This document shows, in pieces, positions 1-64,000 of a DNA stretch of 64,000 nucleotides; the first letter of the stretch is position 1; the number at the start of each line of letters is the position of its first letter. Origin of the DNA: Candidatus Jordarchaeales archaeon (GTDB lineage Archaea > Asgardarchaeota > Jordiarchaeia > Jordiarchaeales > Freyrarchaeaceae); assembly GCA_038889235.1 (NCBI GenBank), contig JAWAHN010000002.1, positions 168,288-232,287 on the forward strand. Reading direction: 5' to 3'. The position numbers and the translations under genes are program-made. A model generated the notes under the pieces. That model worked only from the letters and a program-made list of their open reading frames with translations, ran no database searches and had not been told where the DNA came from.

Positions 1-1447
1 CCATCGCCTTGAACCCGCACGAGAACCCTTGACACGGACCCATACCCATCCTAGTTCTCCTACGCAGCGCGTCTAAAGTCAACCCCCACTCGTTTCTTAT
101 CACATACCTTAACTCGGCCTCCGTTACCGCTTCGCACAGGCATATGCTCGTGAGACGGCTTCTCTCTTTACTAGTCTCGGACAAGATGACGTTAGCCAGC
201 GTGCCCTGCCTTGAAACGAGGCGCCCAGCTGTGTGTGGTGATATGTTGTGTTTCGAGGCCAGTTCTTCCACGTTAACCTTTCCATCTGCTCCGGGTAGTG
301 GCTCCAAGTGAGTTCTACACTCAGCTTCGCAGCCAAGTTTTTCACAAACCAGATCTGTTATCTTTTCAGCCATAGCTCGGCATACTACCAGTTTTCCTCC
401 TTCGACACTTATCAACCCTTTAACTCCATCCCTTTCCTCGTGGTCGACCACTCTGAAGTTCCTAGTCACATCTCCCTCGGGTATCCACCACTGTGCAATT
501 AGAGGTCTAACCCCGCACATAACCCTGATTATACGTGCTTTCCTTATGGATGGGACGGCCATCTCCATGCTAGAAATTAGGTACTCTATTTCGTCGTACG
601 TCGCCTCAGCCTCGTCCGGGCTCGTAAATATGTCTAATGCAGTCGTGCCCAAAATAGATCCAGTCTCATGGGGGAAGAGGTATACCGTCCTACCATCTAA
701 TGCCTGGCATATTATCCCAAACCTCGTAATCCTCCTGTCAAAAATGACGTGTGCCCCCTTGTTGAGCCTCAATGTTTGTTTAATCCCAACCATCCTCGAA
801 ATCTCAGGAACCCACGCTCCCGCAGCGTTCACCACGATCTTACCTTTAACCTCATACTCCCTTCCAGTCATCCTGTCCTTTACCTTAACTCCATAAACTT
901 CCCCGCCCTTGCACAGTATGTCGATTACCTCTGTGTAAGTCCTTATTTCTGCTCCATGCTGCTTAGCTGAGAGAGCTGTAAGAATCGTCAGCCTGAACGG
1001 GTCAATGAACATCTCGTCAAAATAAGCTGCGAGGATTATGTTAGGGCTCAACTTGGGCTCAAGCTCTCTAGCTTCTTGAGGCGTCAGAACTAGAACTGGG
1101 CTTGCCTGCCTTTTCTCAGTCAGAGTGCCATATTTTTCGACGAAGCTCGCCTTTCGCTTTATTTCTTCCTCGGTCAATATCGCAGTTATTATGGGAGTCC
1201 TAAAGACTATGTGGCCTGCTATGCGTGAAAGCGTCACTACTTCCGACGTACACATCTCTGAGAATTCCGGCTCCTGAAGAACATACTTTGTTCCTCCACT
1301 AATCATGCCGGCACAAGCTCCTGTGGCTCCAGAAGCCAGGTCTCCTCTCTCAAAAAGAATGGTTTTGAAGCCCCGCATGGCACAGTCTCTCGCGACACTA
1401 GTACCCGTTGAGCCTCCACCAATAACTATGACGTCGTACTCGTCCAT
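1..1447 (-). CDS. glpA: Anaerobic glycerol-3-phosphate dehydrogenase, GlpA-like (partial)
   Basis: The frame is open from the start codon to the left edge of the window, so the C-terminus is missing. It should oxidise glycerol-3-phosphate to dihydroxyacetone phosphate with FAD. The N-terminus has the FAD-binding motif VIGGGSTGTSVARD, followed by a DAO-type oxidoreductase fold. Near the cut end lie a CLC pair and a PCQGFSC pair, the C-x-C and C-x4-C pattern of the BFD-like [2Fe-2S] domain found in GlpA proteins. The start at 1447 was chosen because GGTGG lies five bases upstream; an in-frame ATG four codons earlier has no ribosome binding site. It begins directly behind the FGGY kinase, consistent with a glycerol catabolic operon. 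Confidence 0.85.
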   Translation of the reverse strand, partial: MDEYDVIVIGGGSTGTSVARDCAMRGFKTILFERGDLASGATGACAGMISGGTKYVLQEPEFSEMCTSEVVTLSRIAGHIVFRTPIITAILTEEEIKRKASFVEKYGTLTEKRQASPVLVLTPQEARELEPKLSPNIILAAYFDEMFIDPFRLTILTALSAKQHGAEIRTYTEVIDILCKGGEVYGVKVKDRMTGREYEVKGKIVVNAAGAWVPEISRMVGIKQTLRLNKGAHVIFDRRITRFGIICQALDGRTVYLFPHETGSILGTTALDIFTSPDEAEATYDEIEYLISSMEMAVPSIRKARIIRVMCGVRPLIAQWWIPEGDVTRNFRVVDHEERDGVKGLISVEGGKLVVCRAMAEKITDLVCEKLGCEAECRTHLEPLPGADGKVNVEELASKHNISPHTAGRLVSRQGTLANVILSETSKERSRLTSICLCEAVTEAELRYVIRNEWGLTLDALRRRTRMGMGPCQGFSCGFKAM

Positions 1448-1469
1448 GAAAACCACCATTGAGCTAGCT

Positions 1470-2930
1470 TTACTTCGCAACCTCAGAATAACTAGATAGC
1501 AGAAGTTTCATAAAAACAGGATGCATCTCGTCGTATACCTTCTTGTTCTCCAACCTAGGCTCTCTTACCTCCACGAGTTTAACCATGGACTCAACAGCTT
1601 TTTCCAATGTCGGGAAAAGTTTAACGCCGATAGAGGCTAGTATGGCGGCTCCGAGCGCTCCAGCCTCCTCAACATGAGGGGCAACAACTCTCTTACCCGT
1701 TATATCTGCCTGTATCTGCCTCCAAAGCTTCGACCTAGCCCCTCCACCATCTACCCTTAATTCCTCAACTGTTATGCCCATCCCGGAGATCATCTCTAAA
1801 AGTCCCCTTATGCCAAACCCGTTACTCTCCATTATGGCTCTAACTATGTGTTTCCTGCTGTGGGCAAATGATAGGTTGTGGATAGACCCTTTGCCAAAGT
1901 TAAACAAAGGTATTATGATGAGCCCGTCTGATCCTGGGCTAACCGTTTCAGCTTCGTCTTCAAGTATGCTGTACGCGTCGACGCCGACATCCTCGGCCAC
2001 TCTTTTCTCTAAGTGGCCGAAGTTGTCGCGGAACCATCTGAGTATCCTTCCCGTTCCCGGAATAACTCCCTCCAGAACCCACTTTCCTTCTATAACGTGG
2101 GGTAGCGTAAAGAGTATGCCGAATGGATCGTATATGGGCTTATCCAAGAGTACATCGATGAAGGTGCCAGTGCCCGTAGTAACCTTAGCTATTCCATGCT
2201 TCACAGCTCCCACTCCGACACATGAACACTGCTGATCTCCACCACCCAGAACCACAGGGGTACCTGCTTTAAGCCCGGTCTCCTTAGAAGCCTCACTGGT
2301 CACTTCCCCAATTACTTTCCCCGAAGGGGAAACGTCAACCCACTTGTCTAAGGGGATACCTATCTCATCAGCTAACTTCTCATCCCAAGTGAGCTTTTCA
2401 ACGTCAAATGGACCGTAGAAAGCGTTCGAAAAGTCCGACACAAAGGACCCTGCTAACTTGAAGTAGAAGTAGGAGTCAACGAACGAAAACTTGAAAGTTT
2501 CTTCGAATACAAATGGCAGATTATCCCTTATCCAAAGGACTTTTTTCAGACTCTCTCTTTGTCCTATTCTATCTTTCAACTTTTGTGCTGATTGCGAGGT
2601 ACGAGCATCCATCCATGTAATCGCCCTATATAATGGCTTACCATTCCTATCTACAGGGAAAACTGTTGCTCTTTGTGTGCAAACACTAACAGCAGTCACA
2701 TCAGCCGGAGAGACACGCGCATTCTTTAATGCGATCTGTATAGCCCTGCAAGCGGCATTCCACCATTTCTCTGGAACCTGCTCAGCCTGTCCTGGAAGCT
2801 CCGAAATTGTAGGATACTCCTCGTAACTGCCCCCTAGAATGAAACCATTAAGGTTAAATAGCAATGCGCGAACACCCGTAGTTCCTACATCAAAAACCCC
2901 TATTACCTCTCCCTTCCTTTCCAAACCCAC
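1470..2930 (-). CDS. FGGY-family carbohydrate kinase, probably glycerol kinase
   Basis: This is a 486-residue sugar/polyol kinase of usual FGGY length. The N-terminal phosphate-binding motif DVGTTGVRALLF is visible, as are the substrate-side stretch QRATVFPVDRNGKPLYRAITW and the C-terminal adenosine-site motif VDGGGARSKLWRQIQAD. The GTG start has AGGTGAG just upstream. The next gene downstream is a GlpA-like glycerol-3-phosphate dehydrogenase, which makes glycerol the most likely substrate. That is inference from context: xylulose or another polyol cannot be excluded, because some substrate-site residues differ from bacterial GlpK. A TATA-like TTATAAAT lies about 55 bases upstream of the start. 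Confidence 0.85.
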   Translation of the reverse strand: MGLERKGEVIGVFDVGTTGVRALLFNLNGFILGGSYEEYPTISELPGQAEQVPEKWWNAACRAIQIALKNARVSPADVTAVSVCTQRATVFPVDRNGKPLYRAITWMDARTSQSAQKLKDRIGQRESLKKVLWIRDNLPFVFEETFKFSFVDSYFYFKLAGSFVSDFSNAFYGPFDVEKLTWDEKLADEIGIPLDKWVDVSPSGKVIGEVTSEASKETGLKAGTPVVLGGGDQQCSCVGVGAVKHGIAKVTTGTGTFIDVLLDKPIYDPFGILFTLPHVIEGKWVLEGVIPGTGRILRWFRDNFGHLEKRVAEDVGVDAYSILEDEAETVSPGSDGLIIIPLFNFGKGSIHNLSFAHSRKHIVRAIMESNGFGIRGLLEMISGMGITVEELRVDGGGARSKLWRQIQADITGKRVVAPHVEEAGALGAAILASIGVKLFPTLEKAVESMVKLVEVREPRLENKKVYDEMHPVFMKLLLSSYSEVAK

Positions 2931-3243
2931 TTCTCACCTGCGCCACATAACGTAGTAACCTTTCCTTATCTGTGCTCTCATTTATAACACTTTCTCAATA
3001 CTTTCAAAGAAATTTTAGGTGTCGTCTCTAAGGAAAAGGAGAACTTACGCGTTTCAAAGGTTTCTCACTTGCTAGCAGGTTTTTGGACGTGCCGGAGTTC
3101 TCCACTACCCTCGGTGGCTTACGCAGCTAAGCGAAGCATTAATCTTATCTTATCTAATTTTCCGGAGGTTTGCTTCCTCAAAGAGTTTAAAATGGATGTT
3201 TGATGTTAGATTCTTCGTAGAAATGAACGGTGGTTGACCTTCA
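2931..3243. other. Intergenic region between divergent genes
   Basis: This is the divergent promoter region of the FGGY kinase and the M42 peptidase. On the minus strand a TTATAAAT box near 2985 fits the kinase. On the plus strand an AGTTTAAAAT box near 3185 fits the peptidase. The plus strand carries about 75 open codons through the middle, but without a credible start or ribosome binding site, so I do not call a gene. No RNA gene was recognised. Confidence 0.5.
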
Positions 3244-4284
3244 TTGATGGACACGCTCTCCCTGCTCAAGAGACTTCTCTCTGTCCCCAGTGTCTCTGGT
3301 TTTGAAGATGAGTTCTCGGAGGTCATTGCCTCTCTTATAGAGAACTTTGTTGACGAACTAGAAGTAGACAGGGTGGGAAATGTCATAGCAAAAGTTGGCG
3401 GAGAAGGCAAGGAAAGAGTTTTAGTGGATGCACACATGGACGAAGTTGGGTTGATAGTTAAAGCCATAGACGAAAACGGCTTCATTCGTTTCACAACTCT
3501 TGGAGGAATAGATAACCGGATTCTTCCTGCTCAGAGAGTTGTCATACACACCTCGAAAGGAATGGTCAAGGGAGTTATCGCTGCAATCCCTCCACACTTT
3601 ACGTCTGAGAAGGAACGCGAAAGAGTGCTCAGTGTCGACGAACTCTTCATAGATATTGGTGCGTCGAGCATGGAAGAAGTACGTGAATCGGGCGTCCGCA
3701 TTTCAGACCCGATATCTTTTGACTGTGATTTGGAGAAGCTCGTTGGAGGGCGCATCTGTGGTCGTGGCTTTGACAACAAACTAGGATGCGTTGTAGCAGT
3801 GAGAGCCCTCCACGAACTGCACGAGCAAGAGACTACTCCCAACGCTGAATTGTACTTTTCCTTCAGCGTGGAGGAAGAGAGAGGTCTCAGAGGAGCAAAA
3901 CCAGCTGCTTTTAGAGTGAACCCTACACTTGCCATACCTCTCGATACGACTGGAGCAGCTGACTATCCAGGTGTTAAGCCATTCATCTCTACGGTCGTGT
4001 TAGGGAAGGGTCCTGTAATAAGAGCTGCGGACAGAGCTTTTATCGCAGACCGTTCACTGAAAGAATTTCTGATAAGAGTGGCTGAAGAAAACAAGATTCC
4101 CTACCAAGTCGGAGTGGTTATGGGAACCACAAACGCGACAGCAATACAACTCGCGAGGGAAGGCGTGGCAACCTGCCCGCTCTGTGTGCCTGTCCGTTAC
4201 GCTCACTCTCCCGTTGAAGTAGCAGATCTCTCAGACATAGAAAATACCATAAAATTGCTCGTTAAGGCATTAATTTCGATATAA
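3244..4284 (+). CDS. M42 family metallo-aminopeptidase
   Basis: This is a cytosolic di-metal aminopeptidase/deblocking enzyme of the M42 (TET/CelM-like) family, 346 residues, full length. The metal ligands and catalytic residues of the family are all visible in order: DAHMDEVG, RGFDNKLG, the SVEEERGLRGAK Glu pair, the LDTTGAADYPG Asp and the C-terminal VRYAHSPVEV His. Members usually assemble into dodecameric tetrahedra that trim small peptides. The annotated start is TTG with an adjoining in-frame ATG one codon later; either is possible. It stands alone, divergent from the glycerol genes. Confidence 0.92.
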   Translation: MMDTLSLLKRLLSVPSVSGFEDEFSEVIASLIENFVDELEVDRVGNVIAKVGGEGKERVLVDAHMDEVGLIVKAIDENGFIRFTTLGGIDNRILPAQRVVIHTSKGMVKGVIAAIPPHFTSEKERERVLSVDELFIDIGASSMEEVRESGVRISDPISFDCDLEKLVGGRICGRGFDNKLGCVVAVRALHELHEQETTPNAELYFSFSVEEERGLRGAKPAAFRVNPTLAIPLDTTGAADYPGVKPFISTVVLGKGPVIRAADRAFIADRSLKEFLIRVAEENKIPYQVGVVMGTTNATAIQLAREGVATCPLCVPVRYAHSPVEVADLSDIENTIKLLVKALISI

Positions 4285-4488
4285 CATTACCTCTCATTTT
4301 AAAGAAAAATCACCATTTTTACTCAATTGTTTACTATTTTTCAGGTTTGTTGTTCAAGATTTTACGGTCTTATTCCAGTAAATTTAAAAATAATTCCGTA
4401 ATTTATTATATTAGTCCTCCTCTAGTTGTTGTGATGCGAGATTTCGTCATCGAAATATTTTCGCTTTAAAAATTGTAAGGTGTTGCAC

Positions 4489-5019
4489 TTGAGCCAGGCA
4501 AAATACATTTTTAAAATAGTTGTCGTGGGGGATGGTGCGGTAGGAAAAACCAGTCTAATTAAGCGTTATACTGAGGAGTCCTTTCAATCGGATTACATAA
4601 TGACCATTGGAGCAAATTTTGCTGTTAAGAACGTTGAAGTTGATGGAATCTTAATAAAGCTTCAAATATGGGACTTGGCTGGGCAGCCTCACTTTAAGGA
4701 GGTGCGCTCCTCATTCTATAAAGGAGCTGTAGGAGTCATGTATGTCTTTGACGTTTGCCGCCCAGAAAGTTGTGTTAACCTGTTAAACTGGAAAGAGGAA
4801 CTCGTAAAGGTGTGCGGAGAGGTTCCAGGCGTCCTCCTTGCTAACAAAATAGATTTAGAAGAGCATCGGAAAGTCACTGTTGATATGGGAAAAGAGCTCG
4901 CCGCACGTCTTGGCGGGATCCCCTACTTTGAAACAAGCGCCCTAACAGGTGCTGGAGTGAGGGAAGCCTTCCAAAAAATTGCGGAACTCGCATACGAAGC
5001 GGTGACGAAGAAGAAATGA
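4489..5019 (+). CDS. Rab/Ras-like small GTPase
   Basis: A 176-residue single-domain GTPase of eukaryote-like Rab/Ras type. G1 is GDGAVGKT (residues 14-21), the G2 Thr sits in MTIGANF, G3 is WDLAGQ, G4 is NKID and G5 is ETSAL. The G3 motif has Leu-Ala where eukaryotic Rabs have Thr-Ala, but keeps the Gln used for hydrolysis. The tail ends in lysines without cysteines, so there is no prenylation site. The TTG start at 4489 was chosen because AAGGTG lies six bases upstream; an in-frame GTG nine bases earlier overlaps that motif. The substrate is GTP; its regulators may be the longin and roadblock proteins in this window (inference). Confidence 0.93.
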   Translation: MSQAKYIFKIVVVGDGAVGKTSLIKRYTEESFQSDYIMTIGANFAVKNVEVDGILIKLQIWDLAGQPHFKEVRSSFYKGAVGVMYVFDVCRPESCVNLLNWKEELVKVCGEVPGVLLANKIDLEEHRKVTVDMGKELAARLGGIPYFETSALTGAGVREAFQKIAELAYEAVTKKK

Positions 5020-5039
5020 TGTTAAAAATTTGCCTCCTC

Positions 5040-6221
5040 TTAGGATGAATGCTTCTTCATTTTCTCAACGACGTCTCTCAAGTCGTCTAAGAACTCTAAG
5101 ACATGCCTTTTCTTCACGTGCGGCATCACGACCACTCTTAAAAACTCTGGGAATTTTCCCAGAGCCCAACCCCTTTTCCTTAACTCTATGTCTAGGTCGC
5201 ATACGTCGATAACCTGCGACAAAACGCCCACTATGTTCATTGTGGGTTTCACCGGAATCTTCAATCCGTCTATTTCTTCAATCCCCTGCTCCAGCAGTTT
5301 TGTGTTTTTCATGCACCTCGTAACTATTTTCACGTAACCCTCAATCCCCAAATGTTTAAGTAAAGCCCATGTTGCAATGACGGCTGCCCCTGAACGTGTT
5401 CCCAACAATATCGGATGATTGTATTTTCCCCCTGCTAGGTATGGTATTTCAAAACTATTTTCGTTGAAAAGTCTTTCATCCCGAAGCAGTAGACCTCCTG
5501 CAGGTATGGGAGCCATTCCCATTTTGTGCGGATCCACAGTCATCGAACAAACTCCTTCATTTCTGAAGTCGTAGCTTGGAACTCTGAAGCCTGCTCTCTC
5601 CAAGAAGGGTAAAACAAACCCACCGAACGCTGCGTCGACGTGCAGGTATATTCCCTTGTCCTCAGCTATGTCGGAAAGAGCGTCTATCGGGTCGACTACA
5701 CCTAGAGCGGTTGTCCCGGCTATGCCAACTAAGGCAAATGTGTCTTTTGTTATTTTATCTTGCACGTCATCGACGTCAACACGGTATTCCTCGTCAAGTC
5801 TAGCTTTAATCAGTTTTAAGTCAAGCAAGTCTGCCGCTTTTTCAAAGGACGCGTGAGCTGACTCTGGAACTATAATTGTCCTGCCACTCTTACCCTCTCT
5901 TCGTGAAATATTTCTGGCTATTCGAATCGCGGATATATTGGCTTCCGTTCCTCCACTTGTTATTATTCCCGCGGCATCGGGATTTCCTAGAAGCTCTCCT
6001 AACATGCCGATAACTTCTTTTTCCAGCTGAAAGGTTGCAGGGAAAAGCCCTGGGTCGCCCAGATTTTTCTCGATGTACTTGAAAAATATTTTCCTTGCTA
6101 GCGGATGCGGGGAAGTACACATGCTTCCCAATATTCTTCCGGAACGGTAATTCATATCCGATGCTAATCTTTCCTCTAGTTCTCTTAAAACCTCCTTGGC
6201 GCTTATCCCTTTCAGTTCCAT
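5040..6221 (-). CDS. mfnA: Archaeal aspartate/tyrosine decarboxylase (MfnA family)
   Basis: A 393-residue PLP-dependent group II decarboxylase of the archaeal MfnA family. The PLP site is visible: HVDAAFGG with Asp196, and the Schiff-base lysine Lys233 in VDPHKMGMAP. Family members decarboxylate tyrosine (to tyramine, for methanofuran) or aspartate (to beta-alanine, for CoA). It is the last gene of a run with ketopantoate reductase, phosphopantothenate synthetase and pantoate kinase, so aspartate 1-decarboxylase activity is the likelier role here (inference from context). The start lies a few bases after the reductase stop. Confidence 0.9.
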   Translation of the reverse strand: MELKGISAKEVLRELEERLASDMNYRSGRILGSMCTSPHPLARKIFFKYIEKNLGDPGLFPATFQLEKEVIGMLGELLGNPDAAGIITSGGTEANISAIRIARNISRREGKSGRTIIVPESAHASFEKAADLLDLKLIKARLDEEYRVDVDDVQDKITKDTFALVGIAGTTALGVVDPIDALSDIAEDKGIYLHVDAAFGGFVLPFLERAGFRVPSYDFRNEGVCSMTVDPHKMGMAPIPAGGLLLRDERLFNENSFEIPYLAGGKYNHPILLGTRSGAAVIATWALLKHLGIEGYVKIVTRCMKNTKLLEQGIEEIDGLKIPVKPTMNIVGVLSQVIDVCDLDIELRKRGWALGKFPEFLRVVVMPHVKKRHVLEFLDDLRDVVEKMKKHSS

Positions 6222-6227
6222 CGGCTA

Positions 6228-7148
6228 TCACGCCTTTCTCGCAAACTTCGCTTCTAACGTTTTAACTATCGCGGTAACTGTAAAGTTTATCGGTGTTTTC
6301 ACTCCATATTTTTCCCCATAAACTACTATCGCACCATTTATGTAGTCTATCTCTGTTCTCTTTCCTTTCTCCAGATCCTGAAGCATGGAGTTTTTGTTCC
6401 TAGCAGTCATTCTTGCAATCTTAACTGCTTTTTCGAAAGGTTTCTCCAAGAAGCGAATGCCGTGTTTAGTCGCAACCTCTTCTCCTTCAGAGATTATTTT
6501 TTTCATAACTTCTAAAAGAAGCTTGTTTTCAACTATTTCTCCGTTCCTAAGGCCAGTTATAGCCCCAAGGGGATTTATCCCGGCGTTAACGAGCACCTTT
6601 CCCCAAACTTCCCTTTCGATGTTGTTTGTAAACGCGGCGTTAAAACCCGCCATTCTAAGGAGCTCAACAACTTTCTCTGCTCCTTCAGGGGGCGGGCCGA
6701 ATGGTGGCCCTATGAAGCTTTCTCCTCTCCCAGTGTGTCTCACAACTCCCGGCTCTATGAGTTGAGCCCCCTCAGAAGTTATCCCTCGCAAGATGTTTTT
6801 CTCCCCTAAAACCTCAGCCGCCTCTTTCTCTGTGCCTAAACCATTTTGCATGCAAACAACTATGCTGTCTTTCCTCATCAAATGTTTAGCATCTGCAGCG
6901 GCGTTTTTAGTGTCATAGGCTTTAACGGTCAGAAAAACCACGTCCACTTTACCAACATCTAAAACATTGGTGAATGCTTCAACTTTAACCGTAAATGTTT
7001 CCCTTTCTCCCTCTATCCGCAACCCATTGTTTCTTATCGCTTTCACGTGTTTTTCTCGACCAATTAATACTACGTCTACGCCGGACTTTGCCAGCATTCC
7101 TCCGAAAAGGCTCCCTATAGCTCCTGCGCCTAGAACGGCGATTTTCAA
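6228..7148 (-). CDS. panE: 2-dehydropantoate 2-reductase (ketopantoate reductase)
   Basis: This 306-residue enzyme should reduce 2-dehydropantoate to pantoate with NAD(P)H, the second step of pantothenate synthesis. The N-terminal Rossmann motif GAGAIGSLFGG begins at residue 7. The mid-protein stretch VWGKVLVNAGINPLGAITG matches the conserved KPR catalytic/substrate segment with its Lys and Asn. The TTG start has GGGATGTGAT immediately upstream. It sits between the phosphopantothenate synthetase and decarboxylase genes in a CoA-precursor run on the same strand. Confidence 0.92.
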   Translation of the reverse strand: MKIAVLGAGAIGSLFGGMLAKSGVDVVLIGREKHVKAIRNNGLRIEGERETFTVKVEAFTNVLDVGKVDVVFLTVKAYDTKNAAADAKHLMRKDSIVVCMQNGLGTEKEAAEVLGEKNILRGITSEGAQLIEPGVVRHTGRGESFIGPPFGPPPEGAEKVVELLRMAGFNAAFTNNIEREVWGKVLVNAGINPLGAITGLRNGEIVENKLLLEVMKKIISEGEEVATKHGIRFLEKPFEKAVKIARMTARNKNSMLQDLEKGKRTEIDYINGAIVVYGEKYGVKTPINFTVTAIVKTLEAKFARKA

Positions 7149-7216
7149 ATCACATCCCCAAAGGGGGAGAAGGGCGTTTCTCTAAAATATTTAACCACTT
7201 TGGCCAAAGTTTTAGG

Positions 7217-8026
7217 CTAGTCTGGATTTTCCAAGTACACTTCCGTAGACTCGGGTATTGTTCCCCCGGACTCCGCTATTGCTGTTAGTCTATCCCTTAT
7301 TATCTTCAATACTTCCGCCAAAACTTTTCTGTTGTCGTATTCTTTCAGAATTTTTTCCAGTTGCTCTCTTGAGAGCTTTTTAAGTCTTCTTACCTCATTC
7401 ACCAACAATGGCATGCATCTGACTATATTGTCGACTATTGTTATGTTTGCGTATTGTGCCGTCCTGCTGAGTGGGTTTAAATCTATTGCGATAACTGTTT
7501 TCCCCAGTCTTCTAAGTGCTTGCGTTCTGTCGCCATCCTCTATTGGGACCAAAACCACGTCTGCTATTAGTATACCTCTTCTGTCGACCACTCTTCTAAC
7601 GCTTGATATTTCGGGAATTTCCCCATCAGCGGTTTCACCTACACCCAGAACTTCTTTTGCTCCTGCCTCTTCAAGAACCCTCTTTATAGCGTTAAGCCTT
7701 TCCGGGCTCCTGTAAAAAAGGTTTACCTCTATTTTTGCGTTGACTTCTTCAGCAAGTTCTACGACTTCTCTCGGGGAAAGGGCTGCCAGGTTGCCGTTAA
7801 CGCTTATCACGGGGTATTTTGCTAATAGTAGTGCTGCTGCCGCGGCGCGTATTGCTTCCATGGCTGGGGGTTGTGTTTTCTCACCGAGTAAGTAGTCGAA
7901 AGCCTCTCCCCTGCCATGGGCTATTAGGCCTGCTTTAGCTACTATATTGTTTTCCATACCGTGTATGATTTTGTGCCTTATTCTTAGGGATTCGGCTCTG
8001 GGGTGTCCTGGGGGTATTTCATCCAT
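7217..8026 (-). CDS. 4-phosphopantoate--beta-alanine ligase (phosphopantothenate synthetase)
   Basis: The archaeal enzyme that joins 4-phosphopantoate to beta-alanine using ATP, replacing bacterial pantothenate synthetase. The 269-residue protein opens with the family signature [17 protein letters not shown] and contains [30 protein letters not shown] and the nucleotide-side [12 protein letters not shown] segment. The ATG start has GGGAAAGGAG a few bases upstream. It lies just downstream of pantoate kinase, its pathway predecessor, so the two steps are encoded side by side. Confidence 0.93.
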
Positions 8027-8050
8027 GTTCTCCTTTCCCCTTTTTTTAAT

Positions 8051-8992
8051 TTATAGCAGTCTTGCTCCCCTAAAATCAATCTTGCATATTTCAACAAAAC
8101 CTTTGGGCATACATTCCTTGATTATTTTGTAAGCTTTTTTTGCATATTTACGGGTGGTGACGCAGAAAACGCTTTCTCCGAGCATTATCATGCCGCAGTA
8201 TTTGAATCCAGCTTTTTCAAGTTCAGAAACGGTTTCTTCCACTTTCTTTGTTGCTAATCCCGAACTTGCTGTGAACTCTTTCGCGAGTAACGCCATTTTC
8301 TCTACAGTGGCGTCTTTGAGCAGCTCGTCCACTAACTTTTCTCCCGCTTCATTTATTTTCTCTCTTTTACCCTTATGCGAGATTACACTTTTCGTCTCTA
8401 TTCCTCCTGTTGAACCACAGACTACGACATAGTTTTCCGGGACCGGTATATTATCCACGACACCGTATCCTGGCGCCCCCTCCTTAACCCTTATTTCGAC
8501 TCCGCCGATGTTTTGTGCCGTAACGTCTCCCAACCCGGTGAGATTCTCGATCTCCACTAAGTGCGCTATTTGGCCCACTCTATTTTTTGTTAAACCGAGT
8601 TTTAGTGCGTCATTAAGTGCGAGAGCTGTACTGAAAGCAGCAGCACCGCTGGAACCAAAACCCGCATATACGGGAACTTCGACGCTTTGCATTATAGTGA
8701 CAGCGTAATTTTGCGAGTATTTCTCATTTGCTAGTCTTATCATTTTTTCTGCAGCGCTTCTAGTAACTTTTGGGTCCTCTATATGGGGTTCAACAAGTAT
8801 CTTAACAGAGTTTTCTTCGGCAACCTCAACTTTAACCGTCGAGATAACTCCTCTGTCTAGGCACATGCCAGCTCCTCTAGAGCCTTTTTCTAACGGGTTT
8901 TTTGCTTCGTCGCGTATCTGAAAAAAGCATGTGATATGTGCCGGACAGAACGCCTTTGAAGTAGTCGTCAACTTGAGAACCTTCCCTTCCAT
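8051..8992 (-). CDS. Pantoate kinase (GHMP superfamily)
   Basis: This enzyme phosphorylates pantoate to 4-phosphopantoate in the archaeal CoA route. The 313-residue protein has the GHMP nucleotide loop YAGFGSSGAAAFSTALAL, an N-terminal SKAFCPAHITCFFQ segment typical of pantoate kinases, and the C-terminal GMIMLGESVF motif. I prefer the ATG at 8992 over the GTG one codon upstream. It is the first gene of the CoA run. A TATA-like box about 30 bases upstream implies a nearly leaderless transcript. Confidence 0.92.
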   Translation of the reverse strand: MEGKVLKLTTTSKAFCPAHITCFFQIRDEAKNPLEKGSRGAGMCLDRGVISTVKVEVAEENSVKILVEPHIEDPKVTRSAAEKMIRLANEKYSQNYAVTIMQSVEVPVYAGFGSSGAAAFSTALALNDALKLGLTKNRVGQIAHLVEIENLTGLGDVTAQNIGGVEIRVKEGAPGYGVVDNIPVPENYVVVCGSTGGIETKSVISHKGKREKINEAGEKLVDELLKDATVEKMALLAKEFTASSGLATKKVEETVSELEKAGFKYCGMIMLGESVFCVTTRKYAKKAYKIIKECMPKGFVEICKIDFRGARLL

Positions 8993-9018
8993 CACTCTTC
9001 AGCTAAAAATGCGCCACG

Positions 9019-9031
9019 TAAAAATATAAAA
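9019..9031 (-). promoter_or_regulatory. TATA-like box of the CoA-precursor run
   Basis: Read on the minus strand the sequence is TTTTATATTTTTA, an A/T box in a GC-richer surround, placed about 25-30 bases before the pantoate kinase start. This spacing would start transcription almost at the initiation codon. It is the only obvious box upstream of the four CoA genes. Confidence 0.5.
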
Positions 9032-9208
9032 GATTTTTTTCCGAGAATTATCATTTCACATTCACTTTGAACACATCCCCCCATCAAAAGCTTCCTTTTA
9101 AGGGAATATAAAACCTCATTCATCGTACAACTATGTTTCTTTAATCTCATCCTTCTATCTCGAAAAAGAATAACTTTCGTTACTGTGCCTTCGCTAAGGG
9201 TGTTGTGG

Positions 9209-10186
9209 ATGCTTAATTTGAAATGCCAGGAGTGTGGGGCAGACGCCGTAATGTGTGAGAGCCACTATGTTTGTCCAAACTGCGGTTTAGTTATCGAGCA
9301 ACTCTTGGTTCCCCCTCTCTATCACGTTTCCTCAGATGAACCTATCAGGGGTGCATGGGTCTACCCCGAAACTCAAACAGGAAGCTACATTGACTACAAA
9401 GACGCCTTCACGTTTAAAGATCTAAAAGGAAACGTGTTACCTCCTCGCAGCCAGAGCATTTACAAGAGACTAAAACTTAAAGCACTTCACGATAAAGTAA
9501 GAGTTCTTTCAGCAACACATTACAGGGCGCTTTATGCGCTTAAACGCGTAACAGAGAACCTTGGACTTCCAGTCATCGTAAGGGAACGTGCCGCGAAGAT
9601 TTACCGCAGAATAGTTCGTGACACAAAAGTCAGCAATAATATTCTCCTTGTTGCCGCCTGTCTTCTTCATGCTGTGAGAGAGCAGAAAAACTGTGCCCTT
9701 GTAACTTTAACTGAGATCACCGAGGCGTTTACCTCGCTTGGCTATAGAGTAACCCCGAAAAAACTACTGCGCGCGTCGTTCATAGTTCGAAAAATTGTAG
9801 GTGCGCATCAGAGATTACGTAGGAGCGAAGAATACCTTCCTAGAGCGATAAATACTCTGCTAGAGTCAGAAAGTGTCCTCCATAAATTGAAAGAAAAAAG
9901 ACTAAATGTCACAGAGTACAAGGCGCAATTAACCAGTTTCTGCTCAAAGATTCTCTCTGAAGTGAAAGTTAATGAAAGAGGCGGAAGACGGCCGTACACT
10001 TTCCTAGCAGCAGTAATCTACTGCGCCGATAAACTTCTGGCGCTAAAGAGGGGTCACCCCCCTATTCTGACACAAAAATTGGTTGCAGAAATTTTGGGTG
10101 TAGCGGAATACAGCCTAAGAGACCACTACAATACTATCTTAAAACCAAGGTACGTTGTTAATACAACATTAATAAGACAATTATAG
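9209..10186 (+). CDS. Divergent transcription initiation factor B (TFB/TFIIB-like)
   Basis: A TFB-family protein of 325 residues. The N-terminal zinc ribbon is visible as CQECGA and CPNCG. Two cyclin-like helical repeats follow, from about residue 110 to 210 and from 215 to the end. The segment after the zinc ribbon, which in TFB carries the B-reader and linker, is unusual: YPETQTGSYIDYKDAF takes the place of the common WRAFD-type sequence. I chose the ATG at 9209 because AAGGGTG ends six bases upstream; the longer GTG frame adds eight residues. It is probably a specialised paralogue, not the housekeeping factor. Confidence 0.85.
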   Translation: MLNLKCQECGADAVMCESHYVCPNCGLVIEQLLVPPLYHVSSDEPIRGAWVYPETQTGSYIDYKDAFTFKDLKGNVLPPRSQSIYKRLKLKALHDKVRVLSATHYRALYALKRVTENLGLPVIVRERAAKIYRRIVRDTKVSNNILLVAACLLHAVREQKNCALVTLTEITEAFTSLGYRVTPKKLLRASFIVRKIVGAHQRLRRSEEYLPRAINTLLESESVLHKLKEKRLNVTEYKAQLTSFCSKILSEVKVNERGGRRPYTFLAAVIYCADKLLALKRGHPPILTQKLVAEILGVAEYSLRDHYNTILKPRYVVNTTLIRQL

Positions 10187-10319
10187 AATACCACCTATTA
10201 CCTATATATTTTATTTTTTCTTTAAACATTACTTCTTTTATGGTTTAAAAGTTTAAATATGCTTGCATGGGTACTAAAATACTTGAACTGTTAACTAACG
10301 TTACCTTGGGGTAATATTA

Positions 10320-11618
10320 TTGATTTCTGAACATACGTCGAAGCAAATCATCGGAACTAAGAGTCAAATTCTTAAGGGAAAAAAGATTGCTCTTTGTATA
10401 ACAGGAAGTGTAGCCGCAGTTGAGTGTCCAATAATCGCTAGAGAACTAATGAGACACGGCGCTGAAGTATACGCGGTGATGACGCCTGCCGCTACCAAGT
10501 TGATTTCCCCTGCTTTGATGGAGTGGGCCACAGGAAACCCTGTTGTAACTGAGCTAACTGGGATGGTGGAGCACATTTCTCTAGCTGGAGAACATCCAAA
10601 TGCCGTCTCCCTTGTTCTAGTTGCCCCCGCTACAGCAAACACCATAAGCAAGATAGCTTATGGCATTGATGACACTCCCGTGACGACTGTTGTTACAACA
10701 GCGATAGGTGCAAGAATTCCAGTAGTAGTTGTGCCAGCTATGCACGAGTCCATGTACCGCCACCCGATAATACTGGAAAACTTAAAGCGCCTGGAAAGGT
10801 ACGGGATAGAAGTCATAGGACCTCGTTTCGAAGAAGGAAAAGCGAAAATGGCCCACATAAACACCATAATTGCGCGAGTCATAGAGATCCTTACACAGAA
10901 GAAAGATATGAAAGGATTGAAGGTCCTAATTACAGGAGGTCCCACAAGGGAGTATATTGACGCAGTAAGGTACATTAGCAATCCAAGCAGCGGCAGAATG
11001 GGTGTAGCGCTAGCCGAGGAGGCCTTCTCTAGAGGCGCGGAAGTGACCCTCATATATGGGCCTGGAACGGTCGAACCCCCCAGCAATATTAAAGTTATTA
11101 GAGTTGAGACAACAAAAGAGATGCTGGATGCCTCCCTCTCGGAAATAAGCGAGAAATGCTATGACATAATAATATGCGCTGCAGCAGTTGCAGATTACGC
11201 CCCAAAAAACAGGGTGAACGAAAAGATCCCATCTGGAAAAGAAAGTTTAGAAATCTCCCTTGTACCATTACCAAAAGTGATTGACGCTATAAGGGTCGCT
11301 GCACCGAAAGCATTCCTAGTTGGCTTCAAAGCGGAATATGGAGTTTCGAAAGAAGAGCTAATTTCGAGGGCTATGAAGAAACTTAAAAACGCAAACTTAG
11401 ACATGATTGTCGCCAACGACGTATCTAAACCAAACGCAGGCTTTTTTGCAGAGTCAAACGAAGTTTATGTGATAGACAAGGAAGGAAACGTCCACCATAT
11501 CCCACTTGCCCATAAAAGGGTTGTAGCATCAAAGATCCTAGATCTAATCCTCGAAAAACTCTGGGAGAACAGAGGAAGAACACTCCCCGAAGAAGAACTA
11601 ATTAAATCAAGCACATGA
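10320..11618 (+). CDS. coaBC: Bifunctional phosphopantothenoylcysteine decarboxylase/synthetase
   Basis: A 432-residue CoaBC (Dfp) protein that makes 4-phosphopantetheine from 4-phosphopantothenate and cysteine. The N-terminal flavodoxin-like CoaC half has ITGSVAAVECP, the His in MVEHISLAGEHPNA, and VVVPAMHESMYRHP. The C-terminal CoaB half begins at about residue 195 with VLITGGPTREYIDAVRYISNPSSG and carries the conserved AAAVADYAP. The start is TTG after GGGGTAAT. A TATA-like GTTTAAATAT sits about 60 bases upstream. Together with the neighbouring CoA genes it supplies most of the pathway from aspartate and ketopantoate. Confidence 0.95.
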   Translation: MISEHTSKQIIGTKSQILKGKKIALCITGSVAAVECPIIARELMRHGAEVYAVMTPAATKLISPALMEWATGNPVVTELTGMVEHISLAGEHPNAVSLVLVAPATANTISKIAYGIDDTPVTTVVTTAIGARIPVVVVPAMHESMYRHPIILENLKRLERYGIEVIGPRFEEGKAKMAHINTIIARVIEILTQKKDMKGLKVLITGGPTREYIDAVRYISNPSSGRMGVALAEEAFSRGAEVTLIYGPGTVEPPSNIKVIRVETTKEMLDASLSEISEKCYDIIICAAAVADYAPKNRVNEKIPSGKESLEISLVPLPKVIDAIRVAAPKAFLVGFKAEYGVSKEELISRAMKKLKNANLDMIVANDVSKPNAGFFAESNEVYVIDKEGNVHHIPLAHKRVVASKILDLILEKLWENRGRTLPEEELIKSST

Positions 11619-11642
11619 ACTGTTTCGAGAAGAAACCCCTCT

Positions 11643-11915
11643 TCACTTCTTGGCGGCATCAGTTACCACCTTAACAATATCTTCCACGTTAATGCCCACT
11701 AAAACAATTCCCCTCTCGCTGAGAAACCGCTTAATAACATCCTCCACCGCGTGAATAGCTACCCCCCTCAAAGCTTCTTCCAATACTTCAAGCTCTTCTT
11801 CGGGGTGGAAGTAAAAGTCGCCTGTTATCTTCGCACGCCTTATTACTCCCCCCTCCAATTCCACCTCCGCCTCTATCATTTTACCTCCAGGAACTTTCAG
11901 CCTCGAACTTCCCAA
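11643..11915 (-). CDS. lplB: Lipoate-protein ligase accessory subunit, LplB-like
   Basis: A 90-residue protein resembling the separate C-terminal domain of lipoate-protein ligase (LplB of Thermoplasma). Family features are KVPGGKMIEAEVELEGG near the N-terminus and the motif ITGDFYFHPEEELEVLEEALRG. In archaea that encode it separately, LplB is required with LplA to adenylate and transfer lipoate, for instance to GcvH. No LplA is adjacent in this window. The TTG start has GGAGGGTGGGCGA directly upstream. It is the second gene after an M23-like protein, 12 bases away. Confidence 0.8.
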   Translation of the reverse strand: MGSSRLKVPGGKMIEAEVELEGGVIRRAKITGDFYFHPEEELEVLEEALRGVAIHAVEDVIKRFLSERGIVLVGINVEDIVKVVTDAAKK

Positions 11916-11927
11916 TCGCCCACCCTC

Positions 11928-12848
11928 CTATGCCACTTTTAACTGTACCAAGTCTCCTTCTCCAAATTTAACAGTCGTATTCTTATATGGAACCAATTTA
12001 ACCATAGCTTTTTCGCTAAGACTTAGAAAGGCTGAAATCCCCTTCAAAGGTAACCCCTCGCACTCCAAAGAAACATCTCTTACTACGATTTTAACTCCAT
12101 TACGCGCAAAGCCACACACCCATCCTATAACCGTTCCACCTAACATAACGTTTCCCCCTGCTCCTATGCTCTCTCCTCCAGCAAGTATGACGCCCCCTCT
12201 TCTATAGTAAGGGAGACCGCAGTCTAGTATTCCGAATCTCTCTCCAACCTTCACCCCCAACCCTTTCACTCTTCCAAAACTTGCAGTACAACGATCATCG
12301 ACATAAGCCAAGATGTATGTATCATTAATATCAATCACCTCTAGGAAAACGTTTTCCTCCTCTCTTCCCCCCTTGACTTCTCCATTAATGTTCAGAACTA
12401 TCGGTAAAAATCCCTTAGCCCTAAAAACATAATCGGGATATTTCACCTCTATGTGGGCGTGCAAGCTCGTCCACGGGTCGAAAAAGCCGCTTCTTAATGG
12501 CTCCCCTACAAGATCCCCCACATTTAATTGATCCCCCTCTTCAACAAACGGTTTGACATGAAGTACTCTAACGATCAGGCTCGGGTTCTCCTCACTTCTA
12601 ATGAGGATCACGTAGTCAAACTCGCTGTGTGGAAACCTCCTTAACGCAGCTGCCTTAATTCTTCTAACGCCGACGACTTGCCCTGGCGTTAAACAGTAGA
12701 AAACGTGTTTATCCCCCAAAAGGTAGGCGTCTAATGCCCCCTCATAAGCGTGAGCATAATAAGGACTGTTAAATAGAGAAAAGTAATCAACATTAAACCT
12801 GTAGATCCTTATACCATCGCACGAAGCGACGAACTCTAAATTGCTCAT
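11928..12848 (-). CDS. Conserved protein with a degenerate M23/LytM-like core
   Basis: I do not recognise an assigned family for this 306-residue protein. A middle segment, VKPFVEEGDQLNVGDLVG followed about 15 residues later by SLHAHIEV, has the layout of the M23/LytM or biotinyl-lipoyl hybrid fold: a V-x-E-G-D turn, a second G-D-x-V-G turn and an H-x-H strand. The usual first zinc-ligand signature (H-x4-D) is not evident and there is no signal peptide, so a peptidoglycan hydrolase role is unlikely. GAGGTGA precedes the ATG. It is probably co-transcribed with the LplB-like gene. Confidence 0.6.
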   Translation of the reverse strand: MSNLEFVASCDGIRIYRFNVDYFSLFNSPYYAHAYEGALDAYLLGDKHVFYCLTPGQVVGVRRIKAAALRRFPHSEFDYVILIRSEENPSLIVRVLHVKPFVEEGDQLNVGDLVGEPLRSGFFDPWTSLHAHIEVKYPDYVFRAKGFLPIVLNINGEVKGGREEENVFLEVIDINDTYILAYVDDRCTASFGRVKGLGVKVGERFGILDCGLPYYRRGGVILAGGESIGAGGNVMLGGTVIGWVCGFARNGVKIVVRDVSLECEGLPLKGISAFLSLSEKAMVKLVPYKNTTVKFGEGDLVQLKVA

Positions 12849-12930
12849 TTCAGCTCACCTCAGAACAACTAATTTAAAGATCAAACGACACTTTTTCTTA
12901 TTAGTTTCTCAGCGCCTTGGAGGGCAACTA

Positions 12931-13728
12931 ATGCACTATGACGCTGACTTCGAAAAAGAATTAGAGCGCCGCTTAGAACCATTAAGGAACCTAAAGAATT
13001 ACGAAGCATGGCTTTCATGGTTTAAAAACGCTGAGAAGAGAGCCGAAGTTTACATATTGAAGATGAAGCCCTTCCTAAAACAAATTTCAGGATTGACAGT
13101 TCTCGACGTAGGTTGCGGGATTGGAGGAGCGTGCCTAGCACTCGCAAACCTCGCTAATCTAGTCGTCGGAATAGAGATAAACCCTCTCGCCATACCCCTT
13201 GCGAAGCTAAAAGCTAAAAAAGCGGTCAAGGGCGCAATCGACTTCATTTTAGCAAGCGGGTTAAACATGCCCTTTAGACGAGGAAGCTTCAACCTAGTTA
13301 TATGCAATGACGTCCTCGAGCACGTCGACGACAAAGACAAACTTCTGAAAGAAATAAATTCGGTCCTTGCAAAAAACGGCCACCTCTTTTTAACAACACC
13401 AAACAAACTCTACCCAGTAGAACCGCACACCGGAATGTTTGGGTTAACCCTTCTACCCAGAAGGATAGCTAACAAAATTGCCTCATTGAAGTTCAAAATG
13501 AACGCCGACCTTCCATCACTTGTAACATACAAGGAACTTGTCAAACTGCTCACAAAAAACAGTTTTTCACATTTAATCAACCATCCAGACTGGTTGCTTT
13601 ACGAAAACACACCACTGCTCAGAGGCTTGACCCGCGTTGCAAAAATAAGACCCTTCCTCTGGTTTTTAACTTTATTCTCCCCCCTCTTCACCGTGCTTGC
13701 AAAAAAATGGTCAAGTAGTTCAAGTTAA
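12931..13728 (+). CDS. SAM-dependent class I methyltransferase
   Basis: A 265-residue class I methyltransferase. Motif I is VLDVGCGIGGACLALA, the acidic end of strand 2 is VVGIEINPLA, and the post-I/motif II region VICNDVLEHVDDKDKLLKEI is of the Methyltransf_11 type. The substrate is unknown. The C-terminal 60 residues are hydrophobic and basic and may touch membrane. The ATG at 12931 has GGAGG seven bases upstream, which decides against a longer frame beginning 90 bases earlier that would overlap the divergent gene. Confidence 0.85.
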   Translation: MHYDADFEKELERRLEPLRNLKNYEAWLSWFKNAEKRAEVYILKMKPFLKQISGLTVLDVGCGIGGACLALANLANLVVGIEINPLAIPLAKLKAKKAVKGAIDFILASGLNMPFRRGSFNLVICNDVLEHVDDKDKLLKEINSVLAKNGHLFLTTPNKLYPVEPHTGMFGLTLLPRRIANKIASLKFKMNADLPSLVTYKELVKLLTKNSFSHLINHPDWLLYENTPLLRGLTRVAKIRPFLWFLTLFSPLFTVLAKKWSSSSS

Positions 13729-13738
13729 CTCACGCCAC

Positions 13739-14098
13739 TCAAAGCTCCCCTACGAATGCCGGAGGACTGGCAAGATGGATAACTGGAATAAACGTTGCCT
13801 TCGGGTCAACCTCAACCGCGTCAACAAACTCAACTTTCTCCTCCTGATGACCGATATAGCGTATGAAGTTCCCCTTTGGAGGCTTGTCATCGACGAAGTA
13901 GATGAAAAGCGGCAGTCCCCTAAGTTCGTAGTAACCAGGGAAACTTCCTATCAATGCACCGTAAACGTGCTTTCCACTTTTTTCGAAGTGGAATATGTGT
14001 GTCCCCCGCTCTCTACTCCACGCTACCAAAAACCTGACGAGGTCAGCCAGACTTTTGAGGCATAAGGGTACTGCAGGCTTCACAGCGACTTCACTCAT
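13739..14098 (-). CDS. Conserved hypothetical protein
   Basis: This 119-residue protein is not recognised. It is compact and mixed alpha/beta, with HIFHFEKSGKHVYGALIGSFPGYYELRGLPLFIYF in two parts forming likely strands and a KPPKGNFIRYI stretch. There is no signal peptide or membrane segment. The ATG was chosen because GGAGGAGG lies seven bases upstream; the longer open frame has no such site. It converges with the methyltransferase gene, leaving only ten bases between the stops. Confidence 0.65.
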   Translation of the reverse strand: MSEVAVKPAVPLCLKSLADLVRFLVAWSRERGTHIFHFEKSGKHVYGALIGSFPGYYELRGLPLFIYFVDDKPPKGNFIRYIGHQEEKVEFVDAVEVDPKATFIPVIHLASPPAFVGEL

Positions 14099-14192
14099 AG
14101 TTCTTCCTCCTCCTTGAGCGTACTTTACTCCCACCAGCGTGACAAAAACGTTTCTCTTCTCCAAACAATTTCCTTTGTTTTTAGTCAGTCAC

Positions 14193-14435
14193 TCAGCTTT
14201 CTCCCTTAGAGCAGATGCACGTCATAGTTTCCATGACTCCGTCCATCTGTCTCACCACTCCGAAAACAAAGTCGTCGAGCTCCTCAACATTCCTTACATT
14301 AACTTTCACTATTATATCATAAATCCCGTAAATGAGGTCTGCACATTCAACATTTTTAAGCTCCCTCAACTTTAAGAGAACTGGTTTCTCGTGTCCAGAA
14401 GCGACTTTTATCAAAATATAAGCACTTAAACCCAC
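14193..14435 (-). CDS. Stand-alone Lrp/AsnC effector (RAM) domain protein
   Basis: An 80-residue protein consisting only of the RAM/ACT-like effector domain of Lrp/AsnC regulators, without the helix-turn-helix. The pattern YILIKVASGHEKPVLLKLRELKNVECADLIYGIYDIIVKV is typical when read as strand-helix-strand. Such proteins bind amino acids and can form mixed oligomers with full-length Lrp proteins. The GTG start follows GGGGGGTG by six bases. A minus-strand TATA-like stretch near 14490-14500 fits its promoter. The binding partner is unknown; a full Lrp gene lies about 11 kb away. Confidence 0.8.
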   Translation of the reverse strand: MGLSAYILIKVASGHEKPVLLKLRELKNVECADLIYGIYDIIVKVNVRNVEELDDFVFGVVRQMDGVMETMTCICSKGES

Positions 14436-14479
14436 AACGAACACCCCCCTTACAAGCTCTTCACATGCATTGAAGCAAA

Positions 14480-14656
14480 TTGAACAATGAACATAAAAAA
14501 GCTTTTCTAAATTTCGAGCCTAAAGATACTCCACGACTCCATAGAGCCCTTACAGGCAACCTGTTTTTTACCTCATCTAAGGATGCTGTTAAGCGCGCCC
14601 TAAGCTTGCTTAAAACAAGCATTGAAAACTCTGAAATTGAAAGCTCACTAAAGTAA
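14480..14656 (+). CDS. Possible small protein of 58 residues
   Basis: A TTG-initiated open frame lies in the gap between two minus-strand genes. The translation is helical in its second half (SSKDAVKRALSLLKTSIENSE) and has protein-like composition. No ribosome binding site is seen and the 5' part overlaps the likely promoter of the RAM-domain gene. It may be a real small gene, a remnant of a decayed gene, or chance. Confidence 0.25.
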   Translation: MNNEHKKAFLNFEPKDTPRLHRALTGNLFFTSSKDAVKRALSLLKTSIENSEIESSLK

Positions 14657-14708
14657 AAAGAGCTAACCGGCTGCAGACCGCCATGATGAAACGGGCAGTT
14701 TAACCTGC

Positions 14709-15026
14709 TTAAGATGCCAGCTTTACTCTTGGAATTATCGCTGCTCCTTTTTTCAAAGTGCTCCTTTCCCCGTCAGGGTCGACCTTGAAGCTTTCCCCTC
14801 TCACTTCTCCTCCACTTTCCCTTTTCTCTTCTCCGCACATTACGTTCACTCCACCCTCCACAGCCCCTCCCTCAGTCTCTAAATACTTAAACCCATACAC
14901 CTCTTGTACTAAAGCCTCAACTTGCCTTTCGACCCTCAAAAGCCTTCGCTCTAAGTCTGATACCATCTCTAAAACAAGCTTCAATAAATTCTCGTCAACT
15001 TTCCCCTTACCCAGCCTGATAACCAT
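14709..15026 (-). CDS. Small coiled-coil hypothetical protein
   Basis: A protein of about 105 residues with no recognised family. The first half is a predicted heptad helix (VDENLLKLVLEMVSDLERRL then VERQVEALVQEV). The second half is low-complexity and charged, rich in Gly, Glu and Lys, and probably disordered. Two adjacent in-frame ATG codons are possible starts; I prefer the second because AGGGAT precedes it at normal spacing. A TATA-like ACTTTTTATC lies around 15075. It could act as an adaptor, but no function is assigned. Confidence 0.55.
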   Translation of the reverse strand: MVIRLGKGKVDENLLKLVLEMVSDLERRLLRVERQVEALVQEVYGFKYLETEGGAVEGGVNVMCGEEKRESGGEVRGESFKVDPDGERSTLKKGAAIIPRVKLAS

Positions 15027-15101
15027 GAAATCCCTCATCCCTAGATGAGTTCATTAAGAGGTAAAGGCGTTCTAGATAAAAAGTTAAGTATACCTCTAAT
15101 C

Positions 15102-16451
15102 TTACACATTCACTCTTCCCGCCCTAGCAAAACAATATGCAACTGTTGTAAACCACATCACCGCCGTCACAGCAATTGCACCTGTCGCATAACTTACTGG
15201 CGCGTCAATCAGCAGAGATGTAAATAATGCCATAGCAAGCTCCTCCTTTGCACCCCCGTAAAGGTACATTTGCGTGAGAATCTTTGGAAGCTCATAGTGG
15301 GGGATGTACAAGTTTAAAAAGTAGTTAAAGTTAACCATTAGAACCCACCAGGAATGTTGCAGCGCGAACTGCAAAACAAATGGAGCCAGGATTTTTGGGA
15401 AAACTGCAAGCGTTTTCAGGTAGCCGCCTGCAGCCATATCCAAACACAGGAAGGATCCTGCGACAATTAAGCCGAAAATTGAAAAGTTAAACTTGCGTGC
15501 TTTCAAACCCCTAACAGACCCTATTATGGTAACCAGTGAGATAATCCCCAGGCACACGTAGTTTATTCTCTCATAGAGTAAGCTTGGATTACTTCCCCAA
15601 ACGATATATCGGGGAATCACTCCCGGAATATAGAGGTACGGCAATCCAATGTATGCAAACAGCAAGAAAAACACCGTTTCTAGTACAGCTATCGCCTTGT
15701 AGGGTGGCTTAGTCAAAGCGACTCCGAACGTTCTCGCTTCAAACTCTGCGGAGCCGGCGTAAAACAGCCATACAACCGACCCCACAGCCAATGCGTCCAC
15801 TATGCACATAGTGATAGTGTACGTCACCACTATGTTATTCACCCATAAATCCCAGAACCAGTTGATAATGAAAACATGCAATTTCTCCAAGTAGTATATT
15901 GAAACTAGATAAATGGGTCCTCCACATATCGCTGCAAACGTTATAAGAGATACAGCCAACTTTACAAGTCTTTTTTGTTCCCAAAACCACTCACTGGCGT
16001 TGAGAACTCTACCCGCGAGTATCACGCTTGAAACAACACTTAGTACTGGGAACAAGACGGGGAGTACAAAAAGCGCTACCAGAAGTAGTGTGTTAAAGCC
16101 ATAGAAAATCCTGTACCTTAAAGGTATAATTGTGGTGGTCGTGTCAAGCAGCTGAAGCGTTTTAATTATCCTCTCGTGGCTTATAACAGCGAAGAGGAGC
16201 CATGGGAGGGAGAAAAATAGGGGGGCAAAAATGTAGTTTATAGCCATGTTTAGCGGGTACATGTGTTCAACACACTGCAACATGGTGTGAAGTAGAGGAT
16301 AGCTAAAAACTTCTATGTCGAATGGCAGAGGGTAGGGGCGCAGTTTGACAGGAGAGAATGCGAAGAGAACCATGAAGTACAGTGGAGTTAAGAAAACTGA
16401 CAGCGCCAGCATAAGTCGCGAAAAAACAAATCCTCCAACTTTAAAGCTCAA
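15102..16451 (-). CDS. Polytopic membrane protein of unknown function
   Basis: A 449-residue integral membrane protein with roughly ten hydrophobic segments spread over its whole length, short charged loops and few acidic residues. Motifs such as VKLRPYPLPFDIEV after the first segment and WWVLMVNFNYFLNLYIPHYELP near the C-terminus are not from a family I can name. No catalytic signature or transporter motif was recognised. The long aromatic-rich loops may face outside. It is a single-gene unit, followed downstream by the small coiled-coil gene on the same strand. Confidence 0.7.
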   Translation of the reverse strand: MSFKVGGFVFSRLMLALSVFLTPLYFMVLFAFSPVKLRPYPLPFDIEVFSYPLLHTMLQCVEHMYPLNMAINYIFAPLFFSLPWLLFAVISHERIIKTLQLLDTTTTIIPLRYRIFYGFNTLLLVALFVLPVLFPVLSVVSSVILAGRVLNASEWFWEQKRLVKLAVSLITFAAICGGPIYLVSIYYLEKLHVFIINWFWDLWVNNIVVTYTITMCIVDALAVGSVVWLFYAGSAEFEARTFGVALTKPPYKAIAVLETVFFLLFAYIGLPYLYIPGVIPRYIVWGSNPSLLYERINYVCLGIISLVTIIGSVRGLKARKFNFSIFGLIVAGSFLCLDMAAGGYLKTLAVFPKILAPFVLQFALQHSWWVLMVNFNYFLNLYIPHYELPKILTQMYLYGGAKEELAMALFTSLLIDAPVSYATGAIAVTAVMWFTTVAYCFARAGRVNV

Positions 16452-16624
16452 AAATTTTCCCCCCTGCGTTTTGCTAGAAGGTCGCTGTCAATTTTTAAAT
16501 TCCTTTCTAGTGGTGCGCGTTAAACTTCCAAGCTAACATTACTTTTTATACCGAGAAAACAAAAAATATTTTCGGTTTGCAATGCAATATTGCAGGTTTA
16601 AGGGGGCTTCTGGAGGAGGAATCT

Positions 16625-17125
16625 TTGCTCAAAAAGTTAGACGACGTGAAGAGAGAAATAAAAGAGTACCTTAAAGTTTGCAAAGAATACATAAACCGCG
16701 TTATCAGCAGTGAGCCGGAAGTGAATTGGGGGGAAAACATAGTTGACGCATACAACGTTCTCTGGGATACTATACTGACGTGTTTAGACGATCTGAGGGA
16801 GTACATTCAAGCGCGCAAAAAGGTGGTTAGTGAGTTTGAGGCCCACATGTTCTGGGTTAAACAGGCCCTCGAAGCCGACAACGTTGAGGATGCCGCCTTC
16901 TACCTTAAACACGCCCTAGAAGATTTAATAGACATGAAAAGTTCAGTCCTTGTAGAAAAAGAGCTAGCGGACAGATTAGAGGAAGAGTTCAACACTATGC
17001 TAAAAGTAATGGAGGGCGTTAAGGCCGCGAGGAAGAGAGCCGAACTTTTCGAAGAAACTTACCCCAGACTTGAAAAACTAGTCGAAGAAATGATACGAAA
17101 GCTTAAAGAATCTAATGATACCTAA
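16625..17125 (+). CDS. Helical coiled-coil hypothetical protein
   Basis: A protein of about 166 residues that is almost entirely helical and highly charged, with heptad-like stretches at both ends (KKLDDVKREIKEYLKVCKEY; TYPRLEKLVEEMIRKLKES). No family was recognised. The TTG at 16625 has GGAGGAGG five bases upstream. An earlier in-frame TTG at 16577 is possible but has no ribosome binding site and lies about where a TATA box (TTTTTATA, 16543-16550) would start transcription. Its 3' end overlaps the convergent pyrF gene by 14 bases. Confidence 0.6.
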   Translation: MLKKLDDVKREIKEYLKVCKEYINRVISSEPEVNWGENIVDAYNVLWDTILTCLDDLREYIQARKKVVSEFEAHMFWVKQALEADNVEDAAFYLKHALEDLIDMKSSVLVEKELADRLEEEFNTMLKVMEGVKAARKRAELFEETYPRLEKLVEEMIRKLKESNDT

Positions 17126-17921
17126 CTTCCCCAAACCTTTCACGTAAAGCTCTGTTAGCTTCTTCCATGAATCTCTTAGCAGCCTCACCCGGCCTCCTCG
17201 CTTCATAAACCGCGCGCCCAACTATTGCATAGTCTGCTCCCGCCCTGAAGACTTCTCCAATGTCCCCTCCCTGCGCAGCAACTCCGGGACTGAATATGAG
17301 CAGTTTGTCCAGCACTGTTTCTCGCACCTCCTTTACCACATTGGTTCTTGTTGCCCCCACTATTACACCGTCAGCTCTCCATTCAACGGCTTTCTCGGCG
17401 AAAAACTTGTAGTATGTTTTTACGCTTCCATCGTCTAAGATTATCTTGCGCCCGTAGTTTTCCTCCGCCCCCTCATGGGACATGTAGACCAGTAGTATAA
17501 CGCCCTTGCCACGTTTTCTAGCTTCGTCAAATAAGCCTTCCAGCCCCCCCTTCCAGCCGGCGAACGGGTTTGCTGTTAAAGCATCGAACCCTGCATCGAA
17601 AAAATGGGATGCAGCCCACCTGTTAGTGTGCTCGACGTCGTTTATTTTACAATCGATTATCGTCGGTAAACCGTAATTCCTCGCAGAATCCAGAATCTCC
17701 TGCAAATAGCCGTATAACCCTAAGGGAAGTAGGAGTTGGAAGTTAATTTTTAAGCCAGCCACGAAACTTTCAACATCGTTTAAAATCATTTTAGCCCTTC
17801 TGCAAAGTTCACGCGCATCCTCTTCACTTTTCACCTTTGTTGAAACATCCAAAGCCAGTACGATTCGGCTTCCCCTCTCTGCAGACGCTTTACCGATCAT
17901 TTTCGAAAAATCGTTATGCAC
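17112..17921 (-). CDS. pyrF: Orotidine 5'-phosphate decarboxylase
   Basis: This 269-residue TIM-barrel enzyme converts OMP to UMP, the last step of pyrimidine synthesis. VLALDV opens the barrel. The catalytic D-x-K-x-x-D array is visible as DCKINDVEHTN. The phosphate-binding C-terminal part has SPGVAAQGGD and AIVGRAVYEA. It is longer than compact archaeal PyrF proteins and resembles the type-2 group. It is followed upstream by a hydrogenase maturation protease on the same strand. Confidence 0.93.
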   Translation of the reverse strand: MHNDFSKMIGKASAERGSRIVLALDVSTKVKSEEDARELCRRAKMILNDVESFVAGLKINFQLLLPLGLYGYLQEILDSARNYGLPTIIDCKINDVEHTNRWAASHFFDAGFDALTANPFAGWKGGLEGLFDEARKRGKGVILLVYMSHEGAEENYGRKIILDDGSVKTYYKFFAEKAVEWRADGVIVGATRTNVVKEVRETVLDKLLIFSPGVAAQGGDIGEVFRAGADYAIVGRAVYEARRPGEAAKRFMEEANRALRERFGEVRYH

Positions 17922-17955
17922 GCTTCACCACCATCCCAGAGGCGTCTTAAACGTC

Positions 17956-18414
17956 TCAGCAGTCATTAACGAGTTTAAGTATGATTTCAATAACTTTTGG
18001 CATCGCCTCTTCAACCTCTCGTGAAAGATTAATGCCTATCTCCCTATAATTCTTCGGCTCCACGCCCACCAAGAACAGTTCAGGTAAAACCTCCATTTCC
18101 CTCGCCACCTTAACCAGCATCTGGATGTCCACGTCGTGTGAAGACGTTAGGCTCTTAACACCACTCTCCTCTAACTCCTTGGCCCTCAATACATATACGT
18201 CGCCCGGTTTTCCTCCCCCAAGGACAGCGTCTATCAGAATAACTTTTTCAGCTTTCTCAAAAAATTCAAGCAAAAACAGCCCCCCAACACCCCCATCAAC
18301 AACTTCAACACAGCTAGGTAAAGTGACCTCCCTCAGTTTATTTACAACGTGAATGCCAACCCCCTCATCGCCAAGAAGATAGTTACCCACACCAATCACG
18401 AAAATCTTACGCAA
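17956..18414 (-). CDS. Hydrogenase maturation endopeptidase (HycI/HyaD family)
   Basis: A nickel-dependent endopeptidase that clips the C-terminus of a NiFe-hydrogenase large subunit once the metal site is assembled. The 152-residue protein has the N-terminal VIGVGNYLLGDEGVG motif with the metal-binding acidic residue, the mid Asp in LIDAVLGGGKPG and the His in SLTSSHDVD. It implies a NiFe hydrogenase elsewhere in the genome, since none is encoded here. I chose the TTG at 18414, four to five bases behind GGGTGA; an upstream TTG overlaps that site. Confidence 0.88.
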   Translation of the reverse strand: MRKIFVIGVGNYLLGDEGVGIHVVNKLREVTLPSCVEVVDGGVGGLFLLEFFEKAEKVILIDAVLGGGKPGDVYVLRAKELEESGVKSLTSSHDVDIQMLVKVAREMEVLPELFLVGVEPKNYREIGINLSREVEEAMPKVIEIILKLVNDC

Positions 18415-18543
18415 AATCTCACCCAAACAGCAAGTTTCACCAGCTCAAAGAAAAATGCCAAAATAAATACCTTAAACCCTAATGAAGGAAGGATCGTAAA
18501 AAGGGTAGGCCAAAAAGATGGTAGGCAGCTAGAGGCAGCTAAC

Positions 18544-19155
18544 TTATTGATTTGACATAACCACTTTTTCGATGAAGTACCTATGTACCCTCGCGTCATC
18601 TGTTAGCTCAGGGTGAAATGCTGTAGCTAACACTTTTTCCTGTTTCACAGCTACAATTTTTCCATTAAAACTACACAGAACTTCGACTCCACTTCCAACC
18701 TCTAGAACTACGGGTGCTCTGATGAATATTCCTCTAAAAACGCCGCCTATAGCTGGTATTTCTAAGTCGACCTCGAAGGAGTCGTTTTGTCTTCCAAAAT
18801 GGTTCCTCTCAACGACAATGTCGAGCACGCCGGCGGTAGGCTGATTGGTTTCCCCTAACACTCTATCTCTCACCTTCCGAGCCAGCACTATCATTCCGGC
18901 GCAAGTTCCAAAAACTGGAAATTCTTCCTTCATCTCTTTCAAATAGTCCATCACGCCTGTATGCTCCATCATTGAGCCTATTACCGTGCTTTCCCCGCCC
19001 GGAATTATAAGTCCATCTACATCCTCTACTTCCCCTCTTTTCTTCACAACTCTGACTTCGCCTTGCAGCCCAGCTTCTTTTAGTGCCTTCCTGGTAATGT
19101 AAACGTGTTCCTCTATTGCTCCCTGAAACCCAAGCACTCCGACGATGGGTCTCAA
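18544..19155 (-). CDS. pdxT: Pyridoxal 5'-phosphate synthase glutaminase subunit
   Basis: The glutaminase half of PLP synthase, which feeds ammonia to PdxS. The 203-residue class I-like amidotransferase shows [24 protein letters not shown], the nucleophile in [11 protein letters not shown] and the His-Glu pair in [10 protein letters not shown]. Its start overlaps the stop of pdxS by four bases, a sign of translational coupling. Confidence 0.96.
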
Positions 19156-20057
19156 GCTTCAGCCCCCCTTTCCTGCATCCTCAACTCAAGCTCCTTGATA
19201 TCCATCCCCATCATAGATTTCTTCTCATCTATCATCCTTTGAGCTTCAGCGACGACTTCCGGGTCATCCCAGAACGTCGTTGCTAAGACTATTGCCTTCG
19301 CCCTCTCCATTGGGTCTTCGGATTTAAAAATTCCTGAACCTACGAATATCCCGTCGCAGCCCAGGGACATCATCAGAGCAGCGTCTGCAGGTGTAGCTAT
19401 CCCTCCCGCGGCAAAATTGACTACCGGAAGTCTCCCAAGTCTTCCAACTTCGTAGACAAGCTGGTAGGAAACCTTAAACTCGCGGGCTAAAGCGACTATC
19501 TCTTGCCAGTCTTCTTCTTCAACTATTGCTTTCACTCTCCTTATTTCATTCCTCATAAGCTTCATATGGCGAACAGCTTCAGCAACATTACCTGTCCCAG
19601 CCTCTCCCTTCGTCCTAATCATCGAGGCGCCTTCCTCTATTCGCCTCAATGCCTCACCTAGGTCTTTTGCCCCATTTACGAAGGGAACCCTGAAATCCCA
19701 CTTCCAAATGTGCCTTTTCTCGTCAGCCGGGGTTAACACTTCAGATTCGTCGATAGCGTCAACGCCCATTTCCTCTAGGACCCTTGCTTCATAGACATGC
19801 CCGATTCTACACTTAGCCATAACCGGTATTGAAACGTGGTCCATTATTTCTTCGATAATTTTTAAGCTTGCAGTCCTGGCAACCCCTCCAGCTTTCCTAA
19901 CATCGTAAGGAAGCTTGTCGAGCGCCATCACGGCCACGGCGCCTGCGTCCTCAGCTATCTGCGCCTGCTCAACATTAGTGACGTCCATTATCACGCCATG
20001 TTTTTGCATTTTCATGAAGCCTCTTCTCACGCACACTGTTCCAACAACGGGATTCAC
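19152..20057 (-). CDS. pdxS: Pyridoxal 5'-phosphate synthase, PdxS subunit
   Basis: The synthase half of the DXP-independent PLP pathway. It condenses ribulose/ribose 5-phosphate, glyceraldehyde 3-phosphate and ammonia. The 301-residue barrel has [19 protein letters not shown], the catalytic lysines in VMAKCRIGH and [14 protein letters not shown], and [10 protein letters not shown] for phosphate binding, all family hallmarks. A minus-strand TATA-like TTTTATATC lies about 60 bases upstream of the ATG. Confidence 0.97.
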
Positions 20058-20212
20058 GTTCTTACCTCCTAGTATTAAACTTATTTCTTTAGTGAAGTTA
20101 TTTCTTCAATAGAGATATAAAAGTGTTTTCGAACTTAAGAGTAGCATTTTTATCCAGGGTAGCGGAGTATATGTTTCCAACAACCACCATCAACTCAAGG
20201 AAGTGTTAAAGC

Positions 20213-22213
20213 ATGATTCTCTCTTGTGAAAAGCTCTTCGAACCAATAACAATAAAGGGCGTTACATTGCGCAATAGGGTAGTCATGCCAGCAATGCACT
20301 TGGGTTATGCCGAAAACGGATATGTGACGAAGAAACTGATAGATTTCTATGTTGAGAGAGCGAAGAACAAAGTCGGCCTGATAATAGTGGGTGGTTGCTA
20401 CATAAACAAGCACGCGATGGGCGCCCCATCGATGATAGGGATCTCAGACGACCGCTTTATTCCAGGGCTAAAGGAGCTCGCGGAGGCGGTAAAAGCTCAT
20501 GGAGCCAAAATAGCCGCTCAGCTCTATCACTCCGGAAGGTACTCCTTTTCCATGATTATAGGAGACCGAGCCCACGCGCCATCCTCGATAATGTCCAAGC
20601 TGACCCGAGAAATTCCGAAGAGGATGACGCTAGACGAGATCGAAAGAACTATAGAAGATTATGGTGAAGCTGCAAGGAGAGCCAAGGAAGCAGGTTTCGA
20701 TGCTGTTGAAATTCTCTCCTCGGCCGGGTACCTTATAGGCCAGTTCCTTTCCCCTCTGACAAACAGGAGAACAGACAAGTATGGCGGGAATTTAAGACAA
20801 CGGATGAACTTCGCTCTGGAAGTTGTTGAAAGAGTGAGAGAAAAAGTGGGGACAAACTTTCCCATAATATTCAGAGTCGGCGGAGATGACTTCATGGAGG
20901 GAGGCAATGATCTACACGAGATGAAGGTGTTCGCAGCTAAACTTGAAGACGCAGGAGTAGACGTGATAAACGTCACTGGAGGTTGGCACGAAACAACAGT
21001 TCCGCAGCTAACTATGAACGTTCCCCGAGGGGCATACGTGTACCTTGCTGAAAACATTAAGGATGCCGTAGGAATACCGGTGATAGCTTGCAATAGGATA
21101 AATGACCCATTGCTAGCAGAATACATCCTCAGACGCAAAAAAGCCGACCTAGTTGGTATAGCTAGAGGGCTTCTAGCAGACCCCGAGTTTGTAGTAAAAG
21201 CCGCTGAGGGGCGGTTCGATGATATAAGGCCGTGCATTGCTTGCACTCAGGGATGTTTTGACAGCGTCTTCATGCTACAACCTGTAACATGTCTAGTTAA
21301 CCCCGCAGCGGGCAGGGAGAAAGAATTCGAGCTTAAACCTGCAGTTAAGCCAAAGAAAGTTTTAATAGCTGGCGGCGGCCCTGCGGGCATGCAGGCAGCC
21401 ATAATACTGAAGAAGAGGGGTCACGACGTCACAATTTACGAGAAAACGGACAAGTTAGGCGGCCAATTAATACTGGCAAGTGCACCGAAGGAGCGAAGCG
21501 AGTTCAAAGCCTTCATAAACTATCTCCGTAGACAGGTCGAAAAACTCGGAATAAAGGTGGTTTTTGGAACGGAGGTTACCCCTGAACTTGTTGAAAGGGA
21601 AAAGCCGGACGTCGTAATAGTGGCGACTGGGGCTAGACCTATAAAGCCAAAGATCCCTGGAATAGATAAGAAAAACGTGGTGTACGCTCACGACGTGCTT
21701 GCTGGAAAAGTTTTCGTCGGAGAGAAAGTAGTCATAGTTGGCGGCGGGGGCGTTGGATGCGAAACAGCCCTTTACTTAACGGATGAAGGGTCAATAGATC
21801 CAGAGACTATGATTTTCCTCCTAGAGCGAAGGGCTCTGTCGTTTGAGAGGGCGCTAAAACTCCTGAGAAAGAGCAGGGACGTGGTTATCGTCGAAATGAC
21901 GGATAGAATAGCGAGAGACGTAGGTCTAACGACAAGGTGGACAATTAGGCAAAGCTTGGAGCTGAGAAAAGTGAGAATCGTAACTAATGCTAGAGTGGAT
22001 GAAATAACCGATGAAGGCGTAATTGTCAACAACGGAGAACAGTTCTTTGAAGCCGACACCGTGGTGATAGCTGTTGGATCAGAGCCAAACAACGAGCTTG
22101 TTAAACAACTTGAAGGAAAAGTAGCCGAGTTATATGCTGTAGGCGACTGCGTAAACCCCAGGAAAGCGCTTGAAGCGATACGTGAAGCTACAGAAGTCGC
22201 CATGAAAATATGA
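20213..22213 (+). CDS. NADH:flavin oxidoreductase / 2,4-dienoyl-CoA reductase-like
   Basis: A 666-residue enzyme of the FadH/old-yellow-enzyme type. An N-terminal FMN barrel (1-330) includes RNRVVMPAMH and AAQLYHSGR. A 4Fe-4S cluster motif follows, CIACTQGCFDSVF with a further Cys eleven residues on. The C-terminal FAD/NAD part has two Rossmann motifs, IAGGGPAGMQAA and IVGGGGVGCETA. Such enzymes reduce enoyl or dienoyl-CoA esters or other unsaturated carbonyls by passing electrons NADH-FAD-FeS-FMN. The substrate is not fixed by sequence. It pairs well with the acyl-CoA dehydrogenase elsewhere in this window. Confidence 0.92.
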   Translation: MILSCEKLFEPITIKGVTLRNRVVMPAMHLGYAENGYVTKKLIDFYVERAKNKVGLIIVGGCYINKHAMGAPSMIGISDDRFIPGLKELAEAVKAHGAKIAAQLYHSGRYSFSMIIGDRAHAPSSIMSKLTREIPKRMTLDEIERTIEDYGEAARRAKEAGFDAVEILSSAGYLIGQFLSPLTNRRTDKYGGNLRQRMNFALEVVERVREKVGTNFPIIFRVGGDDFMEGGNDLHEMKVFAAKLEDAGVDVINVTGGWHETTVPQLTMNVPRGAYVYLAENIKDAVGIPVIACNRINDPLLAEYILRRKKADLVGIARGLLADPEFVVKAAEGRFDDIRPCIACTQGCFDSVFMLQPVTCLVNPAAGREKEFELKPAVKPKKVLIAGGGPAGMQAAIILKKRGHDVTIYEKTDKLGGQLILASAPKERSEFKAFINYLRRQVEKLGIKVVFGTEVTPELVEREKPDVVIVATGARPIKPKIPGIDKKNVVYAHDVLAGKVFVGEKVVIVGGGGVGCETALYLTDEGSIDPETMIFLLERRALSFERALKLLRKSRDVVIVEMTDRIARDVGLTTRWTIRQSLELRKVRIVTNARVDEITDEGVIVNNGEQFFEADTVVIAVGSEPNNELVKQLEGKVAELYAVGDCVNPRKALEAIREATEVAMKI

Positions 22214-22372
22214 ACCAACCTTCCCCCCCAAATTTCTCTCTTCCAAACCCGGATTGTATGGTGAAGCAAATTAAGAGAGAAAAAATTAAAATTTGAAGCG
22301 ATACTTTTTCATTAACAATGCCCGCTTTGAAAAAAGTCTCAAACTTACGTCAATCGCGAGGAGGTTAATGAA

Positions 22373-23452
22373 TTGGGGAAAATTAAAGTAGCCATCGCAG
22401 GTCTTGGAAACTGCGCATCTGCATTAATCCAGGGTGTATACTATTATAGAAATGCGAAGAAGGGAGACAAGATTCCCGGGCTAATGCACGTTGATTTTGG
22501 AGGGTATTACCCCCGAGACATAGAGTTTGTTTGCGCTTTTGACGTCAACAAAAACAAGATTGGGCGAGACATTAGTGAAGCCATATTCGCTGAGCCGAAT
22601 TGCGTCGCGAAGTTTGCTGATGTTCCAAAATTGGGCGTAGAAGTGCTTCCCGGACCAATATCTGATGGTGTCGCCCCCCACATGAAGGATGCCTTTTACA
22701 CTTACGATCCAAACGAACTAGAAGCTGTTGACGTCGCATCAGCCCTCCAAGATTCTGGAGCCGAAATGTTGGTGAACTTCATTCCCGTCGGCAGCTACGA
22801 AGCAACTAGAATATATGCACAGGCGGCAATAGACGCAGGATGCGCCTTCGTAAACTGCATCCCCGAGTTTATAGCATCGGACCCCGAGTGGGCTAACAAG
22901 TTCGAGAGAGCAGGGTTACCCGTGGCTGGAGACGATATAAAGAGCCAGGTGGGAGCAACTATACTCCACAGAACCCTCGTAGATCTTCTCGTAAGTAGAG
23001 GTGTGAAAATAGAAAGCTCCTATCAGCTAAACATAGGAGGAGACACGGACTTCCTGAACATGACTGTTGAAGAAAGACTGAAAGCCAAACGCATAAGCAA
23101 GACTGAAGCTGTTACAAGTCTTGTACCCTACGACTTCCCGGTGAGGATAGGCCCATCTGACTACGTCCCCTTCCTTGGAGATAAGAAAGTGTGCTACATA
23201 CGAATTGAAGGTAAGAAATTCGGGGACGCACCTATAACAATTGACGTTAAACTGGTTGTTGAAGACTCACCAAACAGCGCAGGAGTAGTCATAGACGTTA
23301 TCCGTGCAGTCAAACTTGCACTGGACCGAGGAATATCAGGACCCCTAATAAGCATATCATCTTATGCCTTCAAGCATCCACCAGTGCAAGTTCCTGACCA
23401 TATAGCCCGCCAGTGGGTTGAAGAATTCATAGAAGGAAAGAGGGAGCGCTAA
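22373..23452 (+). CDS. ino1: Myo-inositol-1-phosphate synthase
   Basis: This enzyme converts glucose 6-phosphate to L-myo-inositol 1-phosphate, the precursor of archaeal inositol phospholipids and of compatible solutes. The 359-residue protein has the NAD motif AIAGLGNCASALIQG, NFIPVGSYEAT, and the conserved active-site block GDDIKSQVGATILHR followed by LNIGGDTDFLN. The TTG start follows GAGGAGGTTAATGAA. A divergent PAP2-family phosphatase elsewhere in the window could serve lipid metabolism, but no direct link is seen. Confidence 0.96.
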   Translation: MGKIKVAIAGLGNCASALIQGVYYYRNAKKGDKIPGLMHVDFGGYYPRDIEFVCAFDVNKNKIGRDISEAIFAEPNCVAKFADVPKLGVEVLPGPISDGVAPHMKDAFYTYDPNELEAVDVASALQDSGAEMLVNFIPVGSYEATRIYAQAAIDAGCAFVNCIPEFIASDPEWANKFERAGLPVAGDDIKSQVGATILHRTLVDLLVSRGVKIESSYQLNIGGDTDFLNMTVEERLKAKRISKTEAVTSLVPYDFPVRIGPSDYVPFLGDKKVCYIRIEGKKFGDAPITIDVKLVVEDSPNSAGVVIDVIRAVKLALDRGISGPLISISSYAFKHPPVQVPDHIARQWVEEFIEGKRER

Positions 23453-23465
23453 AACAGATTTTTGT

Positions 23466-24638
23466 TCAAGTCTCAGATTGCCCAAGCCTATTGTAAACTG
23501 ATTTAACTATTTCCCTAAGTTTTTCCATACATTGTCCTGGGGTAGGGGCAGTAACCTGAACGCTGCACACAGGTGTCCCAGCTCCTACAACCTCCCCCGG
23601 CCTTGTTATATCGTAGAGGAATGGTATGTCCCTCAGGTCTGGGACTACCGCTTCTCCCTTAGAGTAGACAACCCCTTTCGCTGCGAACCCCTTTACTTCA
23701 ATCCTTCCCGGAAGTTTTCCGTAAAATGCATCAATGTGTTTTTCAACAATATTTAACCCAGTTACCATGGTTACACACTCAATCGTCCCCTGAAACCTGG
23801 GATTAACCTCTATGAATACTGGTTCTCCACCCCTTAGTACAAAATCAACACCATTAGAACCCACAAGCCCCAAGAACTCGCATATCTTCTCAGCTACTTT
23901 AGCTACGCTTTTACGGGTCCTTTCCGACTCGTGAGGAACTATATTCCCACAATAGAGGAATTCTCTACCCCCAAGCCAAGGGACCCCCACCAGCTGCCTA
24001 TTCACCGTCAAAGTAACAGCTCTCCTACCATCACATAGCACAGATGCACTTAGATCTTCTCCCTTAACACGCTCTTGAACAAGCACTCTTCCCGCTCCCG
24101 CACAGCGCTCGAAGAGTAACTCTACTTCCTCCTTGCTTCGAGCCAAGTGCACCCCAAGTCCCCCTCCCCCCGCTTCCCTCCTCACGACGACAGGGAAGCC
24201 CAACTCTCGAGCAGCAGCAACAGCCTCACGCCGGTCCTTCACAACATGTGTTTCTGGAACTTTAACCCCTCTCTTTTTCAACTCCTCGTAAAGCTCAATC
24301 TTCAATCTGGCCCTTTTGACCCTTAAAGGGTCATTTCCAATTATCGGTGCAATGCTTCCTATTTTTTCTAAGCAATCCCACCTGTCGTCCAACCCGCTTC
24401 CTATGAGGACACCATCAACGTGATGCTTTTGAGCCATAGATTGAACTAACTCTACGGCGACGTCGGCAAAGCTGGCATGTGCGCCGGCGTAATCCCTGAT
24501 TACGACGATATCGTCAACCCACTTGTAAATGTCAATGTCCCCCCAATAATCTATAGCAAAGACACGAAACCCACACATTTTCGCTTGGGCCGCTATAGGC
24601 CTTGCATTAAAACCAACGACAAGCAACTTCTCCATCAT
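23466..24638 (-). CDS. ATP-grasp carboligase (COG2232-like)
   Basis: A 390-residue ATP-grasp enzyme. The N-terminus VVGFNARPIAAQAKMCGFRVFAIDYWGD, read in two parts, is typical of an archaeal group of predicted carboxylate-amine ligases related to biotin carboxylase. The ATP-grasp core has FPVVVRREAGGGGLGVH, VQERVKGEDLSAS and the metal-binding FIEVNPRFQGTIE. The reaction should be ATP-driven joining of a carboxylate to an amine or thiol; the substrates are unknown. It converges with the inositol-phosphate synthase gene, 13 bases apart. Confidence 0.85.
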   Translation of the reverse strand: MMEKLLVVGFNARPIAAQAKMCGFRVFAIDYWGDIDIYKWVDDIVVIRDYAGAHASFADVAVELVQSMAQKHHVDGVLIGSGLDDRWDCLEKIGSIAPIIGNDPLRVKRARLKIELYEELKKRGVKVPETHVVKDRREAVAAARELGFPVVVRREAGGGGLGVHLARSKEEVELLFERCAGAGRVLVQERVKGEDLSASVLCDGRRAVTLTVNRQLVGVPWLGGREFLYCGNIVPHESERTRKSVAKVAEKICEFLGLVGSNGVDFVLRGGEPVFIEVNPRFQGTIECVTMVTGLNIVEKHIDAFYGKLPGRIEVKGFAAKGVVYSKGEAVVPDLRDIPFLYDITRPGEVVGAGTPVCSVQVTAPTPGQCMEKLREIVKSVYNRLGQSET

Positions 24639-24693
24639 AAAACCCTACAATAGATCGCTTCTACTCAATCAAAACACTACCGCATAAAAGAAT

Positions 24694-24844
24694 TTATCCT
24701 CCTTTCACACAGCCCTCCCCACGGCATGTCTTTCTCGAAAGATAATCAAGGATATGTTCCTCTCCCCCCAGCCATTCCTCCAAGTTCTCGGAAACCCGGA
24801 GTGCCTTTTTCACATGTTCTCAGCAAACTTACCTCGTCACCCAT
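24694..24844 (-). pseudogene. Possible small ORF broken by one base in an A-run
   Basis: On the minus strand, ATG at 24844 (or TTG at 24826, after GAGGT) opens a frame that reads MGDEVSLLRTCEK. In the +1 frame after a five-A run (24806-24810) it continues as ALRVSENLEEWLGGEEHI and ends at TAA. Joined, the product would be about 49 residues, helical, with three Cys. A TATTTTTTAA box and AAAGGTGAT lie upstream. Either a sequencing indel or a decayed gene would explain this; it could also be chance. Confidence 0.3.
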
Positions 24845-24915
24845 CACCTTTCAACGCTTCAAAAAGGGTTAAAAAATACCTCTAACTGTTTCCTCCAAAT
24901 TATTAGGTGGTTTGC

Positions 24916-25641
24916 TTGGAGATAGTGTTCTTAGGTACCGCTGCAAGCATTCCAACCCCCACGAGAAGCTTACCATCTATCTTGATAGATGAAGAGATGC
25001 TAGTGGACTGCGGAGAAGGAACCGCACAAAAACTCCTCTCAACAAAGCTACTAGACTCCGTTAAGCGCTTAATAATAACCCACAGCCACCTGGATCACTC
25101 AGGCGGGATAGCCACTCTAATTTGGACCATGTGGCTTCATGGGAGGAAAGAACTCCTGCTCATTAGCGGTCCAAGTTACATTGAAGACCTAGTTTCCTCT
25201 CTTTTGAAGAAATTCGGAACCCCACTAGATAAATTGACCTTCAATATCAGCTATCCAGAACGTTTCACAGACATACAATTTGCTCCCGTAGACCATCACC
25301 CTGAAACATTCGCCTTAAGAGTTGAGAAAAGAAACATCAAGGTGTGTTACTCAAGCGACACAGCCCCTTGCAGTTCACTAGTTCGCCTAGCTCACCGCTG
25401 TGACCTGTTAATCCACGAAGCCTCATTTCTAGACGAGGAAAAACAACTCGCACACGCACTTAAACACAGTACAGCCGGCGACGCCGGCAGAGTGGCGCAA
25501 GAAGCAGAAGCTAAAAGGCTTGTACTTTTCCATTGGCCTTGGAAATTAGAGGGAAGAGAGCACCTTTTAGTGGAAGAAGCCGAACAGTTTTTCCACGGAG
25601 AAGTTATACTTGCACGAGATCTAGAATCTCTCTCATTATAA
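24916..25641 (+). CDS. rnz: Ribonuclease Z-like metallo-beta-lactamase protein
   Basis: A 241-residue MBL-fold protein resembling RNase Z, the endonuclease that trims tRNA 3' ends. It opens with VFLGTAASIPTPTRSLPSILI, typical of the ELAC/RNase Z group. Metal ligands are THSHLDHSGG, the SSDTAP Asp and a C-terminal His in LFHWPW; the HEASF segment is the usual RNase Z Glu/His patch. It is shorter than many RNase Z proteins and lacks a clear exosite, so a related nuclease or hydrolase is possible. The TTG start follows AGGTGG by five bases. Confidence 0.78.
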   Translation: MEIVFLGTAASIPTPTRSLPSILIDEEMLVDCGEGTAQKLLSTKLLDSVKRLIITHSHLDHSGGIATLIWTMWLHGRKELLLISGPSYIEDLVSSLLKKFGTPLDKLTFNISYPERFTDIQFAPVDHHPETFALRVEKRNIKVCYSSDTAPCSSLVRLAHRCDLLIHEASFLDEEKQLAHALKHSTAGDAGRVAQEAEAKRLVLFHWPWKLEGREHLLVEEAEQFFHGEVILARDLESLSL

Positions 25642-25773
25642 CAATTTCTATGGGTAATTACGACCTATAAAAAATTTTAAATATTCCCTCACATCCTTCA
25701 GCACTAAGGCACATACTTCCAATCATTCTCTTCACGTACGTATATCAAAATGAAGGGGGGGATCATAAAATCG

Positions 25774-25788
25774 TTGTAATTTTTACAA
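25774..25788. promoter_or_regulatory. Perfect palindrome, candidate Lrp operator
   Basis: The sequence TTGTAATTTTTACAA is a perfect 6-3-6 inverted repeat in the roughly 300-base AT-rich gap before the Lrp gene, about 150 bases upstream of its start. Lrp/AsnC proteins bind AT-rich palindromes of this size and often control themselves. That this is the site is inference. Nothing else in the 25642-25940 gap was recognised apart from AT-rich promoter-like sequence. Confidence 0.45.
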
Positions 25789-25940
25789 TATTACCGACAA
25801 GAAATTACTATATTCGCAATAATGGGCGTGATTTTATCAGAAAAAATTAATAAGAAAAAGCTTAAGATGATGAATGAAATCGCGCTCATCGTTACTACTA
25901 CAATTAAAGACAACGCGTATTAAGGAGGAATAATCGAAAT

Positions 25941-26426
25941 TTGAAAAGAAGTAGGGTGAAGTTAGATCAGCTGGATAAGAAAATACTCGAGGCAATGTGT
26001 AAGGATGCGCGCAAACCTCTCAGGAAGGTAGCTGAGGAACTTGGCGTATCTGAACCGACACTGTACAGTAGAGTTAGAAGTTTACAGCGGAAGGGTATCA
26101 TCAGGCAGTTTACAGTAAAACTAGACATGGAAATGTTGGGATACGTGACTAACGGCTTTGTTTTAATCAATGTTGACCCGGCAAAAGAAGAAAAAATCGT
26201 GCAGTTTCTAGCTGAAATACCGGAAATCGTGGAAATCCACAGACTCCTAGGCGAAAACGACATCATGGTGAAAATAGTTTGCAAAGACGTGTCTGAAATG
26301 CGCAAGCTTCTGCTCGAAAAAATAAGGGAGCTTGATGGCGTAGAGCTCGTTAAAGGCTTCCTCTGCATAAAAACTGATAAAGACTCGTATAACGACTTAA
26401 TCTCAAAGTTCAAGAAAGAGCAATAA
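25941..26426 (+). CDS. Lrp/AsnC family transcriptional regulator
   Basis: A full-length 161-residue Lrp regulator. The N-terminal winged helix reads LDQLDKKILEAMCKDARKP, then EELGVSEPTLYSRVRSL. The RAM effector domain follows with IRQFTVKLDMEMLGY and EIHRLLGENDIMVKI. Such proteins sense amino acids or related metabolites. The TTG start lies after AAGGAGGA at a rather long 12-13 base spacing. The gene downstream begins 45 bases after its stop and is probably in the same transcript. Confidence 0.93.
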   Translation: MKRSRVKLDQLDKKILEAMCKDARKPLRKVAEELGVSEPTLYSRVRSLQRKGIIRQFTVKLDMEMLGYVTNGFVLINVDPAKEEKIVQFLAEIPEIVEIHRLLGENDIMVKIVCKDVSEMRKLLLEKIRELDGVELVKGFLCIKTDKDSYNDLISKFKKEQ

Positions 26427-26470
26427 TAAGATTGCTGTAACAATAAAAGGTTTGGAAGGAGGGTCTTCTT

Positions 26471-26893
26471 ATGTCCTTTTCCAAGGATGAAATGCTGGAA
26501 GCCCTAAAGTCTTTTGCCCTTGATTTAATTGTTAAAACGCAAGATTTCCTCAACAAGCTGGGGCAGGCAAAAAGTTACTCTGAAATGTTAGGGCAAGTTT
26601 TAGCGTTGCGCGTCCAAAAAGCCTTCGGAAAAGATAAAGGTCATGCTATACTATACCTAAACCTCCTCTTAAAAGCATTGGGTATGCCTATCTTCCAGCA
26701 AGACGGAAAAAAGTATCTATTCGAATGTTTGAGCGAAGAATGCCCCCTGATGAGAGCCGCTATTGTGACGCAGACCACCTTTAACCACGATTTCTGCATG
26801 CTATTTTTAACGAGCTACCTCACCAACTCTGGTTTCTCCGTTAAAAGTCGCCCTCCCTCAGACAAGGAAAAGGGAAGGATTGAAGCAAAGTAG
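26471..26893 (+). CDS. Hypothetical protein with a Cys pair, possibly V4R-like
   Basis: A 140-residue cytosolic protein not assigned to a family. The first 80 residues are helical. The segment FECLSEECPLMRAA, followed 16 residues on by DFCMLFLTSYLTNSG, has the C-P ... C spacing seen in V4R-type small-molecule-binding domains and in the V4R-like gene near 41.5 kb. It lacks the final strand with the C-x-F motif. GGAGG sits just before the ATG. Its position right behind the Lrp gene suggests a linked regulatory or sensing role (inference). Confidence 0.55.
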   Translation: MSFSKDEMLEALKSFALDLIVKTQDFLNKLGQAKSYSEMLGQVLALRVQKAFGKDKGHAILYLNLLLKALGMPIFQQDGKKYLFECLSEECPLMRAAIVTQTTFNHDFCMLFLTSYLTNSGFSVKSRPPSDKEKGRIEAK

Positions 26894-26996
26894 CTTCGAA
26901 CCCCCCAGCAAATTTTCCCCTTTCTCGTCGTTGGCAATACTTTTAACTAGTCGCCTTCAAGTTTGAGTGTCTTCTAGTTGGGAGCAGGTGATGTCA

Positions 26997-27797
26997 ATGG
27001 GAAATGGGCGAGTATTCAATTACCTTTTGAAGGTGCGCTCCGAGGAAGGCGTTGTCCACCTGACCCTAATAGACCCCGACCCTCTCAAACAACCTCCAGA
27101 AGTAGCTGGAAAAATAGCTAAGTATGCGTGCGATGCGGGTACAGACGCGATAATGGTCGGTGGCTCAACGGCCTTCGGTATACTCGACGAGACTATTGAA
27201 AAGATAAAAGGGGTAACAGATTTGCCCGTAATCCTCTTTCCGGGAAACGTCTCCGGCATTTCTAAACTTGCCGACGCGATATTTTTTATGAGTGTTTTAA
27301 ACTCGAGAAACCCCTACTTCATAACCAAGGCTCAAGCTTTGGGAGCTTTTGCCGTCAAATTATACGGGTTAGAAGCTATAGGGATGGCTTACTTAATTGT
27401 TGAACCGGGAGGAACAGTTGGATACATGAGCGAAGCGAACCTGCTTCCCAGAAACAAGCCCCAGATAGCTGCGGCGTACGCGCTGGCAGCCCAGTACATG
27501 GGCTTCAAACTAGTTTACCTCGAAGCAGGTTCAGGGGCAAGCGAACACGTGCCATGCGAAATGATTTCACTGGTATCTAAGACGATAGACATACCTCTCA
27601 TTGTGGGCGGGGGTATTAGGACGGAAGATGAAGCCGCGAGAGTAGTTGAGGCGGGGGCAGACATGATAGTGCAAGGAACAATCGCTGAAGAAACTGCCTT
27701 GAAGGATAAGGGTGTCACTCTTAAGAAAGCTATAGAGTCTGCGAAGAAAGCTGGAGCAAAAAGGCTTGCGAACAACGACAAAAGGTTTTCTACATAA
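26997..27797 (+). CDS. Geranylgeranylglyceryl phosphate synthase
   Basis: This enzyme makes the first ether bond of archaeal lipids from sn-glycerol-1-phosphate and geranylgeranyl diphosphate. The 266-residue TIM-barrel protein shows HLTLIDPDP, DAIMVGGSTAFG, PVILFPGNVSGIS, the phosphate-binding YLEAGSGAS and IVGGGIRTEDEA. It belongs to the group II GGGPS-like proteins by these motifs. I prefer the ATG at 26997, six bases behind GGAGCAGGTG, over an ATG two codons earlier. A TATA-like ACTTTTAACT lies about 50 bases upstream. Confidence 0.95.
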   Translation: MGNGRVFNYLLKVRSEEGVVHLTLIDPDPLKQPPEVAGKIAKYACDAGTDAIMVGGSTAFGILDETIEKIKGVTDLPVILFPGNVSGISKLADAIFFMSVLNSRNPYFITKAQALGAFAVKLYGLEAIGMAYLIVEPGGTVGYMSEANLLPRNKPQIAAAYALAAQYMGFKLVYLEAGSGASEHVPCEMISLVSKTIDIPLIVGGGIRTEDEAARVVEAGADMIVQGTIAEETALKDKGVTLKKAIESAKKAGAKRLANNDKRFST

Positions 27798-27882
27798 AAA
27801 GGTTCTTTAGTGAGTGCGCATAAGGTTTTTTAAACCTTTTATAATTTAATCGAAGCTTCCAAGAAAAAGGGGAGCAGGAGAA

Positions 27883-29031
27883 TTGTCTGACGAAAAATTG
27901 CTTAGAGAACTGAGAAGTAAGGTTGACGCCATCGATGAGAAGCTTATCGAGCTACTCGCAGAGCGAATGAACCTCATAAAAGAAATAGCGCACGTAAAGT
28001 CCCGTCTCAAACTCAGCATAAGAGATGTGCAAAGAGAAGCCGAAATAATGTCTCATATCGAAAAACTAGCCGAAGAAAAAGGCTTAGACTGGGACTTTGT
28101 TCAAGAAATATTCACAAGGATACTCAGAAAAGGAAGAGAAATTGAGGGCGAAATTAGGAAAAACATTCTCAGAGTCGCCTACCTCGGCCCACGGGGTACA
28201 TTCACAGAAGAAGCTACAAAGAAGTTCTTCAACAACGTTGAAGCGGAACTAATACCCATAACCACAATTTCAGGAGTAATTTCCATGGTCGAAAAGGGGC
28301 ATGCAGACATGGGCGTCCTTCCAATAGAAAACTCCGTTGAAGGTTCTGTGACGACAACCCTAGACCTGTTGGTTAGAAGTAACGTCAAGATCTGCGGCGA
28401 AATAATCCTCCCAGTGGAGCATTGCCTAATAGGAAAGGAAAAAATAGACTTTAAAGAGATAACTGCGGTTTACTCTCACCCCCAGGCGCTGGCACAGTGT
28501 AGAAACTTCCTCGCCAAAAACCTACCTCAAGCGCGATTGTATGAAACAAGCAGTACGGCGGAAGCTGTCAGACTAGTTGCTCTAAGTGACTCTTACGACA
28601 TTGCGGCCATAGGAAGTGCTGCAGCTGCAGAATTATACGGACTGCTAGTCCTTGCAAGAGGCATACAAGACGAACAGACTAACGAGACACGCTTCGCCGT
28701 AATAGGCATGAAGGATATGCCCCCAACGGGAGAAGACAAGACATCTATAGCAATTTTCCTACTTCAAGACAGGCCTGGTGCCCTGTGCGAGGTACTTGAA
28801 GAGTTCAAAGAGCGAAACATAAATCTAACAAGAATAGAGTCTAGGCCAAGCAAGAAAATACTGGGTGATTACATCTTCTTCATAGACCTAGAAGGACATA
28901 TAGCCCAACCTGAAGTTAAAGAGTCCATTGAAAAAATAAAGTTAAAGGCTGGATCAGTAAAAATACTAGGGTCATTTCCTAAGGCTAGGAGGCAAAACAA
29001 TTGCTGGAGATGTTCAAGTGGAACGAACTGA
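27883..29031 (+). CDS. pheA: Chorismate mutase-prephenate dehydratase
   Basis: A 382-residue bifunctional enzyme of phenylalanine synthesis. The N-terminal AroQ chorismate mutase (1-90) has LRSKVDAIDEKLIELLAERM. The prephenate dehydratase domain (97-275) has AYLGPRGTFTEEA, PIENSVEGSV and the catalytic TNETRF. A C-terminal ACT domain (about 288-365) has the Phe-binding-type GALCEVLEEFKERNINLTRIESRPS. Feedback control by phenylalanine through ACT is expected. The TTG start has GGGGAGCAGGAG upstream. Its 3' end overlaps the cofG start by 31 bases. Confidence 0.95.
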   Translation: MSDEKLLRELRSKVDAIDEKLIELLAERMNLIKEIAHVKSRLKLSIRDVQREAEIMSHIEKLAEEKGLDWDFVQEIFTRILRKGREIEGEIRKNILRVAYLGPRGTFTEEATKKFFNNVEAELIPITTISGVISMVEKGHADMGVLPIENSVEGSVTTTLDLLVRSNVKICGEIILPVEHCLIGKEKIDFKEITAVYSHPQALAQCRNFLAKNLPQARLYETSSTAEAVRLVALSDSYDIAAIGSAAAAELYGLLVLARGIQDEQTNETRFAVIGMKDMPPTGEDKTSIAIFLLQDRPGALCEVLEEFKERNINLTRIESRPSKKILGDYIFFIDLEGHIAQPEVKESIEKIKLKAGSVKILGSFPKARRQNNCWRCSSGTN

Positions 29032-30101
29032 AAAATCTTGCTCCACTCGCCGATAGTAAAAGAAGGCAGTTTTTCGGTAACACTATAACGTTCTCGAGGA
29101 ACGTTTTCATACCGCTCGTCAACCTTTGCAGAAATAAGTGCGCCTACTGCGGTTTTAGGAGAGAGCCCTGGGAAAAAGATGCCCGCGTCCTCTATCCAGA
29201 CGAAGTCAAGTCCATGTTGTTGCAGGGTAAAAAAGCTGGTTGCTCAGAGGCGCTTTTCACGTTCGGAGAGAAGCCGGAAGAAGTCTACCCCTCAGTGCGC
29301 CGTGAGTTGAAGAAGATTGGCGGCTACTCTTCGGTATTAGAGTACCTTTACGACATGTGCCTGGAAGCACTCAAAATAGGCCTTCTGCCGCACAGCAATC
29401 CCGGCGTCCTCACAGAGGAGGAAATCAGAGCTCTCAAAGAAGTAAATGCGAGCATGGGTCTGATGCTTGAAAACATAAGTGAAAGGTTATGCGGTAAAGG
29501 CGGCCCACATGAGCACAGTCCTGGAAAACACCCTAAGTTAAGGTTGAACACCATAGCCCATGCAGGAAAGTGTAGGATACCGTTCACAACAGGCCTCCTC
29601 ATAGGTATAGGGGAAACCATGGAAGAAGTGATTGCGAGCCTCAAGGCAATCTGTATCCTACATGAAAAGTACGGGCATATTCAAGAGGTTATCATCCAAA
29701 ACTTCACTCCAAAGGTGAACACTCCAATGAGTAACCATCCTCCTCCCAGTTATGAGTACTACTCGACTGTCGTGTCATTGGCGAGAATAATGCTTCCCGG
29801 AGACGTTAGCATACAGATCCCGCCAAACTTAAACCAGGAACACATAGCGTCCTTAATTAGAGTGGGTGCGAACGACCTTGGAGGAATTTCCCCCATAACG
29901 CCGGACTACATTAACCCGTCAAACCCCTGGCCATGTCTCGAAAAAGTTGAAGAGGCGGTTGCAAAGGTAGGGGCGACCTTAAGGGAAAGGCTTCCTATTT
30001 ACCCGAAATATGTTAAAAGGGAGGAATTTCTCTCAGAGATAGTGGCTGATGTGGTTGCGTCACTTGCTGACGAAGAAGGATACAGGAGGAGATATCCTTA
30101 A
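29001..30101 (+). CDS. cofG: 7,8-didemethyl-8-hydroxy-5-deazariboflavin synthase subunit CofG
   Basis: One of two radical-SAM proteins that make FO, the chromophore of coenzyme F420. The 366-residue protein has the cluster motif CRNKCAYCGF (C-x3-C-x2-C), EALFTFGEKPE, and the C-terminal NDLGGISPITPDYINP typical of CofG. The TTG start has GGAGG eight bases upstream, inside the end of pheA. cofH follows after two bases. F420-dependent enzymes should exist elsewhere in this genome. Confidence 0.96.
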   Translation: MLEMFKWNELKNLAPLADSKRRQFFGNTITFSRNVFIPLVNLCRNKCAYCGFRREPWEKDARVLYPDEVKSMLLQGKKAGCSEALFTFGEKPEEVYPSVRRELKKIGGYSSVLEYLYDMCLEALKIGLLPHSNPGVLTEEEIRALKEVNASMGLMLENISERLCGKGGPHEHSPGKHPKLRLNTIAHAGKCRIPFTTGLLIGIGETMEEVIASLKAICILHEKYGHIQEVIIQNFTPKVNTPMSNHPPPSYEYYSTVVSLARIMLPGDVSIQIPPNLNQEHIASLIRVGANDLGGISPITPDYINPSNPWPCLEKVEEAVAKVGATLRERLPIYPKYVKREEFLSEIVADVVASLADEEGYRRRYP

Positions 30102-30103
30102 AC

Positions 30104-31219
30104 ATGCTTGATGTTATAGATGGCGAGGTAAGCTACATACTTGAAAGAGCCCTCGACGGCCACCTTATTACAGTCAAGGAAGCTGAAACCCTCTTCAAAG
30201 TTACAGGTAAAGAGCTTTTAGCATTAATTAGTGTTGCCGACGAGTTAAGGCGCCGCATAGTGGGCAATATTGTGACGTATGTAGTTAACAGAAACATAAA
30301 CTTTACGAACATTTGCATCAACCGGTGTCTTTTTTGCGCGTTTAGCAGACCACTTGGCTCTGCTGAAGGATACATGATCTCCCTAGAAGAGTTAAAGAAG
30401 AAGGTTCTCGAAGCAGTTAAACTCGGTGCGACAGAAGTCTGCATACAGGGTGGTTTACATCCCGACGCGGACATAGAACTGTATTTAGACATTATAAGGA
30501 CTGTGCGAGCGGTCTCGCCAAACATCCACATTCACGCATTCAGCCCTATGGAAGTAAAACATGCGTCAGTAAACTCGGGTATGAGTGTGGAGAGTGTACT
30601 TAAAGCGTTTAAGGAAGCCGGACTGGACTCTATGCCGGGAACAGCTGCTGAAATACTCGTCGATAAGGTTAGACGCGTGATATGTCCAAACAAAATTAGG
30701 ACAGCAGAATGGATCCGAATAATTAAGGCCGCTCATAGAATTGGAATTCCGACATCGAGCACAATGATGTACGGTCACATCGAAAGTGAAAGGGACAAAG
30801 CAGTACACATAGACATTCTCAGGAGAATTCAAAGGTCGACAGGCGGCTTTACGGAGTTCGTCCCCCTAAGCTTCATCCACGAAAAGACAAGCCTCTATAG
30901 AATGGGGTTATCCAAACCTGGTGCAACTGGCCTGGAAGACGTCAAAGTGTACGCCATCTCCAGACTAATGCTGGGCGACGTCATAAGGAACATACAGGTT
31001 TCGTGGGTTAAACTTGGAGTAAAGTTTGCCCAGTTCTGTCTAAACGCCGGCGCAAACGACTTCGGTGGAACGCTAATGGAGGAGAACATATCAAGATTTG
31101 CTGGGTCAACGAGCGGAGAGTATCTTCCACCAAGCGAGATAGAACGAATAATAAGGGACTGCGGCAGAATACCCGCCCAAAGAACGACGACATACGAAAT
31201 AATAAAAGTAAGTTTTTAA
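30104..31219 (+). CDS. cofH: 5-amino-6-(D-ribitylamino)uracil--L-tyrosine 4-hydroxyphenyl transferase CofH
   Basis: The second FO synthase subunit. It couples tyrosine-derived hydroxybenzyl to the ribitylaminouracil via radical SAM. The 371-residue protein has CINRCLFCAF (C-x3-C-x2-C), EVCIQGGLHPD, MMYGHIE and the C-terminal GANDFGGTLMEENISR signature. It is translationally coupled to cofG. Tyrosine use links it loosely to the aromatic gene upstream. Confidence 0.96.
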   Translation: MLDVIDGEVSYILERALDGHLITVKEAETLFKVTGKELLALISVADELRRRIVGNIVTYVVNRNINFTNICINRCLFCAFSRPLGSAEGYMISLEELKKKVLEAVKLGATEVCIQGGLHPDADIELYLDIIRTVRAVSPNIHIHAFSPMEVKHASVNSGMSVESVLKAFKEAGLDSMPGTAAEILVDKVRRVICPNKIRTAEWIRIIKAAHRIGIPTSSTMMYGHIESERDKAVHIDILRRIQRSTGGFTEFVPLSFIHEKTSLYRMGLSKPGATGLEDVKVYAISRLMLGDVIRNIQVSWVKLGVKFAQFCLNAGANDFGGTLMEENISRFAGSTSGEYLPPSEIERIIRDCGRIPAQRTTTYEIIKVSF

Positions 31220-31234
31220 ACCAGGATGGCTCTC

Positions 31235-33181
31235 TTACCTGAATAGTTCTATTACACTCATTTTTACCGTGGAGAAATCTTTCTTGTTTATATATCCCTT
31301 CTCTAGAAGCAAACTTAGCCCATCGTATATCTTTGGCTCCAAATCTTTCTGTTTCAACAAATTCACTTTATCCATAAAACTTCTAGCCTCTTCTAGAAGC
31401 TTAAGTTCGTCTACATGTTGCTCAAACCTTTTCTTCAAAAAGCTAGTAAAAGTTTTGTTAGCCACGTCATCCACCTTAATTTTCCCGTTACTGGTCTTCT
31501 CAAGGAATCCAACTGGCGGTATAAGTATCAGCTGAGTTTTTTCGTCACTTCTCAGTTCAGCAAGGTAAGCTGTCAAAAAGAAAATGAACGGCTCCCTCAC
31601 ATCGGGCCCTCTAACCATAGATCCCGTCAATGCTGCTATGTCCATTTCATGCGACTTCATATGTTCTTCTAGATAGTTATAGATGTCTTTCAACCTGTTA
31701 CGGTACTTCTCCTTAAGTTTATCTATCAGAGAAAGCTGCTTCTCCATTTCCTCCTTCAAATCACCAATCTTTTTCTCCATGCTGGCAATCACTTTTTCTG
31801 CATGTTGTTCAACTATTTGTCGCTTTTTATGTGCGTCGTTAATCGCTGAACGAACAACTTTCTCCACACGTTTCAGCTTTTCACTCACATCTTTCACATC
31901 GTCCCTTAGCTTTTCCAGCAATCCAGCGACCTCCTCCAATGCAAGCAATTTATCCTCCCTTTTGCCTCCATCGCCTTTGTCAAGCATCGTGGAAGCATAG
32001 TTAACCAAATTCATCATAGCGTTCGAAAGCGACACTATGTCCTCCCTAATCTCTTCAACTTCCTTCCATGCAGCGTTCCAAGCCTGCTCCTCTATCTCTG
32101 TTATCTTCTGCTTCTTATCCTCCTCAACCTTTACGCGCTCCTCACCAATTTTTCGCCTTAATTCGTCAATTCGCTCTAAATATTCGTCTCTCACCTTGGC
32201 TCTCTCATCTTCTAGTTTTTTGATATGTAACTCTGCTATTCCAACAACCTTCTCGCTCAACTTCTTCAACTTCTCAGCATTCTCTTTGATTGCGCCAAGC
32301 ACGTTCAGGAATTTTTCCTTCACTTCCATAATTTCAGTCTCACTGAAAACCGTCCTCAAAATGACTGCATCCTTAATCTTAGAAACTTGTGCGTTAGCAA
32401 GGAACCTAGCCAACTCTTGAGCGTTCTCATACCCGATAAGACCCGGTATTACAAAGGTTTCGTAAGCCACTTTTTCCCTTAAAATTGCAGCTATTCTGTC
32501 AATTGACTTCACAGGATCCTGCGCCAAGCTAGTCTCTTCATCTTCCTTAAGCTCCGGAGGCGAGAAACACTTTATAACAACGGGATCCTTAAAGAGTCCA
32601 TCGACTATTATGCATTCACCAGCATTTGTAGGAACAACCCAAAAAGGCCAAAGCACTTTAACGACAGAATCAACGTTCACCTTCTTCTTAATCAGACTCA
32701 CACTCTGACTTCTCATCTTCTCCAGCATGAGGAAAGCCGCGGCGAGAGACGCCTCCTCGCTCCTCTCACCTTTATCTAAGACTAGGAATGGTGCGCAAAA
32801 AACTTCTTTAACCATTAAACAATAATTGTACTCGTTAACTAGAAGTTCCAGTGACCTGGCAAAGTATTCATCAAGCCTTCCTTTCTCCCTGTAAATTTTA
32901 AAGAAAAGCGAGACTGCTTGTGACAAGAAACTCCTCGCAGCTTCTACGTCATCATCCAAATCAACAGCAACAGCGAATATGTAATCTTCAGCCACGTCGT
33001 ACACGAAAACACCATCTTTCGTCGCCATACTCTGTATTCCGCCATGACCTATTTCGCTTGCAAAAGAAAATATTGCTGCGAGAAACCCTGAGAGAAGTGC
33101 CTCGTCCACTTTACTTCCGCCATAATTTCTATGAAACACAGGGCTACCAGTTCTCTGGAATATGTAAAATTCTTTAATCAT
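31235..33181 (-). CDS. Longin-like domain fused to a long coiled coil
   Basis: A 648-residue protein I cannot assign to a named family. Residues 1-100 form an alpha/beta domain ([39 protein letters not shown]) that resembles longin/roadblock-type folds and closely matches the pattern of the 168-residue protein at 40.3 kb. A second mixed region follows to about 280. A highly charged coiled coil spans about 290-510. A globular C-terminal part (515-648) includes [23 protein letters not shown] in two pieces. No membrane segment is present. Architecture suggests a cytosolic tether or scaffold for a small GTPase; this is inference. Confidence 0.6.
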
Positions 33182-33399
33182 TCTTCCTTCACCAGTAGGG
33201 CGTCTCAGAGAAATTCTTTAAACCGCCAAATAAATACTCTTTCCCAGTCAACTCCGACCCAAGCCAAGAAGACAGTAAAAATCTTCAATCTTCTAACGTC
33301 TCACAGGTCACAGGAAAAGGGGAGGTCATTCGCCTGCCTTCAGATCCCAAAAAAACTTACTGCTCCTCCTCCTGGATCTTACAGCTTAAACCCGAAAAC

Positions 33400-33413
33400 T
33401 TTTTATTTATATT
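33400..33413 (+). promoter_or_regulatory. TATA-like box of the Alba gene
   Basis: TTTTTATTTATATT lies about 60 bases before the Alba start and would place the transcription start near 33435-33440, leaving a short leader with a GGGGGAAG ribosome binding site. The open frame that continues further upstream runs into this promoter, which supports the shorter protein. Confidence 0.55.
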
Positions 33414-33469
33414 ACACTTATATCCACCAGCCAAACGCAGAAGTTCCAACAGTCAGTGGGGGAAGTAAA

Positions 33470-33745
33470 ATGTCAGACGAAAACAGCGTGTACATCGGAA
33501 ACAAGCCCGTAATGAACTACGTGTTGGCATGCATAACTTTGTTCCACAACGGGAAAAACGAGGTTGTCATAAAAGCTAGAGGGAGATCAATTAGTAGAGC
33601 AGTGGACGTAGCGGAAATTGTGAGAAACAGATTTATGACAAACGTCTACCCCAAAGAAATCAGAATAGGCACTGAAACACTGAGCACAGAGTCCGGCAAT
33701 CCAGTCAACGTTTCAACAATTGAAATAGTGCTTGCCAAGAAGTAA
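33470..33745 (+). CDS. alba: Alba DNA/RNA-binding chromatin protein
   Basis: A 91-residue Alba protein, usual length. It has [19 protein letters not shown], with the Lys used for acetylation-controlled DNA binding expected in the N-terminal IGNKPV loop, then [22 protein letters not shown] in two pieces. It coats and bridges DNA and also binds RNA. The ATG has GGGGGAAG upstream; a much longer frame on the same strand has no start support. Confidence 0.96.
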
Positions 33746-33906
33746 GCAGCCCATTCCCTGTCAGCTTTTTAAAGCATCTTATTTTAACTTCCTTTTTTAT
33801 TTGGAAACAGAAACACATTCATCTATATATCATCTTCTTTTTTCAGTAAAACCTTCATTAAGGATAAGTAGGCTTATTTTATAGAATGATTGCTTGGTGA
33901 TAGAGG

Positions 33907-35250
33907 TTGAGCGTTCACCCGTGTGAATACAGGTACTATACGCCTGAAATGAAAAGGATTTTCACAGAAGAGAGTAGGCTTCAAAAGTGGTTAGACGTTG
34001 AGGCTGCGCTTGCAAGGGCTCATGCTAGGCTGGGAAAAATACCGGTGGAAGCTGCTGAGGAGATTTCCAGAAAGGCGTCGACAAAGTATGTTAAGCTTGA
34101 ACGAGTTAAAGAAGTAGAGAAGGAAATTAGCCACGACGTCATGGCTATGGTTCGCGTCCTTTCAGAGGTCTGTGAGGGGGATGCTGGAAAGTACGTGCAC
34201 CTGGGGGCGACGAGCTACGACATTGTCGATACAGCGTGGGCGCTTACACTTAAAGACGCTATAAGTATCATCGAAAGGCGCCTTAGAGAACTTAAAAACG
34301 TATTGCTCGACCTGGCCATGGAACACAAGGAGACCATTTGTGTTGGGCGGACACACGGACAGCACGCTATCCCCTTCACTTACGGGATGAAGTTTGCAAT
34401 ATGGGCTAGTGAGGTCAACAGACACTTGGAAAGACTGAAAGAGTGTGCTAGAAGAGTAATTGTTGGTAAGATGAGCGGCGCAGTTGGAACAATGGCTGGT
34501 TTTGGCGAAGAGGGCTTCGAAGTTCAGAGACTTGTAATGGAAGAGCTTGGTATAGGCGAAGTCGAAATAGCTAACCAGATAGTGCCCCGTGACAACTATG
34601 CAGAACTAATATTCCTCAACGCTCTCATAGCGGCAACCCTCAACAGAATCGCAAAAGAGATAAGGGACCTTCAAAGAACAGAGATAGGAGAGGTTTTCGA
34701 GCCGTTCGGCGCCAAGCAAGTTGGCTCATCAACAATGAGCCACAAGAGGAACCCCCACCGGTCAGAGCGCGTTTGCGGCATTTCGAGGGTTGTAATGTCC
34801 CACGTTTTCCCAGCGCTCGAAAACGCCGCTCTCCTAGAACATGAACGTGACCTCACGAACTCCTCCGCTGAGCGCATAATACTCCCAGAGTCATTCATAC
34901 TCCTAGACTACATTCTATCCGAAATGATACAGATACTCAAGGGGTTAGAGTTCAACTACGAGAACATAGAGCGAAATCTAAATCTCACAGGTGGGCTCAT
35001 AATGAGTGAAAACGTAATGTTAAACCTGGTGAAGAAAGGTCTAGGCAGACAAGAAGCACACGAAATACTCAGAACCTTGGCAATAAAGTGTGTCAAAGAG
35101 AAAATCCCCTTCAAGAGGGCAATCCTTGAGCACGAGGTACTAAAGAACCTCGTTACGGAAGAAGAGCTCGAAGAATGGCTAAACCCCAAAAACTACATAG
35201 GAACTGCGGTCGAACAAGTGGAAAGAATAGTTAAGCGCCTCAGAGATTAA
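33907..35250 (+). CDS. purB: Adenylosuccinate lyase
   Basis: A 447-residue fumarase-superfamily lyase acting twice in purine synthesis (SAICAR to AICAR, adenylosuccinate to AMP). The superfamily signature GSSTMSHKRNPHRSE is present, together with GATSYDIVDTA and the general-acid region VGRTHGQHAIP. The TTG start follows GGTGATAGAGG. Its stop overlaps that of the convergent nre gene by four bases. Confidence 0.95.
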   Translation: MSVHPCEYRYYTPEMKRIFTEESRLQKWLDVEAALARAHARLGKIPVEAAEEISRKASTKYVKLERVKEVEKEISHDVMAMVRVLSEVCEGDAGKYVHLGATSYDIVDTAWALTLKDAISIIERRLRELKNVLLDLAMEHKETICVGRTHGQHAIPFTYGMKFAIWASEVNRHLERLKECARRVIVGKMSGAVGTMAGFGEEGFEVQRLVMEELGIGEVEIANQIVPRDNYAELIFLNALIAATLNRIAKEIRDLQRTEIGEVFEPFGAKQVGSSTMSHKRNPHRSERVCGISRVVMSHVFPALENAALLEHERDLTNSSAERIILPESFILLDYILSEMIQILKGLEFNYENIERNLNLTGGLIMSENVMLNLVKKGLGRQEAHEILRTLAIKCVKEKIPFKRAILEHEVLKNLVTEEELEEWLNPKNYIGTAVEQVERIVKRLRD

Positions 35251-36488
35251 CAAAACTCCTTCAACGTCCTTTGCTTCAACAACAAATCTAGAAGCACACT
35301 TTTCGCCCGCCAATACCCCCACTCAAGTTTAAGGTTCTCCTTGACGTACCCTATAGCCTCATTAACATCCTCAAACACTCTAGGCTTACCTCTCAACGCC
35401 GCCCTAACAGTTTCCCGTATAACCCACACTCCCAAAGGCATGATGTATCCGGGCCTAACTTCTCGAAACACTATAACCAAAGCCTGCCTTCTAATCCTGT
35501 CCAAGTATTCAGCCACGGCCAATCGCGCCGCATAATATGCTCCCGAAACATTGAATGCATACTCCTTACGCCCCCTATAACCCTCATAATCTCCCACTAC
35601 AACAGGCTTTACTCCCTTAAGAAGCCAGGCGGTTCCAGGATACCATGCCTCAAGCTGCTCAAAACTCCAAGCATGTGGAACCATTAATATCACAAAGTGA
35701 TTATCAAGGTAAGATTCCCTAAAAACCATAACCTTGTCTATTTCAGGGTATCCCCTAACCCTTGAGAGAATATCCTCCGATATGATGTCATCTGTGGCTG
35801 TTATCGCCCACCTCGTCGGAACAAGCTTCCTGTTTTCCTCTACCCCAAGTAATGCTGCCGATAAAAGTCGGGAAATGTAGCTTACCGGGAACCCTTCAAG
35901 GTAAAGCTGCACCACACCCTCCGAAGCTTTAAGATCTGAATCCCCTACGATTTCATCGACCTTTCGTGGAACTACAGGGTTGCTGGTCACCTTTAGGCTC
36001 TTTAAAGGTGCTGAGGGACCCATAGGCTGAGCGTGGCTGTCAAACTCCACCTTTAACCTCGGCTTTTTCTCCAACATCACCTCCATATCGACGGGCTTAA
36101 AACTCATTACAGCCTCTTGAGCCTCTAAGACCGGGCGCCCCCAACCCCCCTTCACGTCTACTCTAACCACCCCCCTAACAAGGATACTCCTGTAACCCAA
36201 AATCTCTTCAATATTTCTTCCAAACCACTCCTCAACCCTATCAAACACGCTAACGTTTTCGCCCGAAACAGGCGGCAGCATCGGACCAACAAACACTTGA
36301 GGGTAACCAAAATGCCCCACAAAGAAGGAAGGTGGCGAAGAACCGGAAATCTCTTGCTTCGAAACAACATCTTTCACTGGTGCAAAGAACTGAAACTTCA
36401 TAAGAATGGGGCATCTAGGCTTACCACAAAGAAGCCGAGACCCTTTACATGAAACACAGACCTCACGCGGGACCTGAGGTTTAACCAT
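35247..36488 (-). CDS. nreA: Archaeal Nre DNA repair protein with a C-terminal PIP-like motif
   Basis: A 413-residue Nre-family protein, implicated in archaeal nucleotide-damage repair with PCNA. The N-terminus has a zinc-finger-like CVSCKGSRLLCGKPRCP. Family blocks SSPPSFFVGHFGYPQVFVGP and EFDSHAQPMGPSAPLKSL are clear. The last residues QRTLKEFC fit a PCNA-interacting Q-x-x-h-x-x-F pattern. I chose the ATG at 36488, behind AGGGA; a TTG seven codons earlier is also possible. Confidence 0.9.
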   Translation of the reverse strand: MVKPQVPREVCVSCKGSRLLCGKPRCPILMKFQFFAPVKDVVSKQEISGSSPPSFFVGHFGYPQVFVGPMLPPVSGENVSVFDRVEEWFGRNIEEILGYRSILVRGVVRVDVKGGWGRPVLEAQEAVMSFKPVDMEVMLEKKPRLKVEFDSHAQPMGPSAPLKSLKVTSNPVVPRKVDEIVGDSDLKASEGVVQLYLEGFPVSYISRLLSAALLGVEENRKLVPTRWAITATDDIISEDILSRVRGYPEIDKVMVFRESYLDNHFVILMVPHAWSFEQLEAWYPGTAWLLKGVKPVVVGDYEGYRGRKEYAFNVSGAYYAARLAVAEYLDRIRRQALVIVFREVRPGYIMPLGVWVIRETVRAALRGKPRVFEDVNEAIGYVKENLKLEWGYWRAKSVLLDLLLKQRTLKEFC

Positions 36489-36616
36489 ACATGTTCCCTG
36501 AAAAAACAAGCATCCTTAACCAAAATAAAACTTTGTCAGAAGAAGATCATACTTGCAAACTTACTAAAAACAAAAAGAGGAAATGTGTGTTATTTTTGTG
36601 GCGGCTGGTTGTTGTT

Positions 36617-36976
36617 TTATGCTGAGGCGGACTTTGCGCCGCCGAGAGCGCCCTCCATGAGTATTGCTACCGCTGCGCCAATTATGGCTATGAGCCCACC
36701 GAGAACTGCTAAGACTGCCAGGTTTAGGGCACTCATCAACGCCGCTGCGAGCAATAGTTCAATGATTCCTAGAATTAAAGCTAAAATTGTACTGACCTTA
36801 ACTAGCTTTCCAAGTGTCATTAGTATGCCGAAGATTAGTACTAGTAAACCTGCAACGAAGACGTAGTAGCCGACTACGGCACCGCCTGTCGCCTGTGCTA
36901 GTGTCTGTGCTCCTGCAAGCGGAGCTAGTAGCCCTAGGAGACCGCCTATGAGTACCAATATCCCGCCGATCTTCAT
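36617..36976 (-). CDS. Small four-helix membrane protein
   Basis: A 119-residue, Ala/Gly/Leu-rich protein with four hydrophobic segments at about residues 4-26, 33-55, 60-80 and 85-108, and a short polar tail. There are no charged or catalytic motifs inside the membrane. The function is unknown. The start is well supported by AAAGGAGG. It is monocistronic between nre and a TatD-like gene. Confidence 0.7.
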   Translation of the reverse strand: MKIGGILVLIGGLLGLLAPLAGAQTLAQATGGAVVGYYVFVAGLLVLIFGILMTLGKLVKVSTILALILGIIELLLAAALMSALNLAVLAVLGGLIAIIGAAVAILMEGALGGAKSASA

Positions 36977-37165
36977 TCTTTAAACCTCCTTTTTTCAGGG
37001 CTTCGAAAGCCCTTTGAGCCTTTTTAAACGTTTTCGTCTGAAAAGTAAGGGTTTACGATAAATGTCGAAATAAAAAGCAGGTTTCGCTAGCCCTCTTCGA
37101 AACTCATCGCCCCAAGTACCTTTAAATTTGTGCCTCTTTCCTCTTCCATAAGGGAGGGAAATCCA

Positions 37166-37930
37166 TTGGTCTTTATGGTTGACCCCCATGTTCACTCCGT
37201 TTTCAGGTCGCTTGAAGACTTTGAAGCTTTAAGTGTTGCCGGGGTAACGGACATAGTTTCAGTCGCGTTTTACCCTGTTACGCCTTCAAGCCCCGCTACC
37301 TTAATAGACCACTTTAGGCATATTCTTGAAGCCGAGCCGGAAAGATTCAGTGGCTTACCTATTAAAGTTCACTCAGCGGTGGGTATTCATCCAAGATGTA
37401 TACCCGGGGACGTGAAGCCTGTATTCGAGTACATGGCGGAAGTCGTAGATCGTTGTGTTGCAGTTGGGGAAATAGGGCTTGAAACAGCCTCAGACCTTGA
37501 AACAGAGGTGCTTGAGAGACAGCTTAGATTGTGCAAGGAGAAGGATGTACCAGCAATAGTCCATACACCTCGGAAGAACAAAAAACCTGTCACGGATAAG
37601 ATTATTAATGTAGTAAAACGCGTTGGCTACTACAACATTATGATAGATCACGTCAACATCGAAAACATAGAGTTAGTTGAAAGTCTAGATGTTCACATAG
37701 GTTTAACAGTTCAGCGCGGAAAACTTAACCCGGAAACCTTACTTCAAATTATTGAGCAATATGTTACAAAAAATCCCGAGAAATTCTTGCTAGACACAGA
37801 CCTGGGGCGCGAGCCTTCAGACCTATTCTCCCTACCGAAAGCAGTGCAGTTCCTACGTGTGAAAGGCATCGACCGCGAAACCATAGAACTTATTTCAAGC
37901 AAAAACGCCAGCTCCCTTCTTAAACTATAA
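37166..37930 (+). CDS. TatD-related metal-dependent hydrolase
   Basis: A 254-residue TIM-barrel hydrolase of the archaeal TatD-like group. Metal ligands are DPHVHS at the N-terminus, AVGIHPR, GEIGLETAS, AIVHTPRKNKK, IDHV and the final DTDLGREPSD. Relatives are nucleases or phosphatases/amidases; the substrate is not known. I prefer the TTG at 37166, eight bases after GGAGG, although an ATG three codons later is also possible. AsnRS follows 28 bases downstream and may be co-transcribed. Confidence 0.85.
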   Translation: MVFMVDPHVHSVFRSLEDFEALSVAGVTDIVSVAFYPVTPSSPATLIDHFRHILEAEPERFSGLPIKVHSAVGIHPRCIPGDVKPVFEYMAEVVDRCVAVGEIGLETASDLETEVLERQLRLCKEKDVPAIVHTPRKNKKPVTDKIINVVKRVGYYNIMIDHVNIENIELVESLDVHIGLTVQRGKLNPETLLQIIEQYVTKNPEKFLLDTDLGREPSDLFSLPKAVQFLRVKGIDRETIELISSKNASSLLKL

Positions 37931-37958
37931 GACTTTGAAAAAGGAGGGTTGAAGAAGC

Positions 37959-39242
37959 ATGGAGGCATCAACGTGCCGCATAAAGGATTTATCATTTCAC
38001 CTAGGAGAGCGCGTTGAGGTTAAGGGCTGGATACACCTAATTCGAGAGCACGGTAAAAACCTCACGTTCATAGTGCTCAGAGACGGGACAGGTTTCACGC
38101 AAGTAGTTGCAAGACGCGGGATCCCCGGATACGAGTCTCTCTCAAGTGTTTACAGAGAGGCAGCGGTGAGCATAATTGGTACGGTAGTAAAAGATGAGAG
38201 GTCACCTTACGAATATGAGCTCAGGGCTGAGCGCGTGCACGTCATCTCACCTTCAAGTCCAACAATAGAAGAAGAATATCAACCCGACTCTTCTCCAGAC
38301 GTCCTCCTCGACAAGAGGCACCTCGTCATAAGAGGGGAGAAAACGTCTTCCATCCTGAAATACGTCGCCAAGCTACTGAAGTACTTCAGGGAGTTTTGTG
38401 AGGAAAGAGGATTAGTAGAAGTTGTCCCGCCACTAATAACCCGTGCCGCGTGTGAGGGAGGTGCAACCCTTTTCCCAATTAAGTATTTTGACGAGACAGC
38501 ATACCTAACTCAGTCGTCTCAGCTCTACTTAGAAGCAGCCCTACCCGCGTTAGGGAACGTTTACTGCATACAGAAGTCTTTCAGGGCGGAGAAGTCTAGG
38601 ACGAGGCGTCACCTAACAGAGTACACTCACGCTGAAGTAGAACTCGCCTTCATAACCTTCGATGAACTAGTAAGCTTCACAGAAGACTTGATAATTCACA
38701 TAGTTCAGAGAACGCTCGAAGAGGATGAATGGATCCTAAAAAAGCTAGGCGTCGACGACCTAAAAGTGCCAAAGAAGCCATTCAAACGGTTCACGTACAA
38801 GGAAGCCGTGAAAAAACTAAGGAGCGAAGGAGTTCCGATAAACGAAGGGGACGAAATAGAGGAATCCATGGAAAGAAAGCTCGTAGACCAGCTTGGCGAA
38901 CCCATCTTTCTAACCGAGTTCCCTGCCAGCCAAAAAGCATTCTACTTCAAGAGAAAGGATGGTGAAATCACTCTCTCGATGGATTTACTGGTACCATATG
39001 TAGGGGAGATAGTGGGTGGAGGCATGCGTGAAGACGATTATGAAACACTCCTCCTCAGGTTAAAGGAAATCAATGCAAACATCGAAGACTATCAATGGTA
39101 CCTCGACCTCAGAAAGTACGGCTCAGTGCCGCATGGAGGCTTCGGATTGGGAGTCGAAAGAACAGTTGAGTGGATACTTAGACTTCCACACATACGTGAA
39201 GCTTGCCTTTTCCCTCGACTAATAAACAGGCTCACACCTTAG
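37959..39242 (+). CDS. asnS: Asparaginyl-tRNA synthetase
   Basis: A 427-residue class IIb synthetase that charges tRNA-Asn. The N-terminal OB-fold anticodon domain (1-110) has VEVKGWIHLIREHGKNLTFIV in two pieces. Motif 2 is SFRAEKSRTRRHLTEYTHAEVE, given here in part, and motif 3 is HGGFGLGVERTVEWIL. YLDLRKYGSVPHGGF and VGEIVGGGMRE favour AsnRS over AspRS. The presence of the anticodon domain excludes the related stand-alone asparagine synthetase. GGAGG precedes the ATG. Confidence 0.9.
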   Translation: MEASTCRIKDLSFHLGERVEVKGWIHLIREHGKNLTFIVLRDGTGFTQVVARRGIPGYESLSSVYREAAVSIIGTVVKDERSPYEYELRAERVHVISPSSPTIEEEYQPDSSPDVLLDKRHLVIRGEKTSSILKYVAKLLKYFREFCEERGLVEVVPPLITRAACEGGATLFPIKYFDETAYLTQSSQLYLEAALPALGNVYCIQKSFRAEKSRTRRHLTEYTHAEVELAFITFDELVSFTEDLIIHIVQRTLEEDEWILKKLGVDDLKVPKKPFKRFTYKEAVKKLRSEGVPINEGDEIEESMERKLVDQLGEPIFLTEFPASQKAFYFKRKDGEITLSMDLLVPYVGEIVGGGMREDDYETLLLRLKEINANIEDYQWYLDLRKYGSVPHGGFGLGVERTVEWILRLPHIREACLFPRLINRLTP

Positions 39243-40116
39243 ACATTTTAAAGTAACACCCAGTCCCCTTAACGTTCTCCGAAATCAAAGTAAAGTCTAT
39301 CTTCACAAGTGGAAGCAAGAATGGAAACAGGACATAGTCGGGAATCTTAAACCTGCGAAGCAGCTCCCTTACCTCTTCAGCAAACTCACTGAAAAACTGA
39401 TTATAGTATCCCAACTTTTCAAGTTTCATACCTGCCTCTCTTGCCAGCCTCTTAATCATAGCACTGTTATACCTCCTCTGGTGACCAAGTTTTAAGTCAT
39501 CCTCTGTCATTTTACTTTCTCCCTCACCTCGCAACAGGAACCTCACGCCTTCAGATGTAGGAACAGTTCCAATCAGGCTCCCTCCACGCTTCAACACGCG
39601 CCTAACTTCCCTCACGGTTTTTACATCGTCCGGAATATGCTCAAAAACATCTAACCCAATCACTAAATCGAAACACTCTTCTCTGAAAGGAAGGTTCTGC
39701 CCGTCGCCGAGAACAAAGTCAACCGGAATCTTGTTGATCCTAGCAGACTTGCATCCCTCCCAAAAATCCTCGTTGGGAAGATCTAGCGCAACAACCCTGG
39801 CGTTCTCACATGTAAGAGCCACACTCCAAACCGCCCATCCGCAACCAACATCCAGCACCATAAGGCCAGGCCTTAACCCCAAGTTTGGTAGCACCCTACA
39901 AGCCCTCACAAAATCCAGGAGGTAAGGATGCCCCACCACCTTATAGAAAACCTCCCTAAACTTCACAACCCAAGGGTGCGGATTATCATGCCTGTGATAT
40001 GACAAATACCTCCCAATTAACGGCTTCTTAAACAACCCGAAACCTCCAACCCTTTCTCCCTCCCAAAAAGCTACAAGGCGTCCTTTTAGATATTTCGTCC
40101 AAATAACATCGAACAC
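39232..40116 (-). CDS. SAM-dependent class I methyltransferase
   Basis: A 294-residue methyltransferase with motif I VLDVGCGWAVWSVAL, VVALDLPNEDF, and motif II FDLVIGLDVFEHIPDDVKTV. The C-terminal 90 residues with LKLGHQRRYNSAMIKRLAREAGM resemble Methyltransf_11 enzymes acting on lipids or sugars. The substrate is unknown. The GTG start carries its own GCAGGGTG. A TATA-like TTCTATAAAAATTT lies about 40 bases upstream. Its stop overlaps that of AsnRS by 11 bases. Confidence 0.82.
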   Translation of the reverse strand: MFDVIWTKYLKGRLVAFWEGERVGGFGLFKKPLIGRYLSYHRHDNPHPWVVKFREVFYKVVGHPYLLDFVRACRVLPNLGLRPGLMVLDVGCGWAVWSVALTCENARVVALDLPNEDFWEGCKSARINKIPVDFVLGDGQNLPFREECFDLVIGLDVFEHIPDDVKTVREVRRVLKRGGSLIGTVPTSEGVRFLLRGEGESKMTEDDLKLGHQRRYNSAMIKRLAREAGMKLEKLGYYNQFFSEFAEEVRELLRRFKIPDYVLFPFLLPLVKIDFTLISENVKGTGCYFKMSKV

Positions 40117-40341
40117 CCTGCATTTGTATTACAAATTTTTATAGAAGTAATACCAACTACGAACTATTTTTATTGCTATATTTTTTACTATGTAAACATA
40201 TTTTTGTAATTATCTAAATTTTTTCTCCATAATTTTTGAGAAAATTCTATTTCGTGAGAAGAAAAAAATATATTTTTAAGGCAATATTTACGTTTTTTGG
40301 GCGGGCGTCTCGAAAGTTATCGTAGGCGGCGGTGTCGCGAA

Positions 40342-40848
40342 ATGATATTAGATGTTTATGTGATGAACAAAAATGGCATATGTTTGTGCAGGCGCAGTTA
40401 TGGCAAAATATCTGAAAGTGAGGAGAACGTGGACGATCTACTTCTAACAGGTTTTATGAGCGCGTTGCTTTCGTTCACCGAACAAATGGGGGAGGCGAGA
40501 CTAGAAGTTGTAAAAACAAACAAGTACCTTTTAGCCTGCAACACAAGTGACCCAATCGCAGTTATAGTTATTGCCTCTGGTGAAAGAGAGGAAGTGGTGA
40601 AAGAAGTTGCCAAGGAAATTTTAAAGCGCTTCAAAGGTCTTTATGCCCACTTACTGAATGATTGGGATGGTAATATCGAGTATTTCCAAGCATTCGGCGA
40701 AGAAATAGACTATGTGGTGAAAAAGATGAAAAAAACAAACATAAGAGAGCTCATTAAAACCAACGAAATGGATGCAAAAGAAATAGCTGAGATCATAATA
40801 TCCGAAATCAACCAACAACTCCAAAAAATAATGGCAAAAAACGTGTGA
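40342..40848 (+). CDS. Longin-like domain protein
   Basis: A 168-residue protein similar in its first 110 residues to the N-terminus of the 648-residue coiled-coil protein: VYVMNKNGICLCRRSYG, then LLTGFMSALLSFTEQMG, then IAVIVIASGEREEV. The strand-strand-helix-strand layout is that of longin/roadblock-type domains. The tail is a charged helix. I use the ATG preceded by GGTG eight bases upstream rather than a longer frame. A TATA-like AATATATTTTTAA lies near 40266-40278. It is probably a GTPase-associated protein (inference). Confidence 0.6.
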   Translation: MILDVYVMNKNGICLCRRSYGKISESEENVDDLLLTGFMSALLSFTEQMGEARLEVVKTNKYLLACNTSDPIAVIVIASGEREEVVKEVAKEILKRFKGLYAHLLNDWDGNIEYFQAFGEEIDYVVKKMKKTNIRELIKTNEMDAKEIAEIIISEINQQLQKIMAKNV

Positions 40849-41217
40849 ATTCCATAATATGTCTCCCTTAAGAAAAACAGTTTTTGAACATCAACAATCT
40901 TTGGCTAAAGTCTAACCTCCTCCAATTAACCTCTTTCCCTCCTTTAGCTGCCAGGTTTAAGACAGTATTTATTCCCGTCTCAAAAGAGAAATCGCAACCT
41001 GTAAGCTTTTTATCCCTAAAAACTTAACCTTACATTTTCCAAGTAGAAAAATTTCCTTAGTATTGGGATTACACACTCTTGGAGTAAAACTTTAAAATCG
41101 TAAAAATTTCGTAGCGTTAACAAGAGTCAAAGTTTTCACTGTGAAACATGTTGTTTCCTAGTTTTACACTTTCATGCACGAGCTCTTTTACTGTTCCCAG
41201 CTCCTCAGCCCAAAAAT
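40849..41217. other. Intergenic region between convergent genes
   Basis: This 369-base gap holds the 3' ends of the longin gene and the V4R gene. It is AT-rich with several T- and A-runs that may end transcription on either strand. A perfect 6-1-6 inverted repeat, TTTCACTGTGAAA, lies at 41134-41146. A 33-codon open stretch on the minus strand ends near 41124 but has no good start. No RNA gene or further protein gene is supported. Confidence 0.45.
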
Positions 41218-41688
41218 TTACTCGCCTTGTTTAACTATTACGAAGGTACACTTGTCATTTTTGTCGCTTCTTAGGCTTTCTGTGTAAACTTTGACATCGC
41301 CAAGCGCTTTACGGGCTGCAGCTTCTATCAAGCCGTGCGTGTAAGTGCAATAGAACTTGCTGGTAATATCGAAATTTAGCATTTCAAACGGGCACGCGGT
41401 AAATATAATCCTAGCTTTTCCGTCACTACTCTCGAATGAAACAAATTTCTCTCCTATCACTGGGGCTACCACATCCTTTGCTAAAAGTTCAACAAATTTC
41501 TCAAGGCTCCAATTCTTCACACCGTACTTTTCCCTCATCCTTGCTTCAGCACGCTCGCCCACGGATTCCCCAACCAACCTGAAAACAGTCCTAACGGTCT
41601 CCTTCCCTGCTATGGCGTCGATCTTGTTCATCAGGTTCTTGAACACGCGAGTGATGAAGCCGTGGAGTCTCACCAAATCTTCAGACAC
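41218..41688 (-). CDS. V4R-like small-molecule-binding domain protein
   Basis: A 156-residue protein whose C-terminal half fits the V4R/bacteriochlorophyll-reductase-like fold: FTACPFEMLN, then FYCTYTHGLIEAAARKALG, then a final KCTFVIV strand. The two Cys groups and the C-x-F end are the usual V4R ligands. The N-terminal helices include VRTVFRLVGESVGERAEAR. V4R domains bind hydrophobic or metal ligands and are found in regulators and in trafficking-complex subunits of the TRAPP/Bet3 type. The GTG start has GGTGGTGAT four bases upstream, overlapping the end of the roadblock gene. Confidence 0.65.
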   Translation of the reverse strand: MSEDLVRLHGFITRVFKNLMNKIDAIAGKETVRTVFRLVGESVGERAEARMREKYGVKNWSLEKFVELLAKDVVAPVIGEKFVSFESSDGKARIIFTACPFEMLNFDITSKFYCTYTHGLIEAAARKALGDVKVYTESLRSDKNDKCTFVIVKQGE

Positions 41689-41703
41689 ACTAATCACCAC
41701 CAA

Positions 41704-42081
41704 CTAGTAAAGCAGCTTTTTAATTTCCTCAATAGCTTTCTCCATCTCCCAAAAAACAAGTCCTAGGTTAGCATCACTTCTAACTAGGACTGTTAAGAGG
41801 TGCTCTTCACCCACGCTCATGACCACAGTTTGCCCCCCGCTTCCAGTTATTAAAACGCGCTGTAACATCCCTTGGCCAAGCTCAGCTACAGTTCTTTTAC
41901 CAATACCTAGCGTGGCCACAGCCATAGCGGCGACAAGTCGTGGGTCAGCCACTTCTGAAGGCAAATCGGAAGCCACAAGCATTCCCTCACTAGAAACCAC
42001 AGCACTACCTAGAACGTCAGCCACCCGCCGCTCTAATTCCTTCAAAACATTAACAAGCCTTTTTCTAACATCCTCAGCCAT
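41704..42081 (-). CDS. Roadblock/LC7 domain protein
   Basis: A 125-residue single-domain roadblock protein. Family features are LEERRV-type first helix (LKELERRVADVLGSAVVSSEGMLVAS in parts), the strand ALPSE-like ASDLPSEVADPRLVAAMAVA, and the C-terminal VVMSVGEEHLLTVLVRSDANLGLVFWEM in parts. In bacteria and archaea such proteins (MglB type) act as GTPase-activating partners of small GTPases. GGAGGG precedes the ATG. It is the first gene of a pair with the V4R protein and lies behind the tRNA gene. Confidence 0.88.
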   Translation of the reverse strand: MAEDVRKRLVNVLKELERRVADVLGSAVVSSEGMLVASDLPSEVADPRLVAAMAVATLGIGKRTVAELGQGMLQRVLITGSGGQTVVMSVGEEHLLTVLVRSDANLGLVFWEMEKAIEEIKKLLY

Positions 42082-42190
42082 TAAAAACCCTCCAACAAAC
42101 TTCGAATGACAACCCGTTTCAACTAGAAATTAAATCTTACGGCCCAAAATTAGTTTATGAAAAACTAAGCTTGCCCCCAATTTAAGAATA

Positions 42191-42213
42191 CAAAATTTTT
42201 GCGAAAAAATTAA
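42191..42213 (-). terminator. T-rich terminator after the tRNA gene
   Basis: About 17-39 bases after the mature tRNA 3' end the minus strand reads TTTAATTTTTTCGCAAAAA, with a run of six T and a short AATTTTT/AAAAATT inverted repeat. Oligo-T tracts terminate archaeal transcription, so this is a plausible end for the tRNA transcript. Confidence 0.45.
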
Positions 42214-42229
42214 ATGAGGGATAGAGTGA

Positions 42230-42327
42230 TGGTGGGCCCGGCGAGATTCGAACTCGCGACCTCCCGGTTATCAGCATCGCCCCACTGTGCTTGGTCGGGC
42301 GCTCTAACCAGGCTGAGCCACGGGCCC
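42230..42327 (-). tRNA. tRNA-Ile (GAU anticodon) with an intron
   Basis: The acceptor stem GGGCCCG pairs with CGGGCCC, the discriminator is A and CCA is encoded. The D-arm is GCTC...GAGC with loop AGCCTGGTTA. The T-arm is GCGAG-TTCGAAT-CTCGC. After removing a 20-base insertion the anticodon arm is CCCGG-CTGATAA-CCGGG, giving anticodon GAT. Mature length is 75 bases before CCA. The insertion lies inside the 5' strand of the anticodon stem, which is a non-canonical position. A TATA-like box precedes the gene. Confidence 0.95.
42276..42295 (-). other. Non-canonical tRNA intron, position 30/31, BHB motif
   Basis: The 20-base insertion (minus strand ACCAAGCACAGTGGGGCGAT) folds with flanking exon into a bulge-helix-bulge. 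The central helix is CGCC (exon) with GGCG (intron). The bulges are CG/A at the 5' site and AT/G at the 3' site, cut after the second base. The inner stem is CCA with TGG closing a seven-base loop. Removing it restores a perfect five-pair anticodon stem. Splicing at such a site normally needs a broad-specificity heteromeric endonuclease. Confidence 0.88.
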
Positions 42328-42345
42328 ATACGCTCAGTTTAACTA

Positions 42346-42358
42346 TCTTTAAAAAATT
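42346..42358 (-). promoter_or_regulatory. TATA-like box of the tRNA-Ile gene
   Basis: Minus-strand GAATTTTTTAAAG is centred about 25 bases before the first base of the mature tRNA, the expected distance for an archaeal promoter giving a transcript that starts at or just before the tRNA. Confidence 0.5.
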
Positions 42359-42508
42359 CTTTTTTATGGTTTTCGGATGAGCCCTCTTTTGTGGGCGACT
42401 TTTTCTGCAGGCTGCTAGGGTTATTCTATCTGAAAAAGAGTAAATTTTATAACAACTTCAACTTGATGTAACTTCGACCCGAAGAGGGGAAAGAAAGGGG
42501 TATGATGT

Positions 42509-44041
42509 ATGGTTGACGCCTTCCCCTGGTGGACTGAAGAACAAAAGGCATTCCAGAAAGAGCTGAGCGAGTATGTTAGTAAGCTCATGCCCAAAGCCGA
42601 GGAAGCATATTGGGAGCGCCGCTTCCCATGGGACCTCATAAAGGAGATCGGAAAGAAAGGATACTTCGGCGCCGGTGTTCCTAAAGAGTATGGCGGTCTT
42701 GGTCTAGGGATAACCGGGTGCTGTATAGCGGCTGAGCAGCTCGGTAGACTTTACTGTGTTGGGCACATGTTCGTGACTTCTCACATTGGAGGCTACCACC
42801 AAATTCTCTTCCACGGCACTGAGGAGCAAAAGAAGAAGTGGTTATCTGGTCTAGCCAAAGGTGTCCTCGGTGCTGTATGTATCACAGAACCTTATTACGG
42901 GTCTGATGCTGCGGGAATTGAAACTGTGGCTGTTCGTGAAGGAGACGAGTACATTATAACCGGGAAGAAGAGGTTCATCACAGCTGGTGGAGTTGCAGAC
43001 AGATACCTCCTTTACGCGAGGACAAGTGACGACCCGGAGGACAGAAGGCGCTACAGGCACCTCTCAGCCTTCGTCATCGAAAAAGGAATGAAGGGTTTCA
43101 GGCTCGAAAAAATCAACGAACTGATAGGCTTCGAAAACGTCCCCAACGCGTACCTCACCTTGGACCACGTCCGTGTCCCAGTTGAAAACAGGATCGGAAA
43201 CGAGGGCGACGGCTGGAACATAATGATGGGCGGGCTTAACTTCGAGAGAACATTATGCGCCGCCGTTACACTGGGAGGCATGCTCGAAGCACTTAGGTGC
43301 GTCTACAACTATCTTCAAAGAAGAGTTCAGTTCGGCATGAGGACAATAGACTTTGTCAACAATCAGTTCGCAATCGCAGATATGATTGCAGATTACAGAA
43401 TCGCGCGGCTTGTAACATACTACTCTGCTTACACAATGGACATAGGCCTAAACATGCCCGTCGAAGCGGCTGCAGCTAAAATGTTTACGACAGACGCCTC
43501 CCTCAGAATGGGCATAAATGGAGTCCAAATAATGGGTGGAGACGGTCTAACCAAGTTTTACCCGGTTGAGCGTCTCGTGAGAGAGTCAAAAATAGGACAA
43601 ATTATAGCTGGAACAAACGAAATAATGAAAGTCATCATATACAGGTTAGGACCACTTGCCATGTACGAAGATCTCATATACCCATGGAGGTTCACCTTAC
43701 ACCCACGTCTCAACGTCCCGATGCCGACCTTTGAAAAGTCACCATTCGCAGGAAAGGAGGTCAACGAAGAGAACATGCTCAAGTTCTTCGCGCTATACTA
43801 CCGCATACACCCAGGACTTCACGCTACAATTGAGGACATAGCTAAGGAGTTCGAGGCACCACAGGAGAAAATAACAGAAGTCCTCCAGGCCATGGAGGCG
43901 AAGGGTCTCGCATCACTCTACAGGGACCGCAAGGGGAAGATACTACTTGCAAGGCCAACGTACAAAGCCCTCCTACAAGCGGCGCCACCGGAATACTACA
44001 AGTGGTTCCCAGCATGGTACAGAGATGAAGACAAGTTCTAA
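42509..44041 (+). CDS. Acyl-CoA dehydrogenase with a C-terminal winged-helix extension
   Basis: A 510-residue protein. Residues 1-385 are a complete acyl-CoA dehydrogenase: CITEPYYGSDAAG and the FAD/substrate loop in the middle, the C-terminal bundle with QFGMRTIDFVNNQFAIADM and IAGTNEIMKVI. At the MCAD catalytic Glu position there is Ala367, but Glu246 in NFERTL matches the alternative base of isovaleryl/long-chain enzymes. Residues about 420-490 look like a winged helix (ATIEDIAKEFEAPQEKITEV, then AMEAKGLASLYRDRKGKILL), absent from normal members, which end near 385. The start has AAGGGG seven bases upstream. An amidohydrolase follows 49 bases on. Confidence 0.9.
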   Translation: MVDAFPWWTEEQKAFQKELSEYVSKLMPKAEEAYWERRFPWDLIKEIGKKGYFGAGVPKEYGGLGLGITGCCIAAEQLGRLYCVGHMFVTSHIGGYHQILFHGTEEQKKKWLSGLAKGVLGAVCITEPYYGSDAAGIETVAVREGDEYIITGKKRFITAGGVADRYLLYARTSDDPEDRRRYRHLSAFVIEKGMKGFRLEKINELIGFENVPNAYLTLDHVRVPVENRIGNEGDGWNIMMGGLNFERTLCAAVTLGGMLEALRCVYNYLQRRVQFGMRTIDFVNNQFAIADMIADYRIARLVTYYSAYTMDIGLNMPVEAAAAKMFTTDASLRMGINGVQIMGGDGLTKFYPVERLVRESKIGQIIAGTNEIMKVIIYRLGPLAMYEDLIYPWRFTLHPRLNVPMPTFEKSPFAGKEVNEENMLKFFALYYRIHPGLHATIEDIAKEFEAPQEKITEVLQAMEAKGLASLYRDRKGKILLARPTYKALLQAAPPEYYKWFPAWYRDEDKF

Positions 44042-44090
44042 ATCCTATTTTCCTTCTTTTTTACTTTGTTAAAGTAGTGAGGGTAAGTTT

Positions 44091-44951
44091 TTGAAAGTTA
44101 TAGATGCTCACATCCATCTTATTCCAGAAAAAGTCATTAGTAGTGGTGTTCTAGTTTTAATGCAACGTTTTTTCCAAGTTGACCCTGACTTTTATCTTCA
44201 AATAGTAAGAAGCCCCGACAACTTGGTTAGATATCTTGACAAGTACGATATTGAAGCTGTCGCCGTAATGTCCTATCCTGCACCAGACGTCATGGGCTGG
44301 GGAGACGAGCTCGTCGACGCTGTAGGCGAGTACACCAGCAGATACCCTGACAGGTTACTCTTCTTTTGCTCAGTTCATCCTAGGTTTGAAAGCCATCCCA
44401 CGAGAAGGCTGGAGCACCTTTACAGCAAGTATGAAGTACGGGGGATAAAACTTCACCCTGTCCACCAGCTCTTCAAACCAAATGCCTACCTACCTGAAGA
44501 AGGTGGGATGCGCACGCTGGAAGAAATCTACCAGTTTGCGGTAGACCACGAAATCCCCGTATTGTTCCACACTGGGACAAGTGTGTTCCCAAGGGCGCGA
44601 AACAAGTACGGCGACCCAATGTTCCTAGACGATGTTGCCACCGATTACCCGAAACTGGAAATAATAATGAGCCATGGTGGACGTCCAATATGGATGAAGA
44701 CGGCAACATTCCTTTTACGAAGACACCCCAACATAACACTTGACATTTCAAGCATACCACCGAAGAAGTTGACAGAATACTTCCCAGACATAGAGAAACT
44801 TGCCGATAGGAGCATGTTCGGCTCTGACTGGCCAAGTCCGGGAGTGTCAACTATACACGGTAACATAGAACAATTTCTAAGCACCGAGCTCTCCAGCCAA
44901 GCAAAAGAAAAAATACTTTTCAAAACAGCATCAAAAAAACTTAAACTATAA
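44091..44951 (+). CDS. Amidohydrolase-2 family metal-dependent hydrolase
   Basis: A 286-residue TIM-barrel hydrolase of the amidohydrolase-2 (ACMSD/gamma-resorcylate decarboxylase) group. Metal-site residues are DAHIHL at the N-terminus, GIKLHPVHQ, VLFHTGTS, IIMSHGG and the C-terminal MFGSDWPSP Asp. It catalyses either hydrolysis or non-oxidative decarboxylation of a small carboxylate. It is close behind the acyl-CoA dehydrogenase on the same strand, so the two may work in one degradation route; the substrate is unknown. The start is TTG. Confidence 0.85.
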   Translation: MKVIDAHIHLIPEKVISSGVLVLMQRFFQVDPDFYLQIVRSPDNLVRYLDKYDIEAVAVMSYPAPDVMGWGDELVDAVGEYTSRYPDRLLFFCSVHPRFESHPTRRLEHLYSKYEVRGIKLHPVHQLFKPNAYLPEEGGMRTLEEIYQFAVDHEIPVLFHTGTSVFPRARNKYGDPMFLDDVATDYPKLEIIMSHGGRPIWMKTATFLLRRHPNITLDISSIPPKKLTEYFPDIEKLADRSMFGSDWPSPGVSTIHGNIEQFLSTELSSQAKEKILFKTASKKLKL

Positions 44952-45023
44952 TTTCAATTTCCCGTTCCTAAAAAATACCTTTACGGGAATAATGAAAAAT
45001 GAATGAAGATGGTTTTGTTCAAA

Positions 45024-45827
45024 TTACTGTTTTTCTTTCTTTTGAATCACTTTGTCGAGTATGCCAAAGATTCCAAGTGCTAGGAACACGAAGGATACAA
45101 GTGTGATTATTAGCGAAACAAGGGATCTTGTCTCTATCATTAAGGATGACACTAAGAAACCCCAGATAATAAGTGTTGTGAGGTACAATGCAAAGCCTAG
45201 TGATCTGCCACTCTTGTTCGACCATGCCAGGTAGTAAAATAGGATCATCGTCGGAATACCGATCGCGCTATCGTACATGGAAAGTGTAATTAGCGGAGTG
45301 TTTGTAACCAGTATTTCCGCTGGGTCGAGAAGCAAGTTTATCATTATAGCCACTTGTTGGTTCGGACTTAAGAAGTTCGGAAAAACGGTTTTCAGAATTA
45401 TAAACCATGGATTACCCATCCCTGCCATGTATAGGTAAGATCTGACGAGAATCATCGTTAAACTATATGTCACGCTTCCATAATTGTAGTGAAGAAGTGC
45501 CACTAGCACTATTATTGCAGGAAGCAAGTATACTTGTTTAACTCCGAGCAACACGACTCCAATAGTCGTTACAAATCCCATTGCAATTAGAGCGAGAATT
45601 GCCATTGTATGAAGCAGGTCTAATGTGACAACGTCTAATACTAGCAGGATATTTGCCATCGCCATTAATACCATGAAAGTAAAGTATATGGTAAATAGCA
45701 GTGTAATTTTCTCGCGTGTCTCTAGGTATCTCCTAAAAAGTTGCACCGCGCAGGAACCTAGAATTACTGCGTGCAAAAAGTACAATATAGGTTCATACGT
45801 CCCTGTATTTAATATAGATACAGGCAT
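45024..45827 (-). CDS. Seven-transmembrane protein coupled to a roadblock-like gene
   Basis: A 267-residue membrane protein with about seven to eight hydrophobic helices and a lysine-rich cytoplasmic tail (LDKVIQKKEKQ). No transporter or enzyme family was recognised. Its ATG overlaps the stop of the upstream roadblock-like gene (TAATG), with GGAGGAT seven bases before it, so the two proteins are made from one transcript with coupled translation. The pairing suggests that the membrane protein is a receptor or anchor for a soluble regulator (inference). Confidence 0.65.
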   Translation of the reverse strand: MPVSILNTGTYEPILYFLHAVILGSCAVQLFRRYLETREKITLLFTIYFTFMVLMAMANILLVLDVVTLDLLHTMAILALIAMGFVTTIGVVLLGVKQVYLLPAIIVLVALLHYNYGSVTYSLTMILVRSYLYMAGMGNPWFIILKTVFPNFLSPNQQVAIMINLLLDPAEILVTNTPLITLSMYDSAIGIPTMILFYYLAWSNKSGRSLGFALYLTTLIIWGFLVSSLMIETRSLVSLIITLVSFVFLALGIFGILDKVIQKKEKQ

Positions 45828-46225
45828 TACCATATCCTCCTTTCTTTCTCTCTAATCTCGTCAAGTATACTTTTCTTGTCTTTTATGTACTTCTCAATGA
45901 CATAGAAATCGGATAGTACGTTTATTCTGCTTCTAAGATTTATTGAGGCAAGCCTTGAAATATGCGGATCCTGCATGATCACTATGACCCCGACTTTATC
46001 CGTCACTTTCATGAGAAATGAGTTGTTGTTGTGTATGGTGTCTCCTATATGCATGTCTCTTAAAGGAAAATTCTTATAGTATTCGAGGAGTTCGGCGGGG
46101 ATTTCCCCCCTTTCACCCCAAATCTTGTTGTTAATGTCCACTATTGCTACAGCTAAAGGTTTCCACCTTCCAATATTTGTCTCAACAAGTGAAACCAGTT
46201 TATCTGTATCAATTTCACTACTCAA
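45827..46225 (-). CDS. Roadblock/profilin-like fold regulator
   Basis: A 132-residue soluble protein with an N-terminal helix, then strands LAVAIVDINNKIWGERG and SFLMKVTDKVGVIVIMQD, a helix SRLASINLRSRINVLSDF, and a charged C-terminal helix. This order resembles roadblock/longin-type signalling domains, but similarity to classical roadblock proteins is weak. The TTG start follows GGAGG by about seven bases. A TATA-like box (GTTATATACAT, near 46246-46256 on the minus strand) precedes it. Confidence 0.5.
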   Translation of the reverse strand: MSSEIDTDKLVSLVETNIGRWKPLAVAIVDINNKIWGERGEIPAELLEYYKNFPLRDMHIGDTIHNNNSFLMKVTDKVGVIVIMQDPHISRLASINLRSRINVLSDFYVIEKYIKDKKSILDEIREKERRIW

Positions 46226-46397
46226 CCAAATCCCTCCAAGACAACTGATGTATATAACTTTTTCATATATTTCTTTTCTAAAAATCTCCTTACTTTCTTT
46301 TCCTTAAAAGTTCTTAAAAATTCAAAGTCTACATGTAAATGTTTAGTTTAAGCGTATTATTTTGTTGCTGTGAGGAGCGAAATTTTCATTTTTTCAA

Positions 46398-46416
46398 GAG
46401 AAGCTTGTAGCTTCTC
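46398..46416. repeat. Perfect 8-bp inverted repeat upstream of valS
   Basis: GAGAAGCT-TGT-AGCTTCTC is a perfect hairpin-forming or operator-like palindrome about 85 bases before the valS start and just upstream of a TTTAAAG promoter-like stretch. It may be a regulatory site for valS or for the divergent roadblock-like/7TM pair. Confidence 0.4.
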
Positions 46417-46501
46417 CTAGGTTTCTGTTTTAGAAAAACTTTAAAGCTTGCGTCTCTTCTTTTCCCTGTAAGTCATTCTTGGAGTTTTCCGGGGGACTAG
46501 C

Positions 46502-48958
46502 ATGCCTAGCAAAATTAAGGAGCCTCGTTGGGATGTTTCTAAGGAGTCTGAAATATGGGAGCTTTGGCAAAAAGAGAGGATATATCGCTTTGACGAGAAA
46601 AGTGAAAAGCCTGTTTTCACGATAGATAATCCTCCTCCTTATGTGAGCGGTAGGTGGCATATGGGTGGCGCTGTTCACTATGCTTCAATAGATTTTATAG
46701 CCCGCTTTTTACGCATGAAAGGCTTCGAAGTACTTTATAAGTTCGGCCTTGACAGGAATGGTCTCCCGGTTGAGGTTAGCGTGGAGAAAGAGTATGGAAT
46801 AAAGATGACTGCAACTCCCAGAGAGGCGTTTATAACCAAGTGTAAGGAGTATCTCGACAAAGTTGGAAGCGATATTCTAAACATTTGCAAGCTTATGGGC
46901 TTTTCCAACAACTCTTTCGAGTGGGATGAAATATACAAAACAGACCAAGACGAGTACAGAGCCCTTACGCAGGCAACCTTCATTGAGTTGTGGAAAAAGG
47001 GTTACATTTACGAAGATGAACGCCCCGTGAGTTGGTGCGTGGACTGCCAGACCGTTATAGCTGAAGCTGAGGTCGAGAGACAGGAGGAAGAAACGAGCCT
47101 ATATTATGTTAAGTTTAAAGTCAAGGAGACTGGAGAAGACCTAGTCATAGCAACGACTAGGCCTGAGCTGATATGTGCATGCGGCGCAGTTATAGTCAAC
47201 CCCAATGATGAACGCTACAAGAAACTTCATGGCCTAACTGCAGTTACGCCTATTTACGGGAAAGAGGTTCCCATAATCCCCCACCCAGCAGCCAAGCCGG
47301 AATATGGGACGGGCGCGGTCATGGTTTGTTCTTACGGAGATGTGGTCGACCTCAGACTTTTTAGGGAACTGTCCCTCACCCCGACTTTCGCGATAAACAA
47401 GGATGGAGTGATGACTGAAGCCGCCGGAAAGTACACTGGACTAAAAGTGGTTGAAGCTAGGAAAGCGATAGTCGAAGACCTGAAGCGCATGGGCCTACTA
47501 GTTAAATCAGAAAGGATAATTCACAGCCAACCAATATGCTGGAGAAGCAAGACTCCAATAGAATATGTTCCTATGAAAGAATACTACTTGAAAATGCTTG
47601 ATTTCATCCCTCGTCTTAAAGAAATTGCTGAGGAAGTTGAATGGCACCCTCCATCAGCTAAACAGCTGTGGCTTAACTGGCTTAACTCTCTTACCATGGA
47701 CTGGCCTATTTCGAGGAGACGTTACTACGGTACAGAGATACCTATATGGTATTGCAAGAAGTGCGGTGCACCGAATCTCCCAGAGCCAGGAAAATATTAC
47801 AAGCCTTGGAAGGAGAAACCTCCATTCGAAAAGTGTGGCAAGTGCGGCGCCTCGGAGGGCTTCATAGGTGAAGAAAGAACATTCGACACTTGGGTTGACT
47901 CGTCGATTTCACCGCTGTTCATCTCTCTATACCCGGGAAATGTTAAGGAAAAGAGCGAGCCATTCTATAGAAAGGTGTCTTCTCGTCCTTACCTCTGTGA
48001 CCTTCGCCCGCAAGGTAAAGATATCGTAGGAACATGGTTGAATTACACCATGCTGAGAATTCTGCAGCTTCTGGACAAACCGGCGTTTAAACACGTTTGG
48101 ATAAGTGGGCACGTCGTCGACAAAGATGGACGGAAAATGTCCAAGAGTCTCGGGAATATAATTTACCCTGAACCAGTCGTAGCGAAATACGGTGCTGATG
48201 CGGTCAGGCTCTACGCCTGCATGGCCGCATCCCTGGGCGACGACATCCGTTTTGACGAATCCAAGGTTGCTGGCATCTCCCGCTTCCTACAAAAGCTGTG
48301 GAATATAGCCCGCTTTATATCGAACTTCCCAGAACCCACTGAAGGTTTCACTCTAACTGAAACAGACCGCTGGATCCTTTCAGAGCTTAACAAGTTGATT
48401 AAAGAAGTCGATGAAAGCTACTCCTCTTTTGACTTCCACCCTGGCGCAGTCGCACTATACAACTTCATATGGAATGTTTTCGCTAGTCACTACATTGAAA
48501 TGGTAAAAGCACGTGCCTATAACAGAAACGGAACATTCAGCGAAGGCGAGCAAAAAGCAGCCCACTGGACATTGCACTTCTGCCTAAAAACAATACTCAA
48601 ACTCTTGGCCCCAATAACACCCTTCATAACAGATGCCATTTGGAGACAGCTATACGGCAAGGAAAGTATACACAAGGAAAAATTCCCGGAGGCAGACCAA
48701 TCAATGATTCTAGAGAAAGACTACACGAAGCTGATCCTGGAAACAAACTCCGCTATCTGGAAAGCTAAGAAGAAGGCAGGTCTCTCACTTAAACTTCCGA
48801 TAAAAGCAGCAATATTGCCGAAAGAATTAGAAGCACTTGCCATGGACCTGCGTGAAATGCACTGTATAGAAGAACTCACATTCTCAGACCAAGCTGAAGC
48901 ACCTGGTTTCGAGGAGTTCCAAGCAGGAGGGAAAAAGATCTTTGTTGCAATAAAGTAG
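46502..48958 (+). CDS. valS: Valyl-tRNA synthetase
   Basis: An 818-residue class Ia synthetase. The HIGH region is PPPYVSGRWHMGGAVHYAS (HMGG in the HIGH position), the editing (CP1) domain has LVIATTRPELICACGAV, the zinc motifs are CKKCGA and CGKCGA, the GTWLNYTMLRI segment lies in the active site, and KMSKS is intact in DGRKMSKSLGN. The anticodon domain follows from about residue 600. This form is shorter than many ValRS proteins and lacks the long C-terminal coiled coil, which is common in archaea. Confidence 0.93.
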   Translation: MPSKIKEPRWDVSKESEIWELWQKERIYRFDEKSEKPVFTIDNPPPYVSGRWHMGGAVHYASIDFIARFLRMKGFEVLYKFGLDRNGLPVEVSVEKEYGIKMTATPREAFITKCKEYLDKVGSDILNICKLMGFSNNSFEWDEIYKTDQDEYRALTQATFIELWKKGYIYEDERPVSWCVDCQTVIAEAEVERQEEETSLYYVKFKVKETGEDLVIATTRPELICACGAVIVNPNDERYKKLHGLTAVTPIYGKEVPIIPHPAAKPEYGTGAVMVCSYGDVVDLRLFRELSLTPTFAINKDGVMTEAAGKYTGLKVVEARKAIVEDLKRMGLLVKSERIIHSQPICWRSKTPIEYVPMKEYYLKMLDFIPRLKEIAEEVEWHPPSAKQLWLNWLNSLTMDWPISRRRYYGTEIPIWYCKKCGAPNLPEPGKYYKPWKEKPPFEKCGKCGASEGFIGEERTFDTWVDSSISPLFISLYPGNVKEKSEPFYRKVSSRPYLCDLRPQGKDIVGTWLNYTMLRILQLLDKPAFKHVWISGHVVDKDGRKMSKSLGNIIYPEPVVAKYGADAVRLYACMAASLGDDIRFDESKVAGISRFLQKLWNIARFISNFPEPTEGFTLTETDRWILSELNKLIKEVDESYSSFDFHPGAVALYNFIWNVFASHYIEMVKARAYNRNGTFSEGEQKAAHWTLHFCLKTILKLLAPITPFITDAIWRQLYGKESIHKEKFPEADQSMILEKDYTKLILETNSAIWKAKKKAGLSLKLPIKAAILPKELEALAMDLREMHCIEELTFSDQAEAPGFEEFQAGGKKIFVAIK

Positions 48959-48982
48959 CAAGGACAACGCTGGAGACCGTTT

Positions 48983-50245
48983 TTAATATCTTAAAATTGC
49001 AGCGACACCCTTGAAGGCTTGTATTAACTGCTGTCCTTCCTCGGTCTCAGTAGATATTACTTCAACCCTAGCTCCCGTCTGCTCACCCAGCTCTCCCAGC
49101 TCTTCTATTATATCTTTCACTTCCTTCACAGCTAGAAGCGAACTGTTACACTGCGGACAGTTTCTCTGCGCAACTTCACTCTGAATCCACGACAGTTCAC
49201 TTCTCCTAGCCGTCCTCACTTCTTCGTAGTTGCAACTTGGACAGCTGATCGTCACTTTGACAACGTCCAATCCCTCTGAAATCAAGAGAGTGTCTACCCT
49301 ACCTTGTATTAACGCCTCTCTAACCTCTTGCTCACCGTAAGTAACCTTGCTGTCGTCTTTAGCCAAAATCTCGAGAAATTTTTGCACAAGCCGCTTCTCC
49401 TCAGTGTATCTCAAATTGGTGAGAAGGGCTTCAGCCTTCCATATAACATCTCTGATTCCAGGCTCCCCGGTGTAGCCTGTATCAACCACACCTATAACTT
49501 TCTGTTTAAGACGGTAATCTAAGTAGTCGCCGTCAACAAACTTCTCTTTCGACGGTCCCGGTCCTCCTATCACGATTCCCTTCAAATCAGGAATAGAGAG
49601 AAAAACGTTGTTCGCGTGCTCCCCGATTCTCTTAAAGAATTCATGCCCTGCCTGCTCTATGAGTCGCTCAAACCTACGCTGAGACTGTCCTCCCGCTGTA
49701 TGCTTTCCGGGGATACCCGACGTAAGCTTCTTGTGAATTTCAAGACGAGTACCCCTAACAGTAGCGATGTGCGCCTCAGACTTATCCAAAACTATTATAC
49801 CGTAAGTATCCTTTTCCTCGAGCATTTCCTTTAATGGGTCTAAGAAGAACTTGTTGTCACAATGATACTTGTAAATCCTTATAGGTTCAGGTGGTACAAC
49901 CATCCAGAACTCAAGCTTCTCCGTACCTTGCCCGCTAGTTGGTATCGCACCACTAAATATCACGAGGCCGTTCGGGGGCGGGCGCGAAAAATACTTCAAC
50001 TTAGAAATTATGCTTCTAAGCGCCTCCATGACGTTCTTGCGCGTCCCCTTAGACTTAATGTTGGCCGCTGTACTGTACTCCTCTCTAAGGTTATTCATCA
50101 CGTCACTTATATTCCGGTCTGGCGGAATATAGAGGCTGATTAACTCTGTGTGCTGGCCTTTTTTCGCCTCCAGCTCCTCTATGAGCTTACGCAGTTTGTA
50201 CTTTTCAAAGGATGTCCTCTCTTTAACTTCTACTTCCTCACTCAT
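48983..50245 (-). CDS. prf1: Peptide chain release factor aRF1
   Basis: A 420-residue archaeal/eukaryal class 1 release factor that reads all three stop codons. NIKS is present in TAANIKSKGTRKNV, the peptidyl-hydrolysis GGQ in KHTAGGQSQRRFER, and the domain 3 mini-domain keeps two Cys pairs, CPSC and CPQC. I place the start at the ATG six codons into the longest frame because GAGGTG lies eight bases upstream. Confidence 0.97.
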   Translation of the reverse strand: MSEEVEVKERTSFEKYKLRKLIEELEAKKGQHTELISLYIPPDRNISDVMNNLREEYSTAANIKSKGTRKNVMEALRSIISKLKYFSRPPPNGLVIFSGAIPTSGQGTEKLEFWMVVPPEPIRIYKYHCDNKFFLDPLKEMLEEKDTYGIIVLDKSEAHIATVRGTRLEIHKKLTSGIPGKHTAGGQSQRRFERLIEQAGHEFFKRIGEHANNVFLSIPDLKGIVIGGPGPSKEKFVDGDYLDYRLKQKVIGVVDTGYTGEPGIRDVIWKAEALLTNLRYTEEKRLVQKFLEILAKDDSKVTYGEQEVREALIQGRVDTLLISEGLDVVKVTISCPSCNYEEVRTARRSELSWIQSEVAQRNCPQCNSSLLAVKEVKDIIEELGELGEQTGARVEVISTETEEGQQLIQAFKGVAAILRY

Positions 50246-50292
50246 GACATGCACACCTCTCAAACTATGAACCTAACAGTCCCATTTAGCAG

Positions 50293-50730
50293 TCAAGTGT
50301 TTCTCCCAGCATTAGGAGAAACACACTTTCCCAGTACTTTCAGCAGTTTCTCCTCAACTGTGTCGGGAGTGTACTCAATTTTGACTATGTTGGGATTTCC
50401 GAGCACCAAAGCTGAAACACCTTTCCTAGCTTCCGGCAGATATAAACATATGACAGGCTTACCCCTGTCAAGTGCCGACTGAATTTCAACACCAACTCCT
50501 ATAGATGGCGTGGAAACTTCGGCTACTAGTACATCACATTCATTAATGAGCTTCATATCTCTTTCGAATATTTCCTCGTCGCTTAACCCCTCCTCAGCTC
50601 TCCCACTTTCATCTACCACGTGAGGAGTAATCACTTTGCAACCCATCCGCTCTAAAACGAAAAATATTTTCCTATAAATTTCACCGCTTTTCCGCTCGCC
50701 TCTCATCGGAGCTGCGAAGTAAACTTTCAA
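50293..50730 (-). CDS. Nucleoside 2-deoxyribosyltransferase-like / DNPH1-like hydrolase
   Basis: A 145-residue protein of the nucleoside deoxyribosyltransferase superfamily. It shows the N-terminal VYFAAPMRG, the catalytic-type FERDMKLINECDVLVAEVSTPSIGVGVE given in parts, and ALDRGKPVICLY. Small single-domain members of this length are 2'-deoxynucleoside 5'-phosphate N-hydrolases that clean the nucleotide pool. It is followed by a flavin reductase gene on the same strand, 12 bases away from its start. Confidence 0.82.
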   Translation of the reverse strand: MKVYFAAPMRGERKSGEIYRKIFFVLERMGCKVITPHVVDESGRAEEGLSDEEIFERDMKLINECDVLVAEVSTPSIGVGVEIQSALDRGKPVICLYLPEARKGVSALVLGNPNIVKIEYTPDTVEEKLLKVLGKCVSPNAGRNT

Positions 50731-50742
50731 GAAAGATCCCGC

Positions 50743-51249
50743 CTATAGTGGAGTGGTAAATTTATCTCCTCCAAGGTGCAAGAGGATCTCCTTTCTCCTA
50801 GCACTGAAGTCCTCTTCAGCATAAGCTTCAAGAACTCTACCTATGAAGACCATGTGGTCTCCTGCTTCAACCGTTTTCTCAACCTTGCACTCGAGGTGGG
50901 CGATGCACTCAGCTATTATCGGTGCCCGCACTCTTCTGGCAGGAGCAGCGGTCAACCCTGTTTCGCTAAACTTGTCGACGTCTCTTCCAGATATGGTTCC
51001 ACAGAAGAGTACCTCTTTGACAAGTTTAGACGGTGGAACGTTAACCACGAACTCGCCGCTCTCCTTAATCATCCTGTATGACTCCCTCTGGAAGCCTATA
51101 CTGACGGCAACCATTGGGGGGTTAAAGCTGACAGGCATAGACCAGGCAAGAGTAATTATGTTTCTCTTACCCTTCGAGTCTATGCAGCTGACCAGCACAA
51201 CCGGCCTCGGGTAAAGTAGAAGGTAAGCGTTCGATACACTAACTTTCAA
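50743..51249 (-). CDS. Flavin reductase-like (split-barrel FMN) protein
   Basis: A 168-residue flavin-reductase-domain protein. PRPVVLVSCIDSKGKRNIITLAWSMPVSFNPPMVAVSIG, in parts, is the FMN-binding core, followed by SGEFVVNVP and FCGTISGRDVDKF. These proteins bind FMN and reduce flavin or act with partner oxygen/iron enzymes. I prefer the TTG at 51249, five bases after GGTGAT, over another TTG two codons earlier. It lies between TyrRS and the nucleotide hydrolase on the same strand. Confidence 0.88.
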   Translation of the reverse strand: MKVSVSNAYLLLYPRPVVLVSCIDSKGKRNIITLAWSMPVSFNPPMVAVSIGFQRESYRMIKESGEFVVNVPPSKLVKEVLFCGTISGRDVDKFSETGLTAAPARRVRAPIIAECIAHLECKVEKTVEAGDHMVFIGRVLEAYAEEDFSARRKEILLHLGGDKFTTPL

Positions 51250-51265
51250 AGGCAATCACCAACCG

Positions 51266-52345
51266 CTACCTGGTTATCTCGGCGCTTTTGACTCTTTCAT
51301 AAAGTTCCCTCGCCTTTTTATCCTCCTCGAAGTGTCTCCTTATCGGACTTATTATCTCGTCAAGATACCTCGCAACTGCCTCCTTAAGGTCTAAGGGGTG
51401 TATCTCTCCTTTAACATATGCCTCTTTCAGCTCACTGTATGAAGTAAACGTTAGCGCCTCCTTCCCTTTCCTCTCGACAGTTACCTCCTTAAATTTCTCG
51501 AAGATTATCTTCTCCATTAGATCCATGACAGGATTCCCTTCAACCACTTTTGGAGGGCAGAAAGCGTTGCGGATTTTCCTCCATATTTCCTCTCTTGAAT
51601 CATGGATGAATATAGCTGACTCTGGCACGCTTTTACTCATCTTGGAGCTTATCATGAAGTCTATTTTCTCGTCCTCGTCAAACCCTTCTCTCGCTCCTGG
51701 TTTAAGCCCCAAAAGAAGCGGGTGGTGGACCGCTATAGGCTTACGCATTCCTAGTATTGGAGCAATTTCCCTGGCAAGCATGTTAACTTTCCGCTGGTCT
51801 ATGCCGAGCTGGCATATGTCCACTTCAAGCTGGAATATGTCAGCGCATTGCATTACGGGGTAGAACAGGAATGCTGTCGGGTTTGAAACACTCTCCTTTC
51901 TACCAGCGATAGTGAGAGCCCTCATCGTCCTGCTCACAGTCACATTCTTCGCAATTGTTATGACTTTCCTCCAGTACTCTGGATCGTCAAAGTGATCCTT
52001 GTGCCAGACAATCTCCACCTTGCTTAAGTCCACTCCCGCCGCCTTCCAAACCTCTACAAAGTACCTTCCAGCGTCCCTTATCTTCTCAATGTCCCCTCCA
52101 AGTTTATTATTGATCCAAGCGAAGCTATCCGCCAGCAATATCTTGAACCTTATGCCTGCCTTCATGAGCTTCTCGAGTATTATGGGTCTGTAGACTGCAA
52201 CTGGAAGGTGGGCGAGCCCTGAAGGCTCAAACCCGTCGTACGCCACGGGTTTATCATTGACTTCGAAGAGCTCCCTCAGCTCTTTTTCGGTCACTATCTC
52301 GACGCTACAACTCTTAACCAGCTGTACCTTCTCTTCAACGTCCAT
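51266..52345 (-). CDS. tyrS: Tyrosyl-tRNA synthetase, eukaryote-like type
   Basis: A 359-residue class Ic synthetase. The first signature region reads YDGFEPSGLAHLPVAVYRP, where HLPV stands in place of the HIGH-type motif. The tyrosine/adenylate loop has CQLGIDQRKVNMLARE and the second signature is SSKMSKS. The C-terminal IRNAFCPPKVVEGNPVMDL resembles eukaryotic TyrRS. Length and motifs show a complete enzyme. A GGGGGAAC precedes the ATG. Confidence 0.92.
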   Translation of the reverse strand: MDVEEKVQLVKSCSVEIVTEKELRELFEVNDKPVAYDGFEPSGLAHLPVAVYRPIILEKLMKAGIRFKILLADSFAWINNKLGGDIEKIRDAGRYFVEVWKAAGVDLSKVEIVWHKDHFDDPEYWRKVITIAKNVTVSRTMRALTIAGRKESVSNPTAFLFYPVMQCADIFQLEVDICQLGIDQRKVNMLAREIAPILGMRKPIAVHHPLLLGLKPGAREGFDEDEKIDFMISSKMSKSVPESAIFIHDSREEIWRKIRNAFCPPKVVEGNPVMDLMEKIIFEKFKEVTVERKGKEALTFTSYSELKEAYVKGEIHPLDLKEAVARYLDEIISPIRRHFEEDKKARELYERVKSAEITR

Positions 52346-52459
52346 ACATGTTCCCCCAAATGAAGGTAACGTTTCAAGAATAACACTTTTACTGATACTT
52401 TTATTTACCGATACTTTTAAACTAGGTGAAAAACATGAGACGGGTTTCAGGTGGTTTAA

Positions 52460-53530
52460 ATGAACTACTGGTGGGACTTAATAACTACACACTACGTTCA
52501 AGGCTCTTTTTGGACTCCGTGGGGTTTCATGAAGCTTCCGTCATTGCTTGACGGCATAATGCAGGTGATCTCTCAACTCGGAGAAGAAGCAGTGTGGATA
52601 CTAGTAGTTTCACTGCTCTTTTGGGTTGGATACAAGAGGGAAAGTCTCTACCTAGGCTCCCTAATATTTGTCAATGCGGTGATAAATCTGTGGTTGAAGT
52701 ATACCATTTACAGGATGAGACCAACATGGTATGAAGCATTTATCTTTCACGATTCTTCTGGTCCATCGATGCCTAGCGGCCACGCTCAGCTAACGGCGGC
52801 GGCAAGCTTTTACACAGCTAGAACAGTTTCCAGGAAGCTTAAGGCAATGAACAAGGCAGCCGAGAAAGGCACCATCATGACAAAGAATGGCGTCATTTTG
52901 TATTTCTTAGCGCTAATTTTGACCATCTTAGTATCACTAAGCAGAGTGTACCTAGGTGTGCACTGGCCGACCGACGTGATAGCTGGAAGCATCATGGGAT
53001 TTACCGTATTCGCGTTTTACTCCGCGCTTGCCGAGCGCGTCTGGCGCGCTGTGAAACCTCGCCTTCCGACAAGCATGCTGTCAAAGTGTGTTGCAGTAGT
53101 GTTGCTTGGTGTTGCTATAGGAGTTTTGACGCCCCCATCATGGGAGGTGGGGTGGCGTGCTGGCGGCTTCCTAGCAGGCCTATTCGTAGGCGCGGCACTA
53201 GAAGCAGAAACTGTAAAGCTCAGTGAACCTAAAACATTGAGGTACGCCTGCGTGAGGGTGATAGTTGGCCTCCTGGCCCTTTCTTTGCTCGCTTTTGTAG
53301 CAGATGAAATCTATTCCGGGATAACCGCCCCCATTGACCTAACGGAGCTGCTATTAGGTTTCTTCATAATCCCGAGCCAGCTCCTACCCTGGACTAGCTT
53401 GATAGCGATAGTCCTTCTGGAACCCTTCATGCACCCCTTTTTCGGCGCCGTTCAGTTCCCCCTCTACGCTTTAATAGGGTTATGGATCAGCTTAGCAGCA
53501 CCCTATGTTTTCAAAGTCCTCCGACTTTGA
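52460..53530 (+). CDS. PAP2-family membrane phosphatase
   Basis: A 356-residue integral membrane phosphatase. The three PAP2 active-site motifs are visible: KYTIYRMRP, PSGH in PSMPSGHAQLT, and SRVYLGVHWPTD. Around eight membrane segments are present, with a C-terminal four-helix extension of unknown role. It probably removes phosphate from a lipid or polyprenyl (di)phosphate. AGGTGG precedes the ATG. Its 3' end overlaps the convergent acyl-CoA synthetase gene by 20 bases. Confidence 0.92.
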   Translation: MNYWWDLITTHYVQGSFWTPWGFMKLPSLLDGIMQVISQLGEEAVWILVVSLLFWVGYKRESLYLGSLIFVNAVINLWLKYTIYRMRPTWYEAFIFHDSSGPSMPSGHAQLTAAASFYTARTVSRKLKAMNKAAEKGTIMTKNGVILYFLALILTILVSLSRVYLGVHWPTDVIAGSIMGFTVFAFYSALAERVWRAVKPRLPTSMLSKCVAVVLLGVAIGVLTPPSWEVGWRAGGFLAGLFVGAALEAETVKLSEPKTLRYACVRVIVGLLALSLLAFVADEIYSGITAPIDLTELLLGFFIIPSQLLPWTSLIAIVLLEPFMHPFFGAVQFPLYALIGLWISLAAPYVFKVLRL

Positions 53531-55073
53531 CTCCCTGGTTATTCCCAGCCTTCAAGCTCTCCCTTTTTTTCCTATATTTGACGTATTCGACTATCTTAGA
53601 AAGAGTGCTTGCCGCTGTCTCTATAGTCGGGTAAACTACCGCTCCTTTCTCACTAGCTTTTGCGACGACTTCCATGTCCGTAGTAGCAGTAACCGCAACC
53701 ACCGGTTTACCATATTTCTTGATAAGCTCGACCATGTACTCCATGCTTTTCTCGTCTGTTTTCGAAATCCACTCTCTAACGACATCGCCTCCCTCTCTAC
53801 GGTATAACCCTCCAAACGCCCCTGCAAACGCTCCACTCCCAACAATAAACCCTAGAGCAACAACTATGTCAACGTTCACGTCACCCGCTATTATGTCCAA
53901 GCATGAAGGCTGTATGCTCCTATCAAAGACCCCTACTAGGTCAACCGGGTTTCCCTTACTCCAGTAGGGGGGAAGAATACTGTTTAGCTTTTCTATAGTT
54001 TCATCGCTCAGAGAAGTAACCTCTAACCCTGCCTCTTCGAAGGCGTCTGAAGCGACGACTCCATACCCGCCTCCCCAGGTCATTATACCAACACGGTTCC
54101 CTTTAGGTAACGGAAGGTTCACAAAACTCTTGGCCAAATCCAGCATCTCGTTGACCGTTGAAGCTTGAACGACTCCGGTCTGCTTGAAGACTGCTTTCAC
54201 CACTTCATTTGGAGAAAACAACGCCCCGCTGTGAGACCTAGCAGCTCTAAACCCCGCCCGCGTCCTACCAGCTTTATAAACCACGATGGGCTTCTTTTCT
54301 GAGACCTCCTCAGCTACTCTCATAAACTTCCTTCCACTTTTTATCCCTTCAACATACAACAAGATGACTTTCACGTTAGGATCTAACCCAAAGTACTCCA
54401 AGTACTCGTGGCACTCTATGTCCGCCTCATTACCACTACTCACAAACTTATTGAAGCCAACCCCCACACTTGAACCAAAACCAAGCAGGTTCGTTCCAAT
54501 GTTTCCGCTCTGGCTAATCAGCGCCACTTCTCCTTTTCGAGGAGACACTGGGGGCATCAGAGCGCAAAGATTGACAGATGCACTGTAAACCCCCATGGTA
54601 TTCGGCCCGACCAGAAGCAACCCACCTCTTCTCGCTATCCTCACGACCTCTCTTTCAAGCTCCTCGCCCCTCACCCCTGTCTCCCTGAAACCTCCAGCTA
54701 TGGCTATCGCAGCCTTAACACCCGCCTCAACACATTCTTCAACATGTTGAGGGACGGTCTCTGCGGGTCTTGCTATCACTGCAAGATCAACTTCATCCTT
54801 TATGTCCTTGATGTTCGGGTAAGCCTTAATGTTGAGAACCTTTTCCTCGCCCGGATTCACAGGGTAAATTTTCCCATTAAAACCATAGGACACTATGTTA
54901 GCAAGAATAATACAACCCCACTTTGTAGGATTGTTTGAGGCACCTATCACCGCGACCGAGCGCGGCTCGAAAATCGGCTTAAGATCTCTACAGCTGGAGT
55001 CCACCAGGACACCACCACCTTTCACGGCTGAGAACCTTTCTTCGATTCCTCCTTCTCTATTCTCGGGCTGCAA
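53511..55073 (-). CDS. NDP-forming acyl-CoA synthetase, alpha subunit type
   Basis: A 520-residue ACD-type protein. It has the CoA-binding Rossmann start FEPRSVAVIGASNNPTKWG, the succinyl-CoA-ligase-like VGPNTMGVYSA, ALISQSGNIGTN, and the catalytic phosphohistidine loop in ARSHSGALFS. The ATP-grasp beta half is absent and no beta gene is adjacent, so it must act with a subunit encoded elsewhere. It interconverts acyl-CoA, ADP and phosphate with the acid, CoA and ATP. The first 30 residues are atypical and the true start may lie downstream of the TTG given here. Confidence 0.88.
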   Translation of the reverse strand: MQPENREGGIEERFSAVKGGGVLVDSSCRDLKPIFEPRSVAVIGASNNPTKWGCIILANIVSYGFNGKIYPVNPGEEKVLNIKAYPNIKDIKDEVDLAVIARPAETVPQHVEECVEAGVKAAIAIAGGFRETGVRGEELEREVVRIARRGGLLLVGPNTMGVYSASVNLCALMPPVSPRKGEVALISQSGNIGTNLLGFGSSVGVGFNKFVSSGNEADIECHEYLEYFGLDPNVKVILLYVEGIKSGRKFMRVAEEVSEKKPIVVYKAGRTRAGFRAARSHSGALFSPNEVVKAVFKQTGVVQASTVNEMLDLAKSFVNLPLPKGNRVGIMTWGGGYGVVASDAFEEAGLEVTSLSDETIEKLNSILPPYWSKGNPVDLVGVFDRSIQPSCLDIIAGDVNVDIVVALGFIVGSGAFAGAFGGLYRREGGDVVREWISKTDEKSMEYMVELIKKYGKPVVAVTATTDMEVVAKASEKGAVVYPTIETAASTLSKIVEYVKYRKKRESLKAGNNQGVKVGGL

Positions 55074-55225
55074 ACGCTCTGTAAGAAGTTCTTCACTAAT
55101 TTCTCACAATTCAGCCGGGTTCTAGTAACATGTCCTCGAGAGGTATTTAAAAATCGTTACCTTCCCTCTTCATGAAACTAACGACCTTTAAATATGGGGA
55201 AAAGGGAAAGTTTTTGGGGTGTGTA

Positions 55226-55603
55226 ATGAAGCTTCCATGTGAAATCGTAATATGGTACCTCCTTCCAGCAATCCGCGCCGCTTTGGCTAGAGAGCTTGCC
55301 AACCTAGGCTTATCTCAAAGGGATATATCAGAAAAGCTCGGCGTGTCTGAGGCCGCTGTCTCTCAATACATAAAGGGAAAGCGAGGTAAAAAGATAGATC
55401 TCACAGCCGAAGTCTACGAAATAGTGCGCGAGACCGCGAAGTCTATATCCTTAGGTACATCCATCATGGACGTTTACCGAAAAACCTGCAGCATATGCCT
55501 GGAACTCAGAAGGAAATCTCTCATGTGCAATTTGCACAAAACGCTGGACACTGTTCCAGAAAGCTGCGACCTCTGCCCCTGCCTTTTAGATACTTCTAGA
55601 TAA
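55226..55603 (+). CDS. HTH regulator with a Cys-rich C-terminus
   Basis: A 125-residue predicted transcription regulator of an archaeal XRE-like group (COG2522 type). The helix-turn-helix is LSQRDISEKLGVSEAAVSQYIKG. The C-terminal part carries CSICLEL, a Cys at CNLH and CDLCPC, a cluster likely to bind zinc or an iron-sulphur centre. It may sense metal or redox state. The ATG has GGGGTGTGTA directly before it; the longer frame lacks a start site. Confidence 0.85.
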   Translation: MKLPCEIVIWYLLPAIRAALARELANLGLSQRDISEKLGVSEAAVSQYIKGKRGKKIDLTAEVYEIVRETAKSISLGTSIMDVYRKTCSICLELRRKSLMCNLHKTLDTVPESCDLCPCLLDTSR

Positions 55604-55733
55604 ATTGTGAATGCATTGTCTTTGTACATCCTTTCTATGAGGGGAGGAGAAAGGGAGAAACCCTTAAGATTTTTACCCGTTCTCTTTTACTGTCAAGAGT
55701 TCATCTTCCTTCTGAGAGAAGGGGGTGTTCCTA

Positions 55734-56474
55734 TTGGAGGGCAAGAAGAGTAATCCTCCCAACCTTCTTTTGAGACTAGGCGTAAACATATTCTTAGCTG
55801 GCGTGTTATCAATACCTTTCTCCATTATAACAGCTATCCTAGCGTACTATGTCGTAGTTGAGTTACTGGACCTACATGTATCCGTAGTTATAGGCTTAGC
55901 CCCATTGTATTACTTGGTTGCGAAGTGGTGTTTCAAGTTCCTCTTCTTAGTTCTAGTTAAAGCACAATTGAAACCCGTTGAAGAAGGATACTTTGAAGCA
56001 GACTTTGGGAACAAAAATGTTAGGAATTGGCTAATAAACATCTCACTCATAGATGCCGTAAAATATTTCGTCGGAAACCCACCGCTAGGCCAAACATTCC
56101 TAAGACCTCCTCTCTACAGGTTCCTCGGAGCAAGGCTTGGCAAAGCAACCTCTCTGGACGAAGTCACCGACCCGTACCTCTTAGAAATGGATGACGGCGC
56201 AATTGCAGGCGGCCGCTCCTTTATAATAACACACATCTCGAGGAACGGTGGGCTTTACCTTAAAAAAGTGAAAATAGGTCGCGGCGCGCTCGTAGGGGTG
56301 TCTTCGATAGTAATGCCAGGAGTTGAAGTAGGTGAGGGAGCAGTAGTAGCAGCCGGCTCTCTCGTTCCAGCGGACACAAAAATACCTCCATACACCTTAT
56401 GGGCTGGTGTACCGGCAAAACAAGTAAAATCACTAAAAAGTGAACAGAAGACGTGTGAAGGAGACGTCGCCTAG
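55734..56474 (+). CDS. Membrane-anchored hexapeptide (LbH) transferase
   Basis: A 246-residue protein. Two membrane helices occupy about residues 18-85. The C-terminal half is a left-handed beta-helix with VKIGRGALVGVSSIVMPGVEVGEGAVVAAGSLV in parts and the closing WAGVPAKQVK typical of acyl/acetyltransferases. It may modify lipids, sugars or glycans at the membrane. The TTG start follows GGGGGTG by six bases. Its stop overlaps the GTG start of the MBL gene (TAGTG), so the two are coupled. Confidence 0.78.
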   Translation: MEGKKSNPPNLLLRLGVNIFLAGVLSIPFSIITAILAYYVVVELLDLHVSVVIGLAPLYYLVAKWCFKFLFLVLVKAQLKPVEEGYFEADFGNKNVRNWLINISLIDAVKYFVGNPPLGQTFLRPPLYRFLGARLGKATSLDEVTDPYLLEMDDGAIAGGRSFIITHISRNGGLYLKKVKIGRGALVGVSSIVMPGVEVGEGAVVAAGSLVPADTKIPPYTLWAGVPAKQVKSLKSEQKTCEGDVA

Positions 56475-57172
56475 TGGGGGATGTGTTCGAAGTGAAACCA
56501 ATAAAGGTTATTGAAGGTGTATTCCTGGTCGGCGGTGCAGGACTTTCTGACGACGCTGATTGCTGTGTCTACCTAATAGATGCGGATGGACGCCTCGTAT
56601 TAATTGACTCTGGTGTCGGGGTAAACACTGAATTGATAGTTGAAAACATAGAGGATATCGGTTACAGCCCTGAAAACATAGAATATTTGGTAGGAACGCA
56701 TAGGCACATAGATCATATCGGCGGAAATAGGTTCTTCAAAGATTCCTTCGACTGCAAAATAATCATGCACGAATTGGACGCTGAAGCCGTGGAGTCCGGA
56801 GACCAATTTACGACTGGAGCAATGCTGTACGGCGTAAAACTCAACCCATGCAGAGTTGACGTGAAAATCAGCCAGACGGTAAGCCTACCGGTCGGTGATC
56901 TAGAACTCAAATTAATTCACACCCCAGGGCATACGCCGGGAAGCATAAGCGTACTCCTAGAGAAAGAAGGTAAGCGAATACTTTTCGGCCAAGATATACA
57001 CGGGCCGATAGACCCTTCATGGGGATCAGACATCAAGCAATATTGTGAATCGATGAAACTCTTGCTCTCCCTCAATGCCGACATACTGTGCGAGGGTCAT
57101 TTTGGCGTTTTCAGCTCTCCTGGAAAAGTCAAGTCATTTATAGAACGGTACATGCACATCTATGGATGTTAG
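56474..57172 (+). CDS. Metallo-beta-lactamase-fold hydrolase
   Basis: A 232-residue MBL-fold protein of the glyoxalase II-like group. Metal ligands are THRHIDHIGG (Arg replacing the usual residue between the first two His), HTPGHTPGS, FGQDIHG and EGHFG. Translation is coupled to the hexapeptide transferase upstream. Substrate unknown; a thioester or lactone is most common for the group. Confidence 0.85.
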   Translation: MGDVFEVKPIKVIEGVFLVGGAGLSDDADCCVYLIDADGRLVLIDSGVGVNTELIVENIEDIGYSPENIEYLVGTHRHIDHIGGNRFFKDSFDCKIIMHELDAEAVESGDQFTTGAMLYGVKLNPCRVDVKISQTVSLPVGDLELKLIHTPGHTPGSISVLLEKEGKRILFGQDIHGPIDPSWGSDIKQYCESMKLLLSLNADILCEGHFGVFSSPGKVKSFIERYMHIYGC

Positions 57173-57199
57173 TGGGCGCCTGAGAGATTTTCTCGTGCA

Positions 57200-58291
57200 T
57201 CACTTCCCGCTTTTTTCGGCATACTTTTCTATGGCTTCGAAGTTAACCTGTACCCCTAATCCCGGTTCTTTTGGTACTAAGGCGTATCCATCACGCACCT
57301 CTATAGGCTTCTCCAGCAGGTAGAATTCGTCCGGGTAAAGTGGGTACTCCATATAGTTCGAATTATACGTTGCTGCAATCACTTGGAGATTCGCGGCCAT
57401 AACTAATCCGAACCCGAAGATGTGTGGAATAGACTGCACTCCGTAGGCTTCAGCTAAAGCCGCTATCTTCTTGCACTGAAGTATCCCCCCACACCTCGTG
57501 GCGTCAGGCTGAACTATGTCGTAAGCCCCCATGTCTAGAATTTCCTTAAACCTGAAAAGTGAAAAGTCGTTTTCCCCTCCAGCTATCTCTACAGCTGAAC
57601 GCGCCCTCAGCTCGGAAAGCGCCGCTAAATTGTCTGATGGAAGCGGCTCTTCGAGCCACCTCACATCATACCTGTCACATATTTCGGAGAGTTTCACAGC
57701 CTCTCTTATCTCGTTGTAAGCCGAGTTCGCGTCAACCATTATCTCGAGGTCTGGGTGCTCCTCCCTGACAGTTTTTATGATTTCCTCATCTTTCTTCAAT
57801 CCCTCGCCTATCCTGAGCTTAACCGCCTGGAAACTCCTCTTCCTGGCAGTTTCAGCCATCTGGCTTGCCGCCTTCGGCGTCAGAGCAAACGGAAAACTAG
57901 CATACGCTTTAACTTTCTCCTTAAATCCTCCAAGTAGCCTGTAGACAGGTGTCTTTAGGGCTTTCCCAACTACATCCCACAACGCGCACTCCACGGCGCT
58001 CGTAGCCTGAGCAATACCCAGCAAAATCCTGTTACAAGTGTTGTACATATCCCTCCAGATAGCCTCAATCATGAACGGATCTTTACCCACAACTATCTTA
58101 CTGAGAACTTCCTCAATGTACCTCGCTAGGGACCTATCGGAAAACGGGAAGTGCGTCATGGAGTACCCAACTATTCCTTCGTCCGTCTCTACTTCGACTA
58201 AAGTCCCCGACGCATTAAAACGAGGCATGGCACCAATCTTGATGGAGAAAGGTAGCCTAATAACCGTTGCTTTCACAGACTTAACAATCAT
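57200..58291 (-). CDS. Enolase-superfamily enzyme (mandelate racemase/muconate lactonizing type)
   Basis: A 363-residue enzyme. The N-terminal capping domain is followed by the barrel with the catalytic Lys in AVKLRIG, metal ligands Asp in VDANSAY, Glu in WLEEPLP and Glu in AGGENDF, then QPDATRCGG and the general-base His in SIPHIFG. The pattern fits acid-sugar dehydratases of the MR subgroup. I chose the ATG at 58291; a longer TTG/GTG frame upstream runs into GGAGGAG. The substrate is unknown. Confidence 0.88.
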   Translation of the reverse strand: MIVKSVKATVIRLPFSIKIGAMPRFNASGTLVEVETDEGIVGYSMTHFPFSDRSLARYIEEVLSKIVVGKDPFMIEAIWRDMYNTCNRILLGIAQATSAVECALWDVVGKALKTPVYRLLGGFKEKVKAYASFPFALTPKAASQMAETARKRSFQAVKLRIGEGLKKDEEIIKTVREEHPDLEIMVDANSAYNEIREAVKLSEICDRYDVRWLEEPLPSDNLAALSELRARSAVEIAGGENDFSLFRFKEILDMGAYDIVQPDATRCGGILQCKKIAALAEAYGVQSIPHIFGFGLVMAANLQVIAATYNSNYMEYPLYPDEFYLLEKPIEVRDGYALVPKEPGLGVQVNFEAIEKYAEKSGK

Positions 58292-58578
58292 TTTCCCCAC
58301 ACTCCTCCTTAACCAAAAATGGTATGAATCACGCAAATATAACTCTTAACTTTATTCGACTCCGCGCAGTGTACCGCCGTCCACACGTTCAACTGCCGCA
58401 AACTTTCAATTTTTAAAACTCAAAAGCCTAAAACTTAGACTTTCTTTAGAGAAAATCTCGCATAGCATCCCTCGGCTCCTCTAGGTTAACTTTTCTTCTG
58501 CGGCTCTAAGCGTCAAAGCAAGTGGGGAAAACTATTTTCTCTAGCTGTTCTATTAAAGGTTACCGGAGGGGAGAGGGG

Positions 58579-60891
58579 ATGGTAAAATTGTTTAGCGTTA
58601 AAGTCCCTGTCCTTACAGATTTATCTCTACTTTTAGGCTCTTTCTTCTCTTTCTCTTCAGCTCTTACTGTAAGTTCACACGTCGAGTCATTGCTCCCCCT
58701 TATTGTCTCGTCAACTGTTTCTCCCCTTACCCTCCTGCTCCTGTCCCTTTCTGCAGCCTTCTTCACTTTCCCTTTGGTGGCCGATGGCCGGAAAAACCTC
58801 AACTACATGGTTCCTGCAGGAACACAAATAGCCCTGTCCTACATGGCGGCTTTAACAGGACGTACAGTGCTCCTGAAAACTCAAAACTTTTCCCTAACTC
58901 TATGGGATGGATTCACGGGACAAATCTTATGCTTCACGTCCGTGTTCATCTACTTCGTAAGCTGGCTTCACTCTACGAAAGGGTTCTCCTCTGTGAAAGG
59001 ATACCTCCCGCTAGCCGCAGCAGCCTCCCTTCTTCTCCCCCTATCACTCCACAAACCCGTCCCGGTAATTGTTCCTGGTGTTGAGTCATACCTCCTCATA
59101 TTCCCTTCAACCGCTCCCCCCTCCAGTATGGTAACATCTCTCCTGGTTTTCGCCTGCATACTCGTGGGGATCAACCCTCCAACGGGAAGCCTGTTAGGAA
59201 AAGTCTCTACGTTTTTGACGTTTACCCCAACAATTTTCCTCTTGCTCTCCACACCTTCGCTTGCTGGAAGAGCAGCCTCAATCCTAGGAGAATACGACCA
59301 CTTAATTCACTCAGCATTCCCCCTCCACTTCAACTTCTTCACCTGTCTCTCACTTACCGCGCTTCTAGGAGGGGTAGCCATACTTTCGAGCGGGAAAACT
59401 GAAAGGCTTGTCCTCCTATCCTGCGCAGCATACGTGCTTTCATACCCAGTATTATACCGGACTTTTACCCAACCACTTGAACAATTAGCCGTGGAGCCAG
59501 CCCCCCTCGTATGGATTACAGTCCCCCTCGCCACCATAATTCTCCTCGCTCGCCCCTCCATTCGTTCTCTCAAAACTTTTCCAAAGTTACTCCTAGCTCT
59601 TTCACTTCTAGTCCCCTGCATTCTCCCTCCCCTCTATGCTCCACCGCCTTATGCTACAAACTCGCTAAACGTCATAAACGAGGATGACCGAATAGATCCA
59701 GCTATTCTGGCGATAGAAGGCATACCTACACAACTACACGTGATACTACGCTTTACATCTCTCACAGATGACGCTCTGAAAAAACTGAACGAAACACCCT
59801 ACTTTAAAATATCATACCACGACGGCAAACCTGCAGTATACAGAGGCCAAGTCAACATGGTTTACGGAGTACTAAACGCGTCCACAAGCAACTGGAAGGA
59901 CTTAGCTAGAATGCTGGTGCGCGACTTTAACCTAAAATACCTCCTCCTCGACAGAACCCCATCAGAAAAGCCGACATTCAACGCCGACCCGGCAGTCTAC
60001 TCTGTTGATGCTGATGTTCTTCACGCTTTGAATGTGACTGGGCGTGGGGTGACGGTCGCCATAATAGACTCCGGAATAAACGACCTAGACCCAGAAATAG
60101 CCGGAAAAACCGAAGGAAGAATAATATACCAAGTAAACCTCATAACAGGAAAAGAAGGAGACCCACTACTAGTAGGAGAATTAACACCAACGGACTCTAA
60201 GCTTCACGGAACTTTTGTTGCTAGAACCATTGCTGGAGTTAGGGGTATAGCACCACACGCAAACATAATAGACCTAAAAGTCCAGCTCGAAATGGGAGAA
60301 ATGTACCATGACACGTACCTACGTATAGTTGAGGCTATAGAGTGGTGTATAAGGAACAAGGAGAGGTTTAACATATCCGTGATAAACCTAAGCATGGGCA
60401 ACAGAGAGGGGACGGGTGGCGTCATAGACGAAGCGGTGAATAGAGCAGTCCTAGCAGGGATAACCGTAGTCGCCGCTGCTGGAACATGGCTTAACCCCGC
60501 TGAAATTCGTGTCAACTCCATTTTCACGCCAGGAACGGCGGCGCTTGCAGTAACTGTTGGAGCAACGCAGAGCCATGACAATGACATTTGGGCTTACCTA
60601 CCGGCAAGCGCCATAGGGCCAGGGCGGTCGGCATTTAAACCAGACGTCGTTGCGCCGGGACCCTACACTAGTGGTTCAACACCAATCGTTGCAGGCGTGG
60701 CAGCTCTCTTGCACCAAGTTGCCGCTGAGCTTAACATACCGCAAAGCATCAGAAGTCTTGCGGTGAGGCAGGCACTAATACAGGGTGCAGCCTGCCACGA
60801 TCTTGGGCCACCAGGTTACGACCCCTTCTACGGGTGGGGCAAAGTCAACGCCCTTTCGTCATACATTGTGATGAAAAAGAGTTTCTCATAG
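58579..60891 (+). CDS. Polytopic membrane protein fused to a subtilase domain (copy 1)
   Basis: A 770-residue protein. Residues 1-360 hold about ten membrane helices. Residues 375-475 resemble an I9-type propeptide. The S8 peptidase domain begins near 480, with Asp497 in IIDSGIND, His543 in LHGTFVA and Ser698 in YTSGSTPIVAG, which aligns with GTSMAAPHVAG. The oxyanion Asn of subtilisin is replaced by Thr in AAAGTWLNP, with Asn three residues on. The ATG follows GGAGGGGAGAGGGG. The substrates are unknown; the catalytic part probably faces outside. Confidence 0.9.
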   Translation: MVKLFSVKVPVLTDLSLLLGSFFSFSSALTVSSHVESLLPLIVSSTVSPLTLLLLSLSAAFFTFPLVADGRKNLNYMVPAGTQIALSYMAALTGRTVLLKTQNFSLTLWDGFTGQILCFTSVFIYFVSWLHSTKGFSSVKGYLPLAAAASLLLPLSLHKPVPVIVPGVESYLLIFPSTAPPSSMVTSLLVFACILVGINPPTGSLLGKVSTFLTFTPTIFLLLSTPSLAGRAASILGEYDHLIHSAFPLHFNFFTCLSLTALLGGVAILSSGKTERLVLLSCAAYVLSYPVLYRTFTQPLEQLAVEPAPLVWITVPLATIILLARPSIRSLKTFPKLLLALSLLVPCILPPLYAPPPYATNSLNVINEDDRIDPAILAIEGIPTQLHVILRFTSLTDDALKKLNETPYFKISYHDGKPAVYRGQVNMVYGVLNASTSNWKDLARMLVRDFNLKYLLLDRTPSEKPTFNADPAVYSVDADVLHALNVTGRGVTVAIIDSGINDLDPEIAGKTEGRIIYQVNLITGKEGDPLLVGELTPTDSKLHGTFVARTIAGVRGIAPHANIIDLKVQLEMGEMYHDTYLRIVEAIEWCIRNKERFNISVINLSMGNREGTGGVIDEAVNRAVLAGITVVAAAGTWLNPAEIRVNSIFTPGTAALAVTVGATQSHDNDIWAYLPASAIGPGRSAFKPDVVAPGPYTSGSTPIVAGVAALLHQVAAELNIPQSIRSLAVRQALIQGAACHDLGPPGYDPFYGWGKVNALSSYIVMKKSFS
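59997..60404 (+). repeat. Sequence block shared with the downstream subtilase, copy 1
   Basis: Three stretches are identical base for base with positions 2461 higher: 59997-60164 (168 bases), 60193-60278 (86) and 60318-60404 (87). They encode the catalytic Asp and His region. The DNA outside the blocks, and particularly the membrane half, is much more diverged, including at silent positions. Confidence 0.95.
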
Positions 60892-61027
60892 GGCGATTTT
60901 CTCATGGATTGTGTTGTTGTTATTTCTGCCCAACATCATTTGTCTTTTCAACTAAATTTAATAATATCATGAGTCAATCAAGTAATTTTGGTCAACTAGG
61001 TTTTTGGGTGGGGGGCTTTAAGCTTTT

Positions 61028-63346
61028 ATGGAAACACCTTTTAACAATGGGCTCAAAAGTCTCATTCAAAAACCCATATACGCCGTGGTCCTCGCTTTTC
61101 TGGGCTCCTTTTTCGCTCTGCTCTCCATTTTAAGCTTTAGTACTCATTTCGACTCCTTTAATCCTCCTATCTTGGTCTCATCAGCTCTGCCGTTCTCTCT
61201 TCCCCTACTCGCCATTTCTATAATCTGGTTATCTCTCTTGCTGGCCTTTACAGTTCGACCCAACTTAGCTTACATATTATCTTCTGCTACACAACTAACT
61301 GTACTGCAATTTGCAGCTCTTTCAAACACTACAACACTGCTTCACATGCATACCTTTTCTTTCGTCATATACAATGAGGGCGCGCAAGACATACTTCTCA
61401 CTCTCCCCGCCACAATCTACTTTTCCTCTTGGCTTCGAGCTACAAGGAAATTTTTCAGCCTAAAAGAATGCCTACCCACAATGGCGTCAGCTTTCCTTCT
61501 CTTAACTCCATGTTTTTACAACGCTCAGCCTTTAACCCTAATGTGGTTTGACACGACTCTCAGCTCGCTTCCCGGGCTCGTTCCCCCGTCTGTCACTACA
61601 GGGGCAATGTTTACTGCTTCATCAGTTCTTATTGGTCTGAGCCTTACTCGAAAAGCCCCGAAACGTACTCTTATCTTCACGTCGATGCCTGCTCTCTTCA
61701 TAGCTTTGTCCGGCTCCGCTGTTGCTAAAAAAGCTGCTTTCATCACAGGATACTACGACCATATGCTCCACTCTCTCTTCCCCCCACACTTCAACCTCTT
61801 TACGTTTCTTTCAATATTCTCTTTCATGAACGGAATGGCTCTCCTTTCTAACAAGAGAGTGGAGTTTGTGGCAACACTCTTCTGTATGTCTTTCGCCGCT
61901 TCATACCCTGCATTACACCGCGTGACTACTAGAATTCTCACCCCAGTGGCGCTAGATCCCGCCCCTCTTGTGTGGATCTCTGTAGTGTTCGTTTCCCTAG
62001 TTTTTCTTCGTTCACGCTTCTTTGTTAAAGGTTCTCTCTTAGCAATGTTATTCGCTGCCTTAGTGCTCCAGCCCATAGGGATAGCTCATGCCTCAGTAAT
62101 GGCAAGCTTTCCTGTTACGTTAACTAGTGAAACCAGAATTGATGACAGAATAGACTCATCAATTTTGGGGATGACACAACCGCCAGAAAAAATACCAGTA
62201 ATACTGCGCTTCCCTTATCTAGTGAGCGAAGAAGTGCTCTCTAGGTTAAACGTCATCCCGTTCTTCGAAGTCTCAAAGCACAACGGAGCCCCCGCAGTAT
62301 ACAATTCACATGTCTGTTTCGTCTACGGAGTGATAAAGACGCAATTTTGCGACTGGCGTGAGGCATCCAGATTCCTCGTGAAAGAGTTCAACCTCAAATA
62401 CCTAATCCTAGATAGAGGAATTGACCCCTCACAGCTCCTTAAAGTTCACCCAATAACCTACTCTGTTGATGCTGATGTTCTTCACGCTTTGAATGTGACT
62501 GGGCGTGGGGTGACGGTCGCCATAATAGACTCCGGAATAAACGACCTAGACCCAGAAATAGCCGGAAAAACCGAAGGAAGAATAATATACCAAGTAAACC
62601 TCATAACAGGAAAAGAAGGAGACCCGCTCGTAACGGGGGATCTGACACCTGCAGACTCTAAGCTTCACGGAACTTTTGTTGCTAGAACCATTGCTGGAGT
62701 TAGGGGTATAGCACCACACGCAAACATAATAGACCTAAAGGTCCAAGTTGAGACAGGTGAAATGTGCTACGTGGACAGCCTACGTATAGTTGAGGCTATA
62801 GAGTGGTGTATAAGGAACAAGGAGAGGTTTAACATATCCGTGATAAACCTAAGCATGGGCAACAGGGAAGGAGGAAGAGGAATCGTGTGCCGTGCCGTCG
62901 AACGTGCCAGCCTGGCGGGGATAATTGTAGTTACTGCAGCAGGCTCATATTCAAACCCATTTGAAAGCTTTACAAACCCTGTCTTCACGCCCGGAGTAAG
63001 TAGCCAAGCAGTAACTGTTGGAGCAACACAGAGTTATGTCCACGACTTTTGGGCCTGCTTTCCAGCGAGCGCTGTGGGAGACTGGGCCAAGCTCAAGCCA
63101 GACCTAGTGGCGCCAGGACCTTATACTAGTGGCTCAACACCCATCGTTGCAGGCATAGCTGCCCTCCTTTTCCAAGCCGCTGAGGAATTAGGTATACCTA
63201 AAAGCGTGAGGAGTATTGCCGTAAAGCACGCCTTATTAAATGGTGCTGCGCGAAACGACTTAGGAATGCCGGGGTTTGACCCGCTATATGGTTACGGTAA
63301 GGTTAATGCTCTTGCATCATACCTTGCCCTAAAGAATTTCTCGTAA
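61028..63346 (+). CDS. Polytopic membrane protein fused to a subtilase domain (copy 2)
   Basis: A 772-residue paralogue of the gene just upstream with the same order: about ten membrane helices (1-365), a propeptide-like region (375-475) and an S8 domain with Asp501, His547 and Ser701 in YTSGSTPIVAG. The oxyanion Asn position is Ser (TAAGSYSNP). The ATG was kept because GGTGGGG lies upstream, at a slightly long distance. The two genes are separated by only 136 bases and share identical DNA in the catalytic region. Confidence 0.9.
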   Translation: METPFNNGLKSLIQKPIYAVVLAFLGSFFALLSILSFSTHFDSFNPPILVSSALPFSLPLLAISIIWLSLLLAFTVRPNLAYILSSATQLTVLQFAALSNTTTLLHMHTFSFVIYNEGAQDILLTLPATIYFSSWLRATRKFFSLKECLPTMASAFLLLTPCFYNAQPLTLMWFDTTLSSLPGLVPPSVTTGAMFTASSVLIGLSLTRKAPKRTLIFTSMPALFIALSGSAVAKKAAFITGYYDHMLHSLFPPHFNLFTFLSIFSFMNGMALLSNKRVEFVATLFCMSFAASYPALHRVTTRILTPVALDPAPLVWISVVFVSLVFLRSRFFVKGSLLAMLFAALVLQPIGIAHASVMASFPVTLTSETRIDDRIDSSILGMTQPPEKIPVILRFPYLVSEEVLSRLNVIPFFEVSKHNGAPAVYNSHVCFVYGVIKTQFCDWREASRFLVKEFNLKYLILDRGIDPSQLLKVHPITYSVDADVLHALNVTGRGVTVAIIDSGINDLDPEIAGKTEGRIIYQVNLITGKEGDPLVTGDLTPADSKLHGTFVARTIAGVRGIAPHANIIDLKVQVETGEMCYVDSLRIVEAIEWCIRNKERFNISVINLSMGNREGGRGIVCRAVERASLAGIIVVTAAGSYSNPFESFTNPVFTPGVSSQAVTVGATQSYVHDFWACFPASAVGDWAKLKPDLVAPGPYTSGSTPIVAGIAALLFQAAEELGIPKSVRSIAVKHALLNGAARNDLGMPGFDPLYGYGKVNALASYLALKNFS
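62458..62865 (+). repeat. Sequence block shared with the upstream subtilase, copy 2
   Basis: Counterpart of the copy 1 block. The identical stretches are 62458-62625, 62654-62739 and 62779-62865. Short diverged segments separate them at the same places in both copies. Confidence 0.95.
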
Positions 63347-63394
63347 ACTGCACTGAACGTTTTCGTAGTGAGTTTCTTAGTGGGAGGAATAAGT

Positions 63395-64000
63395 TTGGGG
63401 GACGTGAACTTAATTTTTGGAGGCGGTCGATTTGGCTGTGTGGCTGCACGCCACCTCTTACGCCAGTCAAAACCATTCATAGTGGTTGATGAAAACGAAA
63501 GTTGTCTCGCGGCAAAGCACCTTCCACTAAAGAAAATCAGTCCAAGTGAAGTCATTCACACGGAACTTCAAGGAGGCTACTTTTTGAAAGGGAACGAAAA
63601 GCTTGCCCTACACTTAATCGAAAAGCTTGAACCGAGGTTGGTGTTCCCAACGGCTCCAATACATGTAGTTGCATCGCTAGTGGCGGAAAAGTGTGGCATG
63701 TTGGAATGGAGAGAAGCATTGGAATCCCTAGCTTCACGCATTCCTCCATCTGTCATAGTGTCTAAGGAAAAAGCGACTCTTGTAACATCCTATAATAAGG
63801 GTGCTGTTTGCAAGCCTAAGTGCACAGCGCCGGAAGTTTGCCCAGTCACAGGACTTAAAAAGCCTTGCACAATGTACGAGTTGTTGAAGTCAGCTGTCCC
63901 CGAAGGAATAATTCTCAGAAGCTACCAGTTAGAGCCAGGGCTGGGCGCCTTGCGCGGCGATGAACTACTCGAGACTCTGAAAACGTGTGAGCGAAACGAT
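63395..64000 (+). CDS. Rossmann-domain protein with a Cys cluster (partial)
   Basis: The frame runs off the right edge, so only the first 202 residues are present. The N-terminus LIFGGGRFGCVAARHLL is a TrkA-N/Rossmann dinucleotide-binding motif with the acidic strand end VVDENES. Residues about 139-163 carry four Cys in CKPKCTAPEVC followed by CTMYELL after nine residues, possibly an iron-sulphur or zinc site. The family was not recognised. The TTG start has GGGAGG seven bases upstream. It follows the second subtilase by 48 bases. Confidence 0.7.
   Translation, partial: MGDVNLIFGGGRFGCVAARHLLRQSKPFIVVDENESCLAAKHLPLKKISPSEVIHTELQGGYFLKGNEKLALHLIEKLEPRLVFPTAPIHVVASLVAEKCGMLEWREALESLASRIPPSVIVSKEKATLVTSYNKGAVCKPKCTAPEVCPVTGLKKPCTMYELLKSAVPEGIILRSYQLEPGLGALRGDELLETLKTCERND

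Follow-up and report, generated by a model that had tools for sequence, protein, structure and literature searches.

The gene analysed here encodes the longin-headed form of a previously unnamed, Asgard-wide family in which two conserved half-domains flank a long predicted helical hairpin, and we propose with moderate confidence that the protein works as a scaffold or tether recruited or switched by a small GTPase at a membrane. The window, that is, the whole 64,000-nucleotide stretch of DNA that was analysed, corresponds to C2:168288-232287 of a 2.14 Mb genome (G000), and its features are collected in Table 1. Asgard archaea are the group nearest to eukaryotes; Rab-like GTPases, longins and ESCRT parts abound in their genomes, and few targets of these proteins are known. 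The surprise is not the longin itself but the core, unnamed so far, to which longin, Rab or ESCRT-II-like modules are joined depending on the Asgard lineage. Present in over half of the 160 Asgard-phylum genomes examined, with a longin in some lineages, a Rab-like GTPase in another and an ESCRT-II-like tail in a third, the core is a tangible candidate target of those GTPases, and each piece is small enough to be expressed, so that pre-eukaryotic GTPase-controlled scaffolds become a directly testable question.

Table 1 Features of the window (positions in the window; residues of the 648-aa protein where given)
Feature	Positions	Strand	Basis
Whole gene, longin head and hairpin-scaffold core, 648 aa	31235..33181	-	ORF; full-length relatives exist
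Longin head, residues 1-125, b1-b2-a1-b3-b4-b5-a2-a3	32807..33181	-	AF2 secondary structure; VIA-align to synbindin 2zmv
Core N half-domain, residues 126-280	32342..32806	-	Family conservation; AF2 alpha/beta
WPFW signature, residues 178-181, within long strand	32639..32650	-	Invariant W178, P179, W181 (22 aligned relatives)
Coiled coil, predicted as a helical hairpin broken at 405-407, residues 281-520	31622..32341	-	AF2, two jobs; loose alignment of SMC arm segments
Core C half-domain, residues 521-648, FR at end	31238..31621	-	Family conservation; AF2
Alba gene, divergent neighbour (context)	33443..33745	+	Pfam Alba E 3.6e-23
Lone longin protein, 168 aa, homologous to head	40342..40848	+	Pfam Sybindin 25.3 bits vs cut-off 25
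Roadblock/LC7 protein, 125 aa (context; outside longin-core gene)	41704..42081	-	Pfam Robl_LC7 E 8.6e-11
Ras-superfamily GTPase, 179 aa (context; possible partner)	4480..5019	+	PF00071 E 3.8e-50 at G000:C2:172800-173276 = window 4513-4989

Predicted longin fold of the N-terminal head

The preliminary description of this DNA had given the positions 31235-33181 without a strand and had guessed at a longin-like head; the ORF of 648 aa lies exactly there, on the minus strand. In the AlphaFold model of the protein (12-sequence alignment, mean pLDDT 81.9, pTM 0.60), residues 1-125 follow the element order b-b-a-b-b-b-a-a, as in longins. Structural comparison by VIA-align was led by single longins, namely synbindin 2zmv (Z 15.5, 116 residues, rmsd 2.2 A), VAMP7 (Z 14.5, 113 residues, 2.5 A) and Sec22b (Z 13.9, 116 residues, 2.8 A), with 2j3t_D of the bet3-trs33-bet5-trs23 complex at Z 13.5 and human Fuzzy-Inturned at Z 12.0, and the matches found by Foldseek include adaptor sigma/mu chains, MON1A-CCZ1 (9lol, E 1.2e-4) and Mon1-Ccz1-Bulli chains. 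Judged from the model, residues 1-125 are a genuine trafficking-type longin domain; topology and fold comparison agree with the original guess, and the structural search that had been suggested as a check put longins at the top, not an unrelated fold.

In Pfam the head itself reached Fuz_longin_1 at E 0.09, under that model's cut-off, and its homology to known longins is indirect, through the lone longin of the same window, which lies just above the Sybindin cut-off. The likeness of these two proteins had been claimed beforehand from two quoted peptides, both of which are found in the respective proteins. Rated by E-values, it is real homology: the pair match by BLASTP at E 1e-8 (59 residues, 31% identity), and a profile built from the heads of 17 relatives (A5) recovered the lone longin at E 1.1e-23 in a whole-genome search, in which 13 places of the window's genome matched at E<=0.01. 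The window protein was matched by 87 of 99 relatives at E<=0.001, mostly, among the matches listed, to the head.

A conserved core around a predicted hairpin

Residues 125-648 form a single conserved module made of an N half-domain, a predicted helical hairpin of ~240 residues and a C half-domain. Two AlphaFold jobs agree on an alpha/beta half, a helix (281-404), a turn, a second helix (408-520) and another alpha/beta half, and the core folded alone gave five models with mean pLDDT of 74 to 82. The N half carries the signature PF...LWPFW...IVDG; in the alignment of 22 relatives, P131, W178, P179 and W181 are invariant and D194 nearly so, and G621 and R648 are nearly invariant in the C half. 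Conservation of WPFW is looser across 34 diverse cores than in the 22 relatives.

The models suggest that the core helices likely form a two-helix hairpin. SMC arm segments cover both arms at Z about 10-11, and as this alignment is loose (rmsd 8.6-10.5 A), it makes the hairpin likely rather than proven. Deletion midpoints proved too weak a guide to the tip to be relied on, with 15 of 35 two-part matches falling within 15 positions of the predicted place (median 274.5 versus about 282). In the predicted structure, the N and C halves probably join into one split globular head, from which a coiled coil of ~120 residues per arm would project by about 18 nm according to helix arithmetic. The head on a 220-residue coiled coil that had been described earlier thus keeps its longin and its long helices, but the helices amount to about 240 residues, slightly more than stated, and the conserved half-domains at 126-280 and 521-648 had been missed.

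Relations of the halves to each other and to the head were also considered. Internal duplication of the two halves, with an hhalign probability of 5.8%, is not claimed, and comparison of the halves with the longin head by hhalign, which is a profile comparison only, returned probabilities of 0.3% and 0.7%. The N half has a longin-like order of strands and helices by eye, but since hhalign gives this no support, we do not claim a second longin.

Foldseek gave no match for the core at E 0.001 (the top one being SH3BP5, E 2.3e-3), and the fold searches with the core alone were filled by coiled coils. Against PDB sequences, the window protein had three matches, at E 0.28 and worse, and the core profile had 206 at E<=1, of which the 60 listed all lie in the helical part, with apolipoproteins and designed bundles first. 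No Pfam or NCBIfam model exceeded its cut-off on the core, and the matches above cut-off belong to attached domains. By sequence comparison, residues 125-648 are a previously unnamed family of its own that is Asgard-wide. Anti-phage defence was considered as well and rejected, PADLOC being nil for four of the five proteins scanned, including the window protein; the fifth, a headless paralogue, had weak matches (E 3e-5 and worse) with the best stretch in the helical part.

Distribution and phylogeny of the core family

At E<=0.001, a search with a profile built from 22 cores gave matches in 150 of 392 genomes, 139 of which belong to the phylum. The profile built from 34 diverse cores (A6) had matches at E<=1e-8 in 102 of 160 chosen Asgard-phylum genomes (51/80 and 51/80), a sample that comprised G000-G098 and a hand-picked part of G101-G225 and omitted many genomes of families f3 and f4 with matches to the 22-core profile. 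Among the matches listed, most members lack a longin, their open frames being about 500-590 aa long, and the window's genome itself encodes another copy, which is headless and 508 aa in length (C2:351388-352860). At a distance of about 2.4 kb from this paralogue is a gene resembling ftsZ by eye (L155, G000:C2:345000-359000).

Outside the phylum, two-half or full core matches occur in 7 of the 37 genomes searched of the archaeal genus g81. Altogether 10 of the 61 non-phylum genomes searched matched the core, the three beyond the g81 seven by coiled coil only; the 22-core profile matched 11 non-phylum genomes, and of the two among them with positions listed, G246 has a real member and G262 the coiled coil only. 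Several of the g81 homologues (L100, L113-L118, L147, L148) have N termini of low complexity by eye. Since a distant copy occurs in a non-Asgard genus, any tie between the core and Asgard trafficking genes is not exclusive.

The longin-core form was found in 18 genomes, in two of them cut by contig ends, belonging to the Jordarchaea families f1 and f2, to f10, to f13 (Borrarchaeum/Sifarchaeum) and to one f27 genome, whose copy, nested in f2, could be a contaminant. Of the 105 core ORFs, 74 were placed in a tree, made by the 'quick' method and carrying a long-branch warning, in which the 16 uncut longin forms and four headless rows make one 20-row subtree that spans several Asgard families (SH-aLRT 82, not starred). 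The longin label needs three changes on this tree, so that a single gain with losses is possible rather than demonstrated. None of the labels used applies to 44 of the 74 rows, and 12 more are EAP30 or N-terminal-ribbon forms, C-terminal zinc ribbons being outside the labels. The tree omitted fragments or short ORFs (L010, L024, L175, L176, L186, L142), ten f3 rows and 15 of the 23 EAP30 forms, and rows were dropped for L139 (a match by coiled coil only), the three non-phylum genomes with coiled coil only and a coil-type ORF in L158. L142 is a relative in which the hairpin is naturally short (L142:970-2136, 389 aa).

Modules attached to the core and neighbouring genes in relatives

Different modules are attached to the core in different lineages. 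First, in both Borrarchaeum genomes (G041 and G028) a Ras/Rab-family GTPase stands at the N terminus of the core (Pfam Ras E 2.4e-55 and 3.7e-56), with the motifs GDGAVGKT, DTGGQ and NKLD visible; the other two f13 genomes searched (G021, G035) have no Ras-core ORF, and the fusion comprises two genomes of one genus. In addition, four f13 proteins have an N-terminal extension of CPKC or CPRC type. Second, in family f4, which we tentatively take to be Thorarchaeia, one paralogue frequently has a zinc ribbon at its C terminus, recognised by Pfam for L092 and by CxxC pairs seen by eye in L094, L102 and L109, not in L095. Another f4 paralogue, mostly of 746-856 aa where uncut, has an EAP30/ESCRT-II-like C-terminal region. 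Six of these tails were tested and gave E 1.2e-9, 1e-8, 3.3e-6, 9.7e-5, 7.2e-4 and none, that is, five below 1e-3 and three above the Pfam cut-off. Winged helices of the EAP30/Vps36 family are thus present in f4 relatives, and the window protein has no EAP30 match in Pfam. The core of the EAP30 forms shows two partial matches, a shorter coiled coil and a long branch in the tree.

The neighbourhood of the f4 core-EAP30 gene also includes a small GTPase. A longin-Arf GTPase gene lies beside it in 18 of 24 loci; five of the others end at a contig edge (L175, L176, L181, L182, L183), and L161 is truly without it. Divergent to the core-EAP30 gene is an operon-like pair that encodes a winged-helix-like protein and the longin-Arf fusion (280-308 aa). 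Two of the fusions were tested for the Arf part, giving E 4.8e-19 and 8.1e-19, and the longin part was recognised by the A5 profile at E 7e-11, 2e-8 and 1e-7 in three, the remaining genes being assigned by BLAST to one of these. The pair lies opposite the core-EAP30 gene in L152, L153, L165 and 15 further f4 loci, often together with a helical protein of ~200 aa, and in 20 of the 24 loci the core-EAP30 gene is followed by a protein of ~260 aa that by eye looks membrane-like. The core gene of f26 has an Arf/Rag-like GTPase gene at a distance of about 2.6 kb. No clear link to a function emerged from the other core loci examined, two of which, in f3, are followed by a GNAT acetyltransferase-like gene (one tested).

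Gene context in the window and its genome

An Alba homologue adjoins the longin-core gene in six of eight Jordarchaea loci and, among the loci compared, is a neighbour in Jordarchaea only. On the other side, radical-SAM-like and prephenate-dehydratase-like genes (names by eye) stand in seven of the eight loci, the eighth being cut there. These neighbours (Alba and two genes resembling radical-SAM enzymes by eye) suggest no link to trafficking, and no GTPase gene adjoins the longin-core gene in the window. Between 40342 and 42081, the lone longin, a MetOD1-like protein (41218-41703) and the Roadblock/LC7 protein are found near one another.

Of the 13 PF00071 matches in the window's genome, seven reach E<=2e-41, including the one in the window; as 13 of 14 control genomes also match this model, the weaker of the 13 may be other GTPases. 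Two ORFs with longin and PF00071 matches together (G000:C1:870220-870939 and G000:C2:290144-290905) are likely longin-GTPase fusions. One EAP30 protein exceeds the cut-off (E 1.7e-17), and among the controls two of 14 match and none does so above cut-off. An odd fusion of 587 aa in the region of G000:C2:44465-44941 (L196:274-2034, minus) joins a Ras-family GTPase to what is by eye an M20-type peptidase/deacylase.

Proposed role and alternative explanations

Longins are domains that dimerise to form platforms for GTPase binding or exchange. In our best explanation, the N-terminal module would couple the scaffold to small-GTPase signalling, by a longin here and by the Rab-like GTPase itself in Borrarchaeum. 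Either by itself or in a pair with a second longin protein, the longin head would contact a small GTPase, which would recruit or switch the hairpin scaffold at a membrane, and the hairpin would then bridge or space its partners. Candidate partners are the lone longin (40342-40848) and one of the GTPases encoded in the genome. Binding of a small GTPase by the scaffold is plausible by analogy, because relatives have core-Ras fusions and the longin-Arf neighbourhood. Against the proposed role count the lack of an attached longin or GTPase in most members, the restriction of the Ras fusion to one genus, the two-part core match and long branch of the EAP30 forms, the low specificity of PF00071, the distant non-Asgard copy and, in the window, the lack of an adjoining GTPase gene. 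The 'GTPase-effector architecture' seen in the preliminary description holds insofar as fusions and gene order in relatives tie the core to small GTPases, but descent from MON1/CCZ1 has no support. MON1/CCZ1 chains were indeed found by Foldseek, yet synbindin, VAMP7 and Sec22b lead the VIA-align list, and profile comparison gives no extra longin.

In the main rival explanation, the protein would be one subunit of a TRAPP- or MON1-CCZ1-like complex with GTPase exchange (or GAP) activity, in which a longin pair would act on the GTPase and the core would be the body of the enzyme rather than a tether. TRAPP longins are among the best fold matches of the head, MON1A/CCZ1 chains are among its Foldseek matches, and the first Foldseek match of the core is a coiled-coil Rab11 GEF, SH3BP5, which may reflect coil shape only. 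However, SNARE, adaptor and SRX longins match the head too, and longin folds serve in those proteins without exchange activity; moreover, no further longin was found in the core by profile comparison, and fusion of the core to its own GTPase fits an effector or a switch equally well. We regard this exchange role as unlikely, while still a serious contender. A cytosolic signalling scaffold of the Ragulator/MglB kind, acting in nutrient sensing or polarity without membrane tethering, is a good deal less probable: the roadblock gene close to the lone longin and the many longin and Ras-superfamily matches in the genome would suit it, but the EAP30 fusions point to membrane work of the ESCRT type. 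An SMC-like protein structuring the nucleoid or chromosome, which loose SMC-arm alignment over both arms and the divergent Alba gene might suggest, is very improbable, as the Walker A pattern is absent from the window protein and present in only four of 105 core ORFs (two with a fused Ras domain), no ATPase family exceeds the Pfam cut-off, and the Alba neighbour is confined to Jordarchaea among the loci compared.

Beyond the single protein, Asgard archaea could possess a whole family dedicated to this task, in which GTPases switch hairpin scaffolds and the longin, Rab and ESCRT-II modules can replace one another on a common core. Such a family would be the archaeal equivalent of the tethers and scaffolds of eukaryotes and older than endomembranes. 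We offer this broader idea only tentatively, and consider it doubtful as it stands.

Comparison with known systems

The protein can be compared with several known systems. With SMC and Rad50 arms it shares, in the predicted structure, two long helices flanked by N and C halves, in a loose alignment of the arms. Identity with an SMC ATPase, the case that had been named as an alternative from the outset, was rejected, since the window protein, unlike SMC/Rad50, has neither a P-loop pattern nor a match to a Pfam ATPase family above cut-off. SH3BP5 superimposes poorly on the core (TM-scores 0.18/0.40, rmsd 26, E 2.3e-3), and in the models this match is most likely a generic coiled-coil likeness. 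The tri-longin RabGEFs are MON1/CCZ1, FUZ/Inturned and HPS1/HPS4. Like these, the window protein has an N-terminal longin followed by more domains; unlike them, it has one longin detectable by profile comparison and about 240 residues of long helices.

The statement that no archaeal counterpart has been described needs to be divided. Asgard roadblock, longin and TRAPPC3 proteins, and Asgard GTPases fused to longin or roadblock domains, appear in the available part of PMC10933270, so that Asgard longins and longin/GTPase fusions have been described. As for the core, no description was found in the open-licence PMC literature, including the available parts of PMC10933270, PMC10936438, PMC10307638 (whose main text, as far as available, does not contain 'longin') and PMC6141808, and an account may exist elsewhere or in a supplement. 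The available part of PMC10936438 presents ESCRT-linked multidomain proteins of Asgard archaea with Vps28-C, an adaptin appendage and a longin. The proteins studied here are similar in that Asgard proteins join a longin with trafficking modules; they differ in that longin, Ras and EAP30 sit on one core in different lineages, a core not recognisable in the text of that paper's section on Asgard diversification.

The closest likeness is to synbindin/TRAPPC4, VAMP7 and Sec22b in the fold of residues 1-121; unlike these, the window protein carries its longin on a long conserved scaffold, with no SNARE motif or TRAPP domain. With the Asgard longin-GTPase fusions reported in the available part of PMC10933270 it has a common Asgard setting, but its longin is fused to a scaffold and not to a GTPase.

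Follow-up and report, generated by a model that had tools for sequence, protein, structure and literature searches.

Three genes lie within 1.8 kb of one another in the window, the whole stretch of 64,000 nucleotides analysed here, which comes from an Asgard archaeon related to Ca. Jordarchaeum whose genome assembly comprises 2.14 Mb in eight contigs. Asgard archaea are the closest prokaryotic relatives of eukaryotes. The folds encoded by the three genes are those from which TRAPP and Ragulator, two membrane-trafficking complexes of eukaryotes, are built. A roadblock gene and a V4R-type gene, whose frames abut, form a pair, and 369 bp separate the V4R gene from a longin gene that converges with the pair (Table 1). 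The initial annotation had described a longin gene next to a coupled, converging roadblock-V4R pair at this place, and the description is confirmed by family matches for all three proteins and by conservation of the trio.

Table 1. Coordinates of the gene trio in the window
Feature	Position	Strand	Remarks
Longin-domain protein	40342..40848	+	168 aa; convergent with the roadblock-V4R pair; TRAPPC1/Bet5- and Trs23-like by fold
V4R/MetOD1-type protein, predicted TRAPP fold	41218..41688	-	156 aa from GTG start
Roadblock/LC7 protein	41704..42081	-	125 aa; first gene of the roadblock-V4R pair

All three are real genes. Read by eye, ribosome-binding-like runs are present ahead of each of the three starts, and that of the roadblock gene is a GGAGGG. 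The V4R open reading frame extends back to a TTG at 41703 (frame 41218-41703, minus strand). The GTG at 41688 is more likely to be the start than this TTG, because the V4R proteins of genus-mates begin with MSEDLERL or MSGDLERL and because a Shine-Dalgarno-like run, GGTGGTGAT, is seen by eye before the GTG.

Several other features are found around the trio. Just upstream of the roadblock gene is a tRNA gene (42230-42327, minus strand) with a four-base anticodon that ARAGORN could not assign; by eye the gene seems to contain an intron and possibly encodes tRNA-Ile(GAU). In genus-mates, a gene for a TrmB-like regulator, recognized by eye from its N-terminus, is situated between the methyltransferase and longin genes (L068 7931-8704 and L069 10391-11164) and is absent from the window (39232-40300). 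Two overlapping frames at 45024-46225 (minus strand) encode a membrane protein with a weak match to DUF5985 and a 132-aa protein without a Pfam match, both of which are conserved in the genus.

The roadblock protein is a member of Pfam Robl_LC7 (E 8.6e-11, 41.9 bits against a cut-off of 23 bits), and the PDB sequences that match it best belong to roadblock proteins (7f8m, 9jue and 7yh1). Orthologs in the genus-mates G002 and G003 display 83-85% identity. There are 12 roadblock matches in the host genome.

The V4R protein matches the MetOD1 family barely over the cut-off (E 3.4e-5, 24.4 bits against 23.8), and MetOD1 is matched in 10 of 11 of its relatives in Pfam. As similarity of MetOD1 to V4R, HNOB and ATC hydrolase has been described (PMC5847659), the V4R label is right at the superfamily level. 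The Pfam scan gave no match to the TRAPP family for the window protein or its relatives. An AlphaFold model (m35915b943506; pLDDT 82, pTM 0.78) displays N-terminal helices and a four-stranded sheet. In Foldseek searches with this model, ranks 1-16 are all TRAPP subunits (Bet3/TRAPPC3, Trs33, Trs31 and Thorarchaeal TRAPPC3), with TRAPPC3/Bet3 first and a best E of 1.6e-5; BcsD, further TRAPP chains and H-NOX come next. There are 29 PDB fold matches with E < 0.001, nearly all of them TRAPP subunits, plus BcsD. TM-scores to TRAPP are moderate, about 0.5-0.6. A profile of 11 V4R sequences compared with the PDB also places Thorarchaeal TRAPPC3 (7yh3, 7yh2) first, with a weak E of 0.017. By family match and predicted fold, the window protein belongs to the V4R / TRAPP / H-NOX superfamily.

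The match of the longin protein to Sybindin, the family of TRAPPC1 and TRAPPC4, is likewise barely over the cut-off (E 1.7e-5, 25.3 bits against 25). Its AlphaFold model (m066fbcf24e83; pLDDT 83.9) has a longin topology. The top two Foldseek matches, 2j3t_D and 2j3t_C, are from the Bet3-Trs33-Bet5-Trs23 complex and represent the TRAPP longins Bet5 and Trs23; further fold matches are AP, COPI, MglB, MON1 and Ragulator chains. When 28 Asgard longins were combined into a profile and compared with the PDB, BET5 ranked first (E 0.003), and MON1A and TRAPPC1 were among the entries that followed. The protein can thus be assigned, by its family match and modelled fold, to the TRAPPC1/TRAPPC4 (Sybindin) type. 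Orthologs in G002 and G003 display 63-64% identity. At another location in the window (31235-33181, minus strand), a 648-aa protein is encoded that has an N-terminal longin domain (HMM E 2.6e-22) followed by weak coiled-coil-type Pfam matches; a relative in G003 adjoins the same Alba-like and lyase-like genes.

The three folds had been read correctly from the letters. The likeness to TRAPP that had been proposed is also upheld by the fold searches, in that the V4R and longin proteins are similar to the two subunit types that contact each other in the TRAPP core. The proposal of an archaeal precursor of the eukaryotic complexes fares less well, as sequence similarity to eukaryotic TRAPP is weak.

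The same trio arrangement is found in G002 and G003. About 20 kb around it is also syntenic in the genus, and conservation of the trio among genus-mates is therefore weak evidence by itself. When GTDB genomes were scanned with the V4R alignment, ten relatives were detected, all in Asgard archaea (Jord-, Loki- and Helarchaeota); outside Asgard the scan used two short conserved peptides, with which distant relatives would be missed. This V4R subfamily is represented by 27 copies in 24 of 228 Asgard genomes at E < 1e-30, and there is a clear drop from these values to 1e-8 for other V4R proteins. The taxonomic spread covers the families f1, f3, f18 and f25-f29 and the Jord-, Loki- and Helarchaeota, most genomes being metagenome-assembled. 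At the HMM-annotated loci, 24 of the 27 V4R copies, in 21 of the 24 genomes, are immediately preceded by a roadblock gene, with a gap of -26 to +18 bp. A longin gene is present within about 2 kb downstream of V4R in every one of these 21 paired genomes. It is on the same strand in 17 of them and inverted in G145 and three Jordarchaeum genomes; in loci of Loki- and Helarchaeota the roadblock gene comes first, V4R second and longin third, all on a single strand and usually as an operon. The G145 longin (L131 6492-7262) is reversed at its place in a cluster whose other genes share one strand, and the Jordarchaeum longin is likewise inverted relative to the pair.

The roadblock neighbour is specific to this subfamily among the loci compared: none of 20 control loci, which encode more distant V4R/TRAPPC3-like proteins, has one. 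G126, G128 and G136 each have two roadblock-V4R pairs in, or close to, a tandem arrangement, and the two copies in G126 and in G136 are sisters in the roadblock tree. Retention of the trio in genus-mates and in several other Asgard families exceeds chance. A conserved neighbourhood, which the initial annotation had named as its own test, is borne out in 21 of the 24 genomes with this V4R subfamily.

The V4R copies without an adjoining roadblock gene are those of G005, G006 and G192, and they form one clade in the V4R tree (100/99). G005 and G006 are Jordarchaeia of family f2 in which V4R is kept and no roadblock gene was found beside it; the G005 copy is near a contig end. The G192 copy (L137, G192:C247) nests inside the f2 Jordarchaeia, and the genome to which it is assigned is binned in f29 and is 9% contaminated. 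L137 is likely a misbinned contig. The single clade and the placement of the G192 copy suggest that the three exceptions represent a single loss or move in one Jordarchaeia lineage, plus the misbinned contig.

The cluster longins of Loki- and Helarchaeota carry a C-terminal roadblock domain (97.3%, E 1.6e-11). The Jordarchaeum longin is encoded on the opposite strand and is without this domain. Grouping of the Jordarchaeum and Loki longins as one clade is neither rejected nor supported (p-AU 0.44) by an exploratory alignment, from which distant rows and a mislabelled longin-GTPase were removed after an earlier test that included the mislabelled row had rejected the clade (p 0.02). A clade of the window roadblock and the Loki roadblocks is also neither rejected nor supported (p-AU 0.34). 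Either the whole trio is ancestral or the roadblock-V4R pair gained a longin more than once.

An uncharacterised fourth gene, encoding about 135-176 aa, is found in 17 of the 18 paired genomes that are not Jordarchaeum. It follows the longin gene in one group and lies between V4R and longin in families f18, f28 and f29. The genes represent 17 distinct sequences, examples of which are at L088 7256-7666, L094 4245-4664 and L141 6437-6949. The four members scanned have no convincing Pfam match. Identification of the fourth gene as a roadblock protein was rejected, with no Pfam hit and a probability of only 5%.

None of the 21 clusters contains a GTPase gene, and the MglA/MglB type of operon, in which a roadblock gene is next to a Ras-like GTPase gene, is thus not found at these loci. 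Within distances of up to about 3 kb, a Ras-like GTPase is near 4 of the 21 clusters compared with 2 of the 20 control loci, which represents no enrichment. The cluster therefore does not name its target. A Rab-like GTPase at 4489-5019, 36 kb away, had been mentioned in connection with the trio; with these counts it has no special claim, and the link to it or to any neighbouring GTPase was dropped. According to the accessible part of a study of Asgard regulators, the genes for small GTPases in MK-D1 do not, as a rule, share operons with roadblock or TRAPPC3 genes, and genome layout is of little help in matching Asgard GTPases to their regulators (Tran et al., 2024; PMC10933270). One of the genomes, G132, was considered as the cultured MK-D1 strain and not identified as such, since the presumed MK-D1 roadblock sequence (7yh1) reaches at most about 31% identity in it.

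That the trio works as a unit is indicated by its preserved gene order, by reading frames that abut or overlap and by the tandem copies of the roadblock-V4R pair. Given that the same trio is found side by side in several distantly related Asgard lineages, roadblock, V4R and longin probably constitute one working unit. We lean towards the view that the three proteins are subunits of one Asgard-specific complex of TRAPP/Ragulator-type folds that controls a GTPase encoded elsewhere. In such a complex, roadblock and longin dimers might be the platform on which a GTPase of the Ras superfamily docks, in the manner of MglB, Ragulator and the TRAPP longins. A V4R dimer would be the flanking, structural subunit, similar to TRAPPC3, and its cysteines and cavity could serve as the metal- or ligand-sensing part. 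The complex as a whole might set the nucleotide state or the location of the GTPase.

A more far-reaching version is a primordial TRAPP-like complex consisting of a roadblock dimer, a TRAPP-fold dimer and a longin, genetically fixed before eukaryotes and regulating a Rab/Rag-like GTPase. We regard it as rather doubtful. If true, it would mean that the TRAPP-fold and longin subunits were joined in one complex before eukaryogenesis. Roadblock, longin and GTPase proteins number in the dozens in Asgard genomes, and a fixed cluster singles out particular partners that can be put to the test. If the trio does form a complex, prokaryotes offer a way to study how TRAPP-fold and longin subunits were joined.

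Another possibility, conceivable although not one we would expect, is a sensing unit that functions without a GTPase. Here the V4R/MetOD1 cavity and cysteines would sense a small molecule or metal, the roadblock protein would be the dimeric scaffold that receives the state and the longin an accessory adaptor. Cys104 and Cys152 (TTG numbering) are present in all 27 V4R homologs and Cys119 in 26 of the 27, which agrees with the cluster of cysteines that has been reported in MetOD1 and V4R (PMC5847659). The nearest Pfam families are MetOD1 and ATC hydrolase, and MetOD1 is an output domain of response regulators (PMC5847659); in addition, the accessible text on TRAPPC3 argues for ligand binding (PMC10933270). 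Also consistent with a sensing unit are the roadblock-V4R pair as the constant core (24 of 27 copies), which has been duplicated without the longin, and the absence of GTPase linkage at the clusters. However, all paired genomes have a longin next to the pair, the roadblock and longin folds are classic platforms for GTPases, and several related roadblock genes outside the cluster adjoin Arf/MglA-like GTPases (L005, L007-L010, L014 and L020).

A Ragulator-like scaffold or membrane adaptor is unlikely. In this case the roadblock and longin proteins would tether proteins to a membrane and V4R would hold a lipid, with no action on nucleotide exchange. The small chains of Ragulator, AP and COPI are among the longin fold matches, TRAPPC3 binds palmitate according to the accessible text of PMC10933270, and a scaffold of several subunits is suggested by the fourth gene and by the fusion of longin and roadblock domains. 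The top fold and sequence matches, however, are to TRAPP subunits and not to Ragulator, and an unsystematic look at the three proteins noticed no membrane anchor. Finally, a chance adjacency held by genus synteny, with the three proteins acting separately, is highly improbable and was rejected: the many roadblock and longin genes per Asgard genome and the syntenic surroundings in the genus would favour it, but the trio recurs in Lokiarchaeota, Helarchaeota and further families, where the flanking genes are different, frames abut and pairs have been duplicated, and the 20 other V4R loci have no roadblock neighbour.

The cluster can be compared with several known systems. It resembles the eukaryotic TRAPP core (TRAPPC3/Bet3, TRAPPC5/C6, TRAPPC1/Bet5 and TRAPPC4/Trs23) in that genes for a TRAPP-fold protein and a Sybindin-type longin are side by side, and the best fold matches of both are TRAPP chains. 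It differs in its weak sequence match, in having roadblock as the constant partner and in a V4R protein that is nearer to MetOD1. Thorarchaeota TRAPPC3 and Asgard roadblock proteins display the same folds within Asgard, and their dimers resemble those of TRAPP and Ragulator, respectively; in one Heimdall protein, a longin and a TRAPPC3 domain are joined in a single chain (Tran et al., 2024; PMC10933270). The Thorarchaeota protein is of a different V4R subfamily, however, and the accessible part of that paper reports no roadblock-V4R-longin cluster. With Ragulator/LAMTOR and MglB, whose roadblock dimers dock small GTPases, the cluster shares the roadblock protein and, in Loki- and Helarchaeota, a longin fused to a second roadblock domain, but it is without a Rag or MglA gene. 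The general annotation of the cluster genes shows one roadblock gene, to which Loki- and Helarchaeota add the fused domain, and brought up neither a LAMTOR1-like protein nor a Rag.

Actinobacterial conservons (CvnA-D), with a kinase-like protein, a roadblock protein, CvnC and a Ras-like GTPase, are also conserved operons around a roadblock protein, as described in the accessible part of PMC13343842; in the Asgard cluster there is no kinase or GTPase gene and V4R and longin are found instead. The V4R sensor domains of the MetOD1 and PoxR type have the conserved cysteine cluster and belong to the same superfamily. Unlike these, the Asgard V4R is a stand-alone protein paired with a roadblock gene, and is neither the output domain of a response regulator nor the input domain of a transcription factor. 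Each of the three domains is already known. No description of a roadblock-V4R-longin cluster was found in the literature searched, the coverage of which excluded most subscription journals.

Other roadblock and longin genes of interest are found in the host genome. About 14 kb past the end of the window (L080 7935-9984; G000:C2) is a row, on one strand, of a LAMTOR5-like roadblock gene, a roadblock gene, an Arf/MglA-like GTPase gene and another roadblock gene. At L070 7544-10707 (G000:C1, ~44.5-47.7 kb), a second convergent longin/roadblock pair is present without V4R. This pair (46.7-47.7 kb) was rejected as a duplicate of the window trio, as the V4R gene is absent and, in the trees, its longin is not the sister of the window longin and its roadblock is in another clade. 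The pair is kept in all four genomes of the genus, and its neighbours are a GNAT-like gene and two proteins with N-termini that look longin-like by eye and have no Pfam hit.
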